Of a stretch of 64,000 nt of DNA, positions 1 through 64,000 are shown one piece after another (the first letter of the stretch is position 1; each line of letters begins with the position of its first letter). This stretch comes from Pigmentiphaga sp. NML030171 (GTDB lineage: Bacteria; Pseudomonadota; Gammaproteobacteria; Burkholderiales; Burkholderiaceae_B), in assembly GCF_002188635.1 (NCBI RefSeq), contig NZ_NINX01000051.1, forward strand, positions 1 to 64,000. The letters are read 5' to 3'. Below the pieces are notes generated by a model. That model was not told the DNA's origin. It was given only the letters and a program-made list of their open reading frames with translations, and did no database searches. Both the position numbers and the translations under genes were made by a program.

Positions 1-231
1 GCCGAGATCGCCACCCGGCCCTTCCAGCTGGTCACCGGCCGGGAATGGAAAGGCTCGGCCTTCGGCGGCGCCCGCGGACGCACCGACGTGCCCACCATCG
101 TCGACTGGTACATGGACGGCAAGATCAAGATCGACGAGCTCATCACCCACACCCTGCCCCTCGAACGCATCAACGAGGGATTCGACCTCATGAAGAGCGG
201 ACAGTCGATACGCTCGGTCGTGCTGTACTGA
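1..231 (+). CDS. frmA: Class III alcohol dehydrogenase / S-(hydroxymethyl)glutathione dehydrogenase, C-terminal part
   Basis: Open at the left edge; only the last 76 residues are in the window. They match the C-terminus of glutathione-dependent formaldehyde dehydrogenase, including the stretch GREWKGSAFGG, the segment TDVPTIVDWYMDGKIKIDEL and the terminal INEGFDLM, typical of the zinc MDR class III enzymes. The family oxidises S-hydroxymethylglutathione (formaldehyde plus glutathione) to S-formylglutathione in the cytosol. A GC hairpin follows the stop. The next gene downstream is an O-demethylase-like oxygenase, a potential source of formaldehyde. Confidence 0.9.
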   Translation, partial: AEIATRPFQLVTGREWKGSAFGGARGRTDVPTIVDWYMDGKIKIDELITHTLPLERINEGFDLMKSGQSIRSVVLY

Positions 232-255
232 CCCAGGCCCTCGGCCCGGCGCGGC

Positions 256-281
256 GACGGGCGGGAAAACCCCCGCCCGTC
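256..281 (+). terminator. GC-rich hairpin after the frmA-like gene
   Basis: GACGGGCGGG at 256-265 pairs with CCCGCCCGTC at 272-281 (10 bp stem, short A-rich loop). The stem is followed by GTTGTAT, so the T tract is weak. It lies 25 bases after the stop codon and probably separates the dehydrogenase from the oxygenase operon. Confidence 0.55.
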
Positions 282-282
282 G

Positions 283-299
283 TTGTATAGAACAATTCA
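283..299. promoter_or_regulatory. Probable MarR operator upstream of the Rieske oxygenase gene
   Basis: TTGTATAGAACAATTCA matches 13 of 17 positions of the better palindrome at 3072-3088 (TTGATTAGAACAATCAA), which precedes the MarR/ligA divergent pair. The shared core TAGAACAAT suggests that the MarR protein encoded at 2509-3048 controls both transcription units. The role is inferred from the similarity and position. Confidence 0.5.
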
Positions 300-370
300 C
301 TTCCCCGCCGATAGAGTCTCCCGCATCGAAGCCGCCACGCCGTGGCGGTCCGGTTCAAGGAGATTCGTCC

Positions 371-1426
371 GTGGAGCACGTCGTTCGCAATGCCTGGTAC
401 GTACTGGGCTGGACCGCAGAAATCGGCACCGGGCCCTTCGCCCGGCGGGTACTGGACGAACCCGTCGTGGCCTTCCGCCGGCGCGACGGCCGGCTCGCCG
501 CCCTGCTGGACCGCTGCGCGCACCGCCTCGTCCCCCTGTCGCTGGGCAGCGTGGTGGACGACACGCTGCAATGCGGCTATCACGGCCTGCGCTATGACGG
601 CACCGGAGCTTGCGTGCACGTCCCGGGCCAGGAGAACGTGCCGCCCGCCGCGCGGGTCCGCAGTTTTCCCATCACGGAAAGATACGGCGCCGCCTGGATC
701 TGGATGGGAGACGCGCAACGCGCCGACCCCCGGCTCATCCCCGTCATCGAGCGCTATGGCACGCCGGGCTGGACGGTCATCCGGGGCGAGCCCCAATACC
801 ATCGCTCGCACTACCTGAACATCGTCGAGAACCTCCAGGACCCCGCGCACACGACCTACGTCCATCCAGGCACCATCGGCAATCCGGCATCGAGCGACAT
901 ACTTCCCGTCATCGAGGAAAGCGAGGGCCACATCGTGACCTACCGCTGGACACTCGATGCCGAGCCGCCCCCTCTCGACCGCAGGAACGCCAGCTTCAGC
1001 GGACCGGCCGATCGCTGCCAGTACTACCACTTCTTCCCGCCCTGCACCTCGCGCGTGGACGTGGTGACGATGCAGGCCGGCCAGGAACACACGGAAGCCA
1101 ACATGGACCGCGGCCTGCGCGCGTTCAGCTACAAGTTCCTGACACCCGAAACGGATGCGGCCACGCATTTCTTCTGGCTGCACGTGCGCAACTTCGGCGT
1201 GGACGACAAGGAACTCGACCAGCGCTTGATACGCGACATGGGCCGCACCTTCGAAGAAGACAACGTCATCGTGTCCGCCATGCAGCGCGAACAGGATGCC
1301 ACCGGCGTGCGGCAGCTGGCGTGGCTGCGCATCGACGCGGGCCCCAGCCGTGCCCGCCGCATGATCGAGAAGATGGCAGCCGCCGACTCGGCGGCCGCCG
1401 CCCCGGCCACTTCGACGGCGTCCTGA
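371..1426 (+). CDS. Rieske [2Fe-2S] aromatic ring-hydroxylating oxygenase, vanillate O-demethylase oxygenase (VanA)-like
   Basis: GTG start at 371 behind AAGGAG at about 359-364. The 351-residue length fits VanA-type oxygenases. The Rieske cluster ligands are visible as C49-x-H51 and C68-x2-H71. The mononuclear iron site follows as NIVENLQDPAHTTYVH, the usual N/D-x2-H-x4-H arrangement of the family. Such enzymes remove a methyl group from methoxylated aromatic acids (vanillate to protocatechuate plus formaldehyde) or hydroxylate related acids. No ferredoxin reductase (VanB) gene is adjacent, so electrons must come from elsewhere. A Bug receptor gene follows, and the neighbouring lig/pob genes act on protocatechuate. 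The exact substrate is not known. Confidence 0.85.
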   Translation: MEHVVRNAWYVLGWTAEIGTGPFARRVLDEPVVAFRRRDGRLAALLDRCAHRLVPLSLGSVVDDTLQCGYHGLRYDGTGACVHVPGQENVPPAARVRSFPITERYGAAWIWMGDAQRADPRLIPVIERYGTPGWTVIRGEPQYHRSHYLNIVENLQDPAHTTYVHPGTIGNPASSDILPVIEESEGHIVTYRWTLDAEPPPLDRRNASFSGPADRCQYYHFFPPCTSRVDVVTMQAGQEHTEANMDRGLRAFSYKFLTPETDAATHFFWLHVRNFGVDDKELDQRLIRDMGRTFEEDNVIVSAMQREQDATGVRQLAWLRIDAGPSRARRMIEKMAAADSAAAAPATSTAS

Positions 1427-1480
1427 CGCCAGCCCATCCCCTGCCCGTCCACCCGCTTGCGTGCCGCCAAGGAGGCCACC

Positions 1481-2485
1481 ATGTCCCACCGTCCGCACCC
1501 TCGTTTCCTTCGTGCCTCGTCACTGCTGGCGGGCCTGGCGCTCGCCCTGGCGGCGACGCAGGCCTGTGCCGGCGCCGCCGACGGCTATCCCAGCCGGCCC
1601 ATCCGCTTCATCGTCCCCTTCACGCCCGGCGGACTGACCGACAAGCTGGCGCGCAGCGTGGCGCACGACCTGCAGGAGGCCTGGCAGCAGCCGGTCATCG
1701 TCGAGAACAAGCCCGGCGCGGGAGGCACCATAGGCGCCGACCTGGTGGCCAAGGCGCCGGCCGACGGCTACACGATCCTGCTGGGCACCCATGCGACCCA
1801 CGCCATCAACGTCACCCTGCTCGCCAACCTGCCCTACGACGCGGTGCGCGACTTCGAGCCCGTCAGCCTGCTGGCGACGGTGCCCAATGTCCTCATGGTG
1901 CATCCCTCGGTGCCGGCGCACAGCGTGCAGGAACTGATACAGCTGGCCAGGCGCAAGCCCGGTTCGCTCAACTTCGTCTCCCAGGGCATCGGCACCTCCG
2001 GGCACATGTCGGGCGACCTGTTCAAGTCGCTGGCGGGCATAGACATGGTCCACATCCCCGCGCGCGGTCCGGCGCAGGCGGTCAGCGACGTCATGGGCGG
2101 CCATGCCGACATCCTGTTCGACTCGGTCGCCATCGGCATGCCCATCGTGCGCTCGGGCAAGCTGCGGGCGCTGGCCGTGACCAGCCGCGAACGCTCGCCC
2201 GCCGCGCCCGAACTGCCGACCATGATCGAGGCCGGCGTGCCCGACTACGAGATCGTGCTGTGGTTCTCGGTGTTCGCGCCCAAGGGCACGCCGGCCGACA
2301 TCGTGCTCAAGCTGAACCAGGAAATCGCGCGCGCCATGGGCAAGCCCGCCACGCGGGCCGCATTCGTGCAGGACGGCCTCACGGTCTCGGCTTCGTCGCC
2401 GGAGCAGCTGGGCCGCTTCCAGCAGGCCGAGATCGCGAAGTGGGCACGCCTGATCAAGGCGTCGGGCGCGACGTCGAACAATTGA
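1481..2485 (+). CDS. Bug/TctC-family periplasmic tricarboxylate-type solute receptor
   Basis: Start chosen at ATG 1481 because GGAGG lies at 1471-1475. The 334-residue product has a Sec signal peptide (hydrophobic stretch then AQACAGA) and the Bug hallmarks: YPSRPIRFIVPFTPGG near the mature N-terminus, VENKPGAGGTIGADLVAK, and the AGVPDYE motif towards the end. Bug proteins bind carboxylated compounds in the periplasm and deliver them to TctAB-type permeases. No tctA or tctB lies here, so it is an orphan receptor. Its place 54 bases after the oxygenase gene suggests that the ligand is the aromatic acid handled by that enzyme (inference). Confidence 0.9.
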   Translation: MSHRPHPRFLRASSLLAGLALALAATQACAGAADGYPSRPIRFIVPFTPGGLTDKLARSVAHDLQEAWQQPVIVENKPGAGGTIGADLVAKAPADGYTILLGTHATHAINVTLLANLPYDAVRDFEPVSLLATVPNVLMVHPSVPAHSVQELIQLARRKPGSLNFVSQGIGTSGHMSGDLFKSLAGIDMVHIPARGPAQAVSDVMGGHADILFDSVAIGMPIVRSGKLRALAVTSRERSPAAPELPTMIEAGVPDYEIVLWFSVFAPKGTPADIVLKLNQEIARAMGKPATRAAFVQDGLTVSASSPEQLGRFQQAEIAKWARLIKASGATSNN

Positions 2486-2508
2486 CGCCGGCGCGCGGGA
2501 ACATCCGC

Positions 2509-3048
2509 CTACCAGATGTCCGCCAGGTCCGGCCTGGACGAAGCCAACTGGCGGCTCCCGCCGTTGCGGCGGTCGGCCTTTTCCTTCAGCGGATAGTCCT
2601 GGTTGAGCCGCGTGGCCGTGTCGGTCAGGACGTCCAGCATGCCATCGAGCGCCTGGATTGCCTCCGGTGGCAGCGCCTTGAGGATACGGCCGTTGATGTC
2701 GGCGGTGATGGGAAAAAGTTCGGCATGCAGGGCCCTGCCCTTGTCGGTCAGTTCGATGGCGACGCGATGCCTGTCGCTGCTGCGGCCGATCCGCGACACC
2801 AGCCCCTTGGCGACCAGGTCGCTGATGGCGCGGGACACCAGGGGCCGGTCGGTATGCGCGCGCTCGGCCAGCTCGGAAGGCGCCATCGTGCCGTAGTCGG
2901 CCAGCATCGCGATCAGGCGCCATTCCCGCCGGCTGATGCCGTAGCGGCCCTCGCACAACCGAATCACCAGCGCCCCGCTGACCGACAGCAGCCTGGCGAT
3001 CCGGTAATTCAGGAGTTCCTCGCAATTGGCGGGCTGCTCGAAGGACAT
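2509..3048 (-). CDS. MarR-family transcriptional regulator
   Basis: 179 residues, preceded by AGGAG seven bases before the ATG. A winged-helix domain occupies roughly residues 35-140; the recognisable core is EWRLIAMLADYG, then APSELAERAHTDRPLVSRAISDLVAKGLV and the wing RSSDRHRVAIELTDKGR. MarR proteins are dimeric repressors released by aromatic acids. It is convergent with the Bug gene and divergent from ligA, and a 17 bp palindrome sits in the divergent region. It therefore very likely regulates itself and the ligAB-pobA operon, and perhaps also the oxygenase gene at 371. Confidence 0.9.
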   Translation of the reverse strand: MSFEQPANCEELLNYRIARLLSVSGALVIRLCEGRYGISRREWRLIAMLADYGTMAPSELAERAHTDRPLVSRAISDLVAKGLVSRIGRSSDRHRVAIELTDKGRALHAELFPITADINGRILKALPPEAIQALDGMLDVLTDTATRLNQDYPLKEKADRRNGGSRQLASSRPDLADIW

Positions 3049-3071
3049 GGCCGCTCCTGCGCCGACGGCGG

Positions 3072-3088
3072 TTGATTAGAACAATCAA
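3072..3088. promoter_or_regulatory. MarR operator between marR-type gene and ligA
   Basis: TTGATTAGAACAATCAA is an inverted repeat with 6 bp arms and a 5 bp spacer. It lies 24 bases before the MarR start and about 100 bases before ligA, the normal place for an autoregulatory MarR operator. A related copy is at 283-299. Confidence 0.65.
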
Positions 3089-3191
3089 GGACATGAAAGC
3101 TAGAGTCATTCTCCACAAAAAGCACAGCAGCCGCAACGCCGCGCGCCGGCGCGGCCCTGGCCGTTTTCCCTCTACCCAAGGAGCATCGCCC

Positions 3192-3554
3192 ATGGCACTT
3201 CCCCAACGCGACCGGACACGGCCGATCGCCGACTCGCACGTCTTCGACCTGCGGCTTTCATGGAAGGGATACCGCATCAACAAGCTTTGCAACTCGCTCA
3301 GCGAAGCCGCCAACCGCGATGCCTACCGGGCGGATGAAGAGGCGTACATGACGCGCTTCGGCCTGTCCGACGAGCAGAAGGCGCTGATACGTGCGCGCGA
3401 TTTCACCGGCCTGCTCGACGCCGGCGCCAACATCTATTTCCTGCTCAAGCTGGGCGTGGTCACCGGCAACGGCCTGTATGTCATGGGCGCGCGGATGCGC
3501 GGGGAAAGCTACGAGGACTTCCTGGCCACCCGCAACGACAAGGGAGCGGTCTGA
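3192..3554 (+). CDS. ligA: Protocatechuate 4,5-dioxygenase alpha subunit (LigA)
   Basis: Start at ATG 3192 behind AAGGAG; a longer upstream reading has no ribosome site. The 120-residue protein is the small alpha subunit of an extradiol type II dioxygenase, with the family segments SWKGYRINKLCNSL, AYMTRFGLSDEQKALIRARDF and the glycine-rich NIYFLLKLG end. LigA has no metal ligand itself; it caps the active site of LigB. The gene is followed after one base by ligB, so the two subunits are made from one message. Gallate dioxygenases carry a similar domain fused to LigB, so the ring substrate is best read as protocatechuate because of the adjacent pobA. Confidence 0.92.
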   Translation: MALPQRDRTRPIADSHVFDLRLSWKGYRINKLCNSLSEAANRDAYRADEEAYMTRFGLSDEQKALIRARDFTGLLDAGANIYFLLKLGVVTGNGLYVMGARMRGESYEDFLATRNDKGAV

Positions 3555-3555
3555 C

Positions 3556-4395
3556 ATGGGACGCATCATCGCAGGCATAGGCACCTCTCACGTGCCCTCC
3601 ATCGGCGCGGCCTACGACCGCGGCAAGCAGGCCACGCCGGCCTGGCGTCCCCTGTTCGACGCCTATGTCCCGGTGCGCGAGTGGCTGGAGGAACTCAAGC
3701 CCGACGTGGCCATCATGGTCTACAACGACCACGGCGCCGATTTCTTCTTCGACAAGTATCCCACCTTCGCCGTGGGCGCGGCCGACCGCTACGACATCGC
3801 CGACGAAGGCTTCGGCGTGCGCCCGCTCCCGCCCATAGACGGCCACCTGGAATTCTCGCAGCACCTGTGCGAATCGCTGGTCTACGACGAATTCGACCTG
3901 ACGGTCTGCCAGGAAATGCGGGTCGAGCACGGCTTCCTGGTGCCCATGCACCTGTGCTTCGAGCACACCCCCGGGTGGAACGTGGCGGCCGTGCCGCTGG
4001 CCGTCAATGTCCTGCAGCATCCGCTACCCACCGCGCGCCGATGCTACCGGCTCGGACAGGCCATACGGCGGGCCGTGGAGTCCTATCCCGGCGACCTGCG
4101 CGTCGTCATCCTGGGCACCGGCGGCATGTCCCATCAATTGACGGGCCCGCACTTCGGCAGGATGGACAAGGACTGGGACCAGGACTTCCTGGACCGGATC
4201 GAACACGACCCCGGCAGCCTGTGCGAGCTGACCCACCAGACGCTGATGGAACGCCATGGCGCCGAAGGCATCGAGCTGATCATGTGGCTGGTCATGCGCG
4301 GCGCGCTGTCGAACCAGGCGCGGCGCGTGCATCGCAACTACTACGCTCCCATGACCACCGGCATGGGACTGATCACCCTCGAGGAGCCGGCATGA
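3556..4395 (+). CDS. ligB: Protocatechuate 4,5-dioxygenase beta subunit (LigB)
   Basis: 279 residues, catalytic subunit of the extradiol dioxygenase that opens protocatechuate to 4-carboxy-2-hydroxymuconate semialdehyde. Iron ligands are visible as His12 in GIGTSHVPS and His59 in YNDHGADFF, matching His12 and His61 of Sphingobium LigB. The catalytic-base segment [11 protein letters not shown] is also present. The start codon lies one base after the ligA stop, and its stop overlaps the pobA start as ATGA, indicating translational coupling. No ligC, ligI, ligJ or ligK gene is in the window, so the ring-opened product must be processed by enzymes encoded elsewhere. Confidence 0.93.
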
Positions 4396-5567
4396 TCGAA
4401 CGCACCCAGGTCGGCATCGTCGGCGCCGGCCCCGCAGGACTCCTGCTCTCCCACCTGTTGCATCGGGAAGGCATCGAGTCCATCGTGTTCGACAACCGCA
4501 GCCGCGAGCACGTGCAGGGGCGCCTGCGGGCCGGCGTGCTGGAACAAGGAACCGTCGACCTCTTGGCGCAGGTCGGACTGGGCGAGCGCATGCGGCGCCT
4601 GGGCATGCCGCAGACCAGCCTGGACTTCCGCTACGCCCAGGCCTCCCACCGCATCGACTTCGCCCGGGAAATCGGCCGCACGGTCATGGTCTATCCGCAG
4701 CACGAGGTGGTCCACGACCTGATCGAGGCGCGGCTGGCCGCCGGCGGCGACCTGCGCTTCGACACCCCGGTCACCGCCGTCCGGGGCCTGGAAGGCCCCG
4801 CCCCCACGATCCTGGCCGGCCCCGAAGGCAGGCCGGTGCGCTGCGACTTCATCGCCGGCTGCGACGGCTTTCACGGCATCTGCCGCGACGCCATTCCCGC
4901 CTCGGTGATGAAGACCTACGACCGCGTCTACCCCTTCGGCTGGCTGGGCATCCTGGCCGAGGTTCCGCCGGCCGCGCCGGACGTGACCTGGGGCTGCCAC
5001 GAGACCGGCTTCGCCATGCTGAGCTTCCGCTCTCCCACGCGCAGCCGCCTCTACCTGCAATGCGAACCGGACGACGACCCGGACAACTGGTCCGACGACC
5101 GCATCTGGAGCGCGCTGCACGAACGCCTGGACGTTCCCGGCATGCCGCCGCTGATCGAAGGCCCCATCGTGCAAAAGGGCGTGACCGCCATGCGCAGTTT
5201 CCAGGTCGAGCCGCTGCGCCACGGCGCCCTGTTCCTGGCCGGCGACGCGGCGCACATCGTTCCGCCCACCGGCGCCAAGGGGCTGAACTCCGCCGTGGCC
5301 GACATCCGGGTACTGGGCCGCGCCTTGGTCGAGTATTACCGGCAAGGTTCGGCCCGGCTCCTGGACAGCTATTCGGAAACCTGCCTGCGGCGCATGTGGC
5401 TGGTGCATCGCTTCTCGGCGGGCCTGTGCACCATGGTGCACAGCTTTCCGGGGCAGAGCGACTTCGCCCGGCGCCTGCAGCGGGCCGACCTGGACTACAT
5501 GACGGGATCCGAACCGGGCCGGCGGGCCTTCTCGGAGAACTTCACCGGGTTGCCGATCGAGGCCTAG
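4392..5567 (+). CDS. pobA: 4-hydroxybenzoate 3-monooxygenase (p-hydroxybenzoate hydroxylase)
   Basis: 391 residues, against 394 for the Pseudomonas enzyme. The FAD-binding GAGPAG is at residues 11-16, the DG motif in [10 protein letters not shown] near the middle, and the second FAD motif [16 protein letters not shown] from about residue 284. The enzyme is a cytosolic NAD(P)H- and FAD-dependent monooxygenase that turns 4-hydroxybenzoate into protocatechuate, the substrate of LigAB just upstream. The start overlaps the ligB stop (ATGA). The 3' end overlaps the convergent regulator gene by four bases. Confidence 0.95.
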
Positions 5568-6568
5568 TCGCCCCTGCTGCCGCCCGCGCTGGCGAAACGC
5601 TCGCGATAGGCGCGGGGCGTCACGCCCAGGTGGCGCTGGAACACCTTGCGCAACTGGGCATCCGAGCCGAAGCCGGCCCGCGCGGCCACGGTCTTGAGCG
5701 GCAGGGCCGCGTCCTCGAGCAGCCGGCGTACCAGGTCCACCCTGGCCGTCTCGACGAAGGCCTGCGGCGTGGTGCCGGTCTCGCGCACGAACACGCGCGT
5801 GAAATTGCGCACGCTCATGGCCGCATGAGCGGCCAGTTCCGGCACGGCCAGCGGCTGGTGCAGGTTGGACAGGATCCAGTCCTGGGTCTTGCGTATGCCC
5901 GGATGGCTGGTGGTCTGGCTATCCAGGTGCATGCTGAACTGCGATTGCCCGCCCGGGCGCTTCAGGTAGACCACCATGTCGCGCGCGACCTCCAGGGCGA
6001 GATCGCGGCCGCAATCCTCTTCCACCAGGGCCAGCGCCAGGTCTATGCCGGCCGTGACGCCGGCCGAGGTCCAGATGTTGCCCTGCCGGATATAGATCGC
6101 ATCGGCCTGTACGTCGATACGCGGATAGCGCTGCTGGAGCAGGCGCGACACGCTCCAGTGCGTGGTGGCGCGCCGGCCGTCCAGCAGGCCTGCTTCAGCA
6201 AGAAAGAAACTGCCCGAGCACAGGGCGGCCAATCGCGCGATGCGGGGCGCGACCGCCGCCGCCCAGTCGACGATGGCCGACGAATGCCGCATGGCTTCCT
6301 GGATGTTGCGCGCCCCCACCAGGATGGCGGTATCGGGCAGATCGCGGCTGTCCAGTCCCTTGCCGGCGTGCAGCGACATCAGGGTGTCCGACTGCACCGC
6401 CCCCGGTTGCGGCGCGGCGATCTCGACCTGATAGGCCGGCGGCAGGTCGCGCTTGCGCAGGTGCACGTTGGCGTAGTCGAACACGCACAGCGGACCGATG
6501 GCCTCCAGCGACTTGAACCCGGGATAGACGACGATATCGATGCGGCGGACGCGGAAATGGCTGCTCAT
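5564..6568 (-). CDS. GlxA-type transcriptional regulator (DJ-1/PfpI domain plus AraC helix-turn-helix)
   Basis: 334 residues. The first half, about residues 8-180, is a DJ-1/PfpI-like domain ([27 protein letters not shown], and [28 protein letters not shown], which contains the nucleophile-elbow Cys typical of the fold). The C-terminal hundred residues form the AraC DNA-binding domain ([29 protein letters not shown], then [28 protein letters not shown]). Such proteins sense small metabolites and activate nearby genes. It is divergent from the zinc dehydrogenase at 6658, which is the likeliest target; control of pobA is also possible. Confidence 0.88.
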
Positions 6569-6657
6569 GCGTGGATTTTAGTGCGCGACGCGCGCGGCAC
6601 GGCGCTTGCTGCGTGCCCAGGCCCGCGCAACCGGCGCGTATGACGAAGGAGAACGTC

Positions 6658-7827
6658 ATGAAAGCACTGTGCTGGCATGGCAAGAAGGACATCCGGTACG
6701 AGACCGTGCCCGATCCCCGCATCGAGCAACCGGGCGATGCCATCGTCAAGGTCTCCGCCTGCGCCATCTGCGGCTCCGACCTGCACTTGTTCGACGGCTT
6801 CATCCCCGGCATGAAATCCGGCGACATCATGGGACACGAGTTCATGGGCGAAGTGGTCGAGGCGGGACCGGACACGCACGACCTGAAGGTGGGCGATCGC
6901 GTGGTCGTGCCCTTCACCATTGCCTGCGGCGCCTGCGAGCAATGCCGGCGCGGCAACTATTCGGTGTGTGAACGAACCAATCGCAACAAGGAGCTGGCCG
7001 ACAAGGCCTTCGGCCATTCCACGGCGGGCCTGTTCGGCTACACCCACCTGACGGGCGGCTACGCCGGCGGGCAGGCCGAATACGTGCGCGTGCCGCACGC
7101 CGATTCCACCCACATCAAGGTGCCCGCCGGCCTGCCGGACGAACAGGTGCTGTTCCTGGGCGACATTCTTCCCACCGGCTGGCAGGCGGCGGCCCAGTGC
7201 GACATCCAGCCCACCGACACGGTCGCCATCTGGGGAGCCGGCCCGGTGGGACTGATGGCCATGCGCAGCGCCCAGTTGCAAGGCGCCCGCCAGGTGGTGG
7301 TCATCGATCACGTGCCCGAGCGCCTGGCCATGGTGGCCCAGGCCGGCGCCATCCCCATCGACTTCGACCAGGAAAGCGTGGTCGAACGCCTGCGCGACCT
7401 GACCGGCGGCAAGGGGCCGGAGAAGTGCATAGACGCGGTGGGCCTGGAATCGCACGCCGCCCGGTCGCTGGACGCCATGTACGACCGGGCCAAGCAGGCG
7501 GTGATGCTGGAAAGCGACCGCCCCCACGTGCTGCGGGAAATGATCTACGTCTGCCGCCCGGCCGGCGTGCTGTCCATTCCCGGCGTCTACGGCGGGCTGA
7601 TCGACAAGATTCCGTTCGGCGCCTCGATGAACAAGGGACTGACCTGGCGCATGGGCCAGACCCACGTCCAGCGCTGGAGCCAGGCCCTGCTCGAACTCAT
7701 CGCCGAGGGCCGGATCGACCCCTCTTTCGTCATCACCCACAGCGAGGCGCTGGAGGACGGGCCGGACATGTACGAGATCTTCCGCGACAAGGAGGACGGC
7801 TGCGTGAAGGTGGTCCTGAAACCGTGA
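6658..7827 (+). CDS. Zinc-dependent alcohol/formaldehyde dehydrogenase (glutathione-independent FDH-like)
   Basis: Start ATG 6658 is preceded by AAGGAG. The 389-residue MDR protein has catalytic zinc ligands Cys38 and His60-Glu61, structural zinc cysteines 90, 93, 96 and 104, and the Rossmann motif GAGPVGLMA. The insertion [21 protein letters not shown] and the long length point to the branch containing Pseudomonas glutathione-independent formaldehyde dehydrogenase. It oxidises short aldehydes or alcohols with NAD in the cytosol. Formaldehyde removal would fit the nearby O-demethylase-like oxygenase, but threonine- or sorbitol-type relatives cannot be excluded. Confidence 0.82.
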
Positions 7828-7837
7828 CCACCCCGCT

Positions 7838-9538
7838 TCAGAACGACTCGGCCCGGTACACCTGCCTGCCGCCCACGTAGGTCGCCAGCGCCTTCAACCG
7901 CTGCACCTCGGCCGCCGGGATGCTGAGATAGTCGGCCGACAGCACGACGAAGTCGGCCAGCTTGCCGGGTTCGATCGACCCCTTGATGTCCTGTTCGTCG
8001 GTCAGGCGCGCGTTGTTGATCGTCATCAGCCTGAGCACGGCGTCGCGCGAAGGCACGGCCTGGTCGGCGCCGTAGACGCCGTCGGAGATCGTGTCCCGCG
8101 TCAGGAAGTGGTACATGGCCCAGAACGGATTGACCGGAATCACCGGCGAATCGGTGCCACCCGCCAGCATGAAGCCCTGCTCCATGTAGGTCTTGAGCGG
8201 CGTGACCTGCGAGGCGCGGTCCATGCCCCAATACCGCCTGAGCACGGGCGCGGCCAGATAGAGATGGTCCTGCACCGACATCCTGAGATTCATCGCCCGG
8301 ATGCGCGGATACTGGTCGGGGCGGGTGATGAAGGCGTGCTCGATGGTCCAGCCCTGCGCGCGGATGTCGCGCTGGGCATGGGCCCGCTCGTAGCCTTGCA
8401 GCACCTCGTCCACGGCGGCATCGCCCACCGCGTGCACCGCCACGCGCCAGCCGGCCTGGTTGATGCCGGCCACGTATTCGTTGAACGTCGCCTGCGGAAT
8501 GGTCTGCAAGCCGTAGTAGGTGCCACCCTTGCCCATCTCCCCTTCGTAGGGCCGGGTCATGTAGCCGCCCTCGAATCCGCCGTCCACGCTGATCTTGATG
8601 CCCCAGACCTTGACCCACTCGTCGCCTTCCCCCTGCCGGATGCCGGCCCCGACGATACTGGACCGGAAATCGGCCAGGTCCTTCGGGCGGAACAGGATGC
8701 TGTAGCGGACCGTGGCCTTGCCGCTGTCGCGCAGTTGCTGGAACTGGCGATACGCCGCCACGTTCGTGCCCGGTATCCGTATGCTGGTCAGGCCGTATTC
8801 GTTCAGCTTCTTCTGCTGTGCCTCGAGCACGGCCAGCGTCATCGGCGGCGGAGGCGGCAGCGGCGCGAGACGCTTGGCCGTATCGGTCAGCTCGCCGGTC
8901 AGCCGCCCGGCGGCGTTGCGCGGAATCGCGCCGCCCGGCGGCACCGGGGTCGCGGGCGTGATGCCGTACCTGGCCAGCGCCGTGTTGTTGAGGAAATAGC
9001 TGTGGCCGCCGCGCACCAGGATCACCGGCACGCCGGGCGCCGCCGCCTCCAGCTCGTCCGCAGTAGGCAGGCGTTGCTCCTTGAGTTGCGCTTCGTGCCA
9101 ATCGCTGTTGGACACCAGCACCTCGCCCGGCTTGGCGCCCTTGGCCGCCTCGGCCACCTTGGCGCACAGCTCGGCGATCGAACGCGTGGCGGACAGATCG
9201 ATGCCGGGACCGCCGCCCACGGCGTGCAGATGGGAATCCGCCAGGCCCGGAACGACCGTGCGGCCGCGCAGGTCGATCACCTGCGTGGCGGGCCCCGCGT
9301 AGGCCATGATGCGCTCGTTCGCCCCCACCGCGACGAATCGCCCTTGGCGCACGGCGAAAGCCTGGACAATGGAAGAGCCGGCATCCACCGTGGCGACCTT
9401 GCCGTTGACGAAGACCGCATCCGCGGCCTCCGCCGGCGCTGCGCCGCCCGGTCCGCGTGCCGCGCATGCGGCCAGCAGCCCCACCGCCGCCGCCACGACC
9501 ACGCCCCGTCCCCAAGTCCCGCCAACCATCGCTTCCAT
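7838..9538 (-). CDS. Exported amidohydrolase of the YtcJ/amidohydrolase-3 family (putative lipoprotein)
   Basis: ATG 9538 is preferred over 9568 because GGAGG precedes it; this gives 566 residues. The N-terminus has a signal peptide ending in LLAACA, a plausible lipobox, so the enzyme is probably a periplasmic lipoprotein. The amidohydrolase core shows VPGLADSHLHAVGGG (metal-binding HxH), AVGDAAVDEVL, TIEHAFITRPDQYPRI and GGTDSPVIPVNPFWAMYHFLTRD. Members hydrolyse amide or related C-N bonds, mostly of unknown substrates. The gene overlaps nothing and ends ten bases from the convergent zinc dehydrogenase. Confidence 0.85.
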   Translation of the reverse strand: MEAMVGGTWGRGVVVAAAVGLLAACAARGPGGAAPAEAADAVFVNGKVATVDAGSSIVQAFAVRQGRFVAVGANERIMAYAGPATQVIDLRGRTVVPGLADSHLHAVGGGPGIDLSATRSIAELCAKVAEAAKGAKPGEVLVSNSDWHEAQLKEQRLPTADELEAAAPGVPVILVRGGHSYFLNNTALARYGITPATPVPPGGAIPRNAAGRLTGELTDTAKRLAPLPPPPPMTLAVLEAQQKKLNEYGLTSIRIPGTNVAAYRQFQQLRDSGKATVRYSILFRPKDLADFRSSIVGAGIRQGEGDEWVKVWGIKISVDGGFEGGYMTRPYEGEMGKGGTYYGLQTIPQATFNEYVAGINQAGWRVAVHAVGDAAVDEVLQGYERAHAQRDIRAQGWTIEHAFITRPDQYPRIRAMNLRMSVQDHLYLAAPVLRRYWGMDRASQVTPLKTYMEQGFMLAGGTDSPVIPVNPFWAMYHFLTRDTISDGVYGADQAVPSRDAVLRLMTINNARLTDEQDIKGSIEPGKLADFVVLSADYLSIPAAEVQRLKALATYVGGRQVYRAESF

Positions 9539-9689
9539 GGCCCGCCCTCCCTCGTCGTCGGAAGGCACCAGTGTGATCCCGATAATCTTTAAATGTCAAA
9601 TACTTATCCGCCATGGCGGCGCATGTCACAGAGCCCGCGCTTCGTGCACAATGCGGGCGTGGTCCACCAGGACACCCCCCCTCTCATTC

Positions 9690-9908
9690 ATGAACCCCGA
9701 AGATCTGCAACGCCTGGTAACGGTCGCCATGCCCTACGGCAAGTACAAGGACAGGCTGATCGCCGACCTGCCCGGTCCCTACCTGGCCTGGTTCGCCCGC
9801 AAGGGATTCCCGCCCGGCGAACTGGGGCGCCTGCTGGCGCTGATGCACGAAATCGATCACAACGGGCTGTCGCCGCTGCTGGCGCCGCTGCGCCAGCGGT
9901 CACGATGA
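9690..9908 (+). CDS. Small DUF3820 family protein
   Basis: 72 residues beginning at ATG 9690. The sequence has the DUF3820 signature: MPYGKYKDRLIADLPGPYLAWFARKGFPPGELGRLLALMHEI, a short domain once labelled a quorum-sensing-regulated virulence factor. No biochemical role is established and none is claimed here. It has no signal peptide or membrane segment. The last nine bases overlap the convergent GntR gene. Confidence 0.85.
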   Translation: MNPEDLQRLVTVAMPYGKYKDRLIADLPGPYLAWFARKGFPPGELGRLLALMHEIDHNGLSPLLAPLRQRSR

Positions 9909-10607
9909 TGCGCGGCGACGCTTCTGGAACAGCTCGAGCGCATGCAATCCAACCGCGCGGGCACGCTGGTTCTGAAGCACGATGGCCGCCTGCGCGGCTT
10001 CGGGGTCGCGTTCGCGTATCGCGTCCAGAAGACGGTGGAACTCATCCACGCTTTCCGCCGGCCGGTTCGGATGATTCATCGATGACGCCCACAGGAAACC
10101 CAGGCGTGCATTGATCTTGCGAATGAAGGCCGCGAGCGGTTCGTTCCTGGCTCCCGCGACGAAGGCTTCGAACAATTGATGCTTGGTCGCGCGTATGCGC
10201 GGCACGTCGCGCGAAACCAATGCCTGCTCGAACTCGTCGATGCGCACGGCGAAGGCGTCCATCTGCTCGGGCGTGCCGCGCGTCGCGAAACATGCCGCCG
10301 CCAGTTTCTGCAGGGCCACCCGCACTTCGTGCAGCTCGTGGAATTGCGCTTCGTCGATCGCCCGCACGGCAGGCCCGCGATGCGGCGCCACTTCCAGCAA
10401 GCCTTCGCCGTCGAGTTGCCGGATGGCTTCGCGCATCGATGGGCGGCTGGCGGCAAAACGTTCACACAGCTCCCGTTCGGTCAGCTTGTCGCCCGGGAGA
10501 TAGACCCCTTCGGTGATGGCATCGCGCAGGCGGTCGGCCAGTTGCTGCCGGGCCGGATCGCCGGCCGGCACGGCGGTCTCGTTCAAGGCAACGATTTTTT
10601 GGTCCAT
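9900..10607 (-). CDS. GntR-family regulator, FCD/VanR-type
   Basis: ATG 10607 gives 235 residues, the usual FCD length; an upstream ATG at 10682 is possible but would add a tail not typical of the family. Winged helix at about residues 20-85 (LRDAITEGVYLPGDKLTERELCERFAASRPSMREAIRQL), followed by an all-helical FCD ligand-binding domain with the metal-type His/Asp pattern (KHQLFEAFV, FHRLLDAI). It is divergent from the Bug-RraA-hydrolyase-RidA cluster and is very likely its repressor. Two TTGTC-type palindromes sit in the divergent region. Confidence 0.87.
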   Translation of the reverse strand: MDQKIVALNETAVPAGDPARQQLADRLRDAITEGVYLPGDKLTERELCERFAASRPSMREAIRQLDGEGLLEVAPHRGPAVRAIDEAQFHELHEVRVALQKLAAACFATRGTPEQMDAFAVRIDEFEQALVSRDVPRIRATKHQLFEAFVAGARNEPLAAFIRKINARLGFLWASSMNHPNRPAESVDEFHRLLDAIRERDPEAAQAAIVLQNQRARAVGLHALELFQKRRRASS

Positions 10608-10691
10608 GGATCGGTCGCGGCAGGAATCTGCATTGTAGCGACGCAAAGGCAAGCCTATCGCACCGGGCTTTTTTCTCGCCATCCACCTAAA

Positions 10692-10766
10692 TTGTCTTAC
10701 ATTATTGAAAATAACGCCCGTTTCATGGCATATTTTCGCCAACAATAACAAAATTTGTCATACAAA
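10692..10766. promoter_or_regulatory. Paired GntR operators in the divergent region
   Basis: TTTGTCATACAAA at 10754-10766 is a 13 bp palindrome (TTTGT, 3 bp, ACAAA). TTGTCTTACATT at 10692-10703 matches 9 of 12 positions of the same motif. They are about 63 bp, or six helical turns, apart. TTGT-N-ACAA motifs are normal targets of VanR/FCD GntR proteins, and the region is AT-rich compared with its surroundings. Confidence 0.6.
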
Positions 10767-10804
10767 AAGGCAAACCAGCCTTGCAACCCTCGAGGAGACA
10801 CACC

Positions 10805-11785
10805 ATGCCGCTGCACTCCCGGCTCCTGGCCACGGCGCTGGCCCTGGCCGCCGCCATCGCTTGCGCCCCCCAGGGCGCCAGCGCCCAGTCCTATCCGACC
10901 CGCCCCGTGCGCATCATCGTTCCGCATGGCGCCGGCTCGTCGCCCGACACCATCACGCGCCTCGTCGCGCAACACCTGGGCGAGCGCCTCGGGCAGCCAT
11001 TCGTGGTCGAGAACCGCGCCGGCGCCGGCGGGACCATAGGCCTGGGCGCCGCCGCCCGGGCCCCCGCGGACGGCTACACGCTGACGGTGGGCCACATCGG
11101 CACGCTCACCATCAATCCGAACGTCTACAGCAAGCTGCCTTACGACCCGGTCAAGGACTTCGCGCCCATCATGCTGTCGGCCCGCACGCCCCTGGTGGTC
11201 GTCGTTTCCGCCGAGTCGCCCTACAAGTCGATCGCCGACGTCATCGCCGCCGCCAAGGCCGACCCCGGCAAGCTGACGTTCTCATCGGCCGGCAACGGCA
11301 CCGCCTCGCACATGTCGGGGGAATATTTCAAGGCACTCGCGGGCATCTCCATCACCCACGTGCCGTTCAAGACGGCGCCCGAAGCCCTGACCGGCGTCGC
11401 CAGCGGCGCCGTCACCCTAACGTTCGGCGGACAGCCTCCGGCCTGGCCCATGGTCAAGGCCGGCAAGCTGCGGGCGCTGGCGCTCACCAGCGACCAACGG
11501 GTGGCGGAATTCCCCGACACGCCCGTGGTGGCCGAGACGCTGCCGGGCTACGAGATGTTCGACTGGAACGGCTTCATGGCGCCCGCGGGCACGCCTGTCG
11601 CCATCATCGACACGCTGCACACGGCCATCGCGGCCATTCTTGCCGAGCCGGGCGTGGTGCGCCAATTGCGCGGACAGGGGCTCCTGCCCATGGCCAACAC
11701 GCCCGAGCAGTTCGCCCGCTTCATCGATGCGGAGCGAGGCAAGTGGGCGCGCGTCGCCAAGGAAGTGAAGATCCAACTCGACTGA
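10805..11785 (+). CDS. Bug/TctC-family periplasmic solute receptor
   Basis: ATG 10805 lies nine bases after GAGGAG. 326 residues with a signal peptide ending GASA-QSYPTRPVRIIVPHGAG. The Bug motifs VVENRAGAGGTIGLGAAARAPADGYTL, FSSAGNGTASHMSGEYF, HVPFKTAPEALTGV and the ETLPGYE segment are present. It is the first gene of a cluster with an RraA-type aldolase, a hydro-lyase and RidA. Bug proteins usually bind di- or tricarboxylates, so the cluster probably degrades such an acid. No permease genes accompany it. Confidence 0.9.
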   Translation: MPLHSRLLATALALAAAIACAPQGASAQSYPTRPVRIIVPHGAGSSPDTITRLVAQHLGERLGQPFVVENRAGAGGTIGLGAAARAPADGYTLTVGHIGTLTINPNVYSKLPYDPVKDFAPIMLSARTPLVVVVSAESPYKSIADVIAAAKADPGKLTFSSAGNGTASHMSGEYFKALAGISITHVPFKTAPEALTGVASGAVTLTFGGQPPAWPMVKAGKLRALALTSDQRVAEFPDTPVVAETLPGYEMFDWNGFMAPAGTPVAIIDTLHTAIAAILAEPGVVRQLRGQGLLPMANTPEQFARFIDAERGKWARVAKEVKIQLD

Positions 11786-11793
11786 GGAAGGCC

Positions 11794-12414
11794 ATGGGAA
11801 TGAGCGTGGAACAACTCGCGAGCCTGCTGGCCGGCGCCTCCGCGGCCGCGGCCTATGAAGCCCTGGGCCGCCGCGGCGACCTGGACCCGGTCATCGGCAC
11901 GCAAGTGCCGGGCACGGTCTGCATCGGCCCGGCATACACCGTGAGCGCACCACCGCACCGCAGCGGATCGGCGAACCAGGCGCTCGACCTGGCTCCGCCC
12001 GGTTCCGTACTGGTCATCGACACCGGCGGCGATCCGGATACTTGCGCGCTCGGCGGCACCGGTTCGCTGGCCGCGCAGATGCGGGGCATCGCCGGCTGCG
12101 TCACCAACGGCCGCGTGCGCGACCTGGCCGAGATCCGGGCATTGCGATTCCCGGTGTTCGCACGCGGCGGCACCGTGCGCAGCAGCCGCAAGGACGGAAC
12201 GGCCGAACTCCAGGTCCCCGTGGCGATCGGCGGCCAGATCGTGCGCCCGGGCGATCTCGTCTGCGCCGATGATGACGGTGTCGTCGTCATCGGGCAGCAA
12301 TATTTCGATATCTTCGCCGAACGCCTGGCCGCCCGCCTGGCCTTCGAACGCGATGCCGATGCGCGGGTTCGGGCCGGTATCCCGTACGCGCAGGCCGTCA
12401 GCGGCCGTCCGTGA
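11794..12414 (+). CDS. RraA/MenG-fold protein, probable HMG/CHA-type class II aldolase
   Basis: 206 residues from ATG 11794 (ATG 11800 is an alternative; GAGGAAG at 11784-11790 serves both). The family contains the RNase E inhibitor RraA and the 4-hydroxy-4-methyl-2-oxoglutarate / 4-carboxy-4-hydroxy-2-oxoadipate aldolases. Here R109-D110 in VTNGRVRDLAEIRALRFPVFARG keeps the arginine-aspartate pair that the aldolases use for substrate and metal binding, so a catabolic aldolase producing pyruvate is more likely than an RNase regulator. It lies eight bases after the Bug gene and is followed by two aconitase-like subunits. Confidence 0.82.
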   Translation: MGMSVEQLASLLAGASAAAAYEALGRRGDLDPVIGTQVPGTVCIGPAYTVSAPPHRSGSANQALDLAPPGSVLVIDTGGDPDTCALGGTGSLAAQMRGIAGCVTNGRVRDLAEIRALRFPVFARGGTVRSSRKDGTAELQVPVAIGGQIVRPGDLVCADDDGVVVIGQQYFDIFAERLAARLAFERDADARVRAGIPYAQAVSGRP

Positions 12415-12440
12415 CCGGCCCCAAGCATGGAAGCTCCCAC

Positions 12441-13694
12441 ATGGGCATGACTCTCGTTGAAAAGATGCTGGCCCGCGCCAGCGGCAAGACTTCGGTCCGG
12501 CCGGGCGACATCGTGCTGCCCGAGCCGGAACTGGTCATCCTGCACGATGGCTATGTCGAAACCGCCTACAAGCAGTTGCACGACATCGGCTATCGCCGCG
12601 TCACGCATCCGGAGCGGGTGGTCTTCGTCACCGACCACCAGGTCGTCTACACCACTCCGGCCTCGATCCTGCGCGGTCGCGCCAATCGGCGCATTGCCGG
12701 GGAATGGCGCATCGGCCACTTCCACGATGCCGGCCAGGGCGGGCACGGCCACCTCTTTCCCATGGAAAACGGCCTGGTCAGGCCCGGCATGTTCCTCTTC
12801 GCCTACGACATGCACTGCACGAACTTCGGCGCCATCGGCGCATTCGCGATGCGCGCCGGGCCCAACGTGGTATCGGTGCTGGCCACGGGCACGACCTGGA
12901 CCGTCGTGCCGCACACGCTGCGCGTCACGCTGGAAGGCCAGCCGCCGCCCGGCGTGCATCCCCGCGACGTCGGTTTCTGGCTGGCCCATCGGCTGGCCTC
13001 GGGAGAACTGGGTGTCGAATTCGACTATCGCGTGGTGGAGTTCGGCGGTTCGTACTGCGATCGCTTGCCGCTGTCGGGACGGGTCGCGCTGTGCAATACC
13101 TTGACCGAGATCGGCGTGCTCAACATCGTGTTTCCGCCCATGTCGCCGCTGGGCGCGCCCCGCGACGGCAGCTGGCTGGAAAGCGATGCCGACGCCCGCT
13201 TCGAACATACGCTCGCGCTGGACGTCTCGCGCCTGGCGCCGCAGGTGGCGCTGCCGGGCTCGCCCGATCGAGCGGTCCCGGTCGGGGATACCGTGGGTGT
13301 CGCGATCGATCAGGCCTACCTGGGATCCTGTGGATCGGGCATGTACGAGGACTTCCAGGCCGCCGCCGAGGTGCTTGCCGGCCACCGGGTGGCGAACGGG
13401 GTGCGCTTCATCGTCGTGCCGGGCACCGTCGAGACGGCCAAGCGCATGGCGCGCGACGGCCTGACCCAACGCTTCCTGGACGCCGGGGCCATCCTGCTCC
13501 CCCCCGGCTGCGGCCCCTGTGCCGGCGGCGCCGGCGGTCCCCTGGCTTCCGGGGAAGTGTCGATCTCGACCGCAGCCACCAATGGCCAGGGCCGCATGGG
13601 CGCGAAGGACGCCTATTGCTACCTGGGCAGCCCGCTTACCGTGGCGGCGTCCGCCATCGCCGGCCGGATCGCCGATCCGCGCCCGGCGCATTGA
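12441..13694 (+). CDS. Divergent aconitase-superfamily dehydratase, large (LeuC-like) subunit
   Basis: 417 residues from ATG 12441. The [4Fe-4S] cysteines are at 297, 357 and 360, exactly the 60- and 3-residue spacing of isopropylmalate isomerase. Other family marks are changed: the usual GDSHT loop reads AYDMHCTNFGAIG, and the active-site NFEGR loop reads ATNGQGRMG. The protein should pair with the next gene product to dehydrate or isomerise a hydroxy-di- or tricarboxylate in the cytosol. It is too divergent to be called LeuC. 2,3-dimethylmalate or methylcitrate-type substrates are possible relatives, but none is shown by the sequence. Confidence 0.75.
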   Translation: MGMTLVEKMLARASGKTSVRPGDIVLPEPELVILHDGYVETAYKQLHDIGYRRVTHPERVVFVTDHQVVYTTPASILRGRANRRIAGEWRIGHFHDAGQGGHGHLFPMENGLVRPGMFLFAYDMHCTNFGAIGAFAMRAGPNVVSVLATGTTWTVVPHTLRVTLEGQPPPGVHPRDVGFWLAHRLASGELGVEFDYRVVEFGGSYCDRLPLSGRVALCNTLTEIGVLNIVFPPMSPLGAPRDGSWLESDADARFEHTLALDVSRLAPQVALPGSPDRAVPVGDTVGVAIDQAYLGSCGSGMYEDFQAAAEVLAGHRVANGVRFIVVPGTVETAKRMARDGLTQRFLDAGAILLPPGCGPCAGGAGGPLASGEVSISTAATNGQGRMGAKDAYCYLGSPLTVAASAIAGRIADPRPAH

Positions 13695-13707
13695 GGAGTT
13701 CCCATCG

Positions 13708-14247
13708 ATGAACTGGATACAACGCGGCACCGCCCATGTGCTGGGCCATGACGTTCCCCACGACGGCGCGGTCATGGCGTTCGACATCGTGCTCTCGCGC
13801 AACACCAATCCCGGCGAACTGATCCCGCATCTCTTCGCCGAACTCGATCCGGGCCTGGCCGGCCGCATCCGTCCCGGCGACCTGATCGTCGCCGGCCGCA
13901 ACTTCCTGGCCGGCAAGGCGCACAACACCGGCATCATCGCCATGAAGGCGCTGGGCCTGGGCATTCTGTGCGAGTCCATGTCGGTGCGCGCCTTCCAGGG
14001 CGTGGTGGCGCTGGCCGTGCCCGCGCTCGCGTCCTGCAGCGGCATTGTGGACGTGCTGTCCGACGGGGAAGAGATCGAAGTGGACTACGCCAACGGCACC
14101 GTCACGCGATGCGCCACCGGCCAGGTCCACCGCTACCCGCCGCTGGCACCCGAGATACGCGCCATGATCGGCAACGGCGGCATGCGCGGCGCCCTGCAGG
14201 CCCATCTGCGCGCGCATCCCGAACTCGGCCGGCCCTACGCGGAGTAG
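13708..14247 (+). CDS. Aconitase-superfamily dehydratase, small (LeuD-like swivel) subunit
   Basis: 179 residues from ATG 13708, 14 bases after GAGGAG-bearing end of the large subunit gene. It has the swivel-domain layout: a short N-terminal region (DIVLSRNTNPGELIPH), GDLIVAGRNFLAGKAHNTGIIAMKALGLGIL, and a C-terminal strand region with DGEEIEVDYANGTV. The canonical catalytic loop GCGSSREHA is replaced by LAGKAHNTG, so the serine and arginine used by aconitase and isopropylmalate isomerase are missing at that place. The pair is therefore likely to have a different reaction or substrate. Confidence 0.75.
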   Translation: MNWIQRGTAHVLGHDVPHDGAVMAFDIVLSRNTNPGELIPHLFAELDPGLAGRIRPGDLIVAGRNFLAGKAHNTGIIAMKALGLGILCESMSVRAFQGVVALAVPALASCSGIVDVLSDGEEIEVDYANGTVTRCATGQVHRYPPLAPEIRAMIGNGGMRGALQAHLRAHPELGRPYAE

Positions 14248-14278
14248 ACTACGGGCCTTTCCTTCGAGGCCCGCCACC

Positions 14279-14671
14279 ATGCCCTTGCAAGCCCACTACG
14301 CCAAGACGCTGCCCAAGCCACGCTTCCGCTACACCCCCTGCATCCAGGCCGGCCCCTATTACCAGCTGGCCGGCATGATCGCGCTCGATGCCCAGAGCGG
14401 CCAGCTGGAAAGCGGCGGCGTCGCCGCGGAAACGGACAAGATCATGCGCAACATGCTGGGCGCCCTGCCCGAATACGGACTGGCCCTGGACCAGCTCGTC
14501 ATCGCGCGCATCTTCACCACCCGCTTCGACCAGTTCGCCGAGATCAACCGCGTCTGGGAAGGCTATTTCCCCGAAGGCACGACCCCGCCCGCGCGCACCG
14601 CCATGGGCGTCGTGGCCCTGCCGCTGAACGCCACGGTGGAAATCGAGTTCTGCTTCTACCGCGAGGCCTGA
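14279..14671 (+). CDS. RidA/YjgF/YER057c family protein
   Basis: 130 residues with the Rid fold markers YYQLAGMIALDAQSGQL, the central LDQLVIARIFTT and the active-site PPARTAMGVVALPLNATVEIEF, which keeps the arginine that binds carboxylates in imine-hydrolysing RidA proteins. Rid proteins hydrolyse reactive enamine/imine intermediates or, in catabolic clusters, act as specific deaminases. It ends the Bug-RraA-dehydratase cluster 31 bases after the small subunit gene. A role in that pathway is inferred from position. Confidence 0.85.
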   Translation: MPLQAHYAKTLPKPRFRYTPCIQAGPYYQLAGMIALDAQSGQLESGGVAAETDKIMRNMLGALPEYGLALDQLVIARIFTTRFDQFAEINRVWEGYFPEGTTPPARTAMGVVALPLNATVEIEFCFYREA

Positions 14672-14726
14672 TCCGCGGTTCGCGAACCAGGCGCTGGCGG
14701 CCCGCGAGGCGGACGGCCAGCCGCCC

Positions 14727-15536
14727 TCAGCCTTGCAGCGCGAGCGCGTTGGGGCCGCCCTTCAGGTAGGCCAGGATGCTGCAGGCGGTGCTGGCCGAGG
14801 TCTTCGGATTGGCGGCGGACGGTTCGGCCTGCGTATCGAAGCGGAACTCGCCCAGCACGCCGCGCGCCTCGATCCGGTGGCTGTTGCGCGTGGCGGCGGG
14901 ATCCGCGACCAGCGTGACCCGGGTGGCGTCCAGCCCGGCTCCCGCGAGGGCGACCGTGGCCGCCACGTTGGCATTCCGCGGATAGCGCCGCGCCACCTCG
15001 CGGGCGCTGCCTTCGAACACGACGGCCGGTCCGGCCAAGGCATGTAGATCGCAGGCCTGTTCCGCCGGGGTGCCCAGCCAGGCGCGCGGCGGCTTGATAC
15101 CGGTATAGCGGACCTCGACCGGGCCGGCGGCGCGGGCCGTGGCCAGCGCGTCCAGGCCGCCGATGGCGCCGCTGATCAGGTGCAGCCGGCGGCCGGTCCT
15201 GGCCGCTTCCTCCTTCAACGTCCGCAGCAGGCCGTCGTCGGCCAGCGCGCCGGCCGAGACCAGCGCGAAATGGCGGCCGCTGCGCAGCACGTCGGCGCCG
15301 TATTGCGCCACGGCGCCCTGGCCCGCCGCCTCGATCACCAGGTCGACTTCCCTTGCCAGCGACGCGATGTCGCCAACCGGTTCGATCGAAGGCGGCAACG
15401 ATGCCGCCGCCTCGCCTTCCTTGCCCGCGCGCACGACGACGTTGCGCACGTCGGCGCAGGCATCGCCGGCCAGGGCATCCAGCAGGCCGCGGGCAATCCC
15501 GCCCAGTCCGATCACGGCTATGGTGGGTCGGGTCAT
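14727..15536 (-). CDS. Aspartate dehydrogenase
   Basis: 269 residues from ATG 15536, which overlaps the stop of the IclR gene as ATGA. N-terminal Rossmann fold (TIAVIGLGGIARGLLDAL) and the domain found in NadX-type L-aspartate dehydrogenases: VIEAAGQGAVAQYGADVLRSGRHFALVSAGALAD, HLISGAIGGLDALA, YTGIKPPRAWLGTPAEQ, and RYPRNANVAATVALAGAGLDATRVTL. The enzyme interconverts L-aspartate and iminoaspartate/oxaloacetate plus ammonia. With no nadA or nadC here and a TRAP transporter divergent from it, a catabolic rather than NAD-biosynthetic role is likely. Confidence 0.87.
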   Translation of the reverse strand: MTRPTIAVIGLGGIARGLLDALAGDACADVRNVVVRAGKEGEAAASLPPSIEPVGDIASLAREVDLVIEAAGQGAVAQYGADVLRSGRHFALVSAGALADDGLLRTLKEEAARTGRRLHLISGAIGGLDALATARAAGPVEVRYTGIKPPRAWLGTPAEQACDLHALAGPAVVFEGSAREVARRYPRNANVAATVALAGAGLDATRVTLVADPAATRNSHRIEARGVLGEFRFDTQAEPSAANPKTSASTACSILAYLKGGPNALALQG

Positions 15537-16342
15537 TTGAGGTCCGCGTTCATCTGTTTGGAAAAAATCGCCGCGAGCTTGCTGGCGGCATCGAGCAGGG
15601 CGCGCTTCATTTTCTCGTCGTCGTAGCCCTGCATGCGCTGCGAAGGCCCGACGATGGACACCGAGAACATCACGCCGACCTGGGAAAGCGGTATGGGCGC
15701 GGCCACCGCCACCAGCCCGCGGTCGATCTCCTCCCGGCAATAGGCGATGCCGGTCTTGCGAACCCGCCGCAATTCGTCCCGCAACTGCTGCGGCGAAGTG
15801 ATCGTGCGATCCGTCAGCGCGGGCAGCGGCTCGTCCAGCAGCGCCTCCCATTCCCGTTCGTCGCGAAACGCCAGGATGGCCTTGGCCGAGGCCGCCGCAT
15901 GGGGCGGCATGACGTGGCCCGGGTTGACGTAGCCGTGCCAGTCCTTGGGCGGCGTGGCCATGACGATGCTCTCGATGCGATTGCCGCGCAGCATGCTCAG
16001 GAAAGCCGTCTCCTGGAACTGCTCGACCAGGCCGTAGAGCACGGTATGGGCGACCGCCGCCATCTGGTCGGGCGAAATCGCCGTTCCCAGCAGCCGGCGC
16101 ATGCGCCCGCCCAGGAGATAGGTGCGGCGCGCGTTGCCCGCCTCCGCCTCGAACGGCGGTTCGGCGTCCAGGCAGCCGGCGCGGCACAAACCGGCCAGCA
16201 TCCGGTGCAGCGTGCCCTTGGGCATGTCCAGCGCCGCCTGTATCTCGCCGAACGCCAGCCCGGCGGGATGGCGCGCGACCAGTTCGATCACCTGCATCTG
16301 CCGTTCCAGCAGGAACCGGTTCTTCGACGACTCTTCTTCCAC
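15533..16342 (-). CDS. IclR-family transcriptional regulator
   Basis: GTG 16342 is chosen because GGGAGGAG lies just before it; the upstream extension reads through the promoter region and is not family-like. 269 residues: N-terminal winged helix (QVIELVARHPAGLAFGEIQAALDMPKGTLHRMLAGLCRAG, about residues 15-55), then the GAF-like IclR effector domain with RGNRIESIVMATPP, HAAASAKAILAF, and GIAYCREEIDRGLVAVAAPI. It shares an operon with aspartate dehydrogenase and is divergent from the TRAP transporter. A perfect inverted repeat upstream is its probable operator. Confidence 0.88.
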   Translation of the reverse strand: MEEESSKNRFLLERQMQVIELVARHPAGLAFGEIQAALDMPKGTLHRMLAGLCRAGCLDAEPPFEAEAGNARRTYLLGGRMRRLLGTAISPDQMAAVAHTVLYGLVEQFQETAFLSMLRGNRIESIVMATPPKDWHGYVNPGHVMPPHAAASAKAILAFRDEREWEALLDEPLPALTDRTITSPQQLRDELRRVRKTGIAYCREEIDRGLVAVAAPIPLSQVGVMFSVSIVGPSQRMQGYDDEKMKRALLDAASKLAAIFSKQMNADLK

Positions 16343-16392
16343 ATCTCCTCCCAACGTGAGCCAGGCGAAATTTTGCCCGCAATGAAAACGCC

Positions 16393-16422
16393 TTGACGAA
16401 ATTACGTGCCAACCTGCATTAT
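16393..16422 (+). promoter_or_regulatory. Possible sigma-70 promoter of the TRAP operon
   Basis: TTGACG at 16393-16398 and CATTAT at 16417-16422 are separated by 18 bases. The pair lies just upstream of the IclR-type operator, so a repressor bound there would block transcription start. The -10 box is weak, so this is tentative. Confidence 0.35.
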
Positions 16423-16443
16423 GTTCCATATAACGATAGATTA

Positions 16444-16460
16444 GTTCCGAAAAACGGAAC
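16444..16460. promoter_or_regulatory. IclR-type operator, perfect inverted repeat
   Basis: GTTCCGAAAAACGGAAC has perfect 6 bp arms around five A residues. It lies in the divergent region between the IclR/aspartate dehydrogenase operon and the TRAP genes. The arms resemble known IclR-family targets (TTCCG/CGGAA). The following T run is not a terminator, because no gene precedes it on that strand. Confidence 0.6.
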
Positions 16461-16518
16461 TTTTTTTGCCGGACCCGGGCCGGCTTCCTTTCATCGACCC
16501 AGTGCAAGGGGGAACTCC

Positions 16519-17553
16519 ATGCGTAAGAACCATGCTTTGAAGCCGCTCGTGGCCGCCGCCATGGCAGCCGCCGTCCTGGCCGGTCCGGCCCACGCCGCCG
16601 ACAAGAAAGTCAGCCTGCGGCTGTCGCACAACCTGCCCACCACCAACCCCCTGCACTACGGCGTGCTGGTTCCCTGGGCGCAGTCGATCGAAAAGGACTC
16701 GGGCGGCAGCATCGCGATCCAGGTATTCCCCGCGCAGCAACTGGGCCCCGCCAAGGACCACTACAACCTGGCCCGCGACGGCATCGCCGACCTGGCCTTC
16801 TACCTGGTGGGTATCGAGCCGGGCCGCTTCCCCATCGTCACCGCCGCCGAGATGCCCTTCCTGGTGTCCGACACCGCCAAGGGCTCGCGGGCGCTGTACG
16901 AGTGGTACCAGCCCTACGCCAAGAAAGAGATGGCCGACGTCAAGGTCTGCACCATGTTCTATGACGGCGGCGGCACCATCCATTCCAAGAAGCGCATCGA
17001 AAGCCCCACCGACCTGGCCGGCCTGAAGATCCGTTCCCCGAACGTCATGGCGGCCAACTTCTACCGCCTGTCCGGCGCCTCGCCCGTCCAGCTGTCGGCG
17101 TCCGACGCGGCCGAAGCCGTCGAGCGCGGCGTGGTGGACGCGATCTCGTTCCCCTGGAACCTGCTGCAGGCCCTGGGCGCGGACCGCGCGTTGACCTATC
17201 ACCTCGACATGAACTTCTATTCGCTGGGCACGGCGATCCTGATGAACAAGTCGTCGTACGGCAAGCTGTCGGCCGACCAGAAGAAGGTCATCGACAACCA
17301 CTGCAACGCCGACTGGGCCGAGCGCCTGCCCATGCCCTGGTACAACTGGGAACAGGAAGGCCGGGCCGCGCTGCTGAAGAAGCCGGGCCACACGGTCTAT
17401 ACGATCTCGGACGCCAAGGTCGGCGAATGGAAGGCCATGGCCGCCAAGGTCCGCGGCGAATGGGAAAACAGCGTCAAGAAGAACCGCGTCGACGGCGCCA
17501 AGGTGTTCGGCGAACTGCAGGACACGCTGAAGAAATACAACGCCGCCTACTGA
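16519..17553 (+). CDS. dctP: TRAP transporter periplasmic substrate-binding protein (DctP family)
   Basis: 344 residues, AGGGGGA ribosome site before ATG 16519. Signal peptide ends AHA-ADKKVSLRLSHNLPTTNPLHYG. DctP-family features follow: IQVFPAQQLGPAKDHYNLARDGIADLAF and the conserved arginine region PTDLAGLKIRSPN that binds the substrate carboxylate, then DAISFPWNLLQALG. The protein captures an organic acid in the periplasm for the Q/M membrane subunits encoded next. The aspartate dehydrogenase, hydrolase and amidase around it suggest an amide or amino-dicarboxylate type ligand, which is inference. Confidence 0.92.
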   Translation: MRKNHALKPLVAAAMAAAVLAGPAHAADKKVSLRLSHNLPTTNPLHYGVLVPWAQSIEKDSGGSIAIQVFPAQQLGPAKDHYNLARDGIADLAFYLVGIEPGRFPIVTAAEMPFLVSDTAKGSRALYEWYQPYAKKEMADVKVCTMFYDGGGTIHSKKRIESPTDLAGLKIRSPNVMAANFYRLSGASPVQLSASDAAEAVERGVVDAISFPWNLLQALGADRALTYHLDMNFYSLGTAILMNKSSYGKLSADQKKVIDNHCNADWAERLPMPWYNWEQEGRAALLKKPGHTVYTISDAKVGEWKAMAAKVRGEWENSVKKNRVDGAKVFGELQDTLKKYNAAY

Positions 17554-17572
17554 CCGTCCGACGGGCATCGCC

Positions 17573-18064
17573 ATGAAACAACGTCTGCTTGCCTTCCTCG
17601 AGTTCGTGCCGTCGGTCCTGCTGCTGTGCATGGCGATACTCACGTCCGCATCGGTGGCCACGCGCTACCTCTTCGCCTACCCGCTTCCGGACGAGTACGA
17701 GATCTCGCGCCTGCTCCTGAGCGTGGTGGTGTGCTGGGGCATCGCGGCGGCCTTCCGCCATGACGACCACATCCAGCTCGACATCTTCTGGAGCGCGCTG
17801 GGGCCGCGCGCCAAGCGCGTACTGACCCGCATCGGCGCCGCGCTGTGCCTGTGCATCGTCGGCGGCTTCTCCTACGCCCTGGGCACCAAGGTCGTCGACG
17901 TCTTCGAAGCGGGGCTGCTGACCGTGGACCTGGAACTGCCGGTCTGGGGCTTCTACACCGCCGCCTGGCTCGGCACCCTGGCCTGCTTCTTCATCCTGCT
18001 CCAGCAGGTCATCGCTCCCCCCGAGCCGGAGGCCCACGACGGCCATCCGGACGCCACGGTCTGA
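17573..18064 (+). CDS. dctQ: TRAP transporter small membrane subunit (DctQ family)
   Basis: 163 residues with four predicted transmembrane helices: around residues 10-30, 45-62, 85-105 and 125-148. The family mark is the charged segment FRHDDHIQLDIFW after helix two. DctQ pairs with DctM in the inner membrane to drive sodium- or proton-coupled uptake of the ligand bound by DctP. It lies 19 bases after dctP and 13 bases before dctM. Confidence 0.9.
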   Translation: MKQRLLAFLEFVPSVLLLCMAILTSASVATRYLFAYPLPDEYEISRLLLSVVVCWGIAAAFRHDDHIQLDIFWSALGPRAKRVLTRIGAALCLCIVGGFSYALGTKVVDVFEAGLLTVDLELPVWGFYTAAWLGTLACFFILLQQVIAPPEPEAHDGHPDATV

Positions 18065-18077
18065 ACGGACGCACACC

Positions 18078-19382
18078 ATGATCGGCCCCAATCTCGCCAT
18101 CCTCATCGGCTTCGGCTCCCTGCTGCTGCTCTGCCTGCTGCGCGTCCCCATCGGCCTGGCCATGGGCGCCTCCGGCATCCTGGGCTTCGGCCTGATGACC
18201 GGCTTCGAGCCCGCCTTCAAACTGCTGTCGCACTCCGTCATTTCCACCTTCTCCGACTACACCATGGGGCTGGTGCCGCTGTTCATCCTGATGGGCACGG
18301 TGGCCGTGGCCTCGGGCATGAGCGGGGAGTTGTTCCGCGCCGCGCAGCTCTGGCTGGGCAACTTCCGCGGCGGCCTGGCCGTGGCCACCGTGGCCTCGTG
18401 CGGCGGCTTCGCCGCCATCTGCGGCTCGTCGGCCGCCACCGCCGCCACCATGACGCGGGTCGCCCTGCCCGAGATGAAAAAGCACGGCTATTCGGAACGC
18501 CTGGCCACCGGCGTGATCGCGGCCGGCGGCACGCTGGGCGTGCTGATCCCGCCCTCGATCGCGCTGGCCGTCTACGGCTTGCTGACCCAGCAAAGCGTGG
18601 GCCTGTTGTTCATGGCCGGCGTCATACCGGGCATCATCGCCATCGCCATGTACATGCTGGTGGTCAAGGTGTGGCTGGCCGTGCGCCCGCAGGATGCGCC
18701 GGCAGGCCAGCAGGCCGCGATGCGCGAACGCCTGTCCAGCCTGACGCGGCTCGGTCCCATCATGCTGCTCATCCTGTTCGTCATCGGCGGCATCTATGGC
18801 GGCCTGTTCACGCCCACCGAGGCCGGTGCCGTGGGCGCCGCCGGCGCCATCGCCATCGTCGCACTGGGCCGGCGCCTGTCCTGGAAGACGCTGTTCTCCT
18901 CACTGGCGGAAAGCGTCCGCATGGGCGCGGCCATCCTGCTGATCATGGCGGGCGCCGTGCTGTTCGGCTACTTCCTGGCCGTGACCGAGACGCCGCAGAA
19001 GGCGGCGCAACTGCTCATCGACGCCAACCTGGGCCGCTATGGCACGCTGCTCGTGATCATCGGCATCATGCTGGTGCTGGGCTGCCTGATCGATGCCCTG
19101 GCAGTGGTCATCCTGATCGTGCCCCTGGTCTATCCCATCGTGATGCAGCTGGGCTTCGATCCGATCTGGTTCGGCGTGATCGTGACCATGTGCGTGGAGC
19201 TGGGCCTCATCACCCCGCCCTTCGGGCTGAATGTCTTCGTGATCAAGGGCCTGTCCAAGCGGACCGACATCTGGACCATCTACAAGGGTGTCACGCCCTT
19301 CATCATCGTGGACCTGCTGCGCATAGGCCTCCTGATCGCCTTCCCCAGCCTGGTGCTGTTCCTCCCCGACATGGCGCGCTGA
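18078..19382 (+). CDS. dctM: TRAP transporter large membrane subunit (DctM family)
   Basis: 434 residues, hydrophobic throughout (about 12 helices), the normal DctM length. Characteristic stretches: VPLFILMGTVAVASGMSGELFRAAQLWLG, ASCGGFAAICGSSAATAATMTRVALPEMKKHGYSERLATGVIAAGGTLGVLIPPS, and GVIVTMCVELGLITPPFGLNVFVIKG, which forms part of the conserved substrate path near the C-terminus. It is the transport subunit of the complete TRAP system encoded at 16519-19382. Confidence 0.94.
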   Translation: MIGPNLAILIGFGSLLLLCLLRVPIGLAMGASGILGFGLMTGFEPAFKLLSHSVISTFSDYTMGLVPLFILMGTVAVASGMSGELFRAAQLWLGNFRGGLAVATVASCGGFAAICGSSAATAATMTRVALPEMKKHGYSERLATGVIAAGGTLGVLIPPSIALAVYGLLTQQSVGLLFMAGVIPGIIAIAMYMLVVKVWLAVRPQDAPAGQQAAMRERLSSLTRLGPIMLLILFVIGGIYGGLFTPTEAGAVGAAGAIAIVALGRRLSWKTLFSSLAESVRMGAAILLIMAGAVLFGYFLAVTETPQKAAQLLIDANLGRYGTLLVIIGIMLVLGCLIDALAVVILIVPLVYPIVMQLGFDPIWFGVIVTMCVELGLITPPFGLNVFVIKGLSKRTDIWTIYKGVTPFIIVDLLRIGLLIAFPSLVLFLPDMAR

Positions 19383-19401
19383 ACGCGTAGTAGACGTACC
19401 C

Positions 19402-20340
19402 ATGACCATGAAGACTGAGCCGCGCAGCGGCCGACTGGTGCGCGTGCGCACCACCCAGCAGGTCGAACTGACCGGATTCCTCGCGCCCGCCCCCGCGGCG
19501 GACGCCCCCGTGCTGATCAGCCTGCACGGCCTGAGCGGCAACTTCGACACCAGTTTCACCTTCGATTTCCTGCAAAGCCCCGACCTGGCCGGCGTCCACC
19601 TGCTGTCCATCGGATGCAGCGGCCACGGGAACATCGCCATGTCGCGGGTCGGCGCCGAACCGGTCTACAGGCTGACCGGCTCGGCGTTCGAGTATTTCGA
19701 CGACTGCATTCCCGACCTGGCCGCGTGGATGGACTTCGCGGCCAGGTCGCACGCCGGCCCCATCGTCCTGATGGGCCATTCGCTGGGCGCCTCGAAAATC
19801 CTGCGCTATGCCGCGGCGACCGGCGACGCGCGCGTGCGCGGGCTGGTGCTGGCGTCGGCCGCCGACCTGCGCGGCGCCTTCTTCGCCCTGCATGGCGAGG
19901 AAAAGGCCGCGGCCTTCCTGGCCCAGGCGCGGCAATGGGTGGACGCCGGCCAGGGCCGCACGCTGATGGGAGAGGACTGCGTCCTGGGCCTGCTGCGGCA
20001 GCGCATTTCCGCGCAGACCTTGCTGGACCGCTTCGAGGAAGGCCGGCCCGCCGATACCTTCGACTTCCACGATCGCCACTCGCCGCAGGCCTTCCGGGAT
20101 CTTTCGACGATAACGGCGCCGATCCTGTCGCTGTACGGTTCCGAAGGCGAGATCGTCGGGACCGCCGGAGTCCGGGGCGCGATCGAACTGCTGCGCAGCC
20201 ACGCGACATCCGCGCTATCGTTCTCGTCCGCGGTGCTGGGCGGCAACCATTGGTACGCCGGCCACGAGATCGAAGCGGCCGCCGTCATCGCCAACTGGCT
20301 GGCCGGACATGTCCGGAACACGAAGGAGCATCATGACTGA
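19402..20340 (+). CDS. Alpha/beta hydrolase
   Basis: 312 residues; ATG 19402 or 19408 could be used and neither has a strong ribosome site. Alpha/beta hydrolase core: VLISLHGLSGNFDTSF (oxyanion region), nucleophile Ser127 in VLMGHSLGASK, a likely acid in ILSLYGSEGEIVG and the catalytic histidine in GGNHWYAGHE near the end. The substrate is not known. The gene follows the TRAP operon by 19 bases, and its last eight bases overlap the amidase start, so the two hydrolases are coupled and probably act on the imported compound. Confidence 0.82.
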   Translation: MTMKTEPRSGRLVRVRTTQQVELTGFLAPAPAADAPVLISLHGLSGNFDTSFTFDFLQSPDLAGVHLLSIGCSGHGNIAMSRVGAEPVYRLTGSAFEYFDDCIPDLAAWMDFAARSHAGPIVLMGHSLGASKILRYAAATGDARVRGLVLASAADLRGAFFALHGEEKAAAFLAQARQWVDAGQGRTLMGEDCVLGLLRQRISAQTLLDRFEEGRPADTFDFHDRHSPQAFRDLSTITAPILSLYGSEGEIVGTAGVRGAIELLRSHATSALSFSSAVLGGNHWYAGHEIEAAAVIANWLAGHVRNTKEHHD

Positions 20341-21691
20341 CGCACGGGGAATCGCCGCGCTGGCCCAGGGCTACGCCCAGGGCAGCCTGGATCCGGTGGA
20401 CGTCGCGCGCCAGGCGCTGGACCAGGCACGCGGCCCCGGCATGGACGCGGTCTTCATCACGCTGCTGGAAGAACGCGCCATGGAAGAGGCCCGCGCCAGT
20501 CAGGCGCGCTGGCGCGAAGGCCGGCCCCTGGGGCCGCTGGACGGCGTGCCCCTGGCCTGGAAGGACCTGTTCGACATGGCGGGCACCGTCACCACCTGCG
20601 CGTCGGACACGCGCCGGCGGGCGGCGCCCGCCACGGCCGATGCGCCCGCCGTGCGCGCGCTCTCGGCCGCCGGCATGGTCAGCGTGGGCAAGACCAACCT
20701 GAGCGAATTCGCTTTCTCGGGACTGGGCATCAACCTGCATTTCGGTACGCCGCCCAACCCGCACGACGCTTCGGTCCCGCGCATCCCGGGCGGCTCCTCG
20801 TCGGGATCGGCCGTGGCCGTTGCCCGCCAGGTCGTCCCCTGCGCCATGGGCACCGACACCTCGGGTTCGATCCGGGTACCGGCGGCCCTGAACGGGCTGG
20901 TCGGCTGGAAGCCCAGTTCGGCCCGCTACGATCAACGCGACGTCTTTCCGCTGGCGCCTTCGCTCGACAGCATCGGCCCCCTGGTGCGGACCGTGGCCGA
21001 TGCCTGCCTGATCGACGATGCTCTGCTGGGCCGCGCGCCGGTCCTGCGGACGAGCGCCGACCGCCCCGCCGCGCGGCTGGTGATTCCCTCGGGCATCGTC
21101 ATGAGCGAGCTCGAACCGGGCGTGGCCGCCGCGTTCGAGGCCGCGGCCGAGCGCCTGTCCCGGCGCGGCTTCACCGTCGAACGCCGGTCGGTCCCCGCGC
21201 TGGACCTGACCCATTACCTGTTCGCCACGTTCGGCACGCTGGTGGGCATCGAGGCGGCCGCCGTACACCGCGAACTGCTGGACGATCCGGCGGCGCTCGC
21301 GCGGGTCGACGCCCGCATCGTGCAGCGGCTGCGGCTGGGCCAGGCCATCCCGGCGCCAAGCCGGCAGGCCCTGCGCGACAACCGGCCGCTGCTGGTGTCG
21401 GCCTTGGCCACGGCCCTCGCTCCCGGCGAGGCGCTGCTGTTTCCCACCGTGCCCATGGCGGCCCCGCCCATCGCGGCGCTGGCGGCCGATCCGGCCTGGT
21501 TCGCGCAATGCAATGCGCGCGTGCTGCGCAACACCATGATAGGCAGCTATCTGGACATGCCCACGCTCGCCCTGCCCTGCGGCACCGACGGCGCCGGCCT
21601 GCCCGCCGGCATGAGCCTGGCGATGGCGACCGGCCGCGACGAAGCCCTGCTGGCGCTCGGCCTTGCCGTCGAGCGCGAATTGGCGGCCTAG
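20333..21691 (+). CDS. Amidase-signature family hydrolase
   Basis: 452 residues from ATG 20333, behind AAGGAG. The Ser-cisSer-Lys machinery is visible: Lys77 in GVPLAWKDLFD, the cis-serine within GGSSSGSAVAVA (residues 153-163) and the nucleophile Ser179 in GTDTSGSIRVPA. It resembles AtzF/GatA-like bacterial amidases that hydrolyse small amides to acid and ammonia in the cytosol. It is not GatA itself: no gatB or gatC is present, and the context is a transporter operon. The aspartate dehydrogenase opposite may handle its product. Confidence 0.87.
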   Translation: MTDARGIAALAQGYAQGSLDPVDVARQALDQARGPGMDAVFITLLEERAMEEARASQARWREGRPLGPLDGVPLAWKDLFDMAGTVTTCASDTRRRAAPATADAPAVRALSAAGMVSVGKTNLSEFAFSGLGINLHFGTPPNPHDASVPRIPGGSSSGSAVAVARQVVPCAMGTDTSGSIRVPAALNGLVGWKPSSARYDQRDVFPLAPSLDSIGPLVRTVADACLIDDALLGRAPVLRTSADRPAARLVIPSGIVMSELEPGVAAAFEAAAERLSRRGFTVERRSVPALDLTHYLFATFGTLVGIEAAAVHRELLDDPAALARVDARIVQRLRLGQAIPAPSRQALRDNRPLLVSALATALAPGEALLFPTVPMAAPPIAALAADPAWFAQCNARVLRNTMIGSYLDMPTLALPCGTDGAGLPAGMSLAMATGRDEALLALGLAVERELAA

Positions 21692-21719
21692 GACCTGTTC
21701 ACGCCCAAAGGGGCTCGCC

Positions 21720-22034
21720 TCACCACTTCCGGCGGCCGGCCAACGTCTCGGCCAGCAGCCGGAAATCGCCCCGCAGCGACCACCAGGGATGGGTGAACGT
21801 GGCGGGGCGGTTCTTCTCGAAGAAGAAATGCCCGGTCCAGGCCAGGCCGTACCCGCAGGCCAGCGCGGCCACGAGCAGCCAGGGCTGGCGCAGCCCGGCC
21901 GCCAGCAATACCAGCAGCAGGGCCAGGCCCGTACCCGCGACGTGCAGGCGCCGGGATACGGGATGCGCGTGTTCCCCCAGGTAAAACCCGTAGAACTCAT
22001 CGAAATTGCGATAACGCCGCGCGGCTTCGCGCAT
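21720..22034 (-). CDS. DUF962/Mpo1-family membrane protein
   Basis: 104 residues with two hydrophobic helices in the centre. The DUF962 signature is clear: FDEFYGFYLGEHAHPVSRRLHVAGT at the start and WTGHFFFEKNRPATFTHPWWSLRGDFRL at the end, keeping the conserved histidines. Yeast Mpo1 of this family is an iron-dependent dioxygenase acting on 2-hydroxy fatty acids; the bacterial members are mostly uncharacterised. It is convergent with the amidase and has no obvious operon partner. Confidence 0.85.
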   Translation of the reverse strand: MREAARRYRNFDEFYGFYLGEHAHPVSRRLHVAGTGLALLLVLLAAGLRQPWLLVAALACGYGLAWTGHFFFEKNRPATFTHPWWSLRGDFRLLAETLAGRRKW

Positions 22035-22137
22035 GTCCCGTCCTCCCGCAAATACCCATGACTGGGTAGCGCCTTTCTTGCGATCCCCCGTGTATCATCG
22101 TGTAACCAAACATCCATCCCGTGGGGGAATCACACCG

Positions 22138-23913
22138 ATGAGAATACTCGCCGAAAAGGGGCAAGCGACCATGCCCTCGGTCCGGTCCGGCAATCATGGC
22201 ATGCGCCGGGGCCGGGCGGCAGTGGCCGTGATGCTGTTGTCGGCCATGCTGGCCGCCTGCGGTGGCGGCAGCGGCGCCAAGCCGGCTCCCGAGGCCGGCA
22301 AGGTATCCGGCATGGTCACCTACGACTTCGTGCCGGCGGTCAAGTCCCAGGGACTGGACTACGCCAAGACCCGTGCGCTGCCGGTGCGCGGCGCCGTGGT
22401 GGAAGCCTTCAGCGGAGCCGAGATCCTGGGCAGCACCGTGACCGACGCCCAGGGCAGGTATTCCCTCGTGCTGCCTCCGGGCCGCGAGGTCAAGATCCGG
22501 GTGCAGGCGCGCCTGTTGCGCGAAAGCAAGGAAGGCGCCTGGAGCGTGGCGATACGCGACAACACCAAGCCGGGCTACACGGCGGTTCCCACCAACGCGC
22601 CCATCTATGCCATGGAAAGCAAGGCGCTGTCCGTGCCCCAGGAAAGCATGGTCCTCGACCTGCACGCGGCGTCGGGCTGGAGCGGCAGCAACACCGCGGG
22701 CAGCTACGCCGGCGCCCGCGCGGCCGCGCCCTTCTCCGTGCTGGACCAGGCCTACGGCGCCATGCAGCGCTTCCTGGCCATCGCGCCGGATATCAACTTC
22801 CCCCACCTGAACATCTACTGGAGCGAGAACAACGGGCCTGCCGAGGGCGAGCCGAAGAACGGCGACATCGGCACCAGCCACTTCAATTCCGAAGGCCCCG
22901 CTCCCGGCCTCTACATCCTGGGCAAGGAAGACGTCGACACCGACGAGTACGACACCGGCGTGCTGGTCCATGAATGGGGCCACTACTTCGAAGGCCGGAT
23001 CTCGCGCTCGGACTCCGTGGGCGGCTCGCACGGCGCCGGCGACAAGCTCGACATGCGCGTGGCCTGGGGCGAAGGCTGGGGCAACGGGCTGGCCGGCATC
23101 GTGCGCAACGATCCCTTCTACGTCGACACCTCGGGCAAGAAGCAGCAGGACAGCTTCTACCTCGACGTCAGCGCACCGCCGGCTCCGCCCGACGATGCCG
23201 CCTGGTACAACGAATCGGCAATGCAGTACTTCATCTACCAGCTCGCGCAGCAGCCCGGCGGCTTCGAGACCACGATCTCCATCCTCCGCAACGAGCAGAA
23301 GCGCACGCCGGCCTTCACCAGCATCTTCCCGTTCGGCACCGCCCTGGCCAAACACCTCACCGACAGCACCGTGATCGGCAAGGTGAACGCGCTGCTGACC
23401 TCGGTCGGCACGCCCACGCTGGACGAGCTGGACGATTGGGGCGGCCCCGCGTCCTACACGATTCCGACCGTGCCGCCGGAAGTCGCCAAACCCTATGTCC
23501 GCTTCGATGCGCCCGCCGCCGGCGCCCCCGCGGCCACGCAGCAGGTATGCGTATCCAACCTGCTGGGCGGGGAATACAACAAGCTGGACCAGGGTCGCTT
23601 CCTGCGGCTCGAAGTGCCCAGCGCGGGCACCTACCGGCTGAGCGCGACCCTCGTCTCGCCCCCGGCTTTGGTAACCAAGGCCCACTTGTGGCTGTCCCGC
23701 CAGGGTGTGAAGATCCAGGAGGACGACGACGCGGTCGAAAGCACGCTCGAAGCCGGCACCTACACCGCCTTCCTGGTGGATACCGCGCTGACCAACGGTG
23801 GCGACGACGACGAGGACAGCGCCGCCCCCGACCCCGGCCCCGCCCCGGTCCCCGCCAACACCCGTGTCTGCTACCAGGTGAGTCTCGAACGTACTTCCGC
23901 AGGAGCCCTGTAA
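22138..23913 (+). CDS. Lipoprotein with HEXXH metalloprotease-like domain
   Basis: 591 residues from ATG 22138 (GGGGGAA upstream; ATG 22171 and 22201 are alternatives). Lipobox LAAC gives lipidated Cys41. A carboxypeptidase-regulatory-like beta domain follows (about 55-130: GKVSGMVTYDF to VTDAQGRYSLVLPPG). A central domain carries HEWGH at 278-282, with Glu312 in VAWGEGWGN 30 residues later, the layout of a gluzincin zinc site. A C-terminal region (about 460-560) looks like a PPC-type domain (EVPSAGTYRLSATL), followed by an acidic Asp/Glu/Pro tail. The function is unknown; an outer-membrane-anchored peptidase or its relative is likely. Confidence 0.72.
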   Translation: MRILAEKGQATMPSVRSGNHGMRRGRAAVAVMLLSAMLAACGGGSGAKPAPEAGKVSGMVTYDFVPAVKSQGLDYAKTRALPVRGAVVEAFSGAEILGSTVTDAQGRYSLVLPPGREVKIRVQARLLRESKEGAWSVAIRDNTKPGYTAVPTNAPIYAMESKALSVPQESMVLDLHAASGWSGSNTAGSYAGARAAAPFSVLDQAYGAMQRFLAIAPDINFPHLNIYWSENNGPAEGEPKNGDIGTSHFNSEGPAPGLYILGKEDVDTDEYDTGVLVHEWGHYFEGRISRSDSVGGSHGAGDKLDMRVAWGEGWGNGLAGIVRNDPFYVDTSGKKQQDSFYLDVSAPPAPPDDAAWYNESAMQYFIYQLAQQPGGFETTISILRNEQKRTPAFTSIFPFGTALAKHLTDSTVIGKVNALLTSVGTPTLDELDDWGGPASYTIPTVPPEVAKPYVRFDAPAAGAPAATQQVCVSNLLGGEYNKLDQGRFLRLEVPSAGTYRLSATLVSPPALVTKAHLWLSRQGVKIQEDDDAVESTLEAGTYTAFLVDTALTNGGDDDEDSAAPDPGPAPVPANTRVCYQVSLERTSAGAL

Positions 23914-24467
23914 TGCGCCCGCCTCTGAACATCGCCGCCGCCCGCCTGGCCATCCTGCTGGCGGCCGCTCTTCCCATTCTTCCCGCCTGCGCCCATGAAG
24001 CCCGGCAAGCGCCCGCGGCGACGGCTCCGGCCACCGGCGCCAACGCCTTCGTGGCGCGTCCAGGCAAGCCCGGCGACCTCGTCGCCGTCTCGGTCCGGGC
24101 GCCGTCGGCGCCGCTGGCCACGGGCCCCGCTTCCGTTGGTCTGTCGCTGCGCGGATCGCCGGGGGTGACCCAGGTGGAACTGAAGTACGGCGTCGAAGGC
24201 GCGCTGCGCGTGGATGCGGCGTCGCCCACGGTCGTCCCGCTGGATGCCCAGCGGCGCGCCGTCGTCGAGGTGCCCGTCACGGTGTTGGGCACCGGGGTGC
24301 ACTACCTGAACGTCTACGTCACGGCCAACGGACGGCACAGTGCCTTCTCGGTGCGCCTGGACGCCGGCCAGGCGGCCACCCGGAACCGCAAGCAGTCCGC
24401 GCCCGACCAGGGCGACTTCGTCGTGCTGCCGGCGCAGGAAACCCGCTCCGGCGGTACCGCGCAATAG
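23913..24467 (+). CDS. Exported protein of unknown function, partner of the HEXXH lipoprotein
   Basis: 184 residues; ATG 23913 overlaps the previous stop by one base, with AGGAG nearby, so the two are translationally coupled. The signal peptide ends in ILPACAHE; the cysteine could make it a lipoprotein. The rest is mostly beta-strand-like (VELKYGVEGALRVD, VPLDAQRRAVVEVPVTVLGTGVHYLNVYVTANG), suggesting one immunoglobulin-like domain, then a charged tail. I do not recognise the family. A role as inhibitor, chaperone or anchor for the upstream protein is possible. Confidence 0.65.
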   Translation: MRPPLNIAAARLAILLAAALPILPACAHEARQAPAATAPATGANAFVARPGKPGDLVAVSVRAPSAPLATGPASVGLSLRGSPGVTQVELKYGVEGALRVDAASPTVVPLDAQRRAVVEVPVTVLGTGVHYLNVYVTANGRHSAFSVRLDAGQAATRNRKQSAPDQGDFVVLPAQETRSGGTAQ

Positions 24468-24477
24468 CCCGGTCCCG

Positions 24478-24532
24478 GGCGGCGCGTCCGCGCCGCCATC
24501 CCGCGCACCGGCCGGGCGCCATGCCCGGCCGG
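24478..24532. terminator. Two strong GC hairpins between convergent genes
   Basis: GGCGGCGCG at 24478-24486 pairs with CGCGCCGCC at 24489-24497, and CCGGCCGGGC at 24508-24517 pairs with GCCCGGCCGG at 24523-24532. They fill the 76-base gap between two convergent genes. Neither has a T tract, so they may be stabilising 3' structures rather than intrinsic terminators. Confidence 0.4.
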
Positions 24533-24543
24533 CCGCGCAACGC

Positions 24544-25536
24544 TCAATCCACCTGCACGCCTATCATCTTCGCGATCTCGCCCTGGCGCCGATACTCCTT
24601 GTGGACGAAATCGGCGAACTCGCGGCGGCTCATCGGCGAATTGATCGAACCACGCTCTTCCATGGAACGCTCGAACGCCGGATCGCTCAGCACGGCGTTC
24701 ACCGCCTGGTGCAGGCGATCCAGCCGCTCGGGCGGCGTTCCCTTGGGCACGAACAGACCGTCCCAGGCAAACAGCTCATACCCCGGCACCCCGCTTTCGG
24801 ACAGCGTGGGCGCGTCCGGCAGCGTGGGAATGCGCTGCGGCGTGGAAACGGCCAGCACCTTGATCTGCTTGCTCTTGGCCAGCGGCACGAGATAGGGCGC
24901 GACGTCGATCATGAAGGACACGCGGCCCGACCGTACGTCGGTCGAGGCCGGCGCGCCGCCCTTGTAGGGCACGTGCGTAAGGTCGATCTTCGCCATCTGC
25001 TGGAGCAGGCCACAGGCCATGTGCGACGCCGTGCCGTTGCCGGCCGAGGCGCAGGTCAGTTCGCCCGGGTGCTTCTTCGCATAGCCGATCAGTTCCTGCG
25101 CGGAATTGAACGGCGAGTCGGGACTGACGAACATCACCATCGAGATGACCGAAAAACGCGCGACCGGCTCGAAATCGTCCGGCGCGTAGCCCACCGCCTT
25201 GTACAACCAGTGGTTGGTCGCCATCGTGCCGTTCGTGCCGAACACCACCGTCTGTCCGTCCGGGGCGGCGCGGGCGCCGGCGGCGGTGCCGATGTTGCCC
25301 CCAGCCCCAGCCCGGTTGTCGATGATGATGGGCTGGCGCAATTGCTTTTCCATTTCACGCGCATACAGCCTGGCCAGCGTGTCGCCGCCGCCGCCCGCGA
25401 CGAAAGGGACGATCATGGTCAGCGGACGCTGGGGCCACTCGGCGGCGCCGGCCGCGGCGGCACCCGACGCCATCGCGGCCAGCAGGGCCAGGGTGCCGAG
25501 GATGCGGGCCGGCTTCCCGTTCTTTTTCACATGCAT
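24544..25536 (-). CDS. Bug/TctC-family periplasmic solute receptor
   Basis: 330 residues from ATG 25536 behind AAGGAGA. Signal peptide ends AAAGAA-EWPQRPLTMIVPFVAGGGGDTLARLY. Bug motifs IIIDNRAGAGGNIGTAAGARAAPDG, CASAGNGTASHMACG, HVPYKGGAPASTDV and ESGVPGYELFAWDGLFVPKGTP are all present. It is the second gene of a two-gene unit with the NicX/M29-like enzyme upstream (37 bases apart), suggesting that the receptor brings in that enzyme's substrate or a precursor. No TctAB genes nearby. Confidence 0.9.
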   Translation of the reverse strand: MHVKKNGKPARILGTLALLAAMASGAAAAGAAEWPQRPLTMIVPFVAGGGGDTLARLYAREMEKQLRQPIIIDNRAGAGGNIGTAAGARAAPDGQTVVFGTNGTMATNHWLYKAVGYAPDDFEPVARFSVISMVMFVSPDSPFNSAQELIGYAKKHPGELTCASAGNGTASHMACGLLQQMAKIDLTHVPYKGGAPASTDVRSGRVSFMIDVAPYLVPLAKSKQIKVLAVSTPQRIPTLPDAPTLSESGVPGYELFAWDGLFVPKGTPPERLDRLHQAVNAVLSDPAFERSMEERGSINSPMSRREFADFVHKEYRRQGEIAKMIGVQVD

Positions 25537-25572
25537 GCTTGTCTCCTTGTCTTGTCTGTGAACCTGTCCCGG

Positions 25573-26730
25573 TCAATCCACCCCGGCTTCCAGCAGCTCG
25601 ACCGGGTCGCCGTAGCGGGCGGCAATCGCGACCACCTCGGGATCGCGCAGCGCGCACAGGAAACCCTGGTCGATCAGGGTGTTGCGCCCTGCCGTGACGG
25701 TGGCGTCCAGGCACACCAGGTCCATGTGCACGGGCGGCTCTTCCCAGTCGGGCAGCACGCGGCGGATGTAGTCGTTCGGCTTGGCCAGGTCGATGCCGAA
25801 ATGCAGCGCCCCCGGGGCGTTCGAACCGGCGGGATAGATGGTGTGGCGCGGCGCCTTGGGATTGAAGCCGCAGCCGCCGCCTTCGATCATGCGGCCGCCC
25901 ACCAGCATGTCGCGCAGGATCTTCGCCTCCTCTGAATTGCCCTCGACCGCGCTGACGTATTCGCCTTCGAAACGCACGGCGATCCGTTCTTCGAAAGGCC
26001 GGGCGAAGCCCACTGCCCACTGCGGATAGATCACGCCCGACATCGGTGTCTTGACGGCGTGGTCGTTGCGCACCGCCGTCCGGTCCCAGAGGTTGGGACC
26101 GTGGGTCGGCAGGTAGTGCACGTAGCAGCCGGGCTCCTCGGCCGTCGTCACGCCGCGCCAACGATTGGACGACAGCATCGTGTCGCGCGTTTCCGGCGTG
26201 AAGCCGATGCGGAAGTCGGTCCCGCGCGCGTCGGTGAAATGCAGGTCGAAATCCTCTCCCTTGGGATAGCGGCCGGCCGTGGCCCGGCACAGCGCCCCCA
26301 CGATCTCGCTCGGAAAGCGCGCCTGCGGCGTGTGCAGCAGGTCGAGATTGCGGAAGTAGGTGATCTTCACCCAGCGCTGCCCCTGCTTGCGCATCGCGAT
26401 GCAGAACGGGTCCTCGATCGAACAGAACCAGGTGGACACCACGAAGTCCGCCTGCTCGAGCAGGCCTTTCACGGGCTCCGGCACCTCGGTCACGCGCGAA
26501 TTGGGTTCGGTATAGACGCGCACCTGCGCGCCGCGCGCCTTGGCCAGCCCCACCACCGCATCGACCACCCGGGTATCGAGCAATTGATCGGTCAGCATCA
26601 ACACGCGCTCGCCCGGCCGGATGGCGAACACCTTGGCGAAGTTATCCAGCGCCTGGAAGAAGTGCTTGGTCTGCACGACGGAGTCGGCCAGCGCAGGCGG
26701 CAGGCCCACGAAGGCGGAAGATGGGATCAT
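25573..26730 (-). CDS. NicX/M29-aminopeptidase-like metal enzyme, substrate unknown
   Basis: ATG 26730 has GAGGAAG ahead of it and gives 385 residues. The fold appears to be that of the M29 aminopeptidase superfamily, which also holds 2,5-dihydroxypyridine 5,6-dioxygenase (NicX). Similar stretches are the N-terminal RPGERVLMLTDQLLDTRVVDAV, VRFEGEYVSAVEGNSEEAKILRDML, a metal-ligand-like GALHFGIDLAKPN and PVHMDLVCLDATVTAGRNTLI. The sequence is far from both named groups, so I call only the superfamily. It is paired with a Bug receptor and divergent from a GntR regulator, fitting a small catabolic unit for a carboxylated heterocycle or peptide-like compound. Confidence 0.55.
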   Translation of the reverse strand: MIPSSAFVGLPPALADSVVQTKHFFQALDNFAKVFAIRPGERVLMLTDQLLDTRVVDAVVGLAKARGAQVRVYTEPNSRVTEVPEPVKGLLEQADFVVSTWFCSIEDPFCIAMRKQGQRWVKITYFRNLDLLHTPQARFPSEIVGALCRATAGRYPKGEDFDLHFTDARGTDFRIGFTPETRDTMLSSNRWRGVTTAEEPGCYVHYLPTHGPNLWDRTAVRNDHAVKTPMSGVIYPQWAVGFARPFEERIAVRFEGEYVSAVEGNSEEAKILRDMLVGGRMIEGGGCGFNPKAPRHTIYPAGSNAPGALHFGIDLAKPNDYIRRVLPDWEEPPVHMDLVCLDATVTAGRNTLIDQGFLCALRDPEVVAIAARYGDPVELLEAGVD

Positions 26731-26760
26731 GGCTTCCTCTTTCTTAGATCTATAATTAAA

Positions 26761-26823
26761 TTGCATGCAAATTATTGGGCAATCTTCTTTTTTATTCAAT
26801 ATCAATCTAATTTTGCATGCAAA
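26761..26823. promoter_or_regulatory. Two TTGCATGCAA palindromes 52 bp apart (GntR operators)
   Basis: TTGCATGCAA occurs exactly at 26761-26770 and again at 26813-26822, where it extends to TTTGCATGCAAA (26812-26823). The centres are 52 bp apart, five helical turns, so both face the same side of the DNA. They lie in the AT-rich gap between the NicX-like gene and the divergent GntR gene and are probably its operators. Confidence 0.7.
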
Positions 26824-26890
26824 TCAGTATGATCCCGACATAGCGGTTACTATCCCCCGCACCAAGGACTACGACGCTCGTCCCCGGCAG

Positions 26891-27607
26891 ATGGCCACTC
26901 AAATACACACCGTCGCAGGCGAACTGCGCCGACGCATCATGTCCGGCACCTATCCGCCCGGCGAACGGCTGGTCGAACTGCAGCTCGCGGCGGACCTGGG
27001 CGTCTCGCGCACGCCCATCCGCCTCGCGTTCGAGGAACTGGTCAAGGAAGGCCTGCTGGAGCGGCTACCGACCCGTGGCTTCCGGGTCAAGGCGGTGGAC
27101 CTGGACGACCTTGCCAACGCCCTGGACGTACGCGGCACGCTGGAAGGCATGGCGGCGCGGCTGGTGGCCGAGCAAGGCGCGCGGCCGGAGGTGACGCAGG
27201 CCCTGCGCGATTGCGTGGAGGAAGGCTGGAACCTGCTCGAGGATGCGGCCGGCAACGGCTATCGCGTGGAAACGCCTCGCTGGTCCGCCATGAACGAGAA
27301 ATTCCATGCCGTGCTGATCCAGGCCGCGGGCAACCCGCCGCTGGCCAGCGCGCTGGCGCACGTCTCGCAGATCCCGCTGGTGGGCGCGGCCGTGCTGGGC
27401 CTGGGCCTGGACGACACCATGCCGCAACCCGAATACGCCTACATCCATCGCGCCCAGCAGGACCACGACGACATCGTCGCGGCCATCGAACTGGGCGAAG
27501 GCGCACGCGCCGAAAACCTGATGCGCGAACACGTGCGCCGCAGCCGCGACAACAAGCGTCGCATCTACCAGCTCCGCATCGATGCCCTGCGCCGTCCGGC
27601 CAGGTAA
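26891..27607 (+). CDS. GntR-family regulator, FCD type
   Basis: ATG 26891 gives 238 residues, the usual length; longer upstream readings run through the palindromes and are unlikely, though no good ribosome site precedes 26891. Winged helix at about residues 5-75 ([46 protein letters not shown]), FCD domain with metal-type residues D, H and H ([43 protein letters not shown]). It probably represses itself and the divergent NicX-like/Bug unit. Confidence 0.86.
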
Positions 27608-27666
27608 GGACATGGCGCGGCCGCTACAATAGGGCCATTGCAAACTATCGCGGAACAGGTGGTCAC

Positions 27667-27936
27667 ATGGCTCGCATGATTTATTGCGTCAAGCTCAAGA
27701 AAGAAGCCGAAGGTCTGGACTTCCCTCCCTACCCGGGCGAACTCGGCACCAAGATCTGGCAGAACATTTCCAAGCAGGCCTGGCAGGAGTGGGTCCAGAC
27801 CCAGACCCGCCTCGTCAACGAAAACCGCCTGAACCTCGCCGACGCCCGCGCCCGCAAGTACCTGCAACAGCAGATGCAGCGCTATCTATTCGAAGACGGC
27901 AACGTCGAAGCACAAGGCTACGTCCCGCCGAATTAA
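27667..27936 (+). CDS. yggX: Fe(2+)-trafficking protein YggX
   Basis: 89 residues, the exact size of the family, with the diagnostic [24 protein letters not shown] and [34 protein letters not shown]. The conserved Cys near the N-terminus (position 7) is kept. YggX protects iron-sulphur clusters and supports iron handling during oxidative stress in the cytosol. ATG 27667 follows the GGTGGTCAC sequence. A GC-rich repeat and then an intrinsic terminator follow its stop codon. Confidence 0.96.
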
Positions 27937-28037
27937 GCCCCCCCGTACTAAGCCCCCCCCTACGCCCTTCGGGCGCCCCCCAGGGGGCGGCGCTGGCGGA
28001 CCGGCAAAGCCGGATCCGCTGCGCCCTGGGTCTGGGG
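27937..28037 (+). repeat. Dispersed GC-rich 3' repeat, copy A (after yggX)
   Basis: After the stop codon comes a near-duplicate of TAAGCCCCCCC, then CTACGCCCTTCGGGCGCC, CCCCAGGGGGCG, and a hairpin GCGGACCGGC-AAA-GCCGGATCCGC, ending CGCCCTGGG. The same order is found in copies B (28142-28224) and C (61570-61737). All three follow a stop codon in the sense direction. Confidence 0.85.
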
Positions 28038-28054
28038 ACGCTCACGGAAGAAAG

Positions 28055-28089
28055 ACGGCCTTGCTTGTACGCAAGGCCGTTTTCATTTT
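28055..28089. terminator. Intrinsic terminator, probably bidirectional (yggX and phoU)
   Basis: ACGGCCTTGC at 28055-28064 and GCAAGGCCGT at 28071-28080 form a perfect 10 bp stem with a six-base loop, followed by TTTCATTTT. On the other strand the stem is followed by CTTTCTTCC, so it can also end the convergent phoU transcript. Confidence 0.85.
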
Positions 28090-28141
28090 CAACCGAACCA
28101 GCTGCCAGGCAGTATCGCCAGTCCCCGCCAGCCCGTTGTTA

Positions 28142-28224
28142 CCCCAGGATGCGGTGGATCCGGCTCCGCCGGTCCACCCGAATCGCCCCCTGGGGGGCGC
28201 CCGAAGGGCGTAGGGGGGGGTCCA
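28142..28224 (-). repeat. Dispersed GC-rich 3' repeat, copy B (after phoU)
   Basis: Read on the minus strand it starts directly at the phoU stop with a C run and TACGCCCTTCGGGCGCC, then CCCCAGGGGGCG, and the hairpin GTGGACCGGC-GGA-GCCGGATCCAC. The block of about 30 bases at its start is identical to copy A. Confidence 0.85.
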
Positions 28225-28926
28225 CTACCCCGCCGCGGCTTCCCGCTCGACGTTGTCCACGCCCGTGTGGCGCACGTCGCGGCCCTTGACCATGTAGACC
28301 ACGAGCTCGCACATGTTCTTGGCGTGGTCGCCGATGCGCTCGAGCGCCTTGGCGATGAACAGCAGTTCGATGGAACGCGAGATCTTGCGCGGGTCTTCGA
28401 TCATGTAGGTGATCAACTGGCGGATCACCCCCTGCCACTCCGAGTCCACCGACTTGTCCTGGCGGACGACCTGGGCCGCGGCCTGGGCGTCCAGGCGGGC
28501 GAAGGCGTCCAGGGCCTTGCGCAGCATCGTGACGACGGTGTTGGCCATGTGCCAGAGCTCGACGGCGGGCATGTTGACGCGGCCGGCCTCGTGGATGAGC
28601 TTGGCCATGCGGGCGATCTTCTCGGCCTCGTCGCCGGCGCGCTCCATGTCGGTGATCATCTTGATGACCGTGATGATCATGCGCAGGTCGCCCGCGGTGG
28701 GCTGGCGGCGGGCCAGGATATGGCTGCACGCCTCGTCCAGCTCCACCTCGAAGCGGTTGACCTCGGTATCGCGCACGATCACGCGCTCCAGCGCGGCGAG
28801 ATCGCCGTTGGCCAGGCCATCGATGGCGCCGGTGATCTGGGATTCGACCAGGCCTCCCATCTGCAGGAAGCGCGACCGGACCTCCTCGAGTTCGGCGTCG
28901 TATTGTTTGTGGGTATGTTCAGTCAT
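28225..28926 (-). CDS. phoU: Phosphate signalling regulator PhoU
   Basis: 233 residues, two PhoU helical-bundle repeats. Each repeat has the metal-binding motif region: ITVIKMITDMERAGDEAEKIA at about 85-105 and LFIAKALERIGDHAKNMCELVVYM at about 188-212. PhoU links the Pst phosphate importer to the PhoR/PhoB two-component system and restrains the Pho regulon when phosphate is ample. GGGAG lies before ATG 28926. It stands alone here; no pst or phoB genes are adjacent in the window. A Pho-box-like sequence precedes it. Confidence 0.96.
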   Translation of the reverse strand: MTEHTHKQYDAELEEVRSRFLQMGGLVESQITGAIDGLANGDLAALERVIVRDTEVNRFEVELDEACSHILARRQPTAGDLRMIITVIKMITDMERAGDEAEKIARMAKLIHEAGRVNMPAVELWHMANTVVTMLRKALDAFARLDAQAAAQVVRQDKSVDSEWQGVIRQLITYMIEDPRKISRSIELLFIAKALERIGDHAKNMCELVVYMVKGRDVRHTGVDNVEREAAAG

Positions 28927-28996
28927 GCCGGCTCCCAGCGGAAGAACAATGGGCCTGGCCGTTTGTGCCCCGGCCGCATGGGCAATGCACCGCGCA

Positions 28997-29029
28997 GTTT
29001 ATGAACGCCATGTGACAGGAATATGTCTC
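28997..29029 (-). promoter_or_regulatory. Pho-box-like direct repeats upstream of phoU
   Basis: On the minus strand three 11-base units follow one another: GAGACAT-ATTC, CTGTCAC-ATGG and CGTTCAT-AAAC. The first seven bases of each unit match the PhoB half-site CTGTCAT in 4, 6 and 5 positions. The spacing is that of a Pho box and it lies about 70 bases upstream of the phoU start. Confidence 0.4.
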
Positions 29030-29056
29030 CGACGTCGGCCGCGCGGTCAATGTAGG

Positions 29057-29743
29057 CTAGGCGTGGCGCGGCTTGTCCAGCCGGCGCACGCCGGACTGCG
29101 TGGCCAGCAGGGCCACGTCCGCGCCGCGCAGCGCGAACAGGCCGCAGGTCACCACGCCAGGCAGGTCGTTGATCACCTTTTCCATGCCCTGGGCCTCGGC
29201 GATCTGCATGCCGTGCACGTCCAGGATGACGTTGCCGTTGTCGGTGACGAACCCTTCGCGCAGCCGGGGCTGCCCGCCCAGCAGGCGCAGCGCCCGGGCT
29301 ACCGCCTCGCGGGCCATGGGTATCACCTCGACCGGAAGCGGAAAGGCCCCCAGTTGCCCGACCAGCTTGGACTCGTCGGCGATGCAGATGAAGCGCTCGG
29401 CCACCGAGGCGACGATCTTCTCGCGGGTCAGCGCGCCGCCGCCGCCCTTGATCATGTGCAGGTGGTCGTCGATCTCGTCCGCGCCGTCGACGTAGATGGG
29501 CATGAACGCCACGTCGTTCAGGTCGAATACCGGCAGCCCGTGGCCGGCCAGGCGCGCCGCGCTGCGCTCGGAACTGGCGACCGTGCCGCGGATGCGCCCC
29601 TTGTAGGCGGCCAGTCCGTCGATGAACAGGTCGGCCGTCGACCCCGTGCCGACTCCGATGACCACGTCGGGCGCCGCCACTTCGGCGACGAAGGCAAGCG
29701 CCGCGTCGGCCGCCTGCTGTTTCAGTTCCTGTTGAGAAAGCAT
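29057..29743 (-). CDS. rpiA: Ribose-5-phosphate isomerase A
   Basis: 228 residues from ATG 29743 ([16 protein letters not shown]). Family motifs: [19 protein letters not shown] near the N-terminus, [28 protein letters not shown] with the catalytic acid and lysine, and [13 protein letters not shown]. It interconverts ribose 5-phosphate and ribulose 5-phosphate in the pentose phosphate pathway. An upstream extension to 29839 lacks family similarity. It is divergent from gltS. Confidence 0.96.
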
Positions 29744-29859
29744 AATAGGTGGTGCAAAGACGGTGCTAAGGGTTGCCAGCAGACACTTTAGCACTTGGAC
29801 GCGCGAACGCCACCGGCGTTCCGGCCGACGCGCGGGCACGCGCGCAGTGAAGGGGCATT

Positions 29860-31074
29860 ATGCTGATAGAAATAGACGTCACCACCACACTCCTGGTCGC
29901 CATCGTGGTGCTGTTGATCGGGCGCTGGCTGATCGGCCGCATCCCCCCGCTGCAACGCTACAACATCCCCGAGCCGGTGGTGGGCGGGATGCTGGCGGCC
30001 ATCGCCATCACGATCGCCAAGGTCGCCGCCAGCACCGAGCTGTCGTTCGACATGGCGCTGCAGACGCCCTTCATGCTGGCCTTCTTCGCCACGGTGGGCC
30101 TGGGCGCCGACGTCAGGACGCTGGTGCGCGGCGGCCGGGGGGTGGTCCTGTTCCTGATCGCCATCGCCATCATGCTCGTGCTGCAGAACGCCATCGGCCT
30201 GGCCGGCGCCTTCAGCATGGACCTTCATCCCCTGAACGGGCTGCTGGCCGGCTCGATCACGATGCTGGGCGGCCACGGGACCGGCGCGGCCTATGCCACC
30301 CAGTTCTCCGACGTCGACAACCTGCAGGGCGCCATGGAGCTGGCCATGGCCTGCGCGACGTTCGGCCTGGTGCTGGGCGGCATCATAGGCGGACCCGTGG
30401 CCCAGCGCCTCATCACGCGCCACGGCCTGACGCCGGGCGACGGCAGCTCGGCGCCATCCGGCCAGGCCGGCGCCGACGCGCCTTCCCAGGCGCCCCGGCC
30501 GCTGACCCTGCCGCTCTTTCTCGAGACCCTGCTGCTGATCGTGGCGTGCGTGGTGGTCGGCAGCACGCTGGGGGAGCTCATGAAAGGCAGGCTGCTGACC
30601 CTGCCTCCCTTCGTCTGGACCCTGTTCACCGGCGTCGTGCTGCGTAACGTACTGGGGCTGGCCCGCATCCGCGAAGTCGACGACGACGCGGTGCAACTGT
30701 TCGGCGGCGTGGCGCTATCGCTGTTCCTGACCATGGCGCTGATCTCGCTGCGGCTGTGGGAGCTCGTGTCGCTGGCGCTGCCCATCCTGGCGATCCTGGC
30801 GGTGCAGACGGCCTTCGTCGCGGCCTATACCAGTCTGGTCACCTTCCGCATCATGGGCGCCAACTACGACGCGGCGGTGCTGGCCGCCGGCGCCTGCGGC
30901 ATCGGCCTGGGCGCCACGCCCACCGCCATCGCCAACATGCAGGCGGTCACGAACAAGTACGGCCCCTCGCCCCAGGCCTTCCTGATCCTGCCCATCGTCG
31001 GCGCATTCCTGATCGACATCACCAACGCGCTGGTCATCCAGGGTTATCTCGGCCTGCCTCTTTTCGGCTTCTGA
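29860..31074 (+). CDS. gltS: Sodium/glutamate symporter GltS
   Basis: 404 residues, about 10-12 membrane helices, close to the 401 residues of E. coli GltS. Family motifs include YNIPEPVVGGMLAAI, LNGLLAGSITMLGGHGTGAAYATQF and the second repeat AGACGIGLGATPTAIANMQAVTNKYGPSP. The protein imports L-glutamate with sodium across the inner membrane. A TAXI-type binding lipoprotein gene starts 14 bases downstream, an unusual partner for a binding-protein-independent symporter. Confidence 0.93.
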   Translation: MLIEIDVTTTLLVAIVVLLIGRWLIGRIPPLQRYNIPEPVVGGMLAAIAITIAKVAASTELSFDMALQTPFMLAFFATVGLGADVRTLVRGGRGVVLFLIAIAIMLVLQNAIGLAGAFSMDLHPLNGLLAGSITMLGGHGTGAAYATQFSDVDNLQGAMELAMACATFGLVLGGIIGGPVAQRLITRHGLTPGDGSSAPSGQAGADAPSQAPRPLTLPLFLETLLLIVACVVVGSTLGELMKGRLLTLPPFVWTLFTGVVLRNVLGLARIREVDDDAVQLFGGVALSLFLTMALISLRLWELVSLALPILAILAVQTAFVAAYTSLVTFRIMGANYDAAVLAAGACGIGLGATPTAIANMQAVTNKYGPSPQAFLILPIVGAFLIDITNALVIQGYLGLPLFGF

Positions 31075-31088
31075 CAGCGAGCGCAACC

Positions 31089-32567
31089 ATGATCCGACGA
31101 TTGCTTCTTCTCGTCCTGGCCGCCCTGCTGCTGTCGGGCTGCAGCCGCGGGCCCGACCAGTCTCAGGTCCGGGCCGCCGTGGAGAACCGCCTGCAGGCGG
31201 TCTTCGCCAAACCGGTGCTGGACGTGGAATCCCTGCGGCGCCTGGGCAGCGGCCCGCTGGCCGATGCGCCCGATGGCGCGGCCCGCCGCATCATCTATTT
31301 CAACGGGCGCTTCCGCCTGGCCCGCGACTATGCCTTCGGCGACTGGCAATCGCTCAATCCGGCCGCGCTGGCCACGCTGCTGGGCGCGACCGAACGCGGC
31401 GTCGAAGGTATCGCGCGCGACGGCAACCGCGCCGGCGACATCCTGCTGGTACGCGGTTCGGTCACGTTCCGCGAAGGGCCCGACGGATGGCAGCCGGTGG
31501 ATTTCGTGCCGCCACCGCAGGCCACGGCCAGCCAGGCCGCCGCCGGTTCGCCGGCCCGTGCCACCATCGAACGCATCCAGAACCTGTTCAACACGCTGCC
31601 CCCCAACAGCCCGCGCGCCCGCGCCATCATCACCGAGGAACTGGCGGCGGCCGACCGGCAGATCACGCGTCGCCTGGACCGGCTGCGCCGCGCCTTCGTG
31701 GTCGCGGGCGGACCGCAAGCCGGCGAGTACGACCTGGTCGCCCGCACCATCGCGGCGCGCCTGACGGCGCAAGGTTTCAGCGCCAGCGGCTCGTCCACCC
31801 AGGGCAGCATCGAGAACCTCCAGTTGCTCCAGCGAGGCGCGGCCAACATCGCGCTCGCGCAGGGCGACATCGCCAGGCAGGCCTACCTGGGACAGGACGC
31901 CTTCGGCGGCACGGCCCACAACCCCAGCCTGCGCGCCATCGCCAGCCTGTACCCGGAAGCCTTCCACATCGCCGTGCTGGCCGACGGCCCGGTCCAGTCC
32001 ATCGCCGATCTGCGTGGACGACGGCTCGATGCCGGCCTGGCCGCGTCCGGCAGCCGCGCCTCGACGCTGCAGGTACTGGCCGCGCACGGAGTGCCGGAAA
32101 ACAGCGTGGAACTCGTCGCCAGCGCCGACTTCGACCAGGCGGTGCAAGCCCTGCTCGACAGGCGCGTCGACGCGATCGCCAGCGTGATCCATGCGCCCGC
32201 GCGGCAACTGCAGCGCCTGGCCGCCGACCACCGGGTGCGCATCCTGCCATTGTCCCCGCCCGCGATCGCGCAGCTCGCGCGGGACGATCCCGCCTTCGTG
32301 CGCCTCGTGCTCGCGCCCGGCACCTATCCGGGCCAGGGCGCGCCCATCGCCACGGTGGGCGTCACCGCGTTGCTGGTCACCGGCGCCGACACGCCCGCGG
32401 ACGAAGTGCGCAGCGTATTGCAGGCGGTGTTCGAACAGGCCGACTTCGTGGCGGCTGGCAGCCCGGCCGGCGGACAGATCACGCGCGCGACCGCCCGCGA
32501 AGGCGTGACCATCCCCATGCACGAGGCCGCCGACCGCTATTTCCAGGCGGCCCCGGCGCCGCGCTAG
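31089..32567 (+). CDS. TAXI-family solute-binding lipoprotein with an extra N-terminal domain
   Basis: 492 residues; signal peptide with lipobox LLSGC, so Cys18 is probably lipidated. Residues 25-145 form a separate domain not typical of TAXI proteins (IIYFNGRFRLARDYAFGDW, VRGSVTFREGPDGWQPVDF), followed by a helical linker. From about residue 205 the TAXI fold is recognisable: VVAGGPQAGEYDLVARTIAARL, GSIENLQLLQRGAANIALAQGDIA, IADLRGRRLDAGLAASGSRAS. TAXI proteins normally serve TRAP permeases with fused Q/M subunits, but none is here. It may be a sensor or an accessory binder for the neighbouring GltS. Confidence 0.8.
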   Translation: MIRRLLLLVLAALLLSGCSRGPDQSQVRAAVENRLQAVFAKPVLDVESLRRLGSGPLADAPDGAARRIIYFNGRFRLARDYAFGDWQSLNPAALATLLGATERGVEGIARDGNRAGDILLVRGSVTFREGPDGWQPVDFVPPPQATASQAAAGSPARATIERIQNLFNTLPPNSPRARAIITEELAAADRQITRRLDRLRRAFVVAGGPQAGEYDLVARTIAARLTAQGFSASGSSTQGSIENLQLLQRGAANIALAQGDIARQAYLGQDAFGGTAHNPSLRAIASLYPEAFHIAVLADGPVQSIADLRGRRLDAGLAASGSRASTLQVLAAHGVPENSVELVASADFDQAVQALLDRRVDAIASVIHAPARQLQRLAADHRVRILPLSPPAIAQLARDDPAFVRLVLAPGTYPGQGAPIATVGVTALLVTGADTPADEVRSVLQAVFEQADFVAAGSPAGGQITRATAREGVTIPMHEAADRYFQAAPAPR

Positions 32568-32573
32568 ATCGCG

Positions 32574-34238
32574 TCAACCCCCCGGCGGCCACGCGCGGGC
32601 CAGCAGCTCCGCGCACACGGCGTCGCCGTGGCCGGTGTCGCTGTCGCCGTACAGCCAGCTGGCCTGCGCCAGCCGGGCCGCCACGAAGGCTTCTCCCACC
32701 AGGCCGCCCGGCGCCTCCAGCAGCAGCGCCGCCTGCATCAGCCCGGTCAGCAGGCCGGCGATGCGGCGCGCCTTGAACTCGGCCTGGCCGTCGCCCGCGC
32801 ACAGGTCCATCCAGGTCTGCCAGGCCGAGCGGAACTCCGGACTGCCGCCGCCCCGCTCGCGCAGGTGTTCGCCCAGCGCCTCGAACGCCTGCGGATCGCG
32901 CCGGATCGCGCGCAGCACGTCCAGGCACATGACGTTGCCCGACCCCTCCCAGATCGCGTTGACGGGCGCCTCGCGGTAGAGCCGGGGCATCGGGCCGTCT
33001 TCGACGTAGCCATTGCCGCCGCATGCCTCCATGCATTCGGCAATGGCCGACACGGCGCGTTTGCAGACCCAGTACTTGGCCGCCGGCGTGACGATGCGCC
33101 GTATGGCCCGCTCCAGCGGCGCATCGGACTCGAAGGCGCGCGCCAGCCGCAGCCCCAGCGCGGTCGCGGCCTCGCTTTCCAGGGCGAGATCAGCCAGGAC
33201 GTGGCGCATCAGGGGCTGCTCGCGTAGCGGCCGGCCGAACGCCTGGCGCCGCGAGCAGAAGTGCAGCGCCTGGACCGTGGCCTGCCGCAGCAGCGCGGCG
33301 CTGCCCAGCACGCAGTCCAGCCGCGTGTAGGTGGCCATCTCCACGATGGTGGCCACGCCCCGCCCCGGTTCGCCCAGCATGGCGCCCCATGCGCCGTGGA
33401 ATTCGACCTCGGCGCTGGCGTTGCTGCGATTGCCCAGCTTGTCCTTCAGGCGCTGGATGCGCACGCCGTTGCGGCGGCCGTCGGGCGCGTAGCGCGGCAC
33501 GAAGAAGCACGACAGCCCTTCATCGGCCTGGGCCAGCACCAGGTGGGCGTCGGACTGGGGCACCGAATAGAACCACTTGTGGCCCTCGAGCAGATAGCCC
33601 CGCCCCCGGCCGGAAGCTCCGCATGGCACGGCCCGTGTCGTATTGGTCCGCACGTCCGAACCGCCCTGCTTCTCGGTCATCCCCATGCCGATCAGCACGC
33701 CGCGCTTGCCGGCCACCGGGGCATCCGACGCGTCGTAGTGGCGGGCATGAAGGCGCGGCAGCCAGTCACGGGCGAAGTCGACCTCTCCGGCCGGTTCGCC
33801 CGCCAGCACGGGAATCGCGCCGAAGGTCATGGTGGTCGGGCAGAGCGTGCCTGCCTCGACCTGGCCCTGCATGAGGTAGCCTGCCGCGCGCTCGACCATG
33901 GCGCCCGGCGCGGGCGCCGCCCATGGCGCGGAATGCAGGCCGCGCGCGACGATGTCTGTCATCAGGACATGCCAGGCGGGATGGAAGCGCACCTCGTCGA
34001 TGCGGCGCCCGACCGGATCCAGGGGCACGAAGCGCGGCGGGTGCTCGTTGGCGTCGCGCCCGGCGTCCATGGCCTCGCGGCTGCCCAGCCAGCGGCCCTG
34101 CTCGCGCAGGGATGCCTCGGCATGGCCGGCCCCTTCGCGCCGGACCGCTTCCCGCAGCGCGGGGTCGGTGTCGTACAGGTTGTAGCCGCTGCGCGGCTCC
34201 ACCACGTTGAACGCGTCGTCCCGGTCGCTGTCCGTCAT
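32574..34238 (-). CDS. Acyl-CoA dehydrogenase of the AidB branch
   Basis: 554 residues from ATG 34238, behind GGGGAG; E. coli AidB has 541. Three-domain acyl-CoA dehydrogenase fold with AidB-type stretches: YNLYDTDPALREAV at the start, MGMTEKQGGSDVRTNTT, GHKWFYSVPQSDAHLVLAQ, RIQRLKDKLGNRSNASAEVEF and ECMEACGGNGYVEDGPMPRLYREAPVNAIWEGSGNVMCLDVLRAI, which holds the flavin/substrate loop. AidB binds FAD and DNA and is linked to defence against alkylation; other family members are isovaleryl-CoA dehydrogenase-like. It ends seven bases from the convergent TAXI gene. Confidence 0.88.
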   Translation of the reverse strand: MTDSDRDDAFNVVEPRSGYNLYDTDPALREAVRREGAGHAEASLREQGRWLGSREAMDAGRDANEHPPRFVPLDPVGRRIDEVRFHPAWHVLMTDIVARGLHSAPWAAPAPGAMVERAAGYLMQGQVEAGTLCPTTMTFGAIPVLAGEPAGEVDFARDWLPRLHARHYDASDAPVAGKRGVLIGMGMTEKQGGSDVRTNTTRAVPCGASGRGRGYLLEGHKWFYSVPQSDAHLVLAQADEGLSCFFVPRYAPDGRRNGVRIQRLKDKLGNRSNASAEVEFHGAWGAMLGEPGRGVATIVEMATYTRLDCVLGSAALLRQATVQALHFCSRRQAFGRPLREQPLMRHVLADLALESEAATALGLRLARAFESDAPLERAIRRIVTPAAKYWVCKRAVSAIAECMEACGGNGYVEDGPMPRLYREAPVNAIWEGSGNVMCLDVLRAIRRDPQAFEALGEHLRERGGGSPEFRSAWQTWMDLCAGDGQAEFKARRIAGLLTGLMQAALLLEAPGGLVGEAFVAARLAQASWLYGDSDTGHGDAVCAELLARAWPPGG

Positions 34239-34304
34239 GATCGCTCCCCGCCGTCGCGGCGGCTTGGCCGCCATGCCCGCAGTGTAGCGCCGACCGCCGC
34301 GGAC

Positions 34305-35276
34305 TCAGGCCGCCACGGTCTCGGCCGGATCGCCGTCGCGCAGCCTGGCCACGTCGCGCAGGGGCGGCGAGCCGAACAGGCGGCTGTATTCGCGGCTGAA
34401 CTGGGAAGCACTTTCATAGCCGACCCGGCGCGCCGCGCTGCCGGCGTCCAGCAACTCGGACAGCATCAGCATGCGGGCCTCGCGCAGGCGCAGCTGCTTC
34501 TGGAACTGCAGCGGGCTCATGGCCGTGACGGCCTTGAAATGATGATGCAGCGAGGACGGGCTCATGTTCACCGCCTGGGCGAGCGCCTCGATGCGCAGCG
34601 GCTCGGTGTAGTTTTCCTTGATCCAGGCAATGGCGCGGGCGATCTGGCTGGAAGCCCCGGCCGACAGGGCCGCCTGGCGCAGCCGCCGCCCCAGTTCGCC
34701 GGTCAGCACCCGGTACAGGATCTCGCGCTCGGCCAGCGGCCCGAGCACCGGCAGGTGCTCGGGCGTATCCAGCAGGCGCACCAGGCGCAGCATGGGCTCG
34801 ATCAGGGCCAGCGGCGTCGTCCCGACCGCCAGCCCACGCATGCCGGGAGCCTCGGGAGCAGATGGCAGGCCGTGCTCGCCCACCAGTTCGCCCAGGCGCT
34901 GCGGGTCGATGTCCAGCGCCACGCACAGATACGGTTCGGCCCGCGACGCGCAGGTGATGCGGGCCTGCACCGGCAGGTCGAACGAGGACAGCAGGAAGTG
35001 GCGCTCGTCGTACTCGTAGACGGCTTCGCCCAGTTCGACGCGCTTGGCGCCCTGCGCGGCGATCGTGAGCGAAGGACGATAGAAGCCGCAGTTCGATCCC
35101 GAGGGACCGGAGAAGCGCACGAACGACAGCCCCGGATACGCGCTGGGATGCGTCCCGTCGACCGGCGCGTGCCGCGCGATGCAGCTGGCCAGCTCGCGCC
35201 GCGCGGCGGCCAGCCGCCCTGGGGCTTCGTCCGATGCAACGGTATCGAGGGGAAGAGCCGGCTGGGACATGGTCAT
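34305..35276 (-). CDS. AraC-family transcriptional regulator (AraC_N type)
   Basis: 323 residues from ATG 35276 (ATG 35270 is possible). The N-terminal part is the AraC_N effector domain (CGFYRPSLTIAAQGAKRVELGEAVYEYDERHFLLSSFDLPVQARI). The last hundred residues are the two-helix-turn-helix DNA-binding domain (IEALAQAVNMSPSSLHHHFKAVTAMSPLQFQKQLRLREARMLML, RVGYESASQFSREYSRLFG). It follows the molybdenum hydroxylase genes on the same strand by 37 bases and may regulate them. Confidence 0.88.
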   Translation of the reverse strand: MTMSQPALPLDTVASDEAPGRLAAARRELASCIARHAPVDGTHPSAYPGLSFVRFSGPSGSNCGFYRPSLTIAAQGAKRVELGEAVYEYDERHFLLSSFDLPVQARITCASRAEPYLCVALDIDPQRLGELVGEHGLPSAPEAPGMRGLAVGTTPLALIEPMLRLVRLLDTPEHLPVLGPLAEREILYRVLTGELGRRLRQAALSAGASSQIARAIAWIKENYTEPLRIEALAQAVNMSPSSLHHHFKAVTAMSPLQFQKQLRLREARMLMLSELLDAGSAARRVGYESASQFSREYSRLFGSPPLRDVARLRDGDPAETVAA

Positions 35277-35313
35277 CGCGGGAAGCAGGCGCGGAGCGAC
35301 GATATTGCCATGC

Positions 35314-37557
35314 TCAGACCGCCTTGCGCAAAGGCGTGCGGATCGGCAGGGTACGCACGCGTTCCCCGGTCGCCTCGAAGATCGCATTGGCCAGGGCCGG
35401 CGCCAGCGGCGGTACGCCGGGCTCGCCCACGCCGGTGGGGTCGTCCTGGGACGGCACGATGTGCACCTCGACACGCGGCATCTCGTTGATGCGCAGCACG
35501 GGATAATCGTGGAAGTTGCTCTGCACCACGGCTCCCTTGTCGAGCGTGATGGCGCCGTGCAGGGCCGTCGACAGCGCGAAGCCTATGCCGCCCTCCATCT
35601 GCGCCTTGACCACGTCCGGATTGATCGCCAGCCCGCACGCCACGGCACACACGACGCGATCCACCTTCAGTTCGCCCCCGGCATCCACGCTCACCTCGAC
35701 CACCTGCGCGACCACGCTGTTGAAGGACTCGTGCACCGCCACGCCCCGGCCCCGGCGCACGCCGCTTTTCCCCGCCGCCAGCGGACGGTCCCATTGCGCG
35801 GCGCGCACCGCCGTCTCCAGCGCCGCCAGGTGGCGCGGATGGCCCTTGAGCAGCTCGCGCCGCAAAGCCACCGGATCGCGGCGCGCGGCATGCGCCGCCT
35901 CGTCGACCAGCGTCTCGGCGGTGAACGCGGTGTGCGTATGCCCGACCGACCGGTACCACTGCACGGGTACCCGCACGTCGTCGGGAGTATGCAGCTCCAC
36001 GCTCAGGTTGGGGATGCCGTAAGGCAGGTCGGACAGGCCCTCGACCGAGGTCGCGTCGATGCCGTTCTTGACCATGAATTCCTCGAACACGGAACCCTTG
36101 ATCAGCGATTGCCCGACCACCCGCACCTGCCATCCCTGCAGCCTGCCCCGCTCGTCCAGCGCGAGCCTGGCGCGGTGCAGGTAGGCGGGCCGGTAGTAGC
36201 CGCCTCGCATGTCATCCTCGCGCGTCCACACCATCTTGACCGGAACGTCGAATCCCGCCTTGCGCGCACCCTGCGCGATGGCGACGGCCTCGACCACGTA
36301 GTCGGCGTGCGGGCTGGCACGCCGGCCGAAGCTGCCGCCGGCATACAGCTGATTGATCGTGACGTGCCCGGGCGCGATGCCGAGATAGTCGGCCACGGCC
36401 TTCTGGTCCATGGTCTGGAACTGCTCGCCGTTCCAGATCTCGCACCGGCCGTCGCCCAGTTGCACGACACAGTTCAGCGGCTCCATGCTGGCATGGGCCA
36501 GAAACGGGAACTCGTAGTCCGCCTCGATCACCTTGGCGGCCTTGGCGAACGCGGTCTCGACGTTGCCGCGCGTGGCGGCGGGCAAACCCGGGCGCGACGC
36601 GGCCTGGCGATACCGGGCCAGGAGTTCGTCGCTGCCCTCGGTGTAGGCGCGGCTTTCATCCCACCGCACCTTCAGGGCATCGCGCCCGGTGCGTGCGGCC
36701 CAGGTATTGCGCGCCAGCACCGCGACGCCGGCCGAGCGATGCGCCGAACCCTCGAAAGGAATCGCCGCCACCACGCCGGGGACGGCCAGGGCGGCGCTGG
36801 CGTCGTAGCCGGCCACGGTCGCACCGAAACGCGGCGCGTGGGCCGCGATGGCGACCAGCATGCCAGGCAGCTTGACGTCCTGCGTGAAACGGGCACGGCC
36901 GTGCACCTTGTCGGCCGAATCCGTTCGCCGCAGCGACGCCTTGCCGATCAGGCGGAAATCCTTGGGCGACTTCAGCCTGGGCCTGGCGGGCACAGGCTGC
37001 GCCGCGGCGGCCGCGGCCAGTTCGCCGAACCCGGCCTGCCGGCCCGACGCGGCGTGGCGGACGACGCCTTCGCGCACCGTGATCGTGGCCGGGTCGACCT
37101 TCCACGCCTGCGCCGCCGCCCCGACCAGCATCGCGCGCGCGGCGGCGCCCGCCTCGCGCATCTGCTTGAAGGAGTTGGCCATGGCCGTGCTGCCGCCGGT
37201 ACCTTGTATGCCCATGGCCAGGTTCTTGTAGCGCGCCGTGTCGGCGGGCGCGCCTTCGACCCGTACCTGCGCCCAGTCCGCGTCCAGCTCATCGGCCACC
37301 AGGGTCGCCAGGCCCGTATAGGCCCCCTGCCCCATCTCCACGTGCTTGGCGTACACCGTCACGCGGCCCTGGGTATCGATGGACAGAAAGGCATTGGGAA
37401 CGAAGGGGTCCGCCTTGTCCGCCGGTTGCGCCGCCAGGACGCCGGGCAGCTGCCAGCCCAGCACGAGCACGCCCGCGCCTTGCACGAACCGGCGGCGGCT
37501 GACGTTGACCAGGGAGGCTTGATGGCGGTCCGCATGGTTGTCGAGGGTGAATGCCAT
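35314..37557 (-). CDS. Molybdenum hydroxylase large subunit (IorB-like, CO dehydrogenase/xanthine oxidase family)
   Basis: 747 residues from ATG 37557, preceded by GGGGGAAGG. A twin-arginine signal (SRRRFVQGAGVLVLGW) points to periplasmic export. The molybdopterin-binding family features follow: AKHVEMGQGAYTGLATLVADELDADW, GTGGSTAMANSFKQMREAGAAARAMLV, LYAGGSFGRRASPHADYVVEAVAIA, VPVQWYRSVGHTHTAFTAETLVDEAAH. It resembles isoquinoline 1-oxidoreductase beta and exported aldehyde oxidases, which hydroxylate N-heterocycles or aldehydes using the [2Fe-2S] partner encoded just upstream. The substrate cannot be read from sequence. Confidence 0.88.
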   Translation of the reverse strand: MAFTLDNHADRHQASLVNVSRRRFVQGAGVLVLGWQLPGVLAAQPADKADPFVPNAFLSIDTQGRVTVYAKHVEMGQGAYTGLATLVADELDADWAQVRVEGAPADTARYKNLAMGIQGTGGSTAMANSFKQMREAGAAARAMLVGAAAQAWKVDPATITVREGVVRHAASGRQAGFGELAAAAAAQPVPARPRLKSPKDFRLIGKASLRRTDSADKVHGRARFTQDVKLPGMLVAIAAHAPRFGATVAGYDASAALAVPGVVAAIPFEGSAHRSAGVAVLARNTWAARTGRDALKVRWDESRAYTEGSDELLARYRQAASRPGLPAATRGNVETAFAKAAKVIEADYEFPFLAHASMEPLNCVVQLGDGRCEIWNGEQFQTMDQKAVADYLGIAPGHVTINQLYAGGSFGRRASPHADYVVEAVAIAQGARKAGFDVPVKMVWTREDDMRGGYYRPAYLHRARLALDERGRLQGWQVRVVGQSLIKGSVFEEFMVKNGIDATSVEGLSDLPYGIPNLSVELHTPDDVRVPVQWYRSVGHTHTAFTAETLVDEAAHAARRDPVALRRELLKGHPRHLAALETAVRAAQWDRPLAAGKSGVRRGRGVAVHESFNSVVAQVVEVSVDAGGELKVDRVVCAVACGLAINPDVVKAQMEGGIGFALSTALHGAITLDKGAVVQSNFHDYPVLRINEMPRVEVHIVPSQDDPTGVGEPGVPPLAPALANAIFEATGERVRTLPIRTPLRKAV

Positions 37558-37570
37558 GATGCCTTCCCCC

Positions 37571-38032
37571 TCAAGCCAGCGCCTGGGCGGCGCGATGGAT
37601 TGCGGCCCGGATACGGACATAGGTCGCGCAGCGGCAGGCATTGCCGCTCATCGCTCCGTCGATGTCCTCGTCCGTGGGACGCGGGTTCGTGCGCAGCAGC
37701 GCGGCGGCCGACATGATCTGGCCCGACTGGCAGTACCCGCATTGCGCGACGTCCAGTTCCTGCCACGCGGCCTGCACCGCACGGCCCACGGCGTCGCTCC
37801 CCACGCCTTCGATGGTCGTGACGGGCTTGCCTTCGATGGACGACACCGGCGTCACGCAGGCACGCACCGGCTCGCCGCCCACATGCACCGTACAGGCGCC
37901 GCACAGCGCCATCCCGCACCCGTATTTCGTGCCGGTCAGGTTTGCCAGATCGCGCAGGGCCCATAGCAGCGGCATCTCGCCGGGCGCGTCCAGCGCAGTC
38001 TGTTTGCCATTGATCTCGAGCTGAATCGCCAT
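37571..38032 (-). CDS. [2Fe-2S] subunit of molybdenum hydroxylase (IorA-like)
   Basis: 153 residues; ATG 38032 is preferred over GTG 38038 because AGGGGA is then correctly spaced. The two cluster-binding motifs are visible: [18 protein letters not shown] for the plant ferredoxin-type cluster and [16 protein letters not shown] to [10 protein letters not shown] for the second cluster. It passes electrons from the molybdenum subunit (next gene, 13 bases away) to a cytochrome or other acceptor. No FAD subunit is encoded, as is usual for the IorAB type. Confidence 0.92.
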
Positions 38033-38171
38033 TGCCACGTCCCCTGCGGAAAAGATGCCGGATCCCTATCCGGCCCGGAACAGAGGTTACGTAAGGCGAT
38101 AGCCCGGGGACAATACCGATTCCTGCGTGTGTTTTGCCTGATCCTGCAAACGCCGGGCCAGGCCAGCGGCG

Positions 38172-38501
38172 TCACGGCGACTCGACGAGTTTCCTCAAGC
38201 GGCCGATGGCGCGGTCCCACCCGGCCGAGATCGCGTCCAGGAACGCCCTGGCCTCGTCCACGCGGCGCGGATCCAGGGCGTACAGCACCTCGCGGCCATG
38301 GCGCTCGCGTACGACGAGATCCGCCGCCTCCAGCACCTGGAGATGCTTGACGATGGCCTGCCGCGAAATGTCCCTGCCCTCGGCCAGCGCGGTGGCCGAC
38401 AGGGCTCCGCCGGCCAGCAGATGGGCGACCAGGGCCAGCCGGGTCGCATCGCCCAGCGCGGCGAACACCCGCGCCAGTTCATGCTCACGCACCTTCGACA
38501 T
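38172..38501 (-). CDS. ArsR/SmtB-family transcriptional regulator
   Basis: 109 residues from ATG 38501, which lies inside the last 17 bases of the SRPBCC gene. Winged helix: ARVFAALGDATRLALVAHLLAGGALSATALAEGRDISRQAIVKHLQVLEAADLVVRERHGREVLYALD. It lacks metal-binding cysteines, so it belongs to the group of ArsR proteins paired with SRPBCC proteins rather than the metal sensors. The two identical palindromes upstream of the operon are probable operators. Confidence 0.88.
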   Translation of the reverse strand: MSKVREHELARVFAALGDATRLALVAHLLAGGALSATALAEGRDISRQAIVKHLQVLEAADLVVRERHGREVLYALDPRRVDEARAFLDAISAGWDRAIGRLRKLVESP

Positions 38502-39003
38502 GGCGCCGGATGTTGTCGGCCTGGGCACTCCAGCCACCATCGTTCATCATGAAGGCCCGTTCGCGCCGGTGTGCCGGCACGCGCTCGAAGCCCGACTCGG
38601 TAATGGTCAACCGCGTGCCCTCGGGGATGGGTTCCAACTGGAACTCGACCAGGGTCGTCGGCTCCTGCCCGGGATCGCAGTCCGCGTCGATGCCGAACGG
38701 CACCCAGCGGAAGCTGAAGAGACGCGGCGCTTCCATGCGCTCGACGGTGCAGAACACCTCATGCGGCAGCGGCTGCCGTATCGCCGCCGGCTGCAGGCCC
38801 AGCGAGGCCTGGTAGCGCTCGATCTCGTCCTGGTCGAAGCCGCCCTCGAAGCTGCCGGTGATGGCGCGGCCGGGGGCGAAGGGCTGGTCCAGCTTGACAC
38901 CGAACCACTGCGCGAACTCCTGGATATTGGTCAGGGCGTGCCACACGCGCTCGACCGGCGCGCGCAACACGACCTGCTTTTCGATGCGGTCGTACGTCTT
39001 CAT
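38485..39003 (-). CDS. SRPBCC/AHSA1-domain protein
   Basis: 172 residues from ATG 39003. START-like AHSA1 domain: IEKQVVLRAPVERVWHALTNIQEFAQWFGVKL, APGRAITGSFEGG, RLFSFRWVP, TLVEFQLEPIPEGTRLTITESGFERVP. The fold has a hydrophobic cavity for small lipophilic ligands, but the function of these operon-linked members is not settled. It is the first gene of a two-gene operon with the ArsR regulator overlapping its end; usually the regulator comes first. Confidence 0.85.
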   Translation of the reverse strand: MKTYDRIEKQVVLRAPVERVWHALTNIQEFAQWFGVKLDQPFAPGRAITGSFEGGFDQDEIERYQASLGLQPAAIRQPLPHEVFCTVERMEAPRLFSFRWVPFGIDADCDPGQEPTTLVEFQLEPIPEGTRLTITESGFERVPAHRRERAFMMNDGGWSAQADNIRRHVEGA

Positions 39004-39016
39004 GGGAGACCCCTTC

Positions 39017-39074
39017 TGCAACGTTTCGGTTGCAGTATATCGAGGCCCGGGATACGTGCAACCATTCTGTTGCA
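39017..39074. promoter_or_regulatory. Two identical TGCAAC-N6-GTTGCA operators
   Basis: TGCAAC-N6-GTTGCA occurs at 39017-39034 and again at 39057-39074, both with perfect 6 bp arms, 40 bp apart centre to centre. They lie directly upstream of the SRPBCC/ArsR operon, which fits autoregulation by the ArsR protein. Confidence 0.75.
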
Positions 39075-39087
39075 CATTTTTACGGCC

Positions 39088-39477
39088 TCATGCCGCCGCC
39101 ACGGCCGCGGACACGAACAGCCCCAGCACGCACATCATGCTGGCGACGTGCGCGGCCGAGCGCAGGCCCGGCTTGTCGCCCAGGTACCAACCGATGAACA
39201 GCAGCCGCGCCGCGACCCAGGCCAGCGCCCAGCCATCCGCCAGGTGCTGCGGGGTACCGGCCAGGTGCGCGATGATCACCGCTGCGGCGAAACCCGGCAG
39301 GGTCTCGAATGCGTTCAGGTGCGCGCTCCAGGCGCGCTTGGCGATGCCTTGTATGCGGTTCGGGAAATCGCGCGGATCGCGGTTGTCGCGCAACGGCCGC
39401 GCCCTGTTCCGGGCGATACCGAAGCAGACGTAGGGCATCAGTACCGCGACGAACACACACCAGAATGCGATGGTCAT
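39088..39477 (-). CDS. MAPEG-family membrane protein
   Basis: 129 residues with four membrane helices. MAPEG features: NRARPLRDNRDPRDFPNRIQGIAKRAWSAHLNAFETLPGFAAAVIIAHL (the conserved RAxxAHxNxxE region) and AARLLFIGWYLGDKPGLRSAAHVASM. The eukaryotic family acts in glutathione and eicosanoid metabolism; bacterial members are uncharacterised. It lies between the ArsR operon and rmuC. Confidence 0.85.
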   Translation of the reverse strand: MTIAFWCVFVAVLMPYVCFGIARNRARPLRDNRDPRDFPNRIQGIAKRAWSAHLNAFETLPGFAAAVIIAHLAGTPQHLADGWALAWVAARLLFIGWYLGDKPGLRSAAHVASMMCVLGLFVSAAVAAA

Positions 39478-39510
39478 GCCAGCCTCCCCGGGGGCCTGGC
39501 CCCGCGTGTC

Positions 39511-40992
39511 CTAGTTGTCCGCTTCCCCGTCGGCCTCGTCGGCCGCGAGGTTGTCGTCCTCGGTCCCCAGCAACTGGCGTGTCTCGCCTTCCGGCAGGGC
39601 TTCGACGGTTTTCAGGTTGCGCAGCATGGCGCGGGTGCGCACCTCGGTCTGTCCGATCTTGTTGCTGGCGGTTTCCAGCGTCTTCTTCACGCTGGCCAAC
39701 GCGTCGCCGAACTTGCCGAATTCCGACTTGACCGCGCCCAGTACCTTCCAGACCTCGGACGAACGCTGCTCGATGGCCAGCGTCCGGAACCCCATCTGCA
39801 GGCTGTTCAGCAGCGCGGCCAGGGTGCTGGGGCCGGCCACGTTGATGCGCAGCGCATGCAGCTTGTCCATCAGGCCGGCCCGCCGCAGGACCTCGGCGTA
39901 CAGCCCCTCGGTGGGCAGGAACATGATGGCGAAATCGGTGGTGTGCGGCGGCGCGATGTACTTGGAGCCGATGCGGCGGCCCTCCAGCTCCACGCCGCGC
40001 TCGAAGGCCTGCCCGGCGGCGCGCACGGCATCGAGGTCGGCGCGCTCCTGCGCGTCCACCAGCCGCTCGTATTCCTCCTTGGGGAACTTGGCGTCGATCG
40101 GCAGCCACACCGGTACGGCATCGTCACCGCGTCCCGGCAGGCGGATGGCGAACTCCACCAGTTCGTCGCTGCCGGGCACCGGCTTGATGTTGCGGGCATA
40201 CTGCGCCGGCGTCATGGTCTGCTCGATCAGCATGCCGAGCTGCACTTCGCCCCAGGTCCCGCGCGTCTTCACGTTGGTCAGCACGCGCTTGAGGTCGCCC
40301 ACGCCGGCCGCCAGCGATTGCATTTCGCCCAGCCCCTTGTGCACGGCCTCCAGCCGGTCGGAGACCAGCTTGAAGGACTCGCCCAGCCGCTGTTCCAGCG
40401 TGGCGTGCAGTTTCTCGTCCACGGTGCGGCGCATCTCCTCGAGCTTCACGGAGTTGTCGGCCTGCATGTCCTTGAGGCGCTGCTCCACGGTCGTGCGGAC
40501 CTCGACCATGCGGCGCTCGTTGGCCTCGGTCAGCACGCGCAATTGTTCGGAGAAACGATCGGCGAAGCGCTGCAGGGCCTGCGCGCTCTCGTCGCGGTTG
40601 GCCGCGGCGTCGCGGGTCAGCGAAATGCGCAGCGCCTCGAAGCGTTCCTGCAATTGCGCCGTCAGCGTGGTCAGGTTCTGGGCGAAAGCGTCGAGCTGCT
40701 GGTTCAGCACCTGGGCCTGCTGCGCCTGCTGGCCGCCCAGCGCCTGCATGCCCTGGGCCAGCGTCTGGCCCAGTTCGGTGCGCAGCCCGCGCGTGGACTC
40801 GGCCAGTTCCGACCGCAGGCCACGCTGGCTCTCGGTGATGTCGGCCCGCAGCGTGCGCTCCAGGCGCTCCTGCTCGGTCAGGATCTGGTCCAGGCGCGGA
40901 TCCGCCCCCGGCTTGCGCAGCAGCGCCAACAGTGCGAACAATGCCGCGAGCACGGCAGCGACGGCGCTGCCCCACAACAGGTATTCGGTCAA
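39511..40992 (-). CDS. rmuC: DNA recombination protein RmuC
   Basis: 493 residues from a TTG at 40992 with GGGGG upstream; a TTG at 41043 in the same frame is an alternative. The N-terminus has one membrane helix (LLWGSAVAAVLAALFALLALL), followed by a long coiled coil rich in Gln, Glu and Arg (about 45-230), and the RmuC nuclease-like domain with RGTWGEVQLGMLIEQTMTP, LPIDAKFPKEEYERLVDA and TTDFAIMFLPTEGLYAEVL. RmuC limits inversions at short inverted repeats and may cleave DNA structures. Confidence 0.92.
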   Translation of the reverse strand: MTEYLLWGSAVAAVLAALFALLALLRKPGADPRLDQILTEQERLERTLRADITESQRGLRSELAESTRGLRTELGQTLAQGMQALGGQQAQQAQVLNQQLDAFAQNLTTLTAQLQERFEALRISLTRDAAANRDESAQALQRFADRFSEQLRVLTEANERRMVEVRTTVEQRLKDMQADNSVKLEEMRRTVDEKLHATLEQRLGESFKLVSDRLEAVHKGLGEMQSLAAGVGDLKRVLTNVKTRGTWGEVQLGMLIEQTMTPAQYARNIKPVPGSDELVEFAIRLPGRGDDAVPVWLPIDAKFPKEEYERLVDAQERADLDAVRAAGQAFERGVELEGRRIGSKYIAPPHTTDFAIMFLPTEGLYAEVLRRAGLMDKLHALRINVAGPSTLAALLNSLQMGFRTLAIEQRSSEVWKVLGAVKSEFGKFGDALASVKKTLETASNKIGQTEVRTRAMLRNLKTVEALPEGETRQLLGTEDDNLAADEADGEADN

Positions 40993-41062
40993 GACTCGGC
41001 CCCCAAAACCAGGGATTTTAGGCTCAGGCGCCGCGGGCCCCAAGCCGGGGGGCCGTGCGCGC

Positions 41063-42025
41063 TCAATCCAGCTCGATCCCGTTCTTGCGGATGATGGGAA
41101 ACCAGCGATCCGCCTCTTCCTTCAGGTAGGCGGAAAACGCCTCGGGCGTACCCGCCACGACTTCCATCATCTGGCTGTCGAACGCCTTGCGCGCCTCGGG
41201 TTCCTCCAGCGCCCGGACGACCTCGTCGTGGATGCGGGACTTCAAGGCCGGATCCAGGCCGGCCGGCGCGACGATCCCCATCCAGGCACCGGTGTCCACG
41301 CCCTTCATGCCCTGTTCGGCCAGGGTCGGGACCTCGGGCATGAAGCGGGTGCGGGCGCCGGTGGTGACGGCGATGGCGCGCAGCTTGCCGGCCTTCACGA
41401 AGGACTGCACCGCGGCGGCGGGCAGGCACGCCATGTCGACATCGCCGGCGAGCAAGGCGGTCACAGCCTGGCTCGAACCGCCGTACGGCACATGGACGAT
41501 GCTGGTGCCGCTGCGCGAGGCGACCAGTTCCATCGTCAGGTGCGACAGCGAGCCATTGCCGATGGAGGCGTAGTTGAACTTGCCGGGCGACTGCCTGAGC
41601 AGCGCGACCAGTTGCTCCAGGTTGGCAGCAGGCAGTCCGGCACGTGCGACGATCACGCTGGGCTGCATCACGGCGATGGTGATGGGCGTCAGGTCGCGGT
41701 CCGGGTCATACGGCATCTTCTTGTAGAGCAGCTTGTTGTTCACCAGCGGACCGGTGATGCTTACGCCCAGCGTCAGGCCGTCGGGCGCCGCCTTGGCGAC
41801 GTGGTCGGTGCCTATCATGCCACCGGCGCCGGCCTTGTTCTCGACGACGAAAGTCTGCTTGAGCCGCTTGGACAGGCGTTCGGACAGCACTCTGGCCAGG
41901 GTATCCGGCGTGGAAGCCGGAGCGAAGGGAGCGATGATGCGCACCGGCCTCTCGGGCCATTGCGCATGGGCGGGAACGGCCAGCAAAGGGGCGAAAAACA
42001 TGGCCGCAGCCAGGCGTCTGATCAC
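41063..42025 (-). CDS. Bug/TctC-family periplasmic solute receptor
   Basis: 320 residues from GTG 42025 behind AAGGAG. Signal peptide ends VPAHA-QWPERPVRIIAPFAPASTPDTLARV. Bug motifs: FVVENKAGAGGMIGTDHVAKAAPDGLTL, ASIGNGSLSHLTMEL, HVPYGGSSQAVTALLAGDVDMACLP, EQGMKGVDTGAWMGIVAPAGLD. It follows the FAD oxidoreductase gene by 46 bases in one operon, so it probably binds the acid which that enzyme oxidises or a precursor. Confidence 0.9.
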   Translation of the reverse strand: MIRRLAAAMFFAPLLAVPAHAQWPERPVRIIAPFAPASTPDTLARVLSERLSKRLKQTFVVENKAGAGGMIGTDHVAKAAPDGLTLGVSITGPLVNNKLLYKKMPYDPDRDLTPITIAVMQPSVIVARAGLPAANLEQLVALLRQSPGKFNYASIGNGSLSHLTMELVASRSGTSIVHVPYGGSSQAVTALLAGDVDMACLPAAAVQSFVKAGKLRAIAVTTGARTRFMPEVPTLAEQGMKGVDTGAWMGIVAPAGLDPALKSRIHDEVVRALEEPEARKAFDSQMMEVVAGTPEAFSAYLKEEADRWFPIIRKNGIELD

Positions 42026-42071
42026 GATATTGTCTCCTTGTGATGAAGAAAATTACCTACTGCCGCCAGGC

Positions 42072-43430
42072 CTACATGTCCCGGCCCAGGTAGGCGCCGT
42101 CCCGCTCCAGCACTTGCTGCAGGGCGGCCACGTCGAGTCGGCGCGGCGCCACGCCGGCGCGCAGCGACAGGGCCGCCGCCGTGCCGGCCGCCTGGCCCAT
42201 GGCGAAGCACGGGCCGGTCACGCGCGCGGCCGACTGGCCCATGTGGGTCATCGAGGCGCAGCGCCCCGCGACCAGGAGGTTGTCCACGCCCAGCGGCAGC
42301 AGCATGCGGTACGGCAGGTGGTTGAAGCCCCTGACGTTGGGCACGTCGACGAACTTGAATACGATGTCGCCGGCGACGTGGGCCTCGACCGGCCAGCCGT
42401 TCACGCCTATGGTGTCCTCGAAGCTCGCGCAGCCCAGCACGTCGCCCTCGGTCAACTGGTATTCGCCGACGATGCGGCGCGTCTCGCGTATGCCGACCTG
42501 CGGCGCGATCTCCAGGATGTACGAGGCATCGAAACCCGGCGCGTACTCGCGCAGGAACTCGAAGAAGTCGCGGGCCTGGCGCCGTCCCTGCAACTCGCCC
42601 TCGCTCAGTTGCCAGGCATCGGTGCCGTCGATCGCGGTCCCGTCCGGGTTGCTGAGCTGGGTCACGTTGGCGCGCCATTCGACCGGATTCTTCTGCGGCC
42701 GCACGATGGGCGTCTTGCGGGCGAACCGGCGGCCGTCGCGGGCGGCCTCCTCCATCAGGCGGCCGAAGTGTTCCCAGGCCCTGCCGGCACGGGCCGGATC
42801 GACGTTGTTGACGCGGAACATGGTCGACGGATACAGCATGCCGCCGTGGCCATCGCCCTTTTCATAGGGCACGCCCGCCGCGGCCGCCATGTCGCCGTCG
42901 CCCGAGCAATCGATGTAGATCCTGCCGACCACCGCGGCACGGCCGGACTTGGTCTCGACCAGCAGCGCGGCAATCTCGGCCGGCGAGCGCATCAGCACCC
43001 CGGCCGCCTGCGCGTGGAACAGAAGCTGGCTGCCGCTGGCGACGACCAGATCGTCGGCGGCCAGTTTGTAGGCCGCGTTGTCGTAGGCCTGCGCCATGAT
43101 CTTGTCCTGGAACATGCGATGCGGCTCGCACAAACCGCCCAGCTTCTCCAGCGTGGCCAGCAGTTCGTCCGCCAGGCCGTGCACCACGCGCCGGTTGTCG
43201 CCGAATACATTGGCGTGCAGGCCGCAGAAATTGGTCACGCCGGCCGCCGTGCCCATGCCGCCCAGGAATCCGTAGCGCTCGATCAGCAAGGTACGGCAGC
43301 CGTGGCGCGCCGCCGCGGCGGCGGCCGTCATGCCGGCGGGGCCGCCGCCCAGCACCACCACGTCGAATTCGCCCAGGATGGGGGTCTGCCGCGCGGGTTC
43401 GGTCACGCTGGCCGGATGTGCCGTTGTCAT
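42072..43430 (-). CDS. FAD-dependent oxidoreductase (FAD_oxidored family)
   Basis: 452 residues. Rossmann FAD site at the N-terminus (FDVVVLGGGPAGMTAAAAAARHG, then ERYGFLGGMGTAAGV), central IYIDCSGDGDMAAAAGVPYEKG and C-terminal LPLGVDNLLVAGRCASMTHMGQSAARVTGPCFAMGQAAGTAAALS. This is the family sometimes named FAD-dependent dehydrogenase or glycoside-linked oxidoreductase; substrates are unknown in most cases. It shares an operon with a Bug receptor and is divergent from a LysR regulator. Confidence 0.85.
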   Translation of the reverse strand: MTTAHPASVTEPARQTPILGEFDVVVLGGGPAGMTAAAAAARHGCRTLLIERYGFLGGMGTAAGVTNFCGLHANVFGDNRRVVHGLADELLATLEKLGGLCEPHRMFQDKIMAQAYDNAAYKLAADDLVVASGSQLLFHAQAAGVLMRSPAEIAALLVETKSGRAAVVGRIYIDCSGDGDMAAAAGVPYEKGDGHGGMLYPSTMFRVNNVDPARAGRAWEHFGRLMEEAARDGRRFARKTPIVRPQKNPVEWRANVTQLSNPDGTAIDGTDAWQLSEGELQGRRQARDFFEFLREYAPGFDASYILEIAPQVGIRETRRIVGEYQLTEGDVLGCASFEDTIGVNGWPVEAHVAGDIVFKFVDVPNVRGFNHLPYRMLLPLGVDNLLVAGRCASMTHMGQSAARVTGPCFAMGQAAGTAAALSLRAGVAPRRLDVAALQQVLERDGAYLGRDM

Positions 43431-43467
43431 TGCTCCACCTTGTCATTCAGGGAAGCGGACATGTTAT

Positions 43468-43527
43468 CTATTTCAAAACGGATTATCTGGTCTAATTCGA
43501 AGCACCAGTTTTCGCGTTTTGGAATAG
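43468..43527. promoter_or_regulatory. Inverted repeat in the LysR/FAD-oxidoreductase divergent region
   Basis: CTATTTCAAAAC at 43468-43479 and GTTTTGGAATAG at 43516-43527 are complementary in 11 of 12 positions and 36 bases apart. The second arm ends three bases before the LysR start codon. LysR tetramers contact two separated sites, so this could be the regulator's binding region. The assignment is inferred from position. Confidence 0.5.
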
Positions 43528-43530
43528 AAA

Positions 43531-44442
43531 ATGGATACCCTGGCCAACCTGCGCGCCTTTCTTGCCACGGTGCGCGGCGGCAATTTCTCGGAGGCCGCGC
43601 GCCAGCTCGATACCGTGCCCTCGGTCGTGGCCAAGCGCGTCGGCCATCTCGAATGGACCTTGGGCGCGCGCCTGTTCGAACGCTCCAGCCGCCGCGTGAC
43701 GCTGACCGAGGCCGGCCACAAGTTCCACGCGCGGGCGCGCGCGCTGGTCAGCGATTTCGATGACATCGCCTCGGAACTCAAGCGCGACCAGGATGCGCTG
43801 GACGGCCACATCCGGCTGCGGGCCCCGACCTCGCTCACGGTGCTGTACCTGGCCGACATCCTCGCGGCCTTCCAGCGGCGCCATGAACGGCTGACCCTGG
43901 AGGTCGCGCTGCTGGACCGGTCGGCCAATCCCGCCGAGGAAGGCTTCGACATCTCGGTCAGCGGCCGCGCCGACAGCTATGAGGGCGTGGTGGACGAGCC
44001 GCTGTGCCCGCTGCGCCAGGTCGTCTGCGCCGCGCCCGGCTACCTGGCGCGCCGGCCCGCCCCGCGCCATCCGCGCGACCTGGCCGACCACGACTGCCTG
44101 GTGTTCAATCCCACCGGCCACAGCTGGCACTTCAACAGCGCGAGCGGGCCCATCAGCGTCGACGTGCCCGCGCGCCTGGGCGCCAACGACAACTATGTGC
44201 TCTATGCCTCGGCCCGCGCCGGCAACGGCATCGCCGTCCTGCCCACCTATGTTGCGCGGCGCGCGCTCGCGGACGGCAGCCTGGTGGCGCTGCTGGAGGA
44301 CCACCCCTTACAGGACGTATGGCTCAAGGCCCTGATCCCGGCCCGCAAGCGCGCCTTGCCGCGCATGGAACTGCTGCTGGCCTGGCTGCGCGACCACCTG
44401 GGCGGCACGCCCCCCTGGGAGAGATCCGGCGACGGCGCATGA
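43531..44442 (+). CDS. LysR-family transcriptional regulator
   Basis: 303 residues. N-terminal LysR helix-turn-helix (TLANLRAFLATVRGGNFSEAARQLDTVPSVVAKRVGHLEWTLGARLFERSSRRVTLTEAG) followed by the periplasmic-binding-like effector domain (LTLEVALLDRSANPAEEGFDISVSGR, GNGIAVLPTYVARRALADGSL). It is divergent from the FAD oxidoreductase/Bug operon, 100 bases away, and is the likely regulator of that operon. Confidence 0.92.
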   Translation: MDTLANLRAFLATVRGGNFSEAARQLDTVPSVVAKRVGHLEWTLGARLFERSSRRVTLTEAGHKFHARARALVSDFDDIASELKRDQDALDGHIRLRAPTSLTVLYLADILAAFQRRHERLTLEVALLDRSANPAEEGFDISVSGRADSYEGVVDEPLCPLRQVVCAAPGYLARRPAPRHPRDLADHDCLVFNPTGHSWHFNSASGPISVDVPARLGANDNYVLYASARAGNGIAVLPTYVARRALADGSLVALLEDHPLQDVWLKALIPARKRALPRMELLLAWLRDHLGGTPPWERSGDGA

Positions 44443-44449
44443 GTCCGGC

Positions 44450-44881
44450 CTACTCCGGCCGGTTCCGCATCCAGTCCGCCGTGTTGTAGAACGAGGCCAG
44501 CAGCTTGTCGGCCAGCGCCGGCTCGACGCCGACCTGCTGCATCGCCCGGCCCATGCAGACCACCCACTGGTCGCGCTCCGTGGTGCCGATCGAGAACGGC
44601 AGATGGCGTGCCCGCAGGCGGGGATGGCCGAAGCGGCGAATGTAGTAATCGGGGCCGCCCATCCAGCCGCACAGGAACCAGAACAACTTCTCCCTGGCCT
44701 GGTCCAGCGACGGGCCGTGCGCGGCACGCAGCTCGGCCAGGTCGGCGTCCAGGTCCATCAGGTCGTAGAACCGGTCGACCAGTTCACGCACGCGCGCTTC
44801 GCCGCCTATCGCGTCGAACAGGGTCTGGCCGGCCGGAGCCGGTTCCTCGGGCTCGCGTATCAATATCGTCTTGTCGTTCAT
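44450..44881 (-). CDS. Group II truncated haemoglobin (TrHbO-like)
   Basis: 143 residues from ATG 44881. Globin marks: FDAIGGEARVRELVDRFYDLMD at the N-terminus, EKLFWFLCGWMGGPDYYIRRFGHPRLRARHLPFSIG, where the last histidines include the proximal haem ligand, and the Trp-rich C-terminus. Group II truncated haemoglobins bind oxygen or NO in the cytosol and help against reactive nitrogen or oxygen species. It lies 20 bases after the permease gene on the same strand. Confidence 0.92.
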   Translation of the reverse strand: MNDKTILIREPEEPAPAGQTLFDAIGGEARVRELVDRFYDLMDLDADLAELRAAHGPSLDQAREKLFWFLCGWMGGPDYYIRRFGHPRLRARHLPFSIGTTERDQWVVCMGRAMQQVGVEPALADKLLASFYNTADWMRNRPE

Positions 44882-44901
44882 CTCGGTATCATCGAAAAGC
44901 G

Positions 44902-47430
44902 CTAGGTTTCCCTGAGGGTCGCCAGCGGCGGCTGGCGCAGCACGCCGCGCAGCCCCATCCATCCCCCCGCCCAGGCGCACGCCACGCCCACCAGCAGCCC
45001 GGCCACCCAAACCCACGGGTTCGGCGTCAGCGCGAAGTTGAACACATGGCGGGCCAGCAACCACGCGATCACCGACGCGCCGGCCGCGGCCAGCACGCCC
45101 GCCGCGCCGCCTATGGCGGCCAGCTCCAGCCACTGCGCCAGCGACAGCTGCCGGCGCGTGGCCCCCAGCGCGCGCAGCAGCCCGGCCTCGCGCACCCGCT
45201 CGTCGCGGGTGGAGGCCAGCGCCGCATACAGGACCAGGCAGCCGGCGGCCAGCGTGAACAGGAACAGGAACTGCACCGCCGCCACCACCTGCTCCAGCAC
45301 GTCCTGCACCTGTCGCAGGATGGCGCTGGTATCGAAGATGGTCAGGTTGGGAAACTCGCGGATCAGCGCGTTGGACAGGTCGGCCTGCTCGGGCGGCAGG
45401 TGCAGCGCGGTGATCCAGCTCTGCGGCATGTCGCGCAGCGCCGCCGGCGACAGGATGGCGAAGAAGTTCACCTGCATGGAATCCCAGTCCACCGCCCGCA
45501 GGCCGGTCACCTTCACGTCGACCGCGTTGCCGGCGATGTCGAACCGGAGCGTGTCGCCCAGGTTCACGCCCAGGGTCTTCGCGATGCCCTGCTCCATCGA
45601 CACCTCGGCGGCATCCGGGTCCAGCCAGCGGCCGGCCACGTCGCGGTTGTGGCCCGGCAACTGGTCCATGTAGGACAGGTTGAACTCCCGGTCCACCAGC
45701 CGCTGCGCGCGATCGTCCTGGTAGTCGGCCGGCCCCACCGCGCGGCCGTTGATCTCGACCAGGCGCCCACGGATCATGGGGTACAGCTGCACGTGGCCCA
45801 GTCCCGCCTGCGCCAGGCGCTGCGTGACCGCCTCGCGCTGGTCCGGCTGGATGTTGATCAGGAAACGGTTGGGCGCGTCGGGCGGCGCGGCGCTGCGCCA
45901 GCCCTCGACCAGGTCGCCGCGGGTGATGGACAGCAGCAGGATCGCCATCAGCCCCACCGCCAGGGCGCATATCTGCGCCACCGTGGCGCCACGGCGGCGG
46001 ACCACGCCCGCCAGCGCGAAACGCAGGGCCACCGGCCCGCGCTGCCATTGCCGCAGCGGCTCCAGCCAACGCAGCCCCAGCCACGAGATGCCGGAAAACA
46101 GCAGGAAGCCGCCCAGGAATCCCCCGGCTACCATCAGGCCCAGCTTCAGGTCGCGCGCGAACCATAGCAGCAGCAGCGCGAAGCCCACCGCGCCCATGCC
46201 GTAGCCGAGCGCGGTGCGCGCCGGCGCGACGCCGGTGTCGCGGCGCAATACCCGGGCGGGCGCGACATGGCGCAACTGGGCCAGCGGCGGCAACGCGAAG
46301 CCCATCAGCAGCCAGACGCCGGCAAGAAAACCCTGTATCGCGGGCAGCGGCCCGGCACGCGGCAGATCGGCCGTGATCAGGCCGCCCAGCGCGGCGATCA
46401 GGCCTTCGTGCGCGGCATAGCCGAGCGCGCTGCCGACGGCGGCCGCCCCCAGGGCGATGATCAGGAACTCGGCGGCGAACAGCCAGGTCAGCGTGGTCTG
46501 CGTCGCGCCCAGGCAGCGCATCACCGCCACGCTGTCGAAATGGCGCAGCGTGAAGCGCCGTGCGGCCAGCGCCACGGCCACCGCCGCGATCAGGGCCGCC
46601 AGCAGGGCCACCAGAGACAGGAACTGCTGCGCCCGGTCGATGGTCCGCCGCATCTCGGGCCGGCCCGAATCCAGCGTCTCCACGCGCTGCCCGCGCTGCG
46701 GATGGGCCTGCAGCCAGGCCGCGTACTCGCGTGCCGCCGCCGGTTGTCCGGCGGCGAGCAGGCGGTAGGTGATACGGCTGCCGAAGGTCACCAAGCCGGT
46801 GGACGCCAGGTCGTCCTCGCGGATCATGACCCGCGGCGCGACGTTGATGAAATTCATGCCGCGATCGGGTTCCACCGTGATCACGCGTGCGATGCGGAAA
46901 TGCCGGTCGCCCAGTTGCAGGTCGTCTCCCACGCGCACCTCCAGCAGCGACAGCAGTTGCGGGTCCACCCAGGCGGTCCCGGGCGCGGGGATCTCGCGCG
47001 TCGGTTGGTCGGGCGCGGTGGGGCCTTCGGCCACGCGCAGGCTGCCGCGCAGCGGATAGCCCGGCCGCACCGCCTTCAAGGCCGCCAGTTGCGAACGCGC
47101 GGCATCGCCCGTCCCGACGCTGGCCATGGAGGGAAACTGCAGGTTCTGGGTCACCGTCAGCCCCAGCCGGCGCGCCTCTTCGCGCGGCCCCTGGTCGATC
47201 GGGTTATCGGAAATCAGCACCACGTCGCCGCCCAGCAATTGGGCGGCATCCCGTTCCAGCGCCTGGCGGATGCGGTCGGCCAGGAAACCCACGCTGGAAA
47301 CCGAGGCCACGGCAATGACCAGCGCCATCGCCAGCAGCCTGAGTTCCCCGGCGCGCCAGTCGCGCACGGTCATGCGCCGGGCCTGGGCCAGGAGGGACAG
47401 CGGTGAGAACGAACGGATGTCGGTGGTCAT
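44902..47430 (-). CDS. FtsX-like ABC transporter permease (YbbP family)
   Basis: 842 residues, the length of YbbP. One N-terminal membrane helix (LRLLAMALVIAVASVSSVGFLA), a MacB-type periplasmic domain, and two FtsX domains with helices near 270-400 and in the C-terminal 130 residues (VAAVQFLFLFTLAAGCLVLYAALASTRDERVREAGLLRALGATRRQL). YbbP works with the ATPase YbbA and esterase TesA in export or membrane extraction of hydrophobic substrates. No ybbA or tesA gene is next to it here, so the ATPase must be encoded elsewhere or the gene is separated. Confidence 0.88.
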   Translation of the reverse strand: MTTDIRSFSPLSLLAQARRMTVRDWRAGELRLLAMALVIAVASVSSVGFLADRIRQALERDAAQLLGGDVVLISDNPIDQGPREEARRLGLTVTQNLQFPSMASVGTGDAARSQLAALKAVRPGYPLRGSLRVAEGPTAPDQPTREIPAPGTAWVDPQLLSLLEVRVGDDLQLGDRHFRIARVITVEPDRGMNFINVAPRVMIREDDLASTGLVTFGSRITYRLLAAGQPAAAREYAAWLQAHPQRGQRVETLDSGRPEMRRTIDRAQQFLSLVALLAALIAAVAVALAARRFTLRHFDSVAVMRCLGATQTTLTWLFAAEFLIIALGAAAVGSALGYAAHEGLIAALGGLITADLPRAGPLPAIQGFLAGVWLLMGFALPPLAQLRHVAPARVLRRDTGVAPARTALGYGMGAVGFALLLLWFARDLKLGLMVAGGFLGGFLLFSGISWLGLRWLEPLRQWQRGPVALRFALAGVVRRRGATVAQICALAVGLMAILLLSITRGDLVEGWRSAAPPDAPNRFLINIQPDQREAVTQRLAQAGLGHVQLYPMIRGRLVEINGRAVGPADYQDDRAQRLVDREFNLSYMDQLPGHNRDVAGRWLDPDAAEVSMEQGIAKTLGVNLGDTLRFDIAGNAVDVKVTGLRAVDWDSMQVNFFAILSPAALRDMPQSWITALHLPPEQADLSNALIREFPNLTIFDTSAILRQVQDVLEQVVAAVQFLFLFTLAAGCLVLYAALASTRDERVREAGLLRALGATRRQLSLAQWLELAAIGGAAGVLAAAGASVIAWLLARHVFNFALTPNPWVWVAGLLVGVACAWAGGWMGLRGVLRQPPLATLRET

Positions 47431-47570
47431 GGCCGGCGGGAAAGGAAGTGGATCGAAGGCGAACGCCCGGGCGATGCATGCCGCGCTACGCGTGGCGTGC
47501 CGGGCAGCCCCGATAGGACCACGCCGGCCGCCCGCGGTTCACGCGGCCCCGCTACTTTACCGGAGCGCCG

Positions 47571-48743
47571 TCAGGCCACTGCCTTGCCCACCACGCCCTC
47601 GACGAACCAGTCCATGTGGTCGACGTCCTTCTGGCTCGGCACGCCGGATTGCTGGCGCACCTTGCCCTGGTTGTCCACCAGCCGGCCGCCGAAGGGATGG
47701 AGCGCGCCCGCCGCGATCTTGCCGCGCGCCTCGTCCACCGACGCGCGCACCGCCTGGGGCACCTTGGGCGACAGCGCCTCGAGCGCGATCATCCCGTCCT
47801 TGAGGCCGCCCATGATGGCCCGCGAGGTCCAGGTGCCGTCCAGCACTTCGCGCGCGGCCTGGATGTAATGGTCGCCCCAGCGATGCACGACGGCGCCGAG
47901 CTGGCGCGTCGGCGCATAGCGGCTCATGTCGGACGTATAGCCCAGCATCCACGCCCCCGCCGCCTCGGCTGCCTGCGCCACCGCGGACGACCCCGAGTGG
48001 TTGGTCAGCACGTCGGCGCCCTGGCGCAGCACAGCCTGGGCCGCGTCGCGCTCGCGCGGGGGATCGAACCAGTTCTGCGTCCAGACCACGCGCACCTGGA
48101 CCTTGGGGTTGACGCTGCGTGCTGCCAGCGTGAAGGCGTTGATGCCCTGGATCACCTCCGGGATAGGCAGGGCCGCGACATAGCCCAGGACGTGGCTGCG
48201 CGTCATCGCCCCCGCCACCAGTCCGGCCAGATAGCGGCCCTCGTAGAAGCGGATGTTGTAGGCGCCCAGGTTGCGCGCGAGGCGGTAGCCCGAGGCCTGG
48301 TCGAACACCACGCCCGGGAACTCGCGGGCAACCCGCATCACCGCGTCCATGTAGCCGAAGGACGTGGTGAAGACGAGCTTGCAGCCCTGGCGCGCGAGAT
48401 CGCGTATCACCCGCTCGGCGTCGGCGTTCTCGGGCACGTTCTCGACGACCCGGGTGGCCACCCGCGCCCCCAGCGCGGCGACCATGGCCAGGCGGCCATC
48501 CTCGTGCTGGCGCGTCCAGCCCGCATCGGTGATGGGCGACATGTACACGAACCCCACGGACAGCGGATCGGCCGCCCGGGCCAGGCGCGGCATGCCCAGG
48601 GCCGCGCCGGCGATGGGCGCGCCCGCCGCCAGCCAGCCCAGGACGCGGCGGCGCCCCGCGCTGGCAAGGCCGGCCATGGTTTCCATTTCGTGGGGACAAG
48701 GTTGTTCACGGTGCGCAAGCGGCACCGAAACGAGGTTTTTCAC
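47571..48743 (-). CDS. BMP/PnrA-family substrate-binding protein (nucleoside ABC transporter receptor)
   Basis: GTG 48743 is chosen because GAGGAG lies eight bases before it (390 residues); ATG 48686 would give a shorter form. A Tat-type signal (AGRRRVLGWLAAGAPIAGAALG) precedes the mature protein: PLSVGFVYMSPITDAGWTRQHEDG, GCKLVFTTSFGYMDAVMRVAREFPGVVFDQASG, and YNIRFYEGRYLAGLVAGAMT. BMP proteins bind purine or pyrimidine nucleosides. The matching ABC permeases and ATPase are probably those at 55215-58727, about 7 kb away. Confidence 0.88.
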   Translation of the reverse strand: MKNLVSVPLAHREQPCPHEMETMAGLASAGRRRVLGWLAAGAPIAGAALGMPRLARAADPLSVGFVYMSPITDAGWTRQHEDGRLAMVAALGARVATRVVENVPENADAERVIRDLARQGCKLVFTTSFGYMDAVMRVAREFPGVVFDQASGYRLARNLGAYNIRFYEGRYLAGLVAGAMTRSHVLGYVAALPIPEVIQGINAFTLAARSVNPKVQVRVVWTQNWFDPPRERDAAQAVLRQGADVLTNHSGSSAVAQAAEAAGAWMLGYTSDMSRYAPTRQLGAVVHRWGDHYIQAAREVLDGTWTSRAIMGGLKDGMIALEALSPKVPQAVRASVDEARGKIAAGALHPFGGRLVDNQGKVRQQSGVPSQKDVDHMDWFVEGVVGKAVA

Positions 48744-48834
48744 GCTGGTTCTCCTCGAACACGGCTTCCCGGAAAAAGATCCGGCCGGCGGGAAGCTGCG
48801 CCGGGGCGGACACGAACGAACGCGCCATTTTATC

Positions 48835-48845
48835 ATTCATTGAAT
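48835..48845. promoter_or_regulatory. ATTCATTGAAT palindrome between BMP and catalase genes
   Basis: An 11 bp inverted repeat (ATTCA-T-TGAAT) in the AT-rich region between the divergent BMP and catalase genes; a nearby ATTCAATTCAAT (about 48863-48874) resembles it. It may be a regulator site. No OxyR box could be assigned with confidence. Confidence 0.3.
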
Positions 48846-48930
48846 CGACCTATTGCGATGATTTATTCAATTCAATTTACCAATAACCCAGGGCGGCCTA
48901 TCGTAGGGCCTCGACAATTCGGAGCTAGGC

Positions 48931-50367
48931 ATGACGACTCTCACCACCGCAACGGGCGCGCCTGTCGCCGACAACCAGAACTCGAAGACCGCCGGCCCGC
49001 GCGGCCCCGTCCTGATCGAGGATTTCCACCTGGTCGAGAAGCTGCAGCACTTCAACCGCGAACGCATCCCCGAGCGCGTGGTGCATGCCAAGGGCTCGGG
49101 CGCCTACGGCGTCTTCGAGGTGACCAACGACATCACCCGCTACACCTGCGCCGACCTGTTCGCGCAAGTAGGCCGCAAGACCGACGTCTTCATCCGCTTC
49201 TCCACCGTGGGCGGCGAGAAGGGCTCGGCCGACACCGAGCGCGACCCGCGCGGCTTCGCCATCAAGTTCTACACCAACGAAGGCAACTGGGACCTGGTGG
49301 GCAACAACACGCCGGTCTTCTTCATCCGCGACGGCATCAAGTTCCCCGACTTCATCCACACCCAGAAGCGAGACCCGCGCACCAACATGAAGAACCCCAC
49401 CGCGATGTGGGACTTCTGGTCGCTGTCGCCCGAATCGCTGCACCAGGTCACCACGCTGTTCTCCGACCGCGGCACGCCCGACGGCTATCGCGCCATGCAC
49501 GGATTCGGCAGCCACACGTTCAGCATGCTCGATGCCCAGGGCCGGCGCGTCTGGGTCAAGTACCACGTACTCAGCCTGCAGGGCATACGCAACCTGCATC
49601 CGCGCGACGCCGCCCGGCTTGCCGGCGAGGATCCCGACTACGCCCAGCGCGACCTGTTCGAGGCGATCGAGCGGGGCGACTACCCCAAGTGGCGCTTCTG
49701 CATCCAGGTCATGACCGAGGATCAGGCGCGCGCCACGCCCTACGATCCCTTCGACCTGACCAAGGTCTGGCCCCACGCGGACTTCCCGCTCATCGAAGTG
49801 GGCGTCATCACGCTGAACCGCAATCCGGAGAACTATTTCGCCGAGGTCGAGCAGGCCGCGTTCTCGCCGTCGGCGATCGTGCGTGGACTGGGCTTCAGCC
49901 CCGACAGGATGCTGCAGGCCCGCCTGTTCGCCTACCATGACGCGCACCTGTACCGCGTCGGCACGAACTACCAGGCGCTGCCGGTCAACCGGCCCCATGC
50001 GCCGGTGCGGACCTACCAGCGCGACGGCGCCATGCGCTTCGATGGCAACTTCGGCGGCGCCGCCAACTACGAGCCCAACAGCGTGGCCGACGCGCCCCGC
50101 CAGGATGCGGCGCACCGCGAACCGCCGCTGCCGCTCTCGGGCGATGCCGACCGCTACGACCATCGCGCCGGCAATGACGACTACACGCAGGCCGGCGACC
50201 TGTTCCGCCTCATGAGCGCCGGCCAGCAGGCCCTGTTGATCGAGAACATCGTCAACGCGATGAAGACGGTGCCGCGCGAGATCCAGGAACGCCAGATCGC
50301 GCACTTCGCCAAGGCGGATCCGCGGTATGGGGAAGGCGTGGCGAAGGGGTTGGGACTGGCCGCCTAG
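48931..50367 (+). CDS. katA: Monofunctional haem catalase (clade 3)
   Basis: 478 residues, small-subunit type. Catalytic histidine in [16 protein letters not shown], the [45 protein letters not shown] region with the catalytic Asn, and the proximal tyrosine in [14 protein letters not shown]. It splits hydrogen peroxide to water and oxygen. GGAGC precedes ATG 48931. It is flanked by the BMP receptor (divergent) and by the DNA-repair cassette downstream, so it could belong to an oxidative or alkylation stress region. Confidence 0.96.
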
Positions 50368-50418
50368 AGGCCCTTCACCGGCACCACGGTGCTAAGGGGG
50401 ATCGACGGCAAGATGCGA

Positions 50419-50477
50419 CTTCTTGAATGGCGAGGCGGGAAAAAGAATTCAACCGCAAAGAGCGGAGTTTCAAGAAG
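50419..50477. repeat. Inverted repeat CTTCTTGAA / TTCAAGAAG before the repair cassette
   Basis: CTTCTTGAA at 50419-50427 and TTCAAGAAG at 50469-50477 are exact complements with 41 bases between. They lie between katA and the methyltransferase gene, in a stretch visibly lower in GC than its surroundings. A regulatory site or a boundary of an acquired segment is possible. Confidence 0.4.
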
Positions 50478-50528
50478 GGAATGGACGCCTAGACTGATCC
50501 CACCTTGTCACCACCGAGGAACATTGCC

Positions 50529-51110
50529 ATGAAGCCCCGTTCCGTTTCTATGTTCAAGTACGACTTTCGCGCCCCTGGCAGCCAGGTGGAAGGCCCTATT
50601 CGCTTCGCCGTCGGTCAAGCAGCGCTGGGCGAAGTGCTTGTCGCCCGGAGCCGGCGCGGCATCTGCGCCATCTTCCTTGGCGAGGAGGCGCGGGCATTGA
50701 GCGACCAGCTCACGGCTGCCTTTCCGAATATCGAGTTGCAGCCTGATCAGCCTTCTCTGCGACACGAGCTGGGACAAATCATTGGCTTCATCGACCAAGA
50801 CGCGTCCCAGGGCGTTATCAATCTCGACATCGGCGGCACCGCGTTCCAGCAGAAGGTCTGGCAGGTATTGTGCGGCATCCCGGCAGGCAAGATCCGCAGC
50901 TACAGCGACGTCGCGCGTGATCTCGGCGTACCGGAAGCCGTCCGTGCCGTAGCGGGTGCCTGCGCGGCCAACGTCCTGGCCATCGCCATTCCCTGTCATC
51001 GCGTGGTGCGCAGGGATGGCTCGATCTCCGGCTATCGCTGGGGCGTCGAGCGCAAGCGCACGCTGCTGGCCAAGGAAGCCGGCAAGGTGGCTGCAGGGTT
51101 CGCGGCATGA
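50529..51110 (+). CDS. Methylated-DNA--protein-cysteine methyltransferase (Ogt / Ada C-terminal type)
   Basis: 193 residues; ATG 50529 has GAGGAA upstream. The N-terminal ribonuclease-like domain is followed by the DNA-binding and active-site domain: GTAFQQKVWQVLCGIPAGKIRSYSDVARDLGVPEAVRAVAGACAANVLAIAIPCHRVV, with acceptor Cys156 in PCHR. The protein transfers alkyl groups from O6-alkylguanine to this cysteine. Its N-terminus resembles the second half of Ada without the zinc methyl-phosphotriester domain. Stop and next start overlap as ATGA, so it is coupled to a 2-oxoglutarate oxygenase gene. Confidence 0.93.
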   Translation: MKPRSVSMFKYDFRAPGSQVEGPIRFAVGQAALGEVLVARSRRGICAIFLGEEARALSDQLTAAFPNIELQPDQPSLRHELGQIIGFIDQDASQGVINLDIGGTAFQQKVWQVLCGIPAGKIRSYSDVARDLGVPEAVRAVAGACAANVLAIAIPCHRVVRRDGSISGYRWGVERKRTLLAKEAGKVAAGFAA

Positions 51111-51829
51111 ACGCCGTGGCAAGCCAGGGACTTGCCATGGCGCCCGAGACGTACGACTGGCCGGGCATCGAACAGTCGCTCGATGCACAGGGACATGCCG
51201 TGCTGCCCAACCTGCTGACGGCGGGGCAATGCGATGACCTCGCAGCACTCTATGCGCGAGAAGAAGGCTATCGCGCGCGGATCGTCATGGCTCGCCACGG
51301 CTTCGGGCGAGGCGAGTACAAATACTTCGCCTACCCCTTGCCACCGCTGCTCGACCAGTTGCGCCACGCGCTGTATCCCCGCCTGGCGCCGATCGCCAAT
51401 CGTTGGAATCGACAGCTGCAGATCGGCGCGCAGTACCCTCATGACCTGGACGCCTATCTGCGCCGGTGCCATGAGGCCGGCCAGACCCGGCCGACGCCGC
51501 TGATCCTCCAGTACGGCGAGGGCGACTACAACTGCCTGCACCGGGATCTCTACGGCGATCACGTCTTTCCTTTGCAGGTTGCCATCCTGCTGTCGGAACC
51601 CGGCAGGGACTTCACCGGCGGCGAGTTCATCATGACGGAGCTGTCGAACAAGGGCCACCGCGCGGATGTCGTCGCGCTGCGCAAAGGCGACGCGGTGGTG
51701 TTCACCGTCAACCAGCGACCGGCAATGGGTCGGCGCGGCACCCGCAAGGTGGCCATGCGGCATGGCGTCAGTCGCATCCGAAGCGGTCACCGCCATACCG
51801 TGGGCCTGATCTTCCACGACGCGAAGTGA
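51107..51829 (+). CDS. DUF2086 2-oxoglutarate/Fe(II) oxygenase, probable alkylated-DNA repair enzyme
   Basis: 240 residues. Active-site residues fit the prolyl-hydroxylase-like pattern: H145-R-D147 in YNCLHRDLYGDHVFPLQ, distal His219 and 2-oxoglutarate-binding Arg229 in RHGVSRIRSGHRHTVG. The family (Oxygenase-NA, DUF2086) is annotated as acting on damaged DNA and is often found next to ada/ogt genes. It overlaps the methyltransferase stop (ATGA), so both are made together. The ethylated or methylated base it acts on is not known. Confidence 0.87.
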   Translation: MNAVASQGLAMAPETYDWPGIEQSLDAQGHAVLPNLLTAGQCDDLAALYAREEGYRARIVMARHGFGRGEYKYFAYPLPPLLDQLRHALYPRLAPIANRWNRQLQIGAQYPHDLDAYLRRCHEAGQTRPTPLILQYGEGDYNCLHRDLYGDHVFPLQVAILLSEPGRDFTGGEFIMTELSNKGHRADVVALRKGDAVVFTVNQRPAMGRRGTRKVAMRHGVSRIRSGHRHTVGLIFHDAK

Positions 51830-51870
51830 CCATGGAAACGCTCGAACCTTAAAGGATGGGAGGAGTTCTC

Positions 51871-52575
51871 ATGACCTCGCTTGACGCGCCCCTCGATCGC
51901 CTGAACTGGACGGACATCGGCCTGCAGCTCGATGCCGAGGGCTATGTCGTGCTGCCCGGTCTGTTGGGTGTGGACGTGGCGCGCGATCTGGCCCAACAGG
52001 CCACGGCGGCAGGCGCCCGCCGAGTGGCTTTGGAAGCCGGTGATCTTGGGCGCGGTGAGTTGTTCTACTTCGACGCCGGTATGCCGGCACCTCTGGAACT
52101 GTGGCGCACGGCGCTTTATCGCCGCCTTGTCGCCATCGCCAATCGCTGGAACGAAACCCTGGGCGTCGCTCTTCGCTATCCGGCGGAACTGGGGGACTTC
52201 TTGCGGCGCAACCGGGAGGCAGGCCAGACGCGGGCGCAGTCCCATCTGAGCCGGCTCGGCGGCGAAGGCCATGTATCGCTGCACCAGCGCAATGACGGCG
52301 AGCAGGTCTTCCCCATGCAGATCGTCGCCGTGCTGTCCGAGCCGGGCGTCGATTTCCAGGGAGGCGAATTCGTGATGACCGAGCAACGCCCGCGCATGCA
52401 GTCGCGGCCGGCGGTGTTGCCGCTCAAGCTTGGAGACGTGGCCGTCATAGCCACGGCGGAACGCCCCGTCAAGGGAAGCCAGGGCTATTACCGGGTCAAC
52501 CTCAAACACGCCATCAGCCGTGTCCGCAAGGGCGAACGCATCGGCTTGGAACTGCTGTTCCACGATGCAGCCTGA
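51871..52575 (+). CDS. DUF2086 paralogue with a changed iron site
   Basis: 234 residues from ATG 51871 behind GGGAGGAG. It is clearly a tandem duplicate of the upstream gene: ANRWNETLG, FPMQIVAVLSEPGVDFQGGEFVMTEQRPRM and NLKHAISRVRKGERIGLELLFHDA align without gaps. At the iron site the HRD of the paralogue is H138-Q-R140, so the metal-binding Asp is Arg; His213 and Arg223 are kept. It may therefore be inactive, regulatory, or use a different residue such as Asp142. Confidence 0.83.
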   Translation: MTSLDAPLDRLNWTDIGLQLDAEGYVVLPGLLGVDVARDLAQQATAAGARRVALEAGDLGRGELFYFDAGMPAPLELWRTALYRRLVAIANRWNETLGVALRYPAELGDFLRRNREAGQTRAQSHLSRLGGEGHVSLHQRNDGEQVFPMQIVAVLSEPGVDFQGGEFVMTEQRPRMQSRPAVLPLKLGDVAVIATAERPVKGSQGYYRVNLKHAISRVRKGERIGLELLFHDAA

Positions 52576-52754
52576 CGCTGCGGATGAACGGCACAGGCCC
52601 ACCTCGGCCTGGAAGAAGACCCGTTCATGAACGCGCCACTGTCCATGTCCGCGGACAACCAAGAATTTTTCATCGACAGCCCGGAATGTCGTGCGTTTGA
52701 AACAGAACGGGCACAATGTGCCCGGCAAACACATTGGACGGCAATCCGCGCACC

Positions 52755-55196
52755 ATGAAATTCCGTAGCCCCCAACGCCCCGCCCGTCTTGCCCTGCTCA
52801 CGGTGGCGGCGGTGCTCGTCCTGGGCATCGCCACCATCGCGGCCGCCTGGCTCACCCTGCGCGCCAGCCTGCCCCGGGTCGACGGAGAACTCGGCGCATC
52901 CGGCACGGCCCAGCCCGCCACGATCGCGCGCGATGCCCAGGGCAGCGTCACCATCCGTGCGGCCAACCGCGCCGACGCCGCCTACGCCACCGGCTTCGCC
53001 CATGCGCAGGACCGCTATTTCCAGATGGACCTGGTACGGCGCTCGGCCGCCGGCGAACTGGCCGCGCTGGTGGGCGAGGCCGCCGTGCCGCTGGACCGGC
53101 GCGTGCGCGTGCACCGTTTCCGCGCCCGCGCGGAGCAGGCCTACGCCGCGCTCCCGCCCGCCCACCGCGCCTTGCTGGAACGCTACGCGGATGGCGTCAA
53201 TGCCGGCCTGGCCGCGCTGGGCGCACGGCCGTTCGAATACTTTTTGCTGGGCGCGCCGCCACAACCCTGGCGGCCCGTGGACACGCTGCTGGCCATCTAT
53301 GCGATGTACCTGGACCTGCAAGGCGGCGAACTGCTGCGGGTGCGCTCGCGCGAGGCGCTGCGCGACCTCCTGCCCGCTCCGCTGCTCGCGGCGCTGCTGC
53401 CCACGCGCAGCCACTGGGACGCGCCGCTGGACCGCCCCCCTTTCCCCGCGCAGCCGGCCGCGCCGGACACCGCGCTGGTGGATGCGCATCCCGACTGGAT
53501 CGACGCGCCCCGCGCGCCACGCACGCGCGGTGCGATTCCCGCCGAACTGATGGTGGATGCCGGTACCACTTCGTCGGCGCTGGGCAGCAACGGCTGGGCC
53601 GTGGACGCGCGCCATGGCGCCGGCGGCCGCGCGCTGGTGGCCAACGACATGCACCTGGGCCTGCGCCTGCCCAACGTCTGGTATCGGCTGACGCTGGAGT
53701 TTCCCTCGGCCTCGGGCCCACGGCGTATCAGCGGCGTCAGCCTGCCCGGCGCCCCCATCGTGGTGGCGGGCAGCAACGGCGACGTCGCCTGGGGTTTCAC
53801 CAACAGCTACGGCCATTTCATCGACCTGGTGCGGCTGGAGCCCGATGCGGCCGATCCGTCGCGCTACCGGGGCCCGGCCGGCACGTGGGAAACCGCGCCG
53901 GAAACGATGGAGCGCATCGACGTGAAAGGGGCCGGGCCCGTCATGCTGCCCGTGCGCGAGACCCCATGGGGTCCGCTGCGGCAGGCCAACGGCAAGGTCT
54001 ACGCGATACGCTGGATCGCCTACCTGCCGGATGCCGCCAACGTGGGGCTGGCCGACATGGAAGAGGCGCACGACGTCGAACAGGCGATGCACGTCGCGCA
54101 GACGGCCGGGATTCCCACGCAGAATCTGGTGGTGGCGGATCGCCGCGGCGACATAGGCTGGACGCTGGCCGGTCCCTTGCCCACCGCCACGCTCGATCCG
54201 CTGGGTTTTCCGGTCGAGGCGGACCATGCCGCGGCAGCACTCGCCCGCCTCGCTCCGGCGGACTATCCCGCGATCGTCGCCCCGGCCTACGGGCGGCTCT
54301 GGACGGCCAACAGCACGCAACTCGCGAACGAAGCCACGCAACGCAGGATCGGGGACGGCGGCGCCGATGTCGGTGCCCGCGGAACTCAGATACGCGATGC
54401 GCTGTTCGCCGGCGAACGCTTCAGCGAGCGCGACCTGCTCGCCATCCAGCTGGACGACCGGGCCTCGTGGATCGCATTCCTGCGCGAGCAGGCCCTGGCC
54501 GAGCTGGACGACACCGCCGTCGCCAGCCATCCGCGGCGGGCCGCCTTCCGGCGCATCGTGCAATCCTGGAGCGGACGCGCCGACACCGGCAGTGCCGGCT
54601 ACGCGCTGCTGCGCGCCTACCACGACGCGTTGTACGACGCGTGGTTCGGCGCGTTGGACGAGCGACTGGCCGCCATCGACGGTGGACTGTCGATGCGCCG
54701 CGCCTCGTCGCGCGTGCTGGCCACCATGGAAAGCCTGATGCGTGTCCGTGCCTGGAAACCGGCCTATGCCGCGGATTGGCACGCCTTCATGCTCGAACGC
54801 ATCGACACGGCCATCGCCTCGGTCAGCGCCGACGGCCGCCCCCTGGACGAGATCCGCTGGGGCGACCGCAACCGCCTCGCCATGGAGCATCCCCTGGCCC
54901 GGGTGCTGCCGGCGGCCGTCAGGCCCTGGCTGTCGGCGCCTGCCCGCCCCATGCCGGGCGACATCCACATGCCGCGCATCCAGGGCCCGTCGTTCGGCGC
55001 GTCCGAGCGTTTCGTGGTGTCGCCGGGACATGAGGAACACGGACTGATGGAAATGCCGGGCGGCGCCTCGGGCCATCCGCTGTCGCCCTTTTTCCTGGCC
55101 GGCCACTCGGCATGGACGGATGGCAAGGCCACGCCCTTCCTGCCCGGCCCCGACGTCCATCGACTGACGCTGCTCCCGGCGGGATCCGGCCACTGA
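52755..55196 (+). CDS. Penicillin-acylase-family N-terminal-nucleophile hydrolase
   Basis: 813 residues from ATG 52755 (ATG 52716 also possible; no strong ribosome site). The N-terminal hydrophobic segment (LALLTVAAVLVLGIATIAAAWL) directs export. Alpha chain features FAHAQDRYFQMDLVRRSAAGELAALVG; the autocatalytic cut is expected before Ser278 in GSNGWAV, which becomes the N-terminal nucleophile of the beta chain; the oxyanion Asn is likely in the segment WTANSTQLANE. Such enzymes hydrolyse acyl amides, including acyl-homoserine lactones, cephalosporins or peptides. No adjacent gene indicates the substrate. Confidence 0.9.
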   Translation: MKFRSPQRPARLALLTVAAVLVLGIATIAAAWLTLRASLPRVDGELGASGTAQPATIARDAQGSVTIRAANRADAAYATGFAHAQDRYFQMDLVRRSAAGELAALVGEAAVPLDRRVRVHRFRARAEQAYAALPPAHRALLERYADGVNAGLAALGARPFEYFLLGAPPQPWRPVDTLLAIYAMYLDLQGGELLRVRSREALRDLLPAPLLAALLPTRSHWDAPLDRPPFPAQPAAPDTALVDAHPDWIDAPRAPRTRGAIPAELMVDAGTTSSALGSNGWAVDARHGAGGRALVANDMHLGLRLPNVWYRLTLEFPSASGPRRISGVSLPGAPIVVAGSNGDVAWGFTNSYGHFIDLVRLEPDAADPSRYRGPAGTWETAPETMERIDVKGAGPVMLPVRETPWGPLRQANGKVYAIRWIAYLPDAANVGLADMEEAHDVEQAMHVAQTAGIPTQNLVVADRRGDIGWTLAGPLPTATLDPLGFPVEADHAAAALARLAPADYPAIVAPAYGRLWTANSTQLANEATQRRIGDGGADVGARGTQIRDALFAGERFSERDLLAIQLDDRASWIAFLREQALAELDDTAVASHPRRAAFRRIVQSWSGRADTGSAGYALLRAYHDALYDAWFGALDERLAAIDGGLSMRRASSRVLATMESLMRVRAWKPAYAADWHAFMLERIDTAIASVSADGRPLDEIRWGDRNRLAMEHPLARVLPAAVRPWLSAPARPMPGDIHMPRIQGPSFGASERFVVSPGHEEHGLMEMPGGASGHPLSPFFLAGHSAWTDGKATPFLPGPDVHRLTLLPAGSGH

Positions 55197-55214
55197 CGCA
55201 AGGCGTAGCGCGGC

Positions 55215-56132
55215 CTAGCGTTCGGGCAGGAAGGGCCTGCCCAGCGCGCGCGGCATGTTCCGGCGCATCCAGCCGGGGTTGCCGCCGCGCAAGGCCAGCA
55301 CCGCGACGGTGCAGACGTAGGGCAGCATCGCCAGGAACTGCGAGGGCACCTGAACGCCCATGCCTTGCAGCTGGAACTGCAACATGGTCAGCCCGCCGAA
55401 CAGATACGCGCCCAGCAGGATGCGCACGGGATGCCACATGCCGAAGGCGATCAACGCCAGGGCCATCCAGCCCCGGCCGGCCACCATGCCCTCGCTCCAC
55501 AATTGCGTATAGACCACCGACAGATACGCACCCGCGAGCCCGCAGCACAGCCCCCCCGCGAGGATCGCGAGCACGCGTATGCGGCCCACCGGATAGCCGA
55601 GCGCGTGCGCCGACTCCGGCGACTCCCCCACCGCCCGCAGCAGCATGCCGGCCCTCGTGCGGTACAGGAATACCGCCAGCAGGCCGGCCAGCGCCATCGT
55701 CGCGTACACCAGCGGATGCAGCGCGAACACGGTGCTTCCCAGGCCGGGAATGCCGCGCAGCCACGGTAGGCCTGCCTGGCCCTGCCCGAGCGAACGGCCG
55801 GCGTAGGACACGCCGGCGAAGGCCGATAGCCCCGACCCCAGCAGCATCACCGCCAGGCCGCTGCCGTACTGGCTGGCGTTGAAGACGACCACCAGCAGCG
55901 CGAACACGGCGGCCAGCGCAGCCCCTGCTCCCGCCCCCGCCGCCAGCCCCCATACCGGGCTCCCGGTGTGGAAGGCCACGGCGAAACCGGCGGCGGCGGC
56001 CAGCAGCATCATGCCCTCGGCTCCGAGATTGATCACGCCGGCGCGCTCGTGGATGGCCAGCCCCAGCGCCGCCAGCGCCAGCGGCGTGCCGGCGTTCAGC
56101 GTCGCGGCCAGGAGTTGCAGCAGGCTTTCCAT
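55215..56132 (-). CDS. ABC transporter permease (nucleoside type, second permease)
   Basis: 305 residues from ATG 56132, five bases after the previous gene. About eight membrane helices with the BPD_transp_2 (LivHM-like) signature: AGVINLGAEGMMLLAAAAGF, RAVGESPESAHALGYPVGRIRVLAILAGGLCCGLAGAYLS and GRGWMALALIAFGMWHPVRILLGAYLFGG. With the upstream permease it forms the inner-membrane channel of a BMP-dependent nucleoside importer. Confidence 0.9.
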   Translation of the reverse strand: MESLLQLLAATLNAGTPLALAALGLAIHERAGVINLGAEGMMLLAAAAGFAVAFHTGSPVWGLAAGAGAGAALAAVFALLVVVFNASQYGSGLAVMLLGSGLSAFAGVSYAGRSLGQGQAGLPWLRGIPGLGSTVFALHPLVYATMALAGLLAVFLYRTRAGMLLRAVGESPESAHALGYPVGRIRVLAILAGGLCCGLAGAYLSVVYTQLWSEGMVAGRGWMALALIAFGMWHPVRILLGAYLFGGLTMLQFQLQGMGVQVPSQFLAMLPYVCTVAVLALRGGNPGWMRRNMPRALGRPFLPER

Positions 56133-56137
56133 GCCGC

Positions 56138-57211
56138 TCACCTTGCCACGGCCGCCGGGCGGCGCCGGCGGATGCGATAGCGCACCAGCGTATCGCCCAG
56201 CAGCAGCAACGCCAGCGCCAGCCCCTGGAACACGCCGACGATGGAAGCCGGCAGGCCGAGGCGCGACTGCGCCAGCTCCCCGCCTATGTAGAACGCCGCC
56301 ATGACCAGGCCGGCCAGCAGCGCGCCGGCCGGATGCAGGCGCCCCAGGAAGGCCGCGATCACCGCCGCGAAACCATAGCCCGGCGACACCGAAGTCGTGA
56401 GCCGCTGCATCGGCCCCGCGACTTCGCCTATGCCGGCCAGCCCGGCCAGCGCGCCGCATGCCAGCATGGAAGTCCACAAGGCCTGGCGCGGCGAATACCC
56501 CGCATAGCGCGCGGCGGCGGGCGCGGCGCCCGTCACGCGCAGGCGGAAGCCCGGATGGGAACGCGCCAGGAACAGCCAGGCCGCGCCGGTGGCCGCGAGC
56601 GCCAGCCACAGCCCGGCGTGGGCGCGTGTGCCCTCCCAGAGCACGGGCAGGACGGCCGCCTCGTCGAACGATCGGGACTGCGGGAAGTTGTAGCCGTAGG
56701 GATCGCGCCAGGGTCCGAACACCAGATAGCCGAGCAGGAGCTGCGCCACATAGGTCAGCATCAGGCTGACCAGCATTTCATTGGCGCCGAACCGGTCCTT
56801 GAGCCAGGCCGTCAGCGCGGCCCACAGCATGCCCCCCAGCATGCCCGCGGCCATGACCAGCACCACGTAGCCCTGCCACGTGTCCGGCCCGGCCAGCAGC
56901 GCCACGCCGCCGCCGGCGATGGCGCCGGCGATCAGTTGCCCTTCGGCGCCGATGTTCCAGACGTTGGCGCGAAAGCACAGCGACAGGCCCACCGCGCACA
57001 GGACCAGCGGCACCGCCTTGACCGCGAGTTCGCCCCACGCGTAGACGCCGTTGAAAGGCTCGACCAGGAACAGCCGCAACCCTTGCCAGGCATCGATGCC
57101 CAGCGTCGCGAACAGCGCGGCGCCGCCCAGCATGGTCAGCGCCAGCGCGGCCAGCGGCGACAGCCAGGCCGCCAGCCGCGAGGCGGAGGCACGCGGCTCA
57201 AGCTGGATCAT
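56138..57211 (-). CDS. ABC transporter permease (nucleoside type, first permease)
   Basis: 357 residues, ten or so membrane helices. BPD_transp_2 marks: FRANVWNIGAEGQLIAGAIAGGGVALL, GANEMLVSLMLTYVAQLLLGYLV, RVTGAAPAAARYAGYSPRQALWTSMLACGALAGLAGIGEV and VSPGYGFAAVIAAFLGRLHPAGALLAGLVMAAFYIGGE. The gene overlaps the ATPase gene end by 14 bases. It belongs to the nucleoside importer with the ATPase at 57198-58727. Confidence 0.9.
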   Translation of the reverse strand: MIQLEPRASASRLAAWLSPLAALALTMLGGAALFATLGIDAWQGLRLFLVEPFNGVYAWGELAVKAVPLVLCAVGLSLCFRANVWNIGAEGQLIAGAIAGGGVALLAGPDTWQGYVVLVMAAGMLGGMLWAALTAWLKDRFGANEMLVSLMLTYVAQLLLGYLVFGPWRDPYGYNFPQSRSFDEAAVLPVLWEGTRAHAGLWLALAATGAAWLFLARSHPGFRLRVTGAAPAAARYAGYSPRQALWTSMLACGALAGLAGIGEVAGPMQRLTTSVSPGYGFAAVIAAFLGRLHPAGALLAGLVMAAFYIGGELAQSRLGLPASIVGVFQGLALALLLLGDTLVRYRIRRRRPAAVAR

Positions 57212-58727
57212 GGGTCCACCGCCCTTCCATCCAGCGGCCCAGCATGTCGGCCGTGACCTGGGCGCGCGCCACCGCCGGCGACAGCCGCCCGCCTGCCATG
57301 ACCGCCAGCCTGTCGCACAGCGCGAGCAGCTCGTCCAGGTCCTCGGAAATGACCAGGACCGCGCCGCCGGCGTCGCGCAGATCGATCAGCGCCTGGTGGA
57401 TGCGCGCGGCGGCGCCGACGTCCACCCCCCAGGTCGGCTGCGCCGCCAGCAGCACGCGCGGCGCACCGTCGAGCTCGCGGCCCACCATGAATTTCTGCAG
57501 ATTGCCGCCGGACAGGCTGCGTGCCGGTGCGCGCGGCGATGCCGCCCGCACGCCGTGGCGCGCGATGACGCGGGAGGCGGCCTCGGCCAGCCCGCGCCGC
57601 CGTATCCAGCCTCCGGATGACGCTTGACCGGATGCCATGGTCAGCAGCATGTTCTCGTCCAGCCCCATCTCGGGCACGCATCCGCGTCCCAGGCGTTCCT
57701 CGGGAATCGCGCGCAATCCCAGCCCGCGCCGCGCGGCCGGCCGAAGCCGGCCGATGGGATGTCCCAGCAGATGCACGGCATCGTGCGGCACGTGGATCTC
57801 CTCGCCCGACAACACCGACAGCAGCAGCGACTGGCCGTTGCCGGACACACCCGCCACGCCCAGTATCTCGCCGGCCCGCAGCTCGAACGAGACCTCGCGC
57901 AAGCCCACGCGCTGGCCGGGCGGCGCGGGCATCGACAGATGCTTCACGCGCAAGACCGGATCGCCCGCCGGCCGCGGCGAAGCGCTCCGGACCTCGTCCA
58001 CCGCGCTTCCCAGCATCAGGGTGGCCAGTTCGTCCTGCGCCATTGCGCGCGGATCGACCACGGCCACCGCACGACCCGCCCGCAGCACCGTGCAGCGATC
58101 GCACAACTCGCGGATCTCCGCCAGCTTGTGGCTGATGTAGGCCACGCTGCACCCCTCGGCCGCCAGTTGCCGCAAGGTGGCGAACAAGGCGGTCCTGGCC
58201 TCGGGCGACAGCACCGAGGTCGGCTCGTCCAGGATCAGCAGGCGCGGCCGCGCGGCCAGGGCGCGCAGCAGCTCGACGCGCTGGTGTTCGCCCACCGACA
58301 GGTCGCCCACATGGGCATCGGGATCCAGGTCCAGGCGATAGCGTTCGATCAGCGGCGCCAGCCAGGCGCTCGCCGAGGCACCCCGGGACAGCTCGCGCGC
58401 CAGTGCGGCCGGCAACCCCAGCAGCACGTTCTGCGCCACCGTCAACGTGTCGAACAGCACGAAGTGCTGGAACACCATGCCCACGCCCAACGCGCGCGCA
58501 TCGTCCGGCGCGCGTGGCGCCACCGGACGGCCGTCCCACAGGATCTGTCCCGCATCCGGCGCCAGCGCGCCGTACGCGATCTTCATCAGGGTCGACTTGC
58601 CCGCCCCGTTCTCGCCCAGCACGGCGTGGATCTCGCCCGGCGCGATGGCCAGCGAGACCTCGTCGTTCGCGAGAACGCCGGGATACCGTTTGGTGATCCC
58701 GCGCAGTTCGAGTCGAGGAACGGCCAT
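57198..58727 (-). CDS. ABC transporter ATPase (nucleoside type, two nucleotide-binding domains)
   Basis: 509 residues, duplicated ABC ATPase. First domain: Walker A GENGAGKST at about 38-46, LSVGEHQRVELLRAL (signature), Walker B LLILDEPTS. Second domain: VSGNGQSLLLSVLSG (a degenerate Walker A lacking the GKS core) and LSGGNLQKFMVGREL with RVLLAAQPTWGVDVGA. This arrangement, one good and one altered site, is normal for the sugar/nucleoside importers (RbsA, NupA type). It powers the permeases at 55215-57211. The BMP receptor at 47571-48743 is the likely ligand binder. Confidence 0.92.
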   Translation of the reverse strand: MAVPRLELRGITKRYPGVLANDEVSLAIAPGEIHAVLGENGAGKSTLMKIAYGALAPDAGQILWDGRPVAPRAPDDARALGVGMVFQHFVLFDTLTVAQNVLLGLPAALARELSRGASASAWLAPLIERYRLDLDPDAHVGDLSVGEHQRVELLRALAARPRLLILDEPTSVLSPEARTALFATLRQLAAEGCSVAYISHKLAEIRELCDRCTVLRAGRAVAVVDPRAMAQDELATLMLGSAVDEVRSASPRPAGDPVLRVKHLSMPAPPGQRVGLREVSFELRAGEILGVAGVSGNGQSLLLSVLSGEEIHVPHDAVHLLGHPIGRLRPAARRGLGLRAIPEERLGRGCVPEMGLDENMLLTMASGQASSGGWIRRRGLAEAASRVIARHGVRAASPRAPARSLSGGNLQKFMVGRELDGAPRVLLAAQPTWGVDVGAAARIHQALIDLRDAGGAVLVISEDLDELLALCDRLAVMAGGRLSPAVARAQVTADMLGRWMEGRWTHDPA

Positions 58728-58797
58728 GAGAACGAAGCGGGTGGACAGGAGGCGCTCATTGTAGACCGCCCCTTTTCGCGCCGCCCGCCTCGGGGCT

Positions 58798-59226
58798 TCA
58801 TCGATACACGGGCGGAGGCCGGCAGTCTTTCCGTATGCGGGGCACGTCGCGCAAACCGTTCAGCACCATCCATTGATGCCGCCCCGTCGCGCTGCCCCGC
58901 TCCAGGGCCAGGTGGGCCCAGTGCATCGCCTCGCACGGATCGGCCTTCACCTTCGGTCCGTACAGGGCCGGACCGGCCAGCAGGACCGAGGCCAGCATCT
59001 CCTGGGCCTCCAGGTCGCCCCGCGTCGCGGCCTGCCGCAACCGCGCCAGCATCGTGCCGTAGTCCCCTTCCGAGCGAGCCTCCAGCGCCATCTGATAGAA
59101 CTGCTCGGAGGTCGCGATTTCCGAAAGCGGCGGTGCCGCCGACGCAGCGGGAGCCACGACCGCCGCGGCAAACAGCCACGGCGCCGAGATACGAACCCAA
59201 CGGGAAATAATGTGCGAGCGCTTCAC
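58798..59226 (-). CDS. Small exported protein with Sel1-like repeats
   Basis: 142 residues from GTG 59226, with AAGGAG upstream (an upstream ATG at 59244 is in frame and reads through this site). Signal peptide (ISAPWLFAAAVVAPAASA). The mature part has helical repeats like Sel1/TPR: FYQMALEARSEGDYGTMLARLRQAATRGDLEAQEMLASVLLAG, then AMHWAHLALERGSATGRHQWMVL. These repeats mediate protein contacts in the periplasm. The function is unknown. Confidence 0.72.
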   Translation of the reverse strand: MKRSHIISRWVRISAPWLFAAAVVAPAASAAPPLSEIATSEQFYQMALEARSEGDYGTMLARLRQAATRGDLEAQEMLASVLLAGPALYGPKVKADPCEAMHWAHLALERGSATGRHQWMVLNGLRDVPRIRKDCRPPPVYR

Positions 59227-59337
59227 GGCCGTCTCCTTTGACATGCCTATTGGGCCTGTCGGCGCGCTTTGGCACAATGCGGTTCTATGCCTCGTGCCTT
59301 CGGCTGTCCCGAAGGCACTCCACCACGGAGCATTTCC

Positions 59338-60243
59338 ATGCGCCTCGATCTCGCGGACCTGCGCCTGTTCCTCGCCATCGTCGACGCCGGCAGCATCACG
59401 CAGGGCGCCACGCGCGCGAACCTGGCGCTGGCCTCGGCCAGCGAACGCCTGCGCAACATCGAGGCCGATGCCGGCGTGCGGCTGCTGGAGCGCCGCCATC
59501 GCGGCGTGGTCGCCACCGAGGCCGGCGAGGCGCTGGCCCATCATGCCCGGCTGATCCTGCGCCAGCGGGAACTGATGCAGGGCGAGCTGCTGGACTTCGC
59601 CTCCGGCGCCCGCGGGACCATCCGCATCCACGCCAACACCGCGGCCCTGACGGCCTTCCTGCCGCGCAAGCTGGCCCCGTGGATGGCCGCCCGCCCGCAC
59701 CTGAACGTCGACATCCGCGAGCGCACCAGCAAGGAAATCGTCAAGGCGGTCTCCGCCGGACTGGTCGAAGCCGGCATCACTTCGGACCAGGTCGATGCCG
59801 CCGGGCTGCAACTGCACCCCGTCGCCACCGACCACCTCGTCCTGATCACCGCCCGCGGCCACCCCCTGGCGCAGCGGCGCGTGGTCCCGTTCGCCGAGAT
59901 CGTGCGCGAGCCCTTCGTGGGACTGGCCCCCGGCAGCGCGCTGCAGGACCACATCGACGAACATGCGCGGCGCGCCGGCCACGCACTGGCCCTGCGGATC
60001 AGGATGAACACCTTCGGCGGGCTGTGCGAAATGGTCTCGCACGGCGTAGGCGTGGCCGTCATTCCCGACAGCATCGCCCAGAGCCATCGCCGCCGCCATC
60101 CCTACCAGCGCATCGCGCTGGCGGACGCCTGGGCCCACCGCCGCCTGTGCCTGTGCCTGCGCGACTGGGCCGGCCTGTCGGCCCCGGTCCGGGACCTGCT
60201 GAGCCACCTGGCCGGCGATGCCGGCGTGCCGCTGCTGCCTTAG
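59338..60243 (+). CDS. LysR-family transcriptional regulator
   Basis: 301 residues from ATG 59338 with GGAG upstream. Helix-turn-helix: LRLFLAIVDAGSITQGATRANLALASASERLRNIEADAGVRLLERRHRGVVATEAGEAL; effector domain with RGTIRIHANTAALTAFLPRKLAPW, TARGHPLAQRRVVPFAEIV and NTFGGLCEMVSHGVGVAVIPDS. It is divergent from the small exported protein, about 110 bases away. Its target is not evident; the downstream genes are a toxin-antitoxin module. Confidence 0.9.
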   Translation: MRLDLADLRLFLAIVDAGSITQGATRANLALASASERLRNIEADAGVRLLERRHRGVVATEAGEALAHHARLILRQRELMQGELLDFASGARGTIRIHANTAALTAFLPRKLAPWMAARPHLNVDIRERTSKEIVKAVSAGLVEAGITSDQVDAAGLQLHPVATDHLVLITARGHPLAQRRVVPFAEIVREPFVGLAPGSALQDHIDEHARRAGHALALRIRMNTFGGLCEMVSHGVGVAVIPDSIAQSHRRRHPYQRIALADAWAHRRLCLCLRDWAGLSAPVRDLLSHLAGDAGVPLLP

Positions 60244-60371
60244 GGTACCGCTGCGATATTCGTGTCCGAGTGCACTCGGCCATATCGCGAGGATGTTGAT
60301 ACATTCCTCGGTGCAACGGCCCGCCTCCACGAGAGATAGCTAAAGCTCCCGGCGGTGCTTCGAACAACCAC

Positions 60372-60400
60372 TTGCGAAAGTCCCAATTTGGGACTAATCT
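60372..60400 (+). promoter_or_regulatory. higBA promoter with the operator in its spacer
   Basis: TTGCGA (60372-60377) and TAATCT (60395-60400) are 17 bases apart. A palindrome, AGTCCCAATTTGGGACT (60379-60395), with perfect 8 bp arms and a central T, fills the spacer and overlaps the -10 box. The HigB start codon at 60407 is six bases after the -10, so the toxin mRNA is probably leaderless. Confidence 0.7.
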
Positions 60401-60406
60401 TAACTC

Positions 60407-60709
60407 ATGCGGGTCATTGCCGTCAGCACATTGCGCCAGTTCTGGAAAACCCATCCGGACGCAGAGCAACCCCTCAAGGCTTGGGTGGATGAAGCAAGCC
60501 AAGCCACATGGACGCAACCTTCGGATATCAAGGCTCATTACCGCAGCGCCAGCATCCTCAAGAATCGTCGCGTGGTTTTCAACATCAAAGGCAATGACTA
60601 TCGATTGATCGTCGCGGTCGCCTACCGCTTGCGCATCGTCTATGTGAAGTTCGTGGGGACACACTGGGAATATGACGCGATCGATGCCGAGACCATAGAA
60701 ATGGAGTAA
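60407..60709 (+). CDS. higB: HigB-family mRNA interferase toxin
   Basis: 100 residues of the HigB_toxin family (RelE superfold): MRVIAVSTLRQFWKTHPDAEQPLKAWVDEASQATWTQPSDIKAHYRSASILKNRRVVFNIKGNDYRLIVAVAYRLRIVYVKFVGTHWEYDAIDAETI. The conserved end FVGTHxEYD is the family mark, and basic residues in the centre serve the ribonuclease. It cleaves mRNA on the ribosome. No Shine-Dalgarno sequence precedes the ATG, which sits right after the promoter. The antitoxin gene follows three bases later. Confidence 0.95.
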   Translation: MRVIAVSTLRQFWKTHPDAEQPLKAWVDEASQATWTQPSDIKAHYRSASILKNRRVVFNIKGNDYRLIVAVAYRLRIVYVKFVGTHWEYDAIDAETIEME

Positions 60710-60712
60710 GAC

Positions 60713-61084
60713 ATGGAGATTCGCCCCATCCGTAGCGAAGCGGACTACAAGATGGCCCTGAAAGACATCTCACGCCTCATGGAAAGCGATCCTGAACCCG
60801 GAACGCCGGATGGCGATCGCCTGGACATCCTGGCTACGCTGGTACAAGCCTACGAAGCCAGACACTTTCCCATCGACCTGCCCGACCCCGTCGAAGCGAT
60901 CAAATTCCGCATGGAGCAAGCCGGCCTGACCGCCAAAGACCTCGAGCCCATGATCGGCCGCCGCAACCGCGTCTACGAAATCCTGAACCGCAAGCGCAGC
61001 CTGACACTGCAAATGATCTGGAATCTGCACAAAGGGCTAGGCATCCCCGCCGAAAGCCTGGTCAAACCCCCGTCGAACTCCTGA
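60713..61084 (+). CDS. higA: HigA-family antitoxin with helix-turn-helix
   Basis: 123 residues. N-terminal toxin-binding part (IRPIRSEADYKMALKDISRLMESDPEPGTPDGDRLDILATLVQAYEARHFPID), C-terminal XRE-type helix-turn-helix (IKFRMEQAGLTAKDLEPMIGRRNRVYEILNRKRSLTLQMIWNLHKGLGIPAESLV). It neutralises HigB and represses the operon through the palindrome at 60379-60395. The start lies three bases after the higB stop with no long gap, the normal higBA order (toxin first). Confidence 0.95.
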   Translation: MEIRPIRSEADYKMALKDISRLMESDPEPGTPDGDRLDILATLVQAYEARHFPIDLPDPVEAIKFRMEQAGLTAKDLEPMIGRRNRVYEILNRKRSLTLQMIWNLHKGLGIPAESLVKPPSNS

Positions 61085-61158
61085 TCTCCCGGTAGGACCA
61101 CGGTGGCCTGCGAAGAAAATCGCAACACGATCCCACCGCTCGCTCCGGATCCTCACAC

Positions 61159-61490
61159 TTAGAGAAGCGCCTCGATTCCCTTGCGCCGGATAACGTTCAA
61201 CAGTGCCAGCGCAGGGCCTTTCGCATGCGTCGCGCCGCGCTCGAGCTGCGAGACATAGCCCGGCGTCATATTGAGATACCGGGCAAGCGCGGCTTGACTG
61301 AGGTGAGCCTTCTCGCGCACTTCCCGCACTTGAGCCGCGGTAATAGGCTCCGAGGTAGGCAGCGCATCCGCTCCCAGGTGGCGGCAGTGATTTTCTGATG
61401 CGTCGCCTTGTCCATGATCCCCAAGCGGTGCTGGGAGTCGGCCATTTCCAGAAGTTCACTGGCCAAGCGGCCAGGCTTGCTCGTCGTCAT
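61159..61490 (-). pseudogene. Frameshifted XRE/HigA-type antitoxin, without its toxin
   Basis: From ATG 61490 the reading MTTSKPGRLASELLEMAD runs to KATHQKIT in frame 1. After about 61390 the family-like sequence continues only in another frame: RHLGADALPTSEPIT, then REKAHLSQAALARYLNMTP, GYVSQLERGATHAKGPAL and ALLNVIRRKGIEALL, ending at TAA 61159. Restoring the frame needs one extra base. The helix-turn-helix is intact in the second part. No toxin gene lies upstream; a terminator and the repeat copy C are there instead. Confidence 0.85.
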
Positions 61491-61523
61491 GTGTCGTCTC
61501 CTCATAGGATGGAAACATCCCAC

Positions 61524-61555
61524 AAAATAAAAAACGGCGCCCCACAGGACGCCGT
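61524..61555 (-). terminator. Intrinsic terminator of pnp
   Basis: On the minus strand ACGGCG (61555-61550) pairs with CGCCGT (61539-61534), with a few more pairs inside, followed by TTTTTATTTT. It lies downstream of pnp, beyond repeat copy C. Confidence 0.75.
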
Positions 61556-61569
61556 CAGCACTACACCCC

Positions 61570-61737
61570 TCCCCCCGACCCAGGGCACAGCGGATCCGGC
61601 TCCGCCGGTCCGCCAGTGCCGCCCGGGGGACCCGCCGCTGGGCCGCCCCAAGGCGGGTCCCCGCCCCCTCGGGGGGCTGCCGCGTAGCGGCTGGGGGCTC
61701 GCCATGCTGGGCGCCCGAAGGGCGTAGGGGGGGACCG
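61570..61737 (-). repeat. Dispersed GC-rich 3' repeat, copy C (after pnp), longer form
   Basis: On the minus strand it starts right after the pnp stop with the C run and TACGCCCTTCGGGCGCC, as in copies A and B. It then has an insertion of about 90 bases rich in palindromes (AGCCGCTACGCGGC and CCCCCGAGGGGG) before the common hairpin GCGGACCGGC-GGA-GCCGGATCCGC and CCCTGGGTC. Confidence 0.85.
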
Positions 61738-61738
61738 C

Positions 61739-63838
61739 CTATTCAGCAGCAATCGCCTTCATCGACAGACGCAGGCGGCCCTTGTCATCGGCCTCGATGA
61801 CCTTGACGCGGACCTGCTGGCCGACCTTCAGCACATCGTTGATGTTGGCGATGCGATGGTTGGCGATTTCCGAGATGTGCAGCAGGCCGTCGCGGCCCGG
61901 CAGCACCTGGACGATGGCACCGAAATCCAGCAGGCGCAGCACGGCGCCCTCGTAGATCTGGCCCACTTCCACGTCGGCGGTCAGGTCGGCGATGCGACGC
62001 TGCGCTTCCTTGGCGCGGTCCAGGTCGGCGCTGGAGATGACGATGGTGCCGTCGTCCGAGATGTCGATCTGCGTGCCGGTTTCCTCGGTCAGCGCACGGA
62101 TGGTGGCGCCGCCCTTGCCGATCACGTCGCGGATCTTCTCGGGGTTGATCTTCATGGACAGCATGCGCGGCGCGAACGCCGACAGCTCGCCGCGCGAACC
62201 TTCCAGGGCCTCGCGCATCTTTTCCAGGATGTGCAGGCGGCCTTCGCGGGCCTGGGCCAGCGCCACCTGCATGATTTCCTTGGTGATGCCCTGGATCTTG
62301 ATGTCCATCTGCAGCGCGGTCACGCCATTGACGGTACCGGCCACCTTGAAGTCCATGTCGCCCAGGTGGTCTTCGTCGCCCAGGATGTCGGTCAGCACGG
62401 CGAACTTGCCGCCGTCCTTGATCAGGCCCATGGCCACGCCGGCCACGTGATCCTTGATCGGCACGCCGGCGTCCATCATGGCCAGCGAGCCGCCGCACAC
62501 GGACGCCATCGACGACGAACCGTTCGACTCGGTGATTTCCGACACCACGCGGATGGTGTACTGGAAGTCCTGCGGCGCGGGCAGCAGCGACACCAGGGCG
62601 CGCTTGGCCAGGCGGCCGTGGCCGACTTCGCGGCGCTTGGGCGTGCCGATGCGGCCGGTTTCGCCGGTGGCGAACGGAGGCATGTTGTAGTGGAGCATGA
62701 AGCGATCGCGATACTCGCCCATCAGCGCGTCGATGATCTGCTCGTCCTGCTTGGTGCCCAGCGTGGCAATCACCAGGGCCTGGGTTTCGCCGCGGGTGAA
62801 CAGCGCGCTGCCGTGCGCGCGGGGCAGCACGCCCAGGCGGATGCTGATCGGACGCACCGTGCGGGTATCGCGGCCGTCGATGCGGGGCTCGCCGTTCAGG
62901 ATCTGGCCGCGCACGATCTGCGCTTCGAAGTCGAACAGGATGTTGTCCACTTCGACGCCGTCGACCGCGGTACCCGAGGCCTCGGCCTGGGCGGCCAGCT
63001 TGGCGTGCACGTCGGCATAGACTTCGCGCAGCTTGGTGGTGCGCTCCTGCTTGGAGCGGATCTGGTAGGCGGCCTTCAGGCCTTCCTCGGCCACGGCGCG
63101 CACCGAGGCGATCAGTTCCTCGTTCTTGGCGGCGGGCTTCCAGTCCCATTCGGGCTTGCCGGCTTCGCGCACCAGGTCGTTGATCGCATTGATGACGGTC
63201 TGCATCTGCTCGTGGCCGTAGACCACGCCACCCAGCATGACCTCTTCGGACAGCTGCTGGGCTTCGGATTCGACCATGAGCACGGCGGCATCGGTACCGG
63301 CCACCACCAGGTCCAGCTTGGAGGTCTTGAGCTGCGAGGCGGTGGGGTTGAGCACGTACTGATCATCGATCCAGCCCACGCGCGCGGCGCCGATCGGGCC
63401 GTTGAACGGGATGCCGGAGATGGCCAGGGCGGCCGACGAACCGATCATCGCGGCGATGTCGGGATCGATCTCGGGATTGACCGACAGCGTGTGGATGACC
63501 ACGTGCACGTCGTTGTAGAAGCCCTCGGGGAACAGCGGACGCAGCGGCCGATCGATCAGACGCGAGGTCAGCGTTTCCTTCTCGGAGGGCTTGCCCTCGC
63601 GCTTGAAGAACCCGCCCGGGATGCGCCCGGCGGCGTAGGTCTTCTCGATGTAGTCGACGGTGAGCGGGAAGAAATCCTGGCCGGGCTTGGCTTTCTTGGC
63701 CCCGACCACGGTTGCCAGCACGACGGTGTCCTCGATGGACACCATTACCGCGCCCGAAGCCTGGCGAGCAACCTCGCCGGTTTCGAGCGTGACGGTATGC
63801 TGGCCATATTGGAAGGTTTTTGTGACTTTATTGAACAT
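61739..63838 (-). CDS. pnp: Polynucleotide phosphorylase (PNPase)
   Basis: 699 residues from ATG 63838; AAAGGA eight bases upstream fixes this start rather than ATG 63847. Two RNase PH-like domains ([45 protein letters not shown]; second core with [20 protein letters not shown] and [38 protein letters not shown]). The KH domain is [25 protein letters not shown], and the S1 domain is [37 protein letters not shown]. PNPase degrades RNA from the 3' end by phosphorolysis and is part of the degradosome. In most bacteria rpsO precedes it; that gene would lie beyond the window edge. Confidence 0.98.
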
Positions 63839-63866
63839 GACAGGCATCCTTTGCGATTGCCCTTCT

Positions 63867-63907
63867 GAAACGAAAATGCCTGTGACAGGCGGTCCCTGAC
63901 ACAGGCA
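63867..63907 (-). terminator. Hairpin with T-rich tail in the pnp leader
   Basis: TGCCTGTGACAGG (63877-63889) and CCTGACACAGGCA (63895-63907) form a 13 bp stem with one mismatch and a five-base loop. On the minus strand it is followed by ATTTTCGTTTC. It could be the attenuating terminator of the upstream rpsO-type gene. Confidence 0.6.
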
Positions 63908-63938
63908 CTCTCATATTTCAGGAGGGGGTTGCTAGAGT

Positions 63939-63979
63939 GCCGGCTGCGTCGCGCCCGAACAGGAAGCGACGAAACCGGC
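63939..63979 (-). promoter_or_regulatory. Second stem-loop in the pnp leader (possible RNase III target)
   Basis: GCCGGCTGCGTCGC (63939-63952) faces GCGACGAAACCGGC (63966-63979): CCGG/CCGG and GCGTCGC/GCGACG segments pair around an internal loop. In E. coli a hairpin in the pnp leader is cut by RNase III for autoregulation. A similar role is inferred here. Confidence 0.45.
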
Positions 63980-64000
63980 AACCACCGGAAACGCGGAGCG

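Follow-up and report, generated by a model that had tools for sequence, protein, structure and literature searches.

Maleate hydratase and dimethylmalate dehydratase are catabolic hydro-lyases that resemble LeuCD. In aconitase the cluster acts as the Lewis acid and Ser642 as the general base; this serine, along with its loop, is one of the active-site features conserved across classical aconitases, isopropylmalate isomerases (IPMIs), and homoaconitases (PMC8184944). Aconitase X (cis-3-hydroxyproline dehydratase and mevalonate 5-phosphate dehydratase) has other substrates and rebuilt active sites (PMC8184944).

In the RraA family, Arg123 of the HMG/CHA aldolase is critical, and the kcat of the N71A and K147A variants is strongly reduced (the figure is printed as "1114-fold," from which a dash may have been lost; PMC5065237). 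FlDet, which belongs to the same family, is a dehydratase/decarboxylase, so that not every RraA-like protein is an aldolase (PMC8563752). A paper cited in the same source describes pyruvate aldolases of the RraA and HpaI types, in its title, as evolutionarily convergent. Most of the ligands named for Bug receptors are amino acids or small carboxylates (PMC5812351). Here we analyze an operon in which members of these families are found together.

Results

Gene Layout and Probable Regulation

The operon is located on contig C55 of the 5.86 Mb genome of Pigmentiphaga sp. NML030171, and its nearest relatives at the locus were found in Pigmentiphaga kullae and other Alcaligenaceae. The whole stretch of 64,000 nucleotides that was analyzed is termed the window. 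An earlier note on this DNA had described a set of five genes separated by 8 to 31 bases. All five were present between positions 10805 and 14671, in the same direction and in the order Bug, RraA, LeuC-like, LeuD-like, and Rid (Table 1), with gaps of 8, 26, 13, and 31 bases when the LeuC-like gene is taken to start at the ATG at 12441; an alternative GTG at 12411 would give a 4-base overlap with rraA. The operon contains neither a dehydrogenase nor a kinase gene. A second, paralogous operon of the subfamily in the same genome (L006) has the same gene set and is under a LysR regulator.

Table 1 Features of the operon region, with positions in the window
Feature	Position	Strand	Evidence
GntR-family regulator with FCD domain, divergent	9900..10607	-	Pfam GntR 65.3 bits, FCD 73.7 bits
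First operator-like site, TTGTCTTACAT, with one imperfect arm; the L013 counterpart is TTGTAAGACAA	10692..10702	.	Intergenic alignment; putative function
Sigma-70-like promoter match, weak	10705..10734	+	9/12 consensus matches, not functional evidence
Operator-like site TTGTCATACAA	10755..10765	.	Intergenic alignment; 3 genome copies
Bug/TctC periplasmic solute receptor	10805..11785	+	Pfam TctC 239.5 bits
RraA-like class II aldolase	11794..12414	+	Pfam RraA-like 138 bits; gap-free alignment with 3noj
LeuC-like large subunit, divergent [4Fe-4S] hydro-lyase	12441..13694	+	Pfam Aconitase 198.5 bits
LeuD-like small subunit, G69-K70-A71-H72 in place of IPMI G-S-S-R	13708..14247	+	Alignment, predicted fold
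Rid-family protein, accessory, genus-specific	14279..14671	+	Pfam Ribonuc_L-PSP 80.9 bits; 5/59 loci

The operator-like site TTGTCATACAA, which sits downstream of the weak promoter-like match, was identical in all five window-type loci of the genus (the window, L084, L010, L011, and L012) and in L038, which belongs to another genus and has a rearranged operon. The form TNGTNNNACNA, which we take to be typical of FCD-type GntR operators, was present in all seven intergenic regions examined, and TTGTNNNACAA occurred 14 times in the 934,096 bases of DNA compared. Three exact copies of TTGTCATACAA were found genome-wide. Besides that in the window, one (L087) precedes or opens an operon that contains a different GntR regulator and a Bug gene, and the third (L086) gave no evident link when the site was used to search for a regulon. 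No terminator-like site was found on the + strand within the five genes. Their arrangement, this result, and the conserved operator-like site suggest that the five genes form one GntR-controlled unit.

A Distinct LeuC-Like Subfamily

Relatives were searched for with the large subunit as query (E ≤ 1e-100). Within the family, 17 of 268 genomes had them, and in a sample of the order 26 of 399 did, while a phylum sample of 398 genomes contained a single one with a relative, the window's own; the three samples overlap. We compared 60 large-subunit genes, which represent 59 unique loci after removal of L083, a repeat of L013. These are 58 of the 66 distinct large-subunit places found, plus L014, with eight places left out. 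Residue counts (60 large-subunit and 57 small-subunit rows) still include the duplicate L083, and locus counts refer to the 59.

In a LeuC tree the 59 loci formed a distinct clade with a support of 100/100. Six other LeuC rows fell apart from it, and L008, from the window's genome, adjoined the clade on a long branch.

The Large Subunit

The predicted folds of the two subunits had a mean pLDDT of 85.7 and 87.9, and IPMI subunits were the best match of both. The best Foldseek match of the large subunit was an IPMI (E 3.8e-42), with homoaconitase and aconitase also matched, as they were by the small subunit. Aconitase X structures ranked 16th or lower for the large subunit, which has the classical cysteine positions and not the AcnX-type cluster and substrate sites.

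Mapping of the alignment columns on aconitase 1aco, counted over the 60 rows, placed Cys297, Cys357, and Cys360 on residues 358, 421, and 424. The cysteines had been claimed to keep the exact IPMI spacing. All three were indeed kept in 60/60 rows, but the interval from the first to the second is longer by one residue than in M. jannaschii 4nqy; the exact spacing is presumably shared with E. coli LeuC. The residues aligned with aconitase His147, Asp165, His167, Glu262, and Arg452 were unchanged in every row, and Asp65-His66, which we take to be Asp100-His101 of aconitase, was found in 59 rows, the remaining one being cut off at this place.

Other positions were altered throughout. That of Ser166 was occupied by Met (31 rows), Arg (21), Thr (7), or Phe (1), and that of Asn446 by Ala (39), Thr (16), Val (3), or Ser (2). 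Arg447 was absent from 60/60 rows and replaced by Thr (31), Asn (21), Gly (5), or Ala (3). The Thr-Asn that follows the first cysteine was replaced by Gly (58) or Ala (2) and then Ser (60). The large subunit scored below the curated NCBIfam cut-offs, with 274.9 vs. 610.65 bits for LEU2 and 134.1 vs. 560.25 bits for leuC. Elsewhere in the genome there are four full-length Aconitase matches of LeuC length, with scores of 509 to 609 bits.

The Small Subunit

The small subunit had no Pfam match and matched LeuD/DmdB models only below their cut-offs (leuD, 53.9 vs. 245.85 bits), and in a Paraburkholderia relative it is annotated "hypothetical protein." In its predicted structure it has the fold of an IPMI small subunit (Foldseek E 2.6e-15). 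The GSSR loop of IPMI, presumably equivalent to aconitase 642-644, was found in none of the 57 subfamily small subunits, compared to 18 of 19 others, a convenience sample that includes the window's genome (tblastn gave 21, of which two short ones were dropped). The 57 instead carry a loop of the form GK[APT]H (31) or G-x-K (26), and a conserved lysine is thereby present in all of them in one of two forms. The hydroxyl-handling half of the active site looks intact and the proton-abstracting half rebuilt, as judged from the alignments.

Subunits of IPMI and homoaconitase are the closest solved relatives, whether sequences or predicted folds are compared, as would be expected if the pair was a plain isopropylmalate or citramalate isomerase. 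The missed cut-offs for LEU2 and leuD, the loss of the catalytic loop in 57/57 proteins, and the presence in the genome of four other LeuC-like copies with full scores led us to reject this reading, which we regard as nearly excluded; the same observations bear out the earlier reading of the pair as a hydro-lyase-like enzyme other than a plain IPMI. The loss of the general base loop could also mean that the pair does not catalyze (de)hydration, and serves as a non-enzymatic sensor or in a different iron-sulfur reaction. We find this very unlikely, as the cluster cysteines and most mapped catalytic residues were kept in 60/60 rows. Together with these cysteines, the loop's own lysine, conserved in 57/57 proteins, suggests selection for catalysis.

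The RraA-Like Protein

The RraA protein (P0002) could be aligned with the HMG/CHA aldolase structure 3noj without gaps over residues 14-195. Residues E22, R26, R109, D110, and K133 correspond to E36, R40, R123, D124, and K147 of the aldolase. R109 and D110 form the Arg-Asp pair previously pointed out for this protein, which recurred in all 18 aligned RraA rows (17 unique). Asn71 and His75 of the aldolase are replaced by Ser57 and Asn61, and the score of 86.8 bits falls below the curated HMG/CHA aldolase cut-off of 304.5 bits.

One possibility is that the pair acts on HMG/CHA-forming acids and replaces the hydratases known from that route, which are non-aconitase enzymes. The HMG/CHA aldolase is the best characterized RraA relative among the solved structures with a named activity, and the products would need no further enzymes. 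On the other hand, ring-cleavage and aromatic genes are absent among the neighbors of the operon, the curated cut-off was missed, and the two substrate residues Asn71 and His75 are replaced. The HMG/CHA route, with the reactions given in PMC5065237, is therefore unlikely to be the one encoded here.

Pairing with C-C Lyases

Neighboring genes were identified by codon-usage gene calling and clustering, with some stretches ending at contig ends. A C-C lyase was found near 28 of the 59 loci, with families named by Pfam on representatives: RraA at 17, the beta-keto acid cleavage enzyme (BKACE) at eight, and an HpcH/HpaI aldolase at three. These are three unrelated families. The pairing followed the loop, with 28 of 30 unique GK[APT]H loci and 0 of 29 loci of the other branch having a lyase, counts that are not independent events since the loci share descent. 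Of the two GK[APT]H loci without a lyase, L044 and L014, the latter is on a contig that ends approximately 120 bases after LeuD. A profile search for the three families among 897 called proteins gave none beyond the 28 loci and the duplicate.

Gene order varied between loci (Bug-RraA-LeuC-LeuD, RraA-ABC importer-LeuC-LeuD, or Bug-LeuC-LeuD-RraA), and the lyases co-occurred with Bug or with an ABC importer. In the LeuC tree the RraA loci fall into two separate places, as do the BKACE loci, although some of the separating forks have moderate support (94/81 and 90/88), and the two kinds of RraA are mutually 26-43% identical. The window's genome has 13 RraA genes, two of which adjoin the two subfamily LeuC genes; among the remaining places listed, no RraA gene lies within 5 kb of an aconitase-family gene. 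The repeated pairing at the GK[APT]H loci supports the logic proposed in the earlier note, i.e., a hydro-lyase followed by carbon-chain cleavage.

The FlDet precedent counts against assuming an aldolase role for RraA, which could be a decarboxylase in this operon, acting on a beta-keto acid such as oxaloacetate. Oxaloacetate decarboxylase activity is known from class II pyruvate aldolases, the HMG/CHA aldolase among them (PMC5065237), FlDet itself is an example (PMC8563752), and the BKACE partners likewise act on beta-keto acids. The HpaI partners at three related loci indicate aldol cleavage, however, and we consider decarboxylation an improbable function.

Transport and Rid Genes

The Bug receptor passes the PF03401 gathering score (239.5 vs. 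27 bits), and a Bug gene was located within four genes at 56 of the 59 loci. This adjacency is weak evidence given the abundance of Bug genes, of which the genome contains at least 150 (150 of 357 candidates scored), and taking about 5,500 genes we roughly estimate that a Bug neighbor would be met by chance at approximately 20% of loci. No TctA gene was found beside the operon; the genome contains five, the nearest on the contig at 204394.

The Rid protein scored 80.9 bits with PF01042 and 74.1 bits with TIGR00004, for which the cut-off is 106.25. RidA had been regarded as a general member of the pathway, but a Rid gene was found near only 5 of the 59 unique loci, all from one genus, and it was ruled out as a core member. 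A neighborhood search for the five families thus gave Bug, RraA, LeuC, and LeuD as the conserved core, without Rid.

Discussion

Based on this analysis, the locus is probably an operon under GntR control that serves to take up and degrade an organic acid, in which an altered hydro-lyase is followed by C-C cleavage. The acid would be taken up by the Bug receptor, with a TctAB set encoded elsewhere in the genome as the membrane partner. The LeuC/LeuD-like heterodimer would be a [4Fe-4S] hydro-lyase of a distinct branch of the aconitase superfamily, and it retains the ligands of the cluster together with those groups of the large subunit that probably handle the hydroxyl. The exchange of Ser-Ser-Arg for Lys-Ala-His points to a substrate unlike citrate or isopropylmalate. 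Addition or removal of water by the pair would give either a 4-hydroxy-2-oxo carboxylate or a beta-hydroxy carbonyl acid equivalent to it, and retro-aldol cleavage by RraA would then give pyruvate and a second small carbonyl (oxo) acid. As the operon is without a dehydrogenase or kinase, both products would probably feed straight into central metabolism. At the loci that have RidA, this protein may remove reactive imines or enamines.

Among the possible products of the pair we favor a 4-hydroxy-2-oxo carboxylate that would be split by RraA. The substrate may be a branched di- or tricarboxylate, as put forward in the earlier note. BKACE, by its Pfam name an enzyme for beta-keto acids, fits such a shared product poorly, and the subfamily may serve several substrates. 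That half of the subfamily (29/59 loci) is without a nearby C-C lyase counts against the explanation given here. The accessory genes (GNAT, glyoxalase-like, hydrolases, amidase, and aminotransferase) showed nothing consistent as a clue to the substrate.

The pair might instead dehydrate a sugar acid or polyhydroxy acid to a 2-keto-3-deoxy acid, from which RraA, or HpaI in the relatives, would release pyruvate and an aldehyde. HpcH/HpaI aldolases pair with sugar-acid dehydratases, and the loss of residues that would bind a second carboxylate, i.e., the Arg447 equivalent and the Ser-Ser-Arg loop, would agree with a substrate that places a single carboxylate close to the cluster. An RraA-like protein takes part in uronate breakdown (PMC8563752), and a TTT transporter has been linked to alginate use (PMC13390454). 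Against this, the window's operon has no aldehyde-handling enzyme, the BKACE partners fit badly, and small carboxylates and amino acids make up most of the Bug ligands named in PMC5812351, so that a sugar-acid substrate appears doubtful.

Returning to the hydro-lyase acting ahead of a C-C lyase, it is possible, and we propose it tentatively, that the pair represents a new class of aconitase-superfamily enzymes. These would use a lysine (or Lys-His) base, with 2-oxo acids or the hydroxy acids from which these arise as substrates, and would be coupled in different lineages to the three unrelated C-C lyases in undescribed acid-degradation pathways in Burkholderiales. No paper on an operon of this kind was found in one open-access full-text library, which is not proof of absence. 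A subfamily that keeps the cluster ligands and drops the serine loop offers a testable case of the superfamily gaining new chemistry, and the operons provide a way to approach what orphan Bug receptors, RraA-like proteins, and BKACE proteins do. The pairing with C-C lyases points to an undescribed route of organic acid breakdown.

Compared to known systems, the pair shares the two-subunit layout, both folds, the cluster cysteines, and the Asp-His pair with LeuCD/HacAB (M. jannaschii 4kp1, 4nqy, 4kp2, 3vba, and 2pkp). It differs from them in the replaced Ser-Ser-Arg loop, in the changed equivalents of Ser166, Asn446, and Arg447, and in missing the curated cut-offs. Aconitase X provides a precedent for new substrates in the superfamily and is a distant fold match to both subunits. 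It is described as having different cluster-binding sites and Ser70 as the likely base (PMC8184944), whereas the pair keeps the classical cysteines and is without the serine. The window's RraA has the fold family, the Arg-Asp pair, and the equivalents of Glu36, Arg40, and Lys147 in common with the HMG/CHA aldolase of P. putida F1 (3noj), but not Asn71, His75, or the curated score. The catabolic use of a LeuCD-like enzyme would be common to the pair, maleate hydratase, and dimethylmalate dehydratase. Each component family is known, and the differences lie in the active site, which is rebuilt in this subfamily, and in the repeated coupling of the subfamily to C-C lyases.

Receptors and operator-like site in the genome

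In the whole genome of Pigmentiphaga sp. NML030171, at least 150 Bug receptors were found versus 5 TctA membrane proteins. This excess of Bug over TctA is a pronounced example of orphan receptors.

The sequence of the operator-like site upstream of the operon's Bug gene, TTGTCATACAA, was also found at the start of a second operon, whose products include a GntR-family regulator as well as a Bug receptor. The genes adjoining the operon under study are an aspartate dehydrogenase-like gene and an IclR regulator, which lie opposite a TRAP-type transporter set.

Coordinates of the features described
Feature	Source	Position
Genes adjoining the operon	Window	14727-19382
Second TTGTCATACAA	L087, same genome	4170 (G000:C54:98169-98179)
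Further LeuC/LeuD-like pair	L008, same genome	8213-10022
LeuC/LeuD-like pair of L008 kind	L089, Roseomonas marmotae plasmid	4524-6522
Small subunit and beta-keto acid cleavage enzyme	L088, Paraburkholderia sp. 22B1P plasmid p22B1P2	8989-10351

Variant layouts and related gene pairs

Within the subfamily, Bug is replaced by an ABC importer in L036 and L037, whose permease, ATPase and solute-binding protein genes are interspersed with, and also follow, those for RraA, LeuC and LeuD. L061 carries a tandem pair of large-subunit genes followed by only one small subunit. On p22B1P2 the cleavage enzyme is encoded directly 3' of a small subunit of GKAH type (GK[APT]H loop); no large-subunit match was present within the 18.5 kb stretch.

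The divergent pairs of L008 and L089 both adjoin Bug, and their type of small subunit has His-His-Asn-His at the place of the Ser-Ser-Arg of IPMI.
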